Source: Actinomycetota bacterium
GTDB taxonomy: Bacteria > Actinomycetota > Actinomycetes > Mycobacteriales > Mycobacteriaceae
DNA: 16,218 bases
Assembly (NCBI GenBank): GCA_005789055.1
Contig: SYAA01000049.1
Span: 1 to 16,218, forward strand
Reading direction: 5' to 3'
Position numbers and translations under genes: made by a program. Of this stretch, positions 1 through 16,218 are shown piece by piece. Every line of letters starts with the position of its first letter. Position 1 is the stretch's first letter. Under the pieces are notes generated by a model. The model made no database searches and was not told the origin of the DNA. It worked only from the letters and a program-made list of their open reading frames with translations.

Positions 1-46
1 AGCGCGCCCGCGTTAATCTGATCGCAACTCAAGTGGGAGACACCAA

Positions 47-1873
47 ATGACCTCAGCGACCATTCCCGGTCTGGACAACGCACCGACCAAGCACGCCGGC
101 TTGCTCAGCTGGGTCCGCGAGGTCGCCGAACTCACCGGACCGGATCGGGTCGTGTTCGCTGACGGTTCGGTGGCGGAGTATCAGCGTCTGTGCGACCAAC
201 TGGTGGCCGCCGGTACCTTCACCGCGTTGAGCGCACCGGACAAGCCGGGTTCCTACCTGGCCCGCTCTGAGCCCTCTGACGTGGCCCGCGTCGAGTCCCG
301 GACGTTCATCTGCTCGGCGCGCGAGGCCGACGCCGGTCCGACCAACAACTGGATGGCGCCCGAGGAGATGCGCGCCACGATGACCGAGTTGTACCGGGGG
401 TGTATGCGCGGTCGCACCATGTACGTGGTGCCGTTCTGCATGGGACCCCTCGGCGCGGACGATCCCAAGCTGGGTGTGGAGATCACCGATTCGGAGTACG
501 TCGTGGTGTCGATGCGGACCATGACCCGGATGGGCACGGCGGCGCTCACCAAAATCGGCGATGACGGATTCTTCGTCAAGGCACTGCATTCGGTGGGCGC
601 GCCACTGGAACCTGGCCAGGCCGACGTCGCGTGGCCCTGCAGCGAGACCAAATACATCAGCCACTTCCCGGAGACCCGGGAGATCTGGAGTTACGGATCC
701 GGCTACGGCGGCAACGCGTTGCTGGGCAAGAAGTGTTACTCGCTGCGGATCGCCTCGGTGATGGCCCGCGACGAGGGATGGCTCGCTGAGCACATGCTGA
801 TCCTCAAACTCATCTCCCCACAGGACAAGGCCTACTACGTGGTGGCGGCGTTCCCGTCGGCGTGCGGTAAGACGAACCTGGCGATGCTGCAGCCGACCAT
901 CCCGGGCTGGCGCGCCGAAACCCTCGGCGACGACATCGCCTGGATGCGTTTCGGTGAGGACGGTCGGCTGTACGCGGTGAACCCGGAGTTCGGGTTCTTC
1001 GGGGTGGCACCGGGCACCAACTGGAGTTCCAACCCGAACGCGATGAAGACGATCGCCGGCGGAAACACCGTTTTCACCAACGTGGCGCTGACCGACGACG
1101 GTGACGTGTGGTGGGAGGGCCTCGAGGGTGAACCGCAACACCTGATCGACTGGAAGGGACAGGACTGGACGCCGGAGTCCGATCATCCTGCGGCGCATCC
1201 GAACTCGCGCTACTGCACGCCGATGTCGCAGTGCCCCACGCTGGCCCCGGAGTGGGATGATCCGCAGGGTGTGCCGATTTCGGCGATCCTGTTCGGTGGC
1301 CGGCGCAAGACGACGGTGCCACTGGTGACGCAGGCCCGCGACTGGCAGCACGGGGTCTTCATCGGCGCGACCCTGGGCAGTGAACAGACCGCGGCAGCGG
1401 AAGGCACGGTTGGCACCGTGCGTCGCGACCCGATGGCCATGCTGCCGTTCCTGGGTTACAACGCCGGCGACTCCTGCCAGCACTGGATCGACCGCGGCCC
1501 GAACGCCGACTCCTCGAAGCTGCCGAAGATCTTCGTCGTCCCCGGGTTCCGCCGCGGCGACGACGGCCGCTTCCTGTGGCCGGGCTTCGGTGAGAACAGC
1601 CGGGTGCTCAAGTGGATCGTCGAACGGGTCGAGGGCACGGTTGAGGGCATCTCGACTCCGATCGGTGTCGTGCCGTCGATCGGCGATATGGACCTCGGTG
1701 GGCTCGACGTCACCGAGTCCGACGTCGCCGAGGCACTGCGCGTCGACACCGCAGAGTGGCGCGCGGAAATTCCCTTGATCGAGCAGTGGTTCGACTTCCT
1801 CGGCGAGAAGTTGCCCACCAGCATCTCCGATGAGTTCGAGTCGCTTAAGCAACGATTGGCCCAGGCGGACTAG
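47..1873 (+). CDS. pckG: Phosphoenolpyruvate carboxykinase, GTP-dependent
   Basis: Cytosolic gluconeogenic enzyme interconverting oxaloacetate + GTP with PEP + CO2 + GDP. The 608-aa product has the length of the mycobacterial family (about 606 aa in M. tuberculosis PckA) and matches it almost throughout. Visible motifs are the P-loop FPSACGKTN (residues 269-277, with the family's reactive Cys), the substrate region around [23 protein letters not shown], and [11 protein letters not shown]. The ATG at 47 follows a GGGAGA ribosome-binding site at 35-40, and the protein begins [10 protein letters not shown] as in homologues. Oddity: residues 476-477 (SC) and 497-500 (VVPG) stand where remembered homologues have YF and FVNW, so an aromatic residue of the guanine pocket appears to be Gly here. 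The last 106 bp are duplicated downstream. It probably forms a transcription unit with the carbonic anhydrase gene 18 bp downstream. The family call is certain; full catalytic activity is not. Confidence 0.96.
1768..1873 (+). repeat. 106-bp direct repeat, copy 1 (3' end of pckG)
   Basis: The last 106 bases of pckG, ending at its TAG stop, recur in direct orientation at 2841-2946 (offset 1073 bp). I find two differences: C at 1784 versus G at 2857, and C at 1862 versus G at 2935. Each changes Gln in this copy to Glu in the other. Similarity ends sharply at both edges: upstream of 1768 is pckG, upstream of 2841 is a fadD gene, and the bases after the two stop codons are unrelated. Confidence 0.95.
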
Positions 1874-1891
1874 GGGCTTAGGGGCAAGCGG

Positions 1892-2593
1892 GTGCTGTCG
1901 CGGCGGTCTTGGTTCGCCGCTGCCGGTATGACCGCGGCCGCGATTGCTGCGGGTTGCGGACCTCCGAAGAAGACCGCCGCGCCCGCCGAGGTAACGCACC
2001 CGGTGATCAGTGGGGCCGACCAGGCGTTGGCGGAGTTGCTCGACGGTAACCGCCGGTTCGTCACGGCGAAGAGGACCTATCCCGACCAGTCGATTCAGGT
2101 GCGACGCGAGTTGTCGACCGCACAGAAGCCATTCGCGGTCGTGCTGACATGCTCCGACTCCCGCGTTCCTCCGGAGGTGGTCTTCGATCAGGGTCTCGGC
2201 GACCTCTTCGTGGTGCGTCTGGCGGGCAATATTGTCGACCAGGCGGTACGGGGCAGTATCGAGTACGCGGTCGAGGAATTCGGCACACCGCTGATCATGG
2301 TGTTGGGCCACCAGAACTGCGGCGCGGTGGCAGCCACGCTCAAAACCCTGCAGCCGCCGTTCACCACACCCGCCGGCGAGGTGGGCACGTTGGTTGCCGC
2401 CATCGCCCCGGCGGTCGAGGCGGCCAAGGGCAGACCGGGGGAACTGCTCGATAACGCGGTCCGGGCCAATGCCAGCCAATCGGCCGATCAGCTCAGGGCA
2501 ACCTCGGAGCTCACGACGTCCCTCGATTCGGGCGCTGTCAAAATTGTGGTCGGGTACTACAGCCTGCAGGACGGCACCGTCAGCATCATCTGA
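1892..2593 (+). CDS. Beta-class carbonic anhydrase, Tat-exported predicted lipoprotein
   Basis: Zinc enzyme hydrating CO2 to bicarbonate, predicted outside the cytoplasmic membrane. The 233-aa product carries all beta-class hallmarks: CSDSR at 87-91 (Zn ligand Cys87, Asp89/Arg91 dyad) and HQNCG at 140-144 (Zn ligands His140 and Cys143). The N-terminus is a twin-arginine signal (SRRSWFAAAG), a short Ala-rich hydrophobic stretch, and a lipobox AAGC with lipidation Cys22, followed by a Pro/Ala/Lys linker. The GTG at 1892 is chosen because it begins just before the RR motif; a start at Met13 would destroy the signal. It lies 18 bp after pckG, suggesting co-transcription. Bicarbonate supply fits the CO2/oxaloacetate chemistry of its neighbour, but an extracytoplasmic enzyme would act on external or wall-space CO2, so that link is inference. 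Confidence 0.93.
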   Translation: MLSRRSWFAAAGMTAAAIAAGCGPPKKTAAPAEVTHPVISGADQALAELLDGNRRFVTAKRTYPDQSIQVRRELSTAQKPFAVVLTCSDSRVPPEVVFDQGLGDLFVVRLAGNIVDQAVRGSIEYAVEEFGTPLIMVLGHQNCGAVAATLKTLQPPFTTPAGEVGTLVAAIAPAVEAAKGRPGELLDNAVRANASQSADQLRATSELTTSLDSGAVKIVVGYYSLQDGTVSII

Positions 2594-2614
2594 ATTCGTC
2601 GATATAGCCTGTCG

Positions 2615-2620
2615 TAGAGT
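2615..2620 (+). promoter_or_regulatory. Candidate -10 element for a leaderless fadD transcript
   Basis: TAGAGT fits the mycobacterial TANNNT -10 pattern and ends 7 bases before the ATG at 2628, so transcription would begin at or next to the start codon. No Shine-Dalgarno sequence precedes that ATG, which agrees with a leaderless mRNA. A second AT-rich match (GATATAG) lies at 2601-2607. This rests on spacing and motif only. Confidence 0.35.
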
Positions 2621-2627
2621 CCCCTAC

Positions 2628-2906
2628 ATGCAGATCCGCGAGCATGCGCAAGCCAGCCCCGACAAACCCGCCGTTATCATGTATCCCTCCGGAGTCACCG
2701 TCACCTTCGGCGAGCTCGAGGCACGGGCGAATCGGTTGGCCCACCTGTTCCGTCAGGCAGTTCTACGTGAGGGCGGTCCCGTTGCGATCCTGATGGAGAA
2801 CAATGAGCACTTTCACATGGCGATGTGGGCGGCCCGCCGCAATTCCCTTGATCGAGGAGTGGTTCGACTTCCTCGGCGAGAAGTTGCCCACCAGCATCTC
2901 CGATGA
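2628..2906 (+). pseudogene. fadD4: Truncated fadD4-type acyl-CoA synthetase, fused out of frame to a pckG fragment
   Basis: The first ~71 codons (2628-2840) encode the N-terminus of an ANL-superfamily fatty-acid-CoA ligase. Blocks such as MQIREHAQASPDKPAV, FGELEARANRLAH and [11 protein letters not shown], ending MWAARR, resemble remembered M. tuberculosis FadD4 (Rv0214, downstream of pckA there). At 2841 the sequence switches to the duplicated pckG tail in a different frame, giving about 20 unrelated residues and a stop at 2904-2906. The AMP-binding P-loop, acyl-binding site and C-terminal domain, hundreds of residues in intact enzymes, are all missing, so no activity is expected. The rest of the gene is not in the window. 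Calling the fragment fadD-like is secure; the exact paralogue rests on memory. Confidence 0.88.
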
Positions 2907-2946
2907 GTTCGAGTCGCTTAAGCAACGATTGGCCGAGGCGGACTAG
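2841..2946 (+). pseudogene. pckG 3'-end relic (direct repeat, copy 2)
   Basis: This stretch encodes the last 34 residues of PckG (from [10 protein letters not shown] to RLAEAD) and its TAG stop, with no upstream PckG sequence. It matches 1768-1873 at 104 of 106 bases. Its two coding differences restore Glu, and EEW agrees better with remembered mycobacterial PckG than the QW-type sequence of the intact gene, so this tail may be the older allele. It joins fadD sequence on the left and the LuxR-type gene on the right. The CTAG at 2943-2946 provides stops on both strands. Confidence 0.92.
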
Positions 2947-5672
2947 CGGATCCCGACTCCGGGCGGTCCCGAATCGTAGTGCAGCAGAGCCTTACTGAGC
3001 CCGGCGCGGGTGGTGACGTTCAGCTTGCGGAACGCTCGGTACAGGTGACCGTCGACGGTGCGCGCTGAGATGCTGAGTTGGGCGGCAATCTCTTTGGAGG
3101 TCTGTCCGTCTGCGGCCAGTTCAGCGATCCGGCGCTCCTGAGCGCTGAGCGTGGCGGGTTCACCCAAGGATTGTTTGGCTGAGGCCCCGGCGGCCCGCAG
3201 TTCAGCACGCGCGCGCTCGGTCCACGGGCGCGCACCCAGTCGATCGAAACCGTCCGCCGCCACTCCCAGCGCGGCGCGCGCGTCGGTGTTTCGTCGCATC
3301 CTTCGCAACCACATGCCCTGTGCCAGGGCAATTCTCGCGTGCTCAAAAGGGAACTCGACGATTCCGGGGTGGGTGAGCGCGGACTGGTAAAGCTCGCCGG
3401 CGTCGGCATCGGGTGCCGTCATCGCCGATATCGCGGTGGTCAAAGCTGCCACCCGCGGAGAGATCTGGGCCAGGTTCAGCCGCACCGCCTCGTCCGCGAG
3501 TGCGCGGGCCTCATCGGCTCGCCCGAAGCGCAGTGCCGCCTCGACCGAATCCAGCATGTCATCGGCGACTTCGTGAATATTGTGCAGCGGCCAGTGTCCC
3601 GGCGGGCTGATGTTGACCGCTGCGTGATACGCCGCCTCGTAGTCGGCGTCCGCGAGGCCAACCCGCACGGCGATTCGGTCCGCGGCATCCAGGAGTCGTT
3701 GCAGCCCTAAGGGTGTGGCCCAGGCTGACACTTCAGCGGCGTACTGACGTGCGGTCTCCATATCGCCTCGCCCGGCGGCCAGTACCCCGAGGTCGGCGAG
3801 TAACTGGTGACGACGCAATTGGCTGCCCGGGATCCGGTGCGCCATCTCCAGGCAGGCCGCCCCGACCTGCTCGGCCCGGTCCCACTGCCCGGTGGCGATC
3901 AGATCAATCAGGACGACGCGCCCGCTGTCGATGGCATCGATGGAACCACCGTGTTCGCTGAGTTGTGCGTAGGCCCGTTGCAGCGGAATGCGGAAGTCGG
4001 CCATTGCGCCGACGCAGTGCGCCGGGAATGCCAACAGCATCATCCGCTGCGACGGTACCTGTGCGAGTGACTCCACATACCCACCCAACAGCGCGCGGAC
4101 CGCGTTCGCGGTTGCGGCGATGTCGTCGATACCGGTCCGATACATCAGGACGGCCGGATCCAGCCGGGCCTCCAATCGAATCAGGACGGCATTGGTGTGC
4201 TCCCGATGCCGAGCGCTGCCTGAATAGTTGGTGATCGACATCAGCAGGTAGACCAGTCGGTTCACGGTTTTGTCGTCCAGCGCGTCGGCCTTGGTCAGGG
4301 CGTCCAGGACCCGACGGTGGGTTGAGGTTACGTCGCCGTGGCTGTGAAACGCACGGTAGGAATCCGCCAGAACCGCGAGCGCCGATCCACTTTCGCCGAT
4401 TTCGGTACTTTCGAGCAGATCCTCCGCCCCGCCAACCTGGCCGGCTCGGGCGGCAACGAAGACCGCGTCGGCCAGCAACTCAGTCCGGCGGTCAGGTTCG
4501 GTACTCAACGCGGCGGCACTGCGCAGCCACTCGACGGCGACCGCAAGCCCGCTTCGGCGAATCGACACTTTCGCGGCCTGAGCGAGCAGGTCGGCCACGT
4601 GCTGATCGGGTTCGGTGGTCGCCGCGGCCAAGTGCCAGGCGTGGCGCACCAGTACGTCCTCGTAGAGTCCGGCGAGGTCGCGGTGAGCGTCGCGACGGTT
4701 CTGCGGATCGGCCCGGTGGATGACCGCGGCACGGACCAGCGGATGGCGAAAAGCGATCTCTCCCAGGGGATTCACCACCAGAAGCCCCACGGTGACTGCG
4801 GGCTTGACATTGCGCATGACATACCTGGCCCGGGCCGAGGACCCGACGCTGCCGGCGACGCCGTCGAGTGCCGCCCGCAGTAACTCGGCGCGAACAGCCG
4901 TGTCGAGTTGTCCCAGCCGCCCGGCGAACACCGACACCAGGCGTTCAGTCAACGGCAGCGTCGCGGCACCGTGTTCGATCTGGTCAGCATTCCGCGGAAG
5001 CTCGGCCAACGCCAGCGGGTTGCCCGTCGCCGCTGCCAGGATCGCCCGTCGGGCGGCCGCCGTTAGTGGCACCCCCGCGCTATCCAACAGCCGTGCCGAG
5101 TCCTCGTAATCCAGCGGAGCGACCGGCACGTCACTCCAGCCCGCACTGGTGAACGCCGACTGGTGCGGTATCCGGCGCCCGGCCACGATGCGGACGTGAG
5201 GATGGGTCAGTCGACGCCCCACGGCACCGAGGACCTCCGCGCTGATGCTGTCCAACCAGTGGCTGTCGTCGATCACCAGCAGCACCGGCTGGGTGTGGGC
5301 CGCCGCCTCCAACAGGTTCAGCAACGCTGCCACCAGAGGTAACACCGCCACCACGGAATTCGAATCGCCGCCGAGGACCGGGGCCAACACTGCGCGGTCC
5401 TGCTCGTCCAGGCCGGCCTCGTAGGGCTTCAGCCCGTACACCACCTGATTCAGCCCGCCCAAGGCGAAGGGTTGCTCGGCCTCCACACCCAGAACCCGCA
5501 CCACCTGCCAGCCATCGGCCGCCGCGAGCGCGCACACCTGATCGATCAACGCCGTCTTGCCGACGCCCGGCTCCCCGGACACCACAACTGCCCGCTCGGC
5601 GTCCTCGGTCAGCATCCTGCTCAGCTGGGAAAGTTCGGCCTGTCGGCCGATCAGATCGTTTCCCCCGGGCAT
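2943..5672 (-). CDS. LuxR-family transcriptional regulator with N-terminal ATPase (LAL/STAND type)
   Basis: A 909-aa large ATP-binding LuxR regulator, cytoplasmic and DNA-binding. It begins DLIGRQAEL, typical of MalT-like AAA/STAND proteins. Walker A is GEPGVGKT (33-40) and Walker B is LLVIDD (131-136) followed by SHWLD. A long Ala/Leu/Arg-rich helical middle section looks TPR-like. The C-terminal LuxR helix-turn-helix spans about 842-899 ([21 protein letters not shown], then ARTVDGHL). No adenylate-cyclase domain is present, unlike several M. tuberculosis relatives. The gene diverges from esxBA across a 113-bp spacer, so it is the natural candidate to control that promoter and its own. Its stop codon is supplied by the pckG relic, so the original C-terminus may have differed. 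The ligand is unknown. Confidence 0.92.
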
Positions 5673-5692
5673 GCCTTGATTATTGAGGCATG
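5670..5692. promoter_or_regulatory. Inverted repeat over the regulator start codon (candidate operator)
   Basis: CATGCCT (5670-5676) and AGGCATG (5686-5692) are perfect 7-bp arms around a 9-base AT-rich centre. The left arm contains the regulator's start codon on the minus strand. The size and position suit binding of a dimeric HTH protein, most simply autoregulation by the adjacent LuxR-type protein. A hairpin in the mRNA leader is the alternative. No binding evidence exists. Confidence 0.5.
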
Positions 5693-5712
5693 TAGCCGAA
5701 TTCGAGTAATTT

Positions 5713-5748
5713 CACCCATCCCTACGGGGTGCTCCGGAGCTTAAGCTC
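5713..5748. promoter_or_regulatory. Cluster of palindromes and candidate -10 upstream of esxB
   Basis: Three dyads lie side by side: CACCC/GGGTG arms at 5713-5717 and 5727-5731 around a CCCTACGGG-type core, the perfect palindrome GCTCCGGAGC at 5731-5740, and the perfect palindrome GAGCTTAAGCTC at 5737-5748. TAAGCT (5742-5747) inside the last fits a TANNNT -10, which would place transcription start near 5754 and leave a leader of about 30 bases. A repressor or activator site overlapping the esxBA promoter is plausible, but the -35 region is not clear. Confidence 0.4.
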
Positions 5749-5785
5749 GCTCCGAACCGGACCATGACAGCGAAGGAAGTGAAGC

Positions 5786-6091
5786 ATGACAGGACCCATG
5801 CAGACCGATGCCGCCACACTCAGTGCGGAGGCCGCAAATTTCGACCGGATTGCCGGCGAACTCAAGGCAGTGATCCAAGGGGTGGAGTCCACCGGAGCCG
5901 AACTGGCCAGCGGATGGCAGGGCCAGGCGGGAACAGCTGCCCAGCAAGCGTTAGTGCGCTTTCAGGAGGCCGCTCGCGCACAGGAAAGCCAGCTCATCGA
6001 CATCTCCAGCAATATCTCGCAGGCCGGAATTCAATACACCAGCTCCGACGATGAACAAGCCGGGTCGCTGTCCAGCCAGATGAATCTCTGA
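5786..6091 (+). CDS. esxB: ESX-1 secreted WXG100 protein EsxB (CFP-10 homologue)
   Basis: Small secreted type VII substrate that pairs with EsxA as a four-helix heterodimer and carries the export signal for the pair. The 101-aa product aligns with remembered CFP-10 along its length: TDAATLSAEAANFDRI, the WXG turn GWQGQAGTAAQ, RFQEAARAQ, and the C-terminal YxxxD signal YTSSD. It ends SLSSQMNL, where M. tuberculosis has LSSQMGF, the tail read by EccCb1. The ATG at 5786 is preceded by an AGGAAG ribosome-binding site. It is the first gene of the plus-strand unit. The PE and PPE genes usually just upstream are absent. Confidence 0.95.
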   Translation: MTGPMQTDAATLSAEAANFDRIAGELKAVIQGVESTGAELASGWQGQAGTAAQQALVRFQEAARAQESQLIDISSNISQAGIQYTSSDDEQAGSLSSQMNL

Positions 6092-6111
6092 CTCGACCCC
6101 ACAACGATAAA

Positions 6112-6118
6112 GAAGGAG
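6112..6118 (+). promoter_or_regulatory. Strong ribosome-binding site of esxA
   Basis: GAAGGAG lies 7 bases before a GTG codon at 6126, in the 34-bp esxB-esxA gap. It fixes GTG as the esxA start and suits the high, matched translation needed for a 1:1 heterodimer. Confidence 0.7.
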
Positions 6119-6125
6119 CATCACA

Positions 6126-6416
6126 GTGTCAGAGCAGAAATGGAATTTTTCCGGAATCGAGGCCGGATCAAGCGCGATTCAGGGGTCCGTCGGTACGACC
6201 CAGGGCCTTCTCGATGAGGGCAATACTTCACTGAAAAATCTGGCCGCCGCATGGGGCGGCAGTGGCTCGGAGGCCTATCAGGCCGTTCAGGCGCGCTGGG
6301 ATGCCACCAGTGCCGAACTCAACACCAGTCTGCGGGAACTGGCGAACCGCATCAGCGAAGCCGGCGCTAACATGCAGAGCACGGAAAAGGGTGTAGGAAA
6401 CTTGTTCGGCGGATAG
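6126..6416 (+). CDS. esxA: ESX-1 secreted WXG100 protein EsxA (ESAT-6 homologue)
   Basis: Partner of EsxB, the hallmark ESX-1 substrate, linked in pathogens to membrane damage and in M. smegmatis to conjugation. The 96-aa product closely matches remembered ESAT-6: [19 protein letters not shown], the WXG turn in [24 protein letters not shown], and the C-terminal stretch [15 protein letters not shown]. It ends NLFGG rather than the GMFA of M. tuberculosis. The GTG start at 6126 is set by the GAAGGAG site. It is 34 bp after esxB and almost certainly co-transcribed with it. A canonical locus would continue with espI; here eccD1 follows after 92 bp. Confidence 0.95.
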
Positions 6417-6443
6417 CCCGTCTCTATACGAACTCAGTGGGAG

Positions 6444-6512
6444 ATGGTGACGGTGTTCGGCGATAAACTGCCGCTGCGACTGGCGGGCCTAATGGCGGCA
6501 CAGCGCCGATGA
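6444..6512 (+). other. 22-codon ORF ending in the eccD1 start (possible leader peptide or espI remnant)
   Basis: An ATG at 6444 opens 22 codons (starting MVTVFGDKLPL, ending AAQRR) whose TGA at 6510-6512 overlaps the eccD1 ATG as ATGA, the arrangement used for translational coupling. It sits where espI lies in M. tuberculosis. An Arg-Arg ending also closes remembered EspI, but the resemblance is too short to prove descent. GGGAG abuts the ATG too closely to be an ideal ribosome-binding site. Confidence 0.35.
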
Positions 6513-8053
6513 CATCGCTGATCGCGCCGGTTGCCGGTGCCGCCGCCAGAAACCCGGCGGCGGCATCGGCTCAACCCGCGACCACCCGGGTGACGATCCT
6601 CACCGGCCGGCGGCTGACCGACCTGGTGCTGCCGGCGACGGCGACCATGGACTCCTATCTCGACGACACCGTCGCCGCCCTCGCCGAGTTGTCCGACGAC
6701 GCCCCCGCCGATGTGCTGGCCGGATTCGATTTCGCCGAACAGGGCGTGTGGGCCTTCGCCCGGCCCGGCGGCCCGCCACTGAAGGCCGACCAGTCACTCG
6801 ATGATGCCGGGGTGGTCGACGGATCACTGCTCACCCTGGTGACAGTGAGCCACACCGAACGGTACCGGCCACTCGTCGAGGACGTCATCGACGCCATCGC
6901 GGTCCTCGACGAGTCGCCGCAGTTCGACCGCAGCGCACTCAATCGTGCTGTGGCGCTCGGTATCCCGGTGATCCTGCTGGCACTGAGCGCGGTGGCGGTG
7001 CAGGCGTGGTCGAACACCGGGCGCAATCTGCTGTGGCCGGCGGCATTGGGCATCCTAGGCGTGGTGTTGCTGGCCGGCAGCATGGCCGCGATGAGGATCT
7101 ACAAGAACGTCGGCCTGTCAGAGAGCCTCCTGGTGGCGGCATTCCCGGTGACTGCAGTCGCGGCCGCATTGGCGGTGCCACTGCCCGCCGGTAGCGACGG
7201 CCTGGGCGCACCGCAACTCGCCGGCGGCGCCGCGGCCGTGATGTTTCTGGCGTTGGTGACCCGCGGGGGTCCCCGCCGGCGGGCGCAGGTGGCCACGTTC
7301 GTCGTCGTCATCGGGTTGGCCATCACCGCGGCCGCCGTCGCGTTCGGCTACGGGTGGGGGCAATCGGTACCGTCCGGGGCGATCCTGTTCGGTCTGTTCA
7401 TCGTGACCACGGCCGCTAAATTGACCGTCCTGATCGCCCGGATCGCCCTACCGCCGATTCCGGCACCGGGTGAGACCGTCGAGATCGACGAGTTACTGGA
7501 TCCCGTTGCGGCAGAGGGTGATACCGGCAACCAGACACAGACCTGGAAGGCCATCATCGCCTCGGTTCCGCAGTCCGCGGTGCGGCTCACCGAGCGCAGC
7601 GAACTTGCCAAACAATTGCTGATCGGCTTCGTGGTGGCCGGCACCCTGGTGATGGCCGTCGGTGCCGTCACGGTGGTGGTGCGCGGACACTTCTTCATTC
7701 ACAGCGTCGTGGTGGCGGGCCTGGTCGCGGTGACGTGCGCGTTTCGGTCGCGGCTTTACGTCGAGCGGTGGTGCGCCTGGGCGCTGCTCGCGGCCGCCGC
7801 CATCATCCCCCTGGGCGTGGTGGCACGGCTCAGCCAGTGGTATCCGTATAGCGCGTGGTGGATGCTGGCGGGCTACCTCGGTGCGGCTGCCGTGGCGCTG
7901 GCCGTCATCGCGGCCACATCCGGGATGGGCCGTATCTCGCCGGTTTCCAAACGGATTCTGGAAATCATCGACGGCCTCGTGATTGCGTCCATCATTCCGA
8001 TGCTGCTGTGGATCGCCGGCATCTACGACACGCTCCGCAATTTGCGGTTCTGA
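6509..8053 (+). CDS. eccD1: ESX-1 type VII secretion membrane component EccD1
   Basis: Inner-membrane component of the ESX core (EccB, EccC, EccD, EccE), thought to form the membrane vestibule. The 514-aa product begins with a cytoplasmic ubiquitin-like domain (about 25-110, starting ATTRVTILTGRRLTDLVLP), continues with DVIDAIAVLDESPQFDR, and then has about 11 hydrophobic segments to the C-terminus (LLWIAGIYDTLRNLRF). It matches remembered M. tuberculosis EccD1 (511 aa) so closely, including QSLDDAGVVDGSLLTLV and ARIALPPIPAPGETV, that ESX-1 is favoured over ESX-2, 3, 4 or 5. The ATG at 6509 overlaps the stop of the preceding small ORF. Confidence 0.97.
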   Translation: MTSLIAPVAGAAARNPAAASAQPATTRVTILTGRRLTDLVLPATATMDSYLDDTVAALAELSDDAPADVLAGFDFAEQGVWAFARPGGPPLKADQSLDDAGVVDGSLLTLVTVSHTERYRPLVEDVIDAIAVLDESPQFDRSALNRAVALGIPVILLALSAVAVQAWSNTGRNLLWPAALGILGVVLLAGSMAAMRIYKNVGLSESLLVAAFPVTAVAAALAVPLPAGSDGLGAPQLAGGAAAVMFLALVTRGGPRRRAQVATFVVVIGLAITAAAVAFGYGWGQSVPSGAILFGLFIVTTAAKLTVLIARIALPPIPAPGETVEIDELLDPVAAEGDTGNQTQTWKAIIASVPQSAVRLTERSELAKQLLIGFVVAGTLVMAVGAVTVVVRGHFFIHSVVVAGLVAVTCAFRSRLYVERWCAWALLAAAAIIPLGVVARLSQWYPYSAWWMLAGYLGAAAVALAVIAATSGMGRISPVSKRILEIIDGLVIASIIPMLLWIAGIYDTLRNLRF

Positions 8054-8078
8054 GCCACCGGGTCATAGGGCGGACACG

Positions 8079-8594
8079 GTGAGCGGGACACCTGCGCGAC
8101 ACCGGTTGCCCGGGGGCATTCAGCGATGGTGGCCCTCCGGTGTGCGCGGCCCACTGATCGGCGCGGGGATCGTGGCGGCGGTCATGGCTGCCGCGGTGGT
8201 GTTGGTCCGCAACGCGTCGAGCATCGACCCGCAACCTCCGCCCAATCAACCCACGCTGCCGCTGGCCGTACCGGTGGTGGCAGTGCCGGAGTTTTGCGCA
8301 ACGCTTTATGAACTCCACGGCACCGATTGCGCGGAATTGCCCGTCGTCACCGCCCCTGGCGCACTGGGTCCGGCCAATGCCGGCGGTCCGGGCGGTGGCA
8401 CCGACTGGGAAGCGGCCTACCCGGGTTCGAACGTGTGGATCCCCGAAGGCCAGATCACCGGCAGGCTGTTCGTGCTGCTGCCCGACGCGACCGTGGCGCC
8501 ACCTGAGGGCGATCAGGAGATCGGCCGGTTGCCCGACGGCGCGGTCCTCTACTGGGATCCGACTCCCGAGCCCGCCACCGTGGCGGGCCAGTGA
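8079..8594 (+). CDS. Unrecognised single-pass membrane protein in the ESX-1 plus-strand unit
   Basis: I do not recognise this 171-aa protein, and the M. tuberculosis locus has no gene here between eccD1 and espJ. It has a short basic N-terminus (MSGTPARHRLPGG), one membrane helix (about 25-45, PLIGAGIVAAVMAAAVVLV), a Pro-rich spacer, and a roughly 120-residue domain with two cysteines (FCATLYELHGTDCAEL) that could form a disulfide outside the membrane. The topology suggests N-in with a periplasmic domain. The GTG at 8079 follows AGGG at 8067-8070, 25 bp after eccD1. The ORF could open further upstream, but only by overlapping eccD1. Its position between core and substrate genes suggests an accessory envelope role; that is inference. 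Confidence 0.85.
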   Translation: MSGTPARHRLPGGIQRWWPSGVRGPLIGAGIVAAVMAAAVVLVRNASSIDPQPPPNQPTLPLAVPVVAVPEFCATLYELHGTDCAELPVVTAPGALGPANAGGPGGGTDWEAAYPGSNVWIPEGQITGRLFVLLPDATVAPPEGDQEIGRLPDGAVLYWDPTPEPATVAGQ

Positions 8595-8615
8595 TGTCAC
8601 CGAAAGGGTTCTGTC

Positions 8616-9452
8616 GTGACTGAACAACTCTCCGTTGACACCTCCGGACTTCGCGCCACGGCGGGTGTATTAGGTGACCTCGACGTCCCGGCATCTCCGA
8701 AGCCGCTGACGGTTACCGGAACGGACGCGATGTCCGCAGCGATCAGTGAGGTGCTGCCGACTATCGAGACACCGGTGATCGACGGATTGCCGGTCGCCGA
8801 GGCCGCATTGAAGAAAACTGCCACGGATATGGCCACTGCCGCCGATCGGTACGACGAGACCGATAGCGCGTCGGCCGGTGACATAACGGGAACGCAATTC
8901 AACAGCGACGACACCACGGCGCAGACAAGTTCTCGCGCCGCGAAGGCCGCGGCGACCGACACGAGTGCCGAGACCGACACGAGTGCCGACACCGACGCGG
9001 GTGCCGACACCGCGACGTCAGGTGTCAGTGCCTTTGAGCAGTTGTCCGGGCAGTTGTCCGAGCAACTGGACTCGCTCGCCGAGAAACTTCCGTCGGCCGA
9101 AGAGGCCGCACAGCAACTCGGCCAGATGGCGCCGATGATGGGATCGGTGACCCAGAGCCTGTCCGGGCAGGTGCAGGGGCTGATGTCGAAAGCACAAGCC
9201 GGCGGCCAGAATCCACCCGCGCCACCCGCCTCGGACACCACCGTCGAAGACGCGAAGACCGAAGAAGAAAAGAAGGCCGAAGAAGAACAGAGAGCGGCGG
9301 ACGCGGCGGCGGCAGGTGCTGCGCAGGAGGCTGCACCGCAGGCCGATGGCGCCGCGGCGGGCAGCACCGATGGGCTGCGCGTCCCGATCGCCGAACCCGC
9401 CCCATCGGCGGAGACACTTTTACCGGGCGCCACCCACGGCGCTATGGAGTAA
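8616..9452 (+). CDS. espJ: ESX-1 secretion-associated protein EspJ
   Basis: Probable secreted ESX-1 accessory substrate. The 278-aa product resembles remembered EspJ (Rv3878) in its N-terminal helical domain: LSVDTSGLRATAG, TVTGTDAMSAAISEVLPTIE, DGLPVAEAALKKTATDM. It then has the type VII signal YDETD (YxxxD, Tyr79/Asp83). The rest is low complexity: an Asp/Thr/Ala repeat (about 114-131), an amphipathic Gln/Leu/Glu segment, and a charged Glu/Lys run likely to form coiled coil. The GTG at 8616 follows GAAAGGG at 8602-8608, 21 bp after the previous gene. Its last 33 bp overlap the end of espK on the other strand. Confidence 0.9.
   Translation: MTEQLSVDTSGLRATAGVLGDLDVPASPKPLTVTGTDAMSAAISEVLPTIETPVIDGLPVAEAALKKTATDMATAADRYDETDSASAGDITGTQFNSDDTTAQTSSRAAKAAATDTSAETDTSADTDAGADTATSGVSAFEQLSGQLSEQLDSLAEKLPSAEEAAQQLGQMAPMMGSVTQSLSGQVQGLMSKAQAGGQNPPAPPASDTTVEDAKTEEEKKAEEEQRAADAAAAGAAQEAAPQADGAAAGSTDGLRVPIAEPAPSAETLLPGATHGAME
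8955..9008 (+). repeat. 18-bp tandem repeat within espJ (3 copies)
   Basis: Three 18-bp units beginning ACCGAC encode T-D-T/A-S/G-A-D/E type hexapeptides, with a degenerate partial fourth. The first two units differ by one base; the third diverges at a few positions. Such in-frame repeats expand and contract easily and lie in the disordered acidic linker of EspJ. Confidence 0.85.
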
Positions 9453-11432
9453 CTCGGTGAGGTGCCGCCAGTACAACCACTCGCCGACGGCGGCGCGGCG
9501 CGCGTCTCTCTGGGCCGCGGTGTGCGCTTCAACGAGGGCGTTGTCGCGTTCGGCCATCGCATAGCGACCAAATGCTTTGAGGTGGTGAACTTCTCGGCCC
9601 TCGACGGAGCTGGACATAGCCTTCCACACGGCGGGCCACCGATGGGCGGGCTGATCCGACGGCGCACCCGACCCAGCGGGCACGGGTGGTAAGAGTCCCA
9701 ATAAACCCTCGTCGGTTGTCTCAACCAGGACCGCCGCCGCGTCGGGGTCCACCACCGCCAACCGCGACCGCCCCGTCATTGCGCCGGTCGCCGGGATGTC
9801 CTCGGGTTCAATCACGACCTTGGCCGCCCCGGGGTCGGAATTGCCGAACTGTTCGGCGGTGGCGATGACCGCCCGCAGCTTTTTATTGTGATGGGCCGCC
9901 CAGCCCTGCACCGCCATCGCCGGATAGGTGGCCCACCGCGCCCGTTCGACAGCCGGTATCTGCGCATCCGCGGTCACCAACTGCACCGGCTCAGGTAGAG
10001 CGACCCCGGCGGGGATAAAGGCCAGTCCGTAGTTGTTGGCCACCACGATCGCGCCGTCGGTACTCACCGCGGTCACCCAGAAGAAGTCGTATTCATCGGC
10101 GAAGTCGTTGTCCGGCGCGTTGAATGCCGCCGCGACCCGGCGCGCCAGCGCCAGCGGATCCTCACCGCGCCGCTTGGCCGCCTCCGGCGTGAGGGCGGCG
10201 GCGATGGCGTCACGCTCCGCCCGCGTCGCCGAGACCGGTATCGGTGGCGCCGCCGCGGCCGCGACCACGGGGCGATCGGGTGCGTCCGGTTCCTGTGGAC
10301 GGGCTTTTCGATCCGCCGCTCTGGCGGTTGGCGCTTTCGTGCCCGGTGACGACGAGGCGGCCGCTGGCCGTGTTCCCGCCGGTGCCGCCGATCCCTTACC
10401 CGAACCCGCCGCGGCCCCGCCGCCAGCGCCCGCGCCCATCGGTGCTCCCATCGGCGCCGCCACCGATGAGTCCTCCGTGGATCGAGGCGCCATCATGGGC
10501 GCGGATGCCACCGGTGCGGCGCCGACCGGGGAAGAACTCACGGCCGCGGCCGACAGTCCCTTGCCGACCCCGCCGACACCGCCGGCGCGGCCCTGCGTCG
10601 CAGTCCCGGCCGACGAGCCCGGTGACACGACTGGCGCGCCGCCCACAGTGCTCGAGGTCGAGTCATCGACCGCGTCGAGGCCCGCCGCCGGTGAGGTCGG
10701 CGAGGACCCCGAGGACGCAGACGACATCAGTGACGACAGCGCACCTGTTGCCGACTCCGTGGCGCCGGGCGATTGAGTCTCGGCTGGGGTGCGGTTCCCC
10801 GTTTCAGACGTGTTCTGGTCAGTGGTCTTCGTATCCGTAGTTTTCGTATCCGTGGTTTTCGTGTCCGTTGTTTTTGTGTCAGACGATTGCCTCGGCTGAC
10901 CACCCGAATCCGCCGGACCTGATGGTGAAGTTTTCTGCACCCCGGTCGCTAGTATCTGCTCCGCAGTGGTTGCGACGAGGTCGGTGTTAGCCGCGTAGGA
11001 GGTTGCGATCACCCGGTTGATTGCGGCGGTTCGCTCGTCGGCGTCGAGAGCGATGTCGTTCTGCAACGTGGTGATTGAGGCACTCGCTAACTCGACGTTG
11101 TCGGAGATAGTCGATTTGGCCTCCGCGATCACCCCGGCGATCTGGTTGTGCCAGCGGGTCGCGTCATCGGCATCGTTTTTCAGCGCCGTCAACTGGTCGA
11201 TGTTGCCACCGAGCGCGTCGTTTGCGGCATCGGCGGCAGTTCCGGACCAAATACCTCCCTCGAAGACCTGCATCTGCTGCTGCGCACTGCTGTCCAGCAC
11301 CACGCCGAGTTGCCGGGACACCCCGGCGAACTCCTCCGACCGGGCAGTGAACGTGGCCTCATCAACCTCCGGCCACCCGCCAGGGCTGATCATCTGTTCG
11401 GCGTATTCGCCCGCCGGCCGCGCAATTCCCAT
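9420..11432 (-). CDS. espK: ESX-1 secretion-associated protein EspK
   Basis: Large ESX-1 associated protein, in M. marinum described as a chaperone-like partner of EspB. The 670-aa product has an N-terminal PPE/WXG-like helical domain (1-160: PAGEYAEQMISPGGW, the WXG turn GGIWSGTAADAAN, then LDADERTAAIN). A long disordered Ser/Thr/Pro/Gly/Ala linker (about 170-420) includes four TKTTD repeats. The C-terminal domain is well conserved (about 425-670, from PPIPVSATRAERDA, through WVTAVSTDGAIVVANNYGLA, to GEWLYWRHLTELLHS). Start: the open frame extends 70 codons further upstream through espL, but ATG 11432 gives MGIARPAGEY, matching remembered Rv3879c MSITRPTGSY, 25 bp after espL. It overlaps the espJ end by 33 bp. 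Confidence 0.94.
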   Translation of the reverse strand: MGIARPAGEYAEQMISPGGWPEVDEATFTARSEEFAGVSRQLGVVLDSSAQQQMQVFEGGIWSGTAADAANDALGGNIDQLTALKNDADDATRWHNQIAGVIAEAKSTISDNVELASASITTLQNDIALDADERTAAINRVIATSYAANTDLVATTAEQILATGVQKTSPSGPADSGGQPRQSSDTKTTDTKTTDTKTTDTKTTDQNTSETGNRTPAETQSPGATESATGALSSLMSSASSGSSPTSPAAGLDAVDDSTSSTVGGAPVVSPGSSAGTATQGRAGGVGGVGKGLSAAAVSSSPVGAAPVASAPMMAPRSTEDSSVAAPMGAPMGAGAGGGAAAGSGKGSAAPAGTRPAAASSSPGTKAPTARAADRKARPQEPDAPDRPVVAAAAAPPIPVSATRAERDAIAAALTPEAAKRRGEDPLALARRVAAAFNAPDNDFADEYDFFWVTAVSTDGAIVVANNYGLAFIPAGVALPEPVQLVTADAQIPAVERARWATYPAMAVQGWAAHHNKKLRAVIATAEQFGNSDPGAAKVVIEPEDIPATGAMTGRSRLAVVDPDAAAVLVETTDEGLLGLLPPVPAGSGAPSDQPAHRWPAVWKAMSSSVEGREVHHLKAFGRYAMAERDNALVEAHTAAQRDARRAAVGEWLYWRHLTELLHSAVGGAR
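10822..10881 (-). repeat. 15-bp tandem repeat within espK (4 copies)
   Basis: Four consecutive 15-bp units encode the pentapeptide DTKTT/TKTTD on the minus strand. The units are degenerate at third positions (for example GTGGTCTTCGTATCC versus GTTGTTTTTGTGTCA), so the peptide is more conserved than the DNA. The block is AT-richer than its surroundings and lies in the disordered linker. Confidence 0.88.
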
Positions 11433-11457
11433 GATGTCCAGAAGATTTCGTTGCCGT

Positions 11458-11817
11458 TTAACCGTCGGCCGGGAGCGATCCGACTTGGGATTGCAGTGTC
11501 GCCGCGATATCGGCCAGCTTCGCGAGGAGCTGCTCGTGCTGCGCCTCGACGCCCGCGGTCGCGGCGGCCTGCGCGTTGCCCACAGCCTCGTTGAGTCGCG
11601 CACCCACGGTTTCGGCGCCCAGGCGCAGCAGGCCGTCCTCAATGTAGAGGTCGGTCAGCCACTGGTGTCCGTTGATGGTCACCTCGACGGTTCGGGCGTC
11701 GTCGGTTCCGGTGAAGGTTCCGGTGCTCATCCCGTGCTTGAAGTCCTCGAGGGACGACTGTGCCAACTGGGCCTGCTGCAACACGGCATCCATATCCGGC
11801 AGGTGCGGGTCTGTCAT
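11458..11817 (-). CDS. espL: ESX-1 secretion-associated protein EspL (YbaB-like)
   Basis: Small ESX-1 accessory protein with a YbaB/EbfC-like fold. In M. tuberculosis EspL is required for stable ESX-1 substrates. The 119-aa product shows the diagnostic block TVEVTINGHQWLTDLYIEDGLL followed by LGAETVGARLNEAVGNAQAAA, nearly the same as remembered Rv3880c (115 aa). The ATG at 11817 is chosen because it overlaps the espB stop as ATGA (11814-11817), implying translational coupling, and gives the family length. A start at 11880 would add 21 residues that are only a frame-shadow of espB. No membrane segment or export signal is visible, so a cytoplasmic role is likely. Confidence 0.93.
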   Translation of the reverse strand: MTDPHLPDMDAVLQQAQLAQSSLEDFKHGMSTGTFTGTDDARTVEVTINGHQWLTDLYIEDGLLRLGAETVGARLNEAVGNAQAAATAGVEAQHEQLLAKLADIAATLQSQVGSLPADG

Positions 11818-13370
11818 TTCGATTCCTTGTTGTCGGGGCCATCCTTGCGCCGACGATTGCCGATGACCGCCTCGGTCCACGGACGATCCTCGGCATAGAG
11901 GGCTTCCTCGTCCTGCTGGGCCCGCTTGGCCTTGCTGTCTTCACCCTTGCCGCCCTGGCCGGCCATCGGCGCCATGCCCATACCGCCGCGGCCGCCCATT
12001 GCGGCACCGCCGGCCAGTGCGCCAGCACCTCCCACATTCAGCCCGCCTCGTCCCGCGGCGGAACCCGCACCCTCGGCAGCCACCGGTGGTTGCAACGGCA
12101 TCGACGGCACCCCGCCACCACCACCGCCGCCGACCGACGCGGCACGCATCCCCATCCCGCCGGCCGGTAGCTTGGACGAGCCGGCACCCGCGCCACCGAG
12201 CACCCCGTCGGAAAGTGCCGCATCGGCCGGCACATCCGACGGCATTTCGGGCATGGTGGGCAGTCCGGTGCCCAGGCCGCCAGGAGTCAGGACATCAGTA
12301 CCCGTGCCGTCACCCGTGCCGTCACCCGTGCCGTCACCCGTGCCCGTAGACGGTTTCCGGACGGCTCGATACGCAGGGTCCGAAGGCTCGGTGGGTTTCA
12401 TCCCGGATATATCTGTTTCTAGACCGGCAATCACTCCGTCCGATGCACCTTGAAGGGCGTCGTTTAGCTTTTTCCTTCCGCTCCAGAGTTGCCGCTCCTT
12501 CAACGCGCCCAGGCTGTCCTTCGTGGGCGCGTTTACGATCTTCTCAACGTAGCTTGATGTGGACTCGCGTGGATGTTGCCAGTTCCCGCTATCGAAGTCG
12601 CTTCCGTCGAGGTCCCCGGATGAGTGATGTCTTCTCTTCAGGTAGTTAGCTTCGCCTTCTGCATGGCGGTATAAGGAGGAATGTAGGTTGTACTCGTTTT
12701 CGGTACTGTGCTTTTTATAGGCCGTCACTACTTTTCTTATCTCGGCCGCCAAGCTGTCACAAGAATCCGCTAGCGATCTAATCCACTTGTTCTGGTTCTT
12801 GAAGTTCTTCTCGGCATCTTCCGCCGCCGTGCCGTCCCATATGTCAAAACCTTTCCCCAGTACCCGGTCACCGTCGCTTCGCAGCCAATCTCCGAAATCC
12901 GTCAACGCCTGAGCGAAGCTTGTAAACGCGTTGCCGTTGTCGCCCGCATAGTAGATTTTCGATCTGTAATAGTGGCCGGTGTCCCCGTCGTATCCCCCGC
13001 TAATGTCATCCGCTGTGGTGGCCATGTCGGTCGAACTGTCTTTTTCCGGCCTGGCAACGGGGTCGGCCGACGTCGCCCTGTTCTGGGTGATGGCATCAGC
13101 CTGGTCCTGGTCGCATTCCTCATATTCTTTAGCCGCGGTGATCAGTTCCTCCGCCATGAGGCGAAGTTCAACGTCTCCTTCTCTGACCGAGTCCCGGAGA
13201 GTATCGACGGAGTCCCAAATCTTGTTCCGGGCTCGCACAACAACATCCAGGGTGCACGGACCCTGCGGATAACAATCCTTGGGGAATGCATCCGCGAGCA
13301 CAAACGTCTCTAGTAGCTTCGCCCTGGCCAGCAACTCGTCGGGTTCCACCTTCAGTTCAGGCTGCGTCAT
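11814..13370 (-). CDS. espB: ESX-1 secreted protein EspB
   Basis: Secreted ESX-1 substrate with a PE/PPE-like helical N-terminus, processed by MycP1 in its C-terminal part. The 518-aa product (460 aa in M. tuberculosis) has the WxG turn WDG (178-180) and the signal YEECD (83-87), both as in EspB. The Gly/Pro linker contains GTGD repeats (about 344-359). The C-terminal half is strongly conserved: AASVGGGGGGGVPS (410-423), corresponding to the region near known MycP1 processing, and EALYAEDRPWTEAVIGNRRR. The N-terminal half (about 12400-13330) is much more diverged, has four Cys (33, 39, 86, 204) and is clearly AT-richer (43% GC at 12661-12720). The ATG at 13370 has an AGGA site and lies 28 bp after eccE1. 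Confidence 0.93.
   Translation of the reverse strand: MTQPELKVEPDELLARAKLLETFVLADAFPKDCYPQGPCTLDVVVRARNKIWDSVDTLRDSVREGDVELRLMAEELITAAKEYEECDQDQADAITQNRATSADPVARPEKDSSTDMATTADDISGGYDGDTGHYYRSKIYYAGDNGNAFTSFAQALTDFGDWLRSDGDRVLGKGFDIWDGTAAEDAEKNFKNQNKWIRSLADSCDSLAAEIRKVVTAYKKHSTENEYNLHSSLYRHAEGEANYLKRRHHSSGDLDGSDFDSGNWQHPRESTSSYVEKIVNAPTKDSLGALKERQLWSGRKKLNDALQGASDGVIAGLETDISGMKPTEPSDPAYRAVRKPSTGTGDGTGDGTGDGTGTDVLTPGGLGTGLPTMPEMPSDVPADAALSDGVLGGAGAGSSKLPAGGMGMRAASVGGGGGGGVPSMPLQPPVAAEGAGSAAGRGGLNVGGAGALAGGAAMGGRGGMGMAPMAGQGGKGEDSKAKRAQQDEEALYAEDRPWTEAVIGNRRRKDGPDNKESK
12301..12336 (-). repeat. 12-bp perfect tandem repeat within espB (3 copies)
   Basis: Three identical copies of CCCGTGCCGTCA, with a partial fourth, encode the Gly-Thr-Gly-Asp linker of EspB on the minus strand. 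Perfect identity suggests recent expansion by slippage. Confidence 0.92.
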
Positions 13371-13398
13371 GTCCGAATCCTGTTCTCTTCGTTGGCCG

Positions 13399-14817
13399 TC
13401 ACGAGTGCACTGCCGAAGGCTGTTGCATGAGCGCTTCTATAAAGCGGCTCTCCCCGTCCAGGGAGATCGGCCGAACTGCCAATCCCTGGTGCCTGGGCGT
13501 TGCTATTTGGTTGTCCCGCAACACCACCCGGCCGATGCCGGGTTGTCCACCGAGATGGGTGACGGCTCCCGGCCACACCACTTGCGATACGGCGCCGATG
13601 TCCGCGCCGATCATCTCGGCCAGTGCACCCAGCGGAGATTCCAGTGTGACTCGCCCGCCCGCGGCGGCGGCGCGCACCGCAAACCAGGCCGGATTCTGTG
13701 CCTCGCCCACTACGACGCAGGAATCGACGTCGTCGAACGGTAGGTACACCCGGTAACCGTCGGGGTTCTCGCCCACCAGGACCCCGGCCGATCCGATCAG
13801 CACCGGCCAGTGCTGGTCGCCGAAGAGGTCCTGGCCGTCCAACGCCGCCCGTTGGGCCCCGGACAGCGGGGCGAATCCCTTCGGCTTCTTGCGTTTCGTC
13901 GCGGTGGTCAACAACACCGTGGAGCGCGGTGCGGCCCCGACGCCGATGCGGATCCGAGTAATGGTGCGATCCGCGGGCACCGACCACCACACGTCCGGAC
14001 CGCCCGCGGCGGTGAACGCCGCGGTGACCGAATCGGGTCCGCGCAGCCTCGACCAGTTCTCCCGTTCGAAGCTGATCATCGTGGCGGCGTTGAAATCGGT
14101 GAAGTCGGCGCAGCAGCGTGCGTCGATTCCGGCTCCGGCCAACCGGTCGGCGATGCGCGTCGTCGAGGCCACCAGGTAGCGGGCCAAGCCTGCGGCGCCG
14201 GCATCGCGGCGCTGCGCCGAGTGCCGGGTGCGTAGTGGGTCGGCGCGCAGCAGCAGCCAGGTGCGGCGGTGCGCCGGTGCCGGGTCCGATCCGACGGCGT
14301 CGTCGTACATGCTCAGTACGTCGGCGGATGCGGTCGAGCCGATCCGGTACCCGGCAGAGACCACGTCGGCCTCGAGGTCCGGGCAGTGCACCGCCAGCAA
14401 CTGCTCCAGCATCGCGGTGTCCAGCACGTCCTCGCTTCGGGCCTGACCGTCGACGATCACGGTCGGGGTGAAGGGGCGGGCAAAGAGTTCGATGAGCGCG
14501 ACCAGGGTCTCGCCCTGCCAGCGCACGGCCACCGGATCACCCGGCAGCACGGTGGCGCCGACGACGGCCTTCGACGCCGTCTCCGGCGCCCGGCGGCGTC
14601 GCCCGATCCACCCGAACAACGTCCGCACCCACCCTGTCAGCCGCCGTCCGCGGAAGGTGACCAACGCCAGCACCGCGGCCGCCGCCACCACCGCGATGGC
14701 CCAGCGTTGGTGGCGGGTGTCGAGGACGAGGAACACCAGAGCGGGGACCGCAATGCCGACGACGAGTGCGTAACCGGTGCTGAACCTCAGCCGCAGTGGA
14801 CTCCGGGAGATCTTCAT
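13399..14817 (-). CDS. eccE1: ESX-1 type VII secretion membrane component EccE1
   Basis: Peripheral inner-membrane component of the ESX core complex. The 472-aa product (462 aa in M. tuberculosis) opens with two membrane helices (about 14-33 and 38-55) separated by LDTRHQRW, followed by a basic stretch (RRRR) and a soluble domain. Conserved blocks match remembered Rv3882c: VVGATVLPGDPVAVRWQGE, ELFARPFTPTVIVDGQA, VHCPDLEADVVSAGYRIG, SAQRRDAGAAGLARYLVAS and GGPDVWWSVPAD. The ATG at 14817 overlaps the mycP1 stop as ATGA, indicating tight coupling. The next gene, espB, starts 28 bp after the EccE1 stop. Confidence 0.96.
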   Translation of the reverse strand: MKISRSPLRLRFSTGYALVVGIAVPALVFLVLDTRHQRWAIAVVAAAAVLALVTFRGRRLTGWVRTLFGWIGRRRRAPETASKAVVGATVLPGDPVAVRWQGETLVALIELFARPFTPTVIVDGQARSEDVLDTAMLEQLLAVHCPDLEADVVSAGYRIGSTASADVLSMYDDAVGSDPAPAHRRTWLLLRADPLRTRHSAQRRDAGAAGLARYLVASTTRIADRLAGAGIDARCCADFTDFNAATMISFERENWSRLRGPDSVTAAFTAAGGPDVWWSVPADRTITRIRIGVGAAPRSTVLLTTATKRKKPKGFAPLSGAQRAALDGQDLFGDQHWPVLIGSAGVLVGENPDGYRVYLPFDDVDSCVVVGEAQNPAWFAVRAAAAGGRVTLESPLGALAEMIGADIGAVSQVVWPGAVTHLGGQPGIGRVVLRDNQIATPRHQGLAVRPISLDGESRFIEALMQQPSAVHS

Positions 14818-16169
14818 CGGAGCTTCAACGCCCGTCCGGCCAGAGCCACCAATGCCAGCAGCACTCCCAGGCCCAGGACCCCGGCCGCCACGGCGGTGAT
14901 CGGCCCACGATCAGGCGGCGGCACCACGACCGGGGGCGGCAGCTGTTGGATAGTGGGCAACGCCTCCTCGGGGCCGGTCGCAACGTCCCACGTGAGCGCA
15001 TCGTGCGCATCGATGACCCCCGCGCCGACGGCATTGTCGACGCCGCCGCCGGGATTGCGCGCGGTGGACACGATCCGGTCGATGACCTCTGCCGGCGTCA
15101 ACTCCGGAAAGCGCTGTCGCACAAGGGCTGCCACACCCGACACGTAGGCCGCGGCAAAGGATGTTCCGGCGATCGGGACCGGCCCGTCAGCGCCCTGCAG
15201 GGCGTTCACCGGTTCGCCGTCACCGCCCAAACCGGTGACGTCCTCGGCGGGTGCTGCCGCACCCACCCACGGACCCTGCATCGAGAAGGGACTCGGCACC
15301 CCGGTCGGTGCGATACCACCGACCGTCAGCACCAGGGAGTCGTACCACGCCGGCGTGACGATCGTCTGGACGTCCTGCCAGCCGCGAGGATCGTTGGGCC
15401 CGGACAGGTCGATCGGCGGGTTCTGGTTGCAATCACCGCCGGTGTTGCCGGCCGCGACGACGACCACCGCGCCTGTGAAATTGACGGCGTAGGTCAGCGC
15501 TGCGCCCAGCGAGGCCTGATCGACCGGTCTGGCCACCTTGAAGCAGGCCGCTTCGCTGATGTTGATCACACCGGCGTCAAGATTGGCCGCGTGCACGATG
15601 GCCCGCGCCAGACTGCGAATCGACGCCGCCGCCGGAGTGGTGTTGGGGTCATTCGGGTCGACCTGCACGTCCACCGGTTCGAAGGCCTCCGACGTCTGGC
15701 GCAAGGAGATCAGCCGCGCGTCGGGTGCCACACCGATGAACGCGTCCGTCGGGGCGCCCCGGCCGGCGATGATGGATGCGGTGATGGTTCCGTGCGAATC
15801 GCAGTCGGACAACCCGTCTCCGGCCGCGTCGATGAAATCGCCGCCGGGTTCGGCGGGAACCCGCGGGGAGGCGTTCACTCCGGTGTCGATCACCGCCACC
15901 GTGATCCCCGCCCCGGTGGCGAACCGTTGTGCCCCACGGATGTCTAAATAGTCGTAGGCCCAGGGCGGATCGCGGAATTCAGAATTCGGCAGCGTGGTCG
16001 GTGCCGAGCAGTAGCGACGTTGTTCGAAGGGTAACTCGGGATCGACGGTGTCCGCCGGTGTCGCCTCTGGATCTATCTCGGGTGGGGGGACTGCCAGTGC
16101 CGGGGCCGCATTGAGCAATACCAGGGTCAGCGCCGCCACCATCGCCAGGAAGCGCCGCACACCCATCAC
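14814..16169 (-). CDS. mycP1: Mycosin-1, subtilisin-like serine protease of ESX-1
   Basis: Membrane-anchored periplasmic protease that cleaves EspB and stabilises the ESX-1 complex. The 451-aa product has a signal peptide (about 1-26, VAALTLVLLNAAPALA), the N-terminal extension with Cys54, and the catalytic triad Asp95 (VIDTG), His126 (CDSHGT) and Ser337 (AGTSFAAAYVSG), with oxyanion Asn242 (AAGNTGGDC). It ends in a Pro-rich linker, a membrane helix (about 425-445) and the basic tail GRALKLR. All active-site residues are intact. GTG 16169 and ATG 16166 are equally possible starts; the longer is given. It is the first gene of the minus-strand unit in this window, with eccE1, espB, espL and espK downstream. 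Confidence 0.97.
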   Translation of the reverse strand: MMGVRRFLAMVAALTLVLLNAAPALAVPPPEIDPEATPADTVDPELPFEQRRYCSAPTTLPNSEFRDPPWAYDYLDIRGAQRFATGAGITVAVIDTGVNASPRVPAEPGGDFIDAAGDGLSDCDSHGTITASIIAGRGAPTDAFIGVAPDARLISLRQTSEAFEPVDVQVDPNDPNTTPAAASIRSLARAIVHAANLDAGVINISEAACFKVARPVDQASLGAALTYAVNFTGAVVVVAAGNTGGDCNQNPPIDLSGPNDPRGWQDVQTIVTPAWYDSLVLTVGGIAPTGVPSPFSMQGPWVGAAAPAEDVTGLGGDGEPVNALQGADGPVPIAGTSFAAAYVSGVAALVRQRFPELTPAEVIDRIVSTARNPGGGVDNAVGAGVIDAHDALTWDVATGPEEALPTIQQLPPPVVVPPPDRGPITAVAAGVLGLGVLLALVALAGRALKLR

Positions 16170-16180
16170 CGTCTTCGTCG

Positions 16181-16216
16181 TCAGCCCGGGCTGAATGCGC
16201 TGTCGACGGTGTCGGC
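16181..16216 (-). other. Possible 3' end of an upstream minus-strand gene
   Basis: On the minus strand the window edge reads an open frame ending ADTVDSAFSPG and a TGA at 16183-16181, 11 bases before the mycP1 GTG start. This would be typical operon spacing, so the mycP1 unit may begin outside the window. The piece is too short to identify and could be chance. Confidence 0.3.
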
Positions 16217-16218
16217 AT

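Follow-up and report, generated by a model that had tools for sequence, protein, structure and literature searches.

The window, which is the whole stretch of 16,218 nucleotides analysed here, is the entire contig C349 of a metagenome-assembled genome (MAG; G000 below) that is 55% complete and consists of 450 contigs. At its left end, a gene for phosphoenolpyruvate carboxykinase, pckG, is followed by a carbonic anhydrase gene, the beginning of an acyl-CoA synthetase gene and a second copy of the pckG 3′ end, beyond which a convergent regulator gene and a set of ESX-1 genes are found. The features are as follows.

47–1873, forward strand: pckG, phosphoenolpyruvate carboxykinase (GTP), full-length ORF (Pfam PEPCK_N, PEPCK_GTP)
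1473–1638, forward strand: stretch of pckG with nine private nonsynonymous changes, all A>C or T>G, which are probably base errors (or else decay)
1768–1873, forward strand: copy 1 of the repeat, the 3′ end of the full-length pckG (sequence comparison)
1892–2593, forward strand: beta-type carbonic anhydrase, full-length ORF (Pfam Pro_CA, PF00484)
2628–2840, forward strand: first 71 codons of a fadD4-type acyl-CoA synthetase gene, cut at the joint (Pfam AMP-binding, PF00501)
2628–2906, forward strand: 92-aa ORF spanning the joint, with a 92-aa counterpart in a public metagenome (P0001)
2840–2841, no strand: joint between the cut fadD4 (fadD4′) and the pckG 3′ end
2841–2946, forward strand: copy 2 of the repeat, attached to the LuxR gene, 94% identical to contig C302 of a relative (G127) with pckG-LuxR and no insert
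2943–2946, no strand: CTAG in which the stop codons of the pckG 3′ end and the convergent LuxR gene overlap
2943–5672, reverse strand: large LuxR-type regulator (AAA + GerE; Pfam AAA_16, GerE)
5699–5722, forward strand: 24-bp motif between LuxR and esxB, also present near other ESX-1 genes
5786–6416, forward strand: esxB-like WXG100 gene (5786–6091) and esxA-like WXG100 gene (6126–6416)
6509–8053, forward strand: eccD (TIGR03920)
11814–16169, reverse strand: espB family (11814–13370), eccE (13399–14817) and mycP mycosin (14814–16169), by profile match

The WXG100 genes are presumably esxB and esxA, names that we assign by position. Similarly, the name fadD4 is taken over from the original prediction, the profile itself giving an AMP-binding enzyme; the fragment is 80–90% identical in amino acids to the fadD4 start in the five relatives compared. 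A WXG100 pair, eccD, eccE, a mycosin and an espB-family gene all lie inside the window, the espB-family match being under its curated cut-off (283.9 vs 450 bits). Another contig of the bin, C247, shares an overlap of 885 nt with the end of the window, at 95.6% identity, and a PPE gene, eccCb, eccCa and eccB are located on it; it may come from another strain and, judging from this overlap, the bin mixes strains. The remaining component, eccA1, was seen only in G127 (C508). The ESX-1 locus is probably complete, in an order that is unusual relative to that of M. tuberculosis.

The last 106 nt of pckG recur as a direct repeat at 2841–2946, 1073 nt from copy to copy and identical at 104 of the 106 positions (mismatches at 1784/2857 and 1862/2935). 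The final three bases of the repeat are the pckG stop codon, exactly as the original prediction described, and under a looser match it extends to 1758–1876 and 2831–2949 at 95%. The window holds two direct-repeat families of at least 25 nt, the other one being a 26-nt match at 81%. Between the copies, Pfam profiles confirm the carbonic anhydrase and the fadD start, and copy 2 indeed abuts codon 71 of the fadD4-type gene out of frame: past the joint, the fadD4 frame does not coincide with that of pckG and terminates at 2904–2906. The two parts share no base at 2840/2841, so there is no perfect microhomology, while 7 of the 10 bases upstream of the joint match pckG, and at least as good a match occurs in 0.6% of 20,000 position pairs drawn at random. 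A simple scan of 1700–3100 detected no sigma-70-type promoter, and two terminator-like sites in the same region, neither at a pckG stop, compare with 0.8 expected from shuffles.

The gene order to the right of the joint exists in relatives. In G253 (locus L137), LuxR comes immediately after pckG on a single contig that continues with esxB, esxA and the eccD start; the reverse complement of L137 is letter-identical to L023, from a Mycobacterium MAG (LacPavin). In G127, the order is distributed over two contigs, pckG-LuxR on C302 and LuxR-esxB-esxA-eccD on C328, which overlap by 190 nt at 97.9%. Neither genome has any gene between pckG and LuxR, and the proposal that the joint had brought ESX-1 next to pckG is not supported in view of these insert-free loci.

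The left-hand order is found in more varied forms. Four of 396 genomes besides G000 (G098, G294, G241 and G167) have a single DNA match running from the carbonic anhydrase into fadD4, with pckG on the same strand 1.7–3.1 kb upstream. In G194, the final 39 nt of a carbonic anhydrase gene lie between pckG and an intact fadD4, and in four others (G311, G391, G106 and G025) pckG and fadD4 lie within 20 nt. After pckG, G111 has a C-terminal remnant of LuxR and then a bestrophin-like gene ahead of an intact fadD4. In G346, LuxR and a small ORF precede a fadD4 start that lies at a contig end. The original prediction had suggested looking for relatives with an uninterrupted run of pckG, carbonic anhydrase and fadD4; four genomes have this order with the extra stretch, and pckG directly before an intact carbonic anhydrase occurs in no relative examined, so that we infer a left order exactly as in the window, without the extra stretch. 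The arrangement with an intact fadD, named beforehand as counter-evidence, is present only halfway in G194, where fadD4 is whole but the carbonic anhydrase is reduced to its remnant. Of the 396 genomes, 59 gave a match at E ≤ 1e-40 to 1874–2843, and among the matches listed none outside G000 was above 87%. The best match to the carbonic anhydrase outside G000 is 52%, in G139, among nine genomes of which G253 was not one; relatives at 89–94% are present in public metagenomes (P0122, P0123, P0125–P0130). Carriage of this gene by viruses was also considered and dropped: two viral stretches matched a pattern, and neither encodes a relative.

The variety of gene orders shows that the region after pckG is variable in this Mycobacterium group. 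The window is likely a junction of two such orders, pckG-carbonic anhydrase-fadD4 and pckG-LuxR-ESX-1, and it is from the pckG stop onwards that the carbonic anhydrase and LuxR orders differ, which would explain where the repeat ends. Apart from each other, the right order is known intact, the left one with the additional 1.7–3.1 kb or as a remnant.

We propose, with a probability of about 55%, that 1874–2946 is the footprint of a one-sided recombination, namely homology-facilitated illegitimate recombination (HFIR), between these two gene orders within the same Mycobacterium group. Linear DNA carrying pckG-carbonic anhydrase-fadD4 would have paired at one end with the resident pckG. Its other end, broken inside fadD4, would have been attached to the resident pckG at a point 106 nt short of the stop, with no homology involved, so that the tail of the resident gene was left as copy 2 ahead of LuxR, the carbonic anhydrase was gained and ESX-1 remained undamaged. 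Such an event would account for all the parts in a single step. The homologous anchor could have been supplied by pckG, which is common to both orders, and the opposite end is joined at 2840/2841 with at most the short patchy homology described above. A homologous crossover was not located in pckG: the 200 nt at 2–201 are identical to G127, and to the right of the joint the identity is only about 94%. The direction of transfer was at one point read from this 200-nt tract, and the reading was dropped because the right side lacks a matching identity. Which order was resident and which incoming we infer from economy, a gain of about 1 kb against that of a block of more than 13 kb. As a guess, the joint was made by Ku-dependent end joining; a Ku gene is found in six of the seven genomes searched, including G000, and is not found in G194, and joining by Ku and LigD in mycobacteria is the topic, as far as the accessible part goes, of PMC3102665. 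The added carbonic anhydrase ORF is intact, and the cut fadD4 and the pckG tail are predicted to be inert. The event is a real-looking scar of an ordinary kind of chromosome rearrangement.

HFIR has been described in E. coli conjugation as a very rare process, and in three of the four clones examined the new joint lacked homology (accessible part of PMC3240628). The window resembles it in having an end with little or no homology and an old piece left behind, and would share the single homologous anchor; unlike the E. coli case, it is read from one contig and one ORF, with neither donor nor recipient at hand and with the crossover unplaced. An HFIR-like process has also been proposed for effector arrays of the Vibrio type VI secretion system (T6SS), where, in the accessible part of the paper, the effector genes give way while the immunity genes stay in place (PMC5361080), whereas the gain here consists of a carbonic anhydrase and a cut fadD4. 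In the same genus as the window, distributive conjugal transfer gives mosaic genomes in which chromosomal segments have been exchanged between strains (accessible parts of PMC3706393 and PMC9040860), and integration by microhomology or without homology is described as possible in some regions of M. smegmatis transconjugants (PMC3706393, likewise); in the present case, such a transfer would be hypothetical. Our literature search, judged by the titles of the six papers listed, found none on HFIR in mycobacteria. It gave no match for ESX-1 in freshwater Mycobacterium MAGs, and pckG appears in none of the 8 listed of 59 matches for pckG-ESX-1 synteny in Mycobacterium.

The two bases that differ between the copies had been taken to argue for recombination between two alleles. 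At both sites, copy 2 agrees with G127 and G253, and copy 1 has a private change, each from E to Q; at the first site, E is present in 115 of the 120 pckG proteins listed (two Q, including that of the window, two D and one not parsed). Furthermore, the full-length pckG has nine private nonsynonymous changes in codons 471–540, all A>C or T>G, which sit in seven codons, five of them conserved in 118 or 119 of 119 homologues. Such changes make up 9/16 of the private nonsynonymous changes in pckG vs 7/61 in LuxR and eccD, with LuxR polarised by G253 (Fisher p = 4e-4); the LuxR changes assigned to the window depend on the outgroup (51 N/62 S with G253, 19 N/25 S with G346). Sites with gaps, with less than 75% outgroup agreement or with the outgroup base in neither sequence were dropped from the polarisation. 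Raised substitution errors at A and T in MiSeq second reads, and at T in GAII and HiSeq, are described in the accessible part of PMC4787001, a description that covers the bases and not the direction A>C or T>G. The cluster at 1473–1638 is probably made of base errors in thin coverage, the alternative being real decay of pckG. Whether errors or decay, the two mismatches are weak evidence for two alleles, because copy 1 alone carries the deviating base each time and belongs to a gene where base errors are likely. Decay was considered for fadD4′ as well, on account of G45V and D50G (sites with G in 117 and D in 118 of the 120 aligned hits listed), and was dropped since base errors explain them equally well.

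The same signs bear on the possibility that the contig is chimeric, i.e., that the assembler or the library fused pckG-carbonic anhydrase-fadD4′ and pckG 3′ end-LuxR-ESX-1 from two strains, which we consider unlikely. The fragmentary MAG, the strain variants in the bin (C247 at the window end) and the error-like cluster, suggesting thin coverage, would all fit, and the patchy, GC-based similarity at the joint (7/10) would suit a library chimera. Moreover, among the matches listed, the joint is seen in none of the other 396 genomes: when 2700–3000 was compared with 397 genomes, 210 had a match and only G000 spans the joint, the fadD4 matches ending at 2832–2841 of the window (query 133–142) and the pckG matches beginning at 2831–2850 (query 132–151). 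A 148-genome search did not show it outside G000 either, again among the matches listed; the sets of 148, 396 and 397 genomes overlap and cover less than the whole genus. However, since no base is shared at the joint, a k-mer overlap cannot be its maker and a chimeric molecule would be needed, and needed twice, because the same joint is encoded by P0001 from a separate ENA contig of 653 bp. All 92 residues of P0001 align with the 92-aa ORF of the window, 88 are identical and the tail is the same; it is the only one with the post-joint tail among the 120 of 220 matches listed. Another sequence, P0002, matches the fadD4 part at 93% identity and stays fadD4 past the joint, its own end then diverging. 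Of the four differing residues of P0001, two are family residues where the window departs, a third occurs in P0001 alone and the fourth varies within the family. P0001 argues against a one-off assembly error rather than against a shared artefact. It may also originate from the same material, as the differences may partly be base errors and the window's own ORF may be among its three member sequences.

A two-step origin, such as a duplication with a subsequent deletion, would lead to the same end product and is likewise improbable. Here, a merodiploid with two pckG copies would have formed, either by a single crossover or through a small circle of carbonic anhydrase-fadD4′-pckG 3′ end integrating by crossover in the pckG tail; the stretch between fadD4 and the second pckG may or may not have been deleted afterwards. 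According to the accessible part of PMC3240628, linear conjugated DNA in E. coli can circularise by ligation and integrate by a single crossover. Against this route, one extra step or a crossover within 106 nt is needed, and no intermediate is seen. In G000, a DNA search with 1500–3000 returned two matches, the own locus and one distant carbonic anhydrase. Neither the third copy of the 106 bp nor the missing 3′ part of fadD4, both of which the original prediction had suggested to look for, was found in this genome, of which about 45% is absent; the best other match to the full fadD4 is 37% identical.

Integrase-mediated insertions at gene 3′ ends leave a duplicated gene tail flanking the insert, as in the window. 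A mobile element integrated site-specifically at the 3′ end of pckG, where copy 1 would restore the gene and copy 2 would lie at the far junction, would explain why the repeat ends at the pckG stop, but it is very improbable: there is no tRNA in the window and no integrase or recombinase among the 12 window proteins scanned, a carbonic anhydrase and the cut fadD4 are the two genes recognised in 1874–2840, and the pckG-LuxR boundary exists without the insert in G253 and G127, as a divergence point of two pre-existing orders. These insert-free loci do not make an empty site with att cores, since the insert consists of what neighbours pckG in other relatives and ends on the right in a broken gene. 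What survives of the earlier interpretation is a recombination joint of two pckG neighbourhoods, not an integration at a gene end.

The ESX-1 side may have a history of its own. Between the window and G253, the identical four-fold sites number 176/304 in pckG, 400/500 in LuxR and 49/56 in the eccD part, and between G253 and G127 they number 187/307 in pckG and 393/463 in LuxR. The LuxR-ESX-1 block is far less diverged than the adjoining pckG, as expected for exchange between lineages, and looks horizontally exchanged. A comparison of the window with G127 gives 269/332 in pckG and 409/465 in LuxR, with little difference between the genes, and esxA is unusually divergent (75% in amino acids); these figures speak against a simple exchange picture. 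As candidates for a plasmid origin of the block, eight plasmid records for eccD and 51 for LuxR were rejected, all being under 60% identity.

With the one-sided recombination proposed above, an odd-looking chimera becomes a readable event between two gene orders, with a precise joint. More tentatively, and with some doubt, the pckG 3′ end may be a recurrent switch point at which ESX-1, its own LuxR regulator and the shared 24-bp operator are exchanged between species as a module, the window being one imprecise, one-sided exchange. Distributive conjugal transfer in M. smegmatis itself depends on an ESX-1 system, according to the accessible part of PMC8262963. If the block exchange is true, ESX-1 together with a dedicated regulator would move between environmental mycobacteria.

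Compared with G253, a relative's genome, the window is far more diverged at four-fold sites in pckG than in LuxR (the large AAA and GerE regulator), esxB, esxA and eccD, which cover 2943-8053 and of which eccD was compared over part of the gene. This low divergence of the block relative to pckG suggests that LuxR-esxB-esxA-eccD has been horizontally exchanged. At the edge of the window, 200 nt (2-201) agree with G127, another relative, without any difference, and the following 1,675 nt contain 105 mismatches; positions 2-201 may have been exchanged recently, in a tract whose end lies near 201.

LuxR and the pckG tail, the second copy of the gene's 3' end, are convergent, and a single CTAG (2943-2946) is common to their stop codons. 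In a further relative, G111, a LuxR remnant of 40 residues directly follows pckG (L029:2800-2919), intact fadD4 lies further along, and eccD has no match at E <= 1e-40.

Within pckG, nine nonsynonymous private changes, all A>C/T>G, are spread over seven codons at 1473-1638, five of them almost invariant among homologues: these are either base errors or signs of a dying gene. The bin itself (G000) is a mixture of strains, because window 15334-16218 overlaps its contig C247 (1-885) at 95.6% identity.

A 24-bp motif, AATTCGAGTAATTTCACCCATCCC, was found with up to three mismatches at 12 sites in 5 of 10 genomes, while the reversed motif gave none in the 10:

Sites of the AATTCGAGTAATTTCACCCATCCC motif
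G000: window 5699-5722, between LuxR and esxB; C247:1400-1423
G127: contigs C35, C328, C508, C139, C263
G253: contigs C21, C106
G346 (relative): contigs C190, C337
G311 (relative): contig C69

Its settings include the region upstream of an eccA1 operon, a position adjoining the mycP-neighbour gene, and the upstream regions of rRNA dimethylase genes. The motif may be an operator of the LuxR/ESX-1 regulon.
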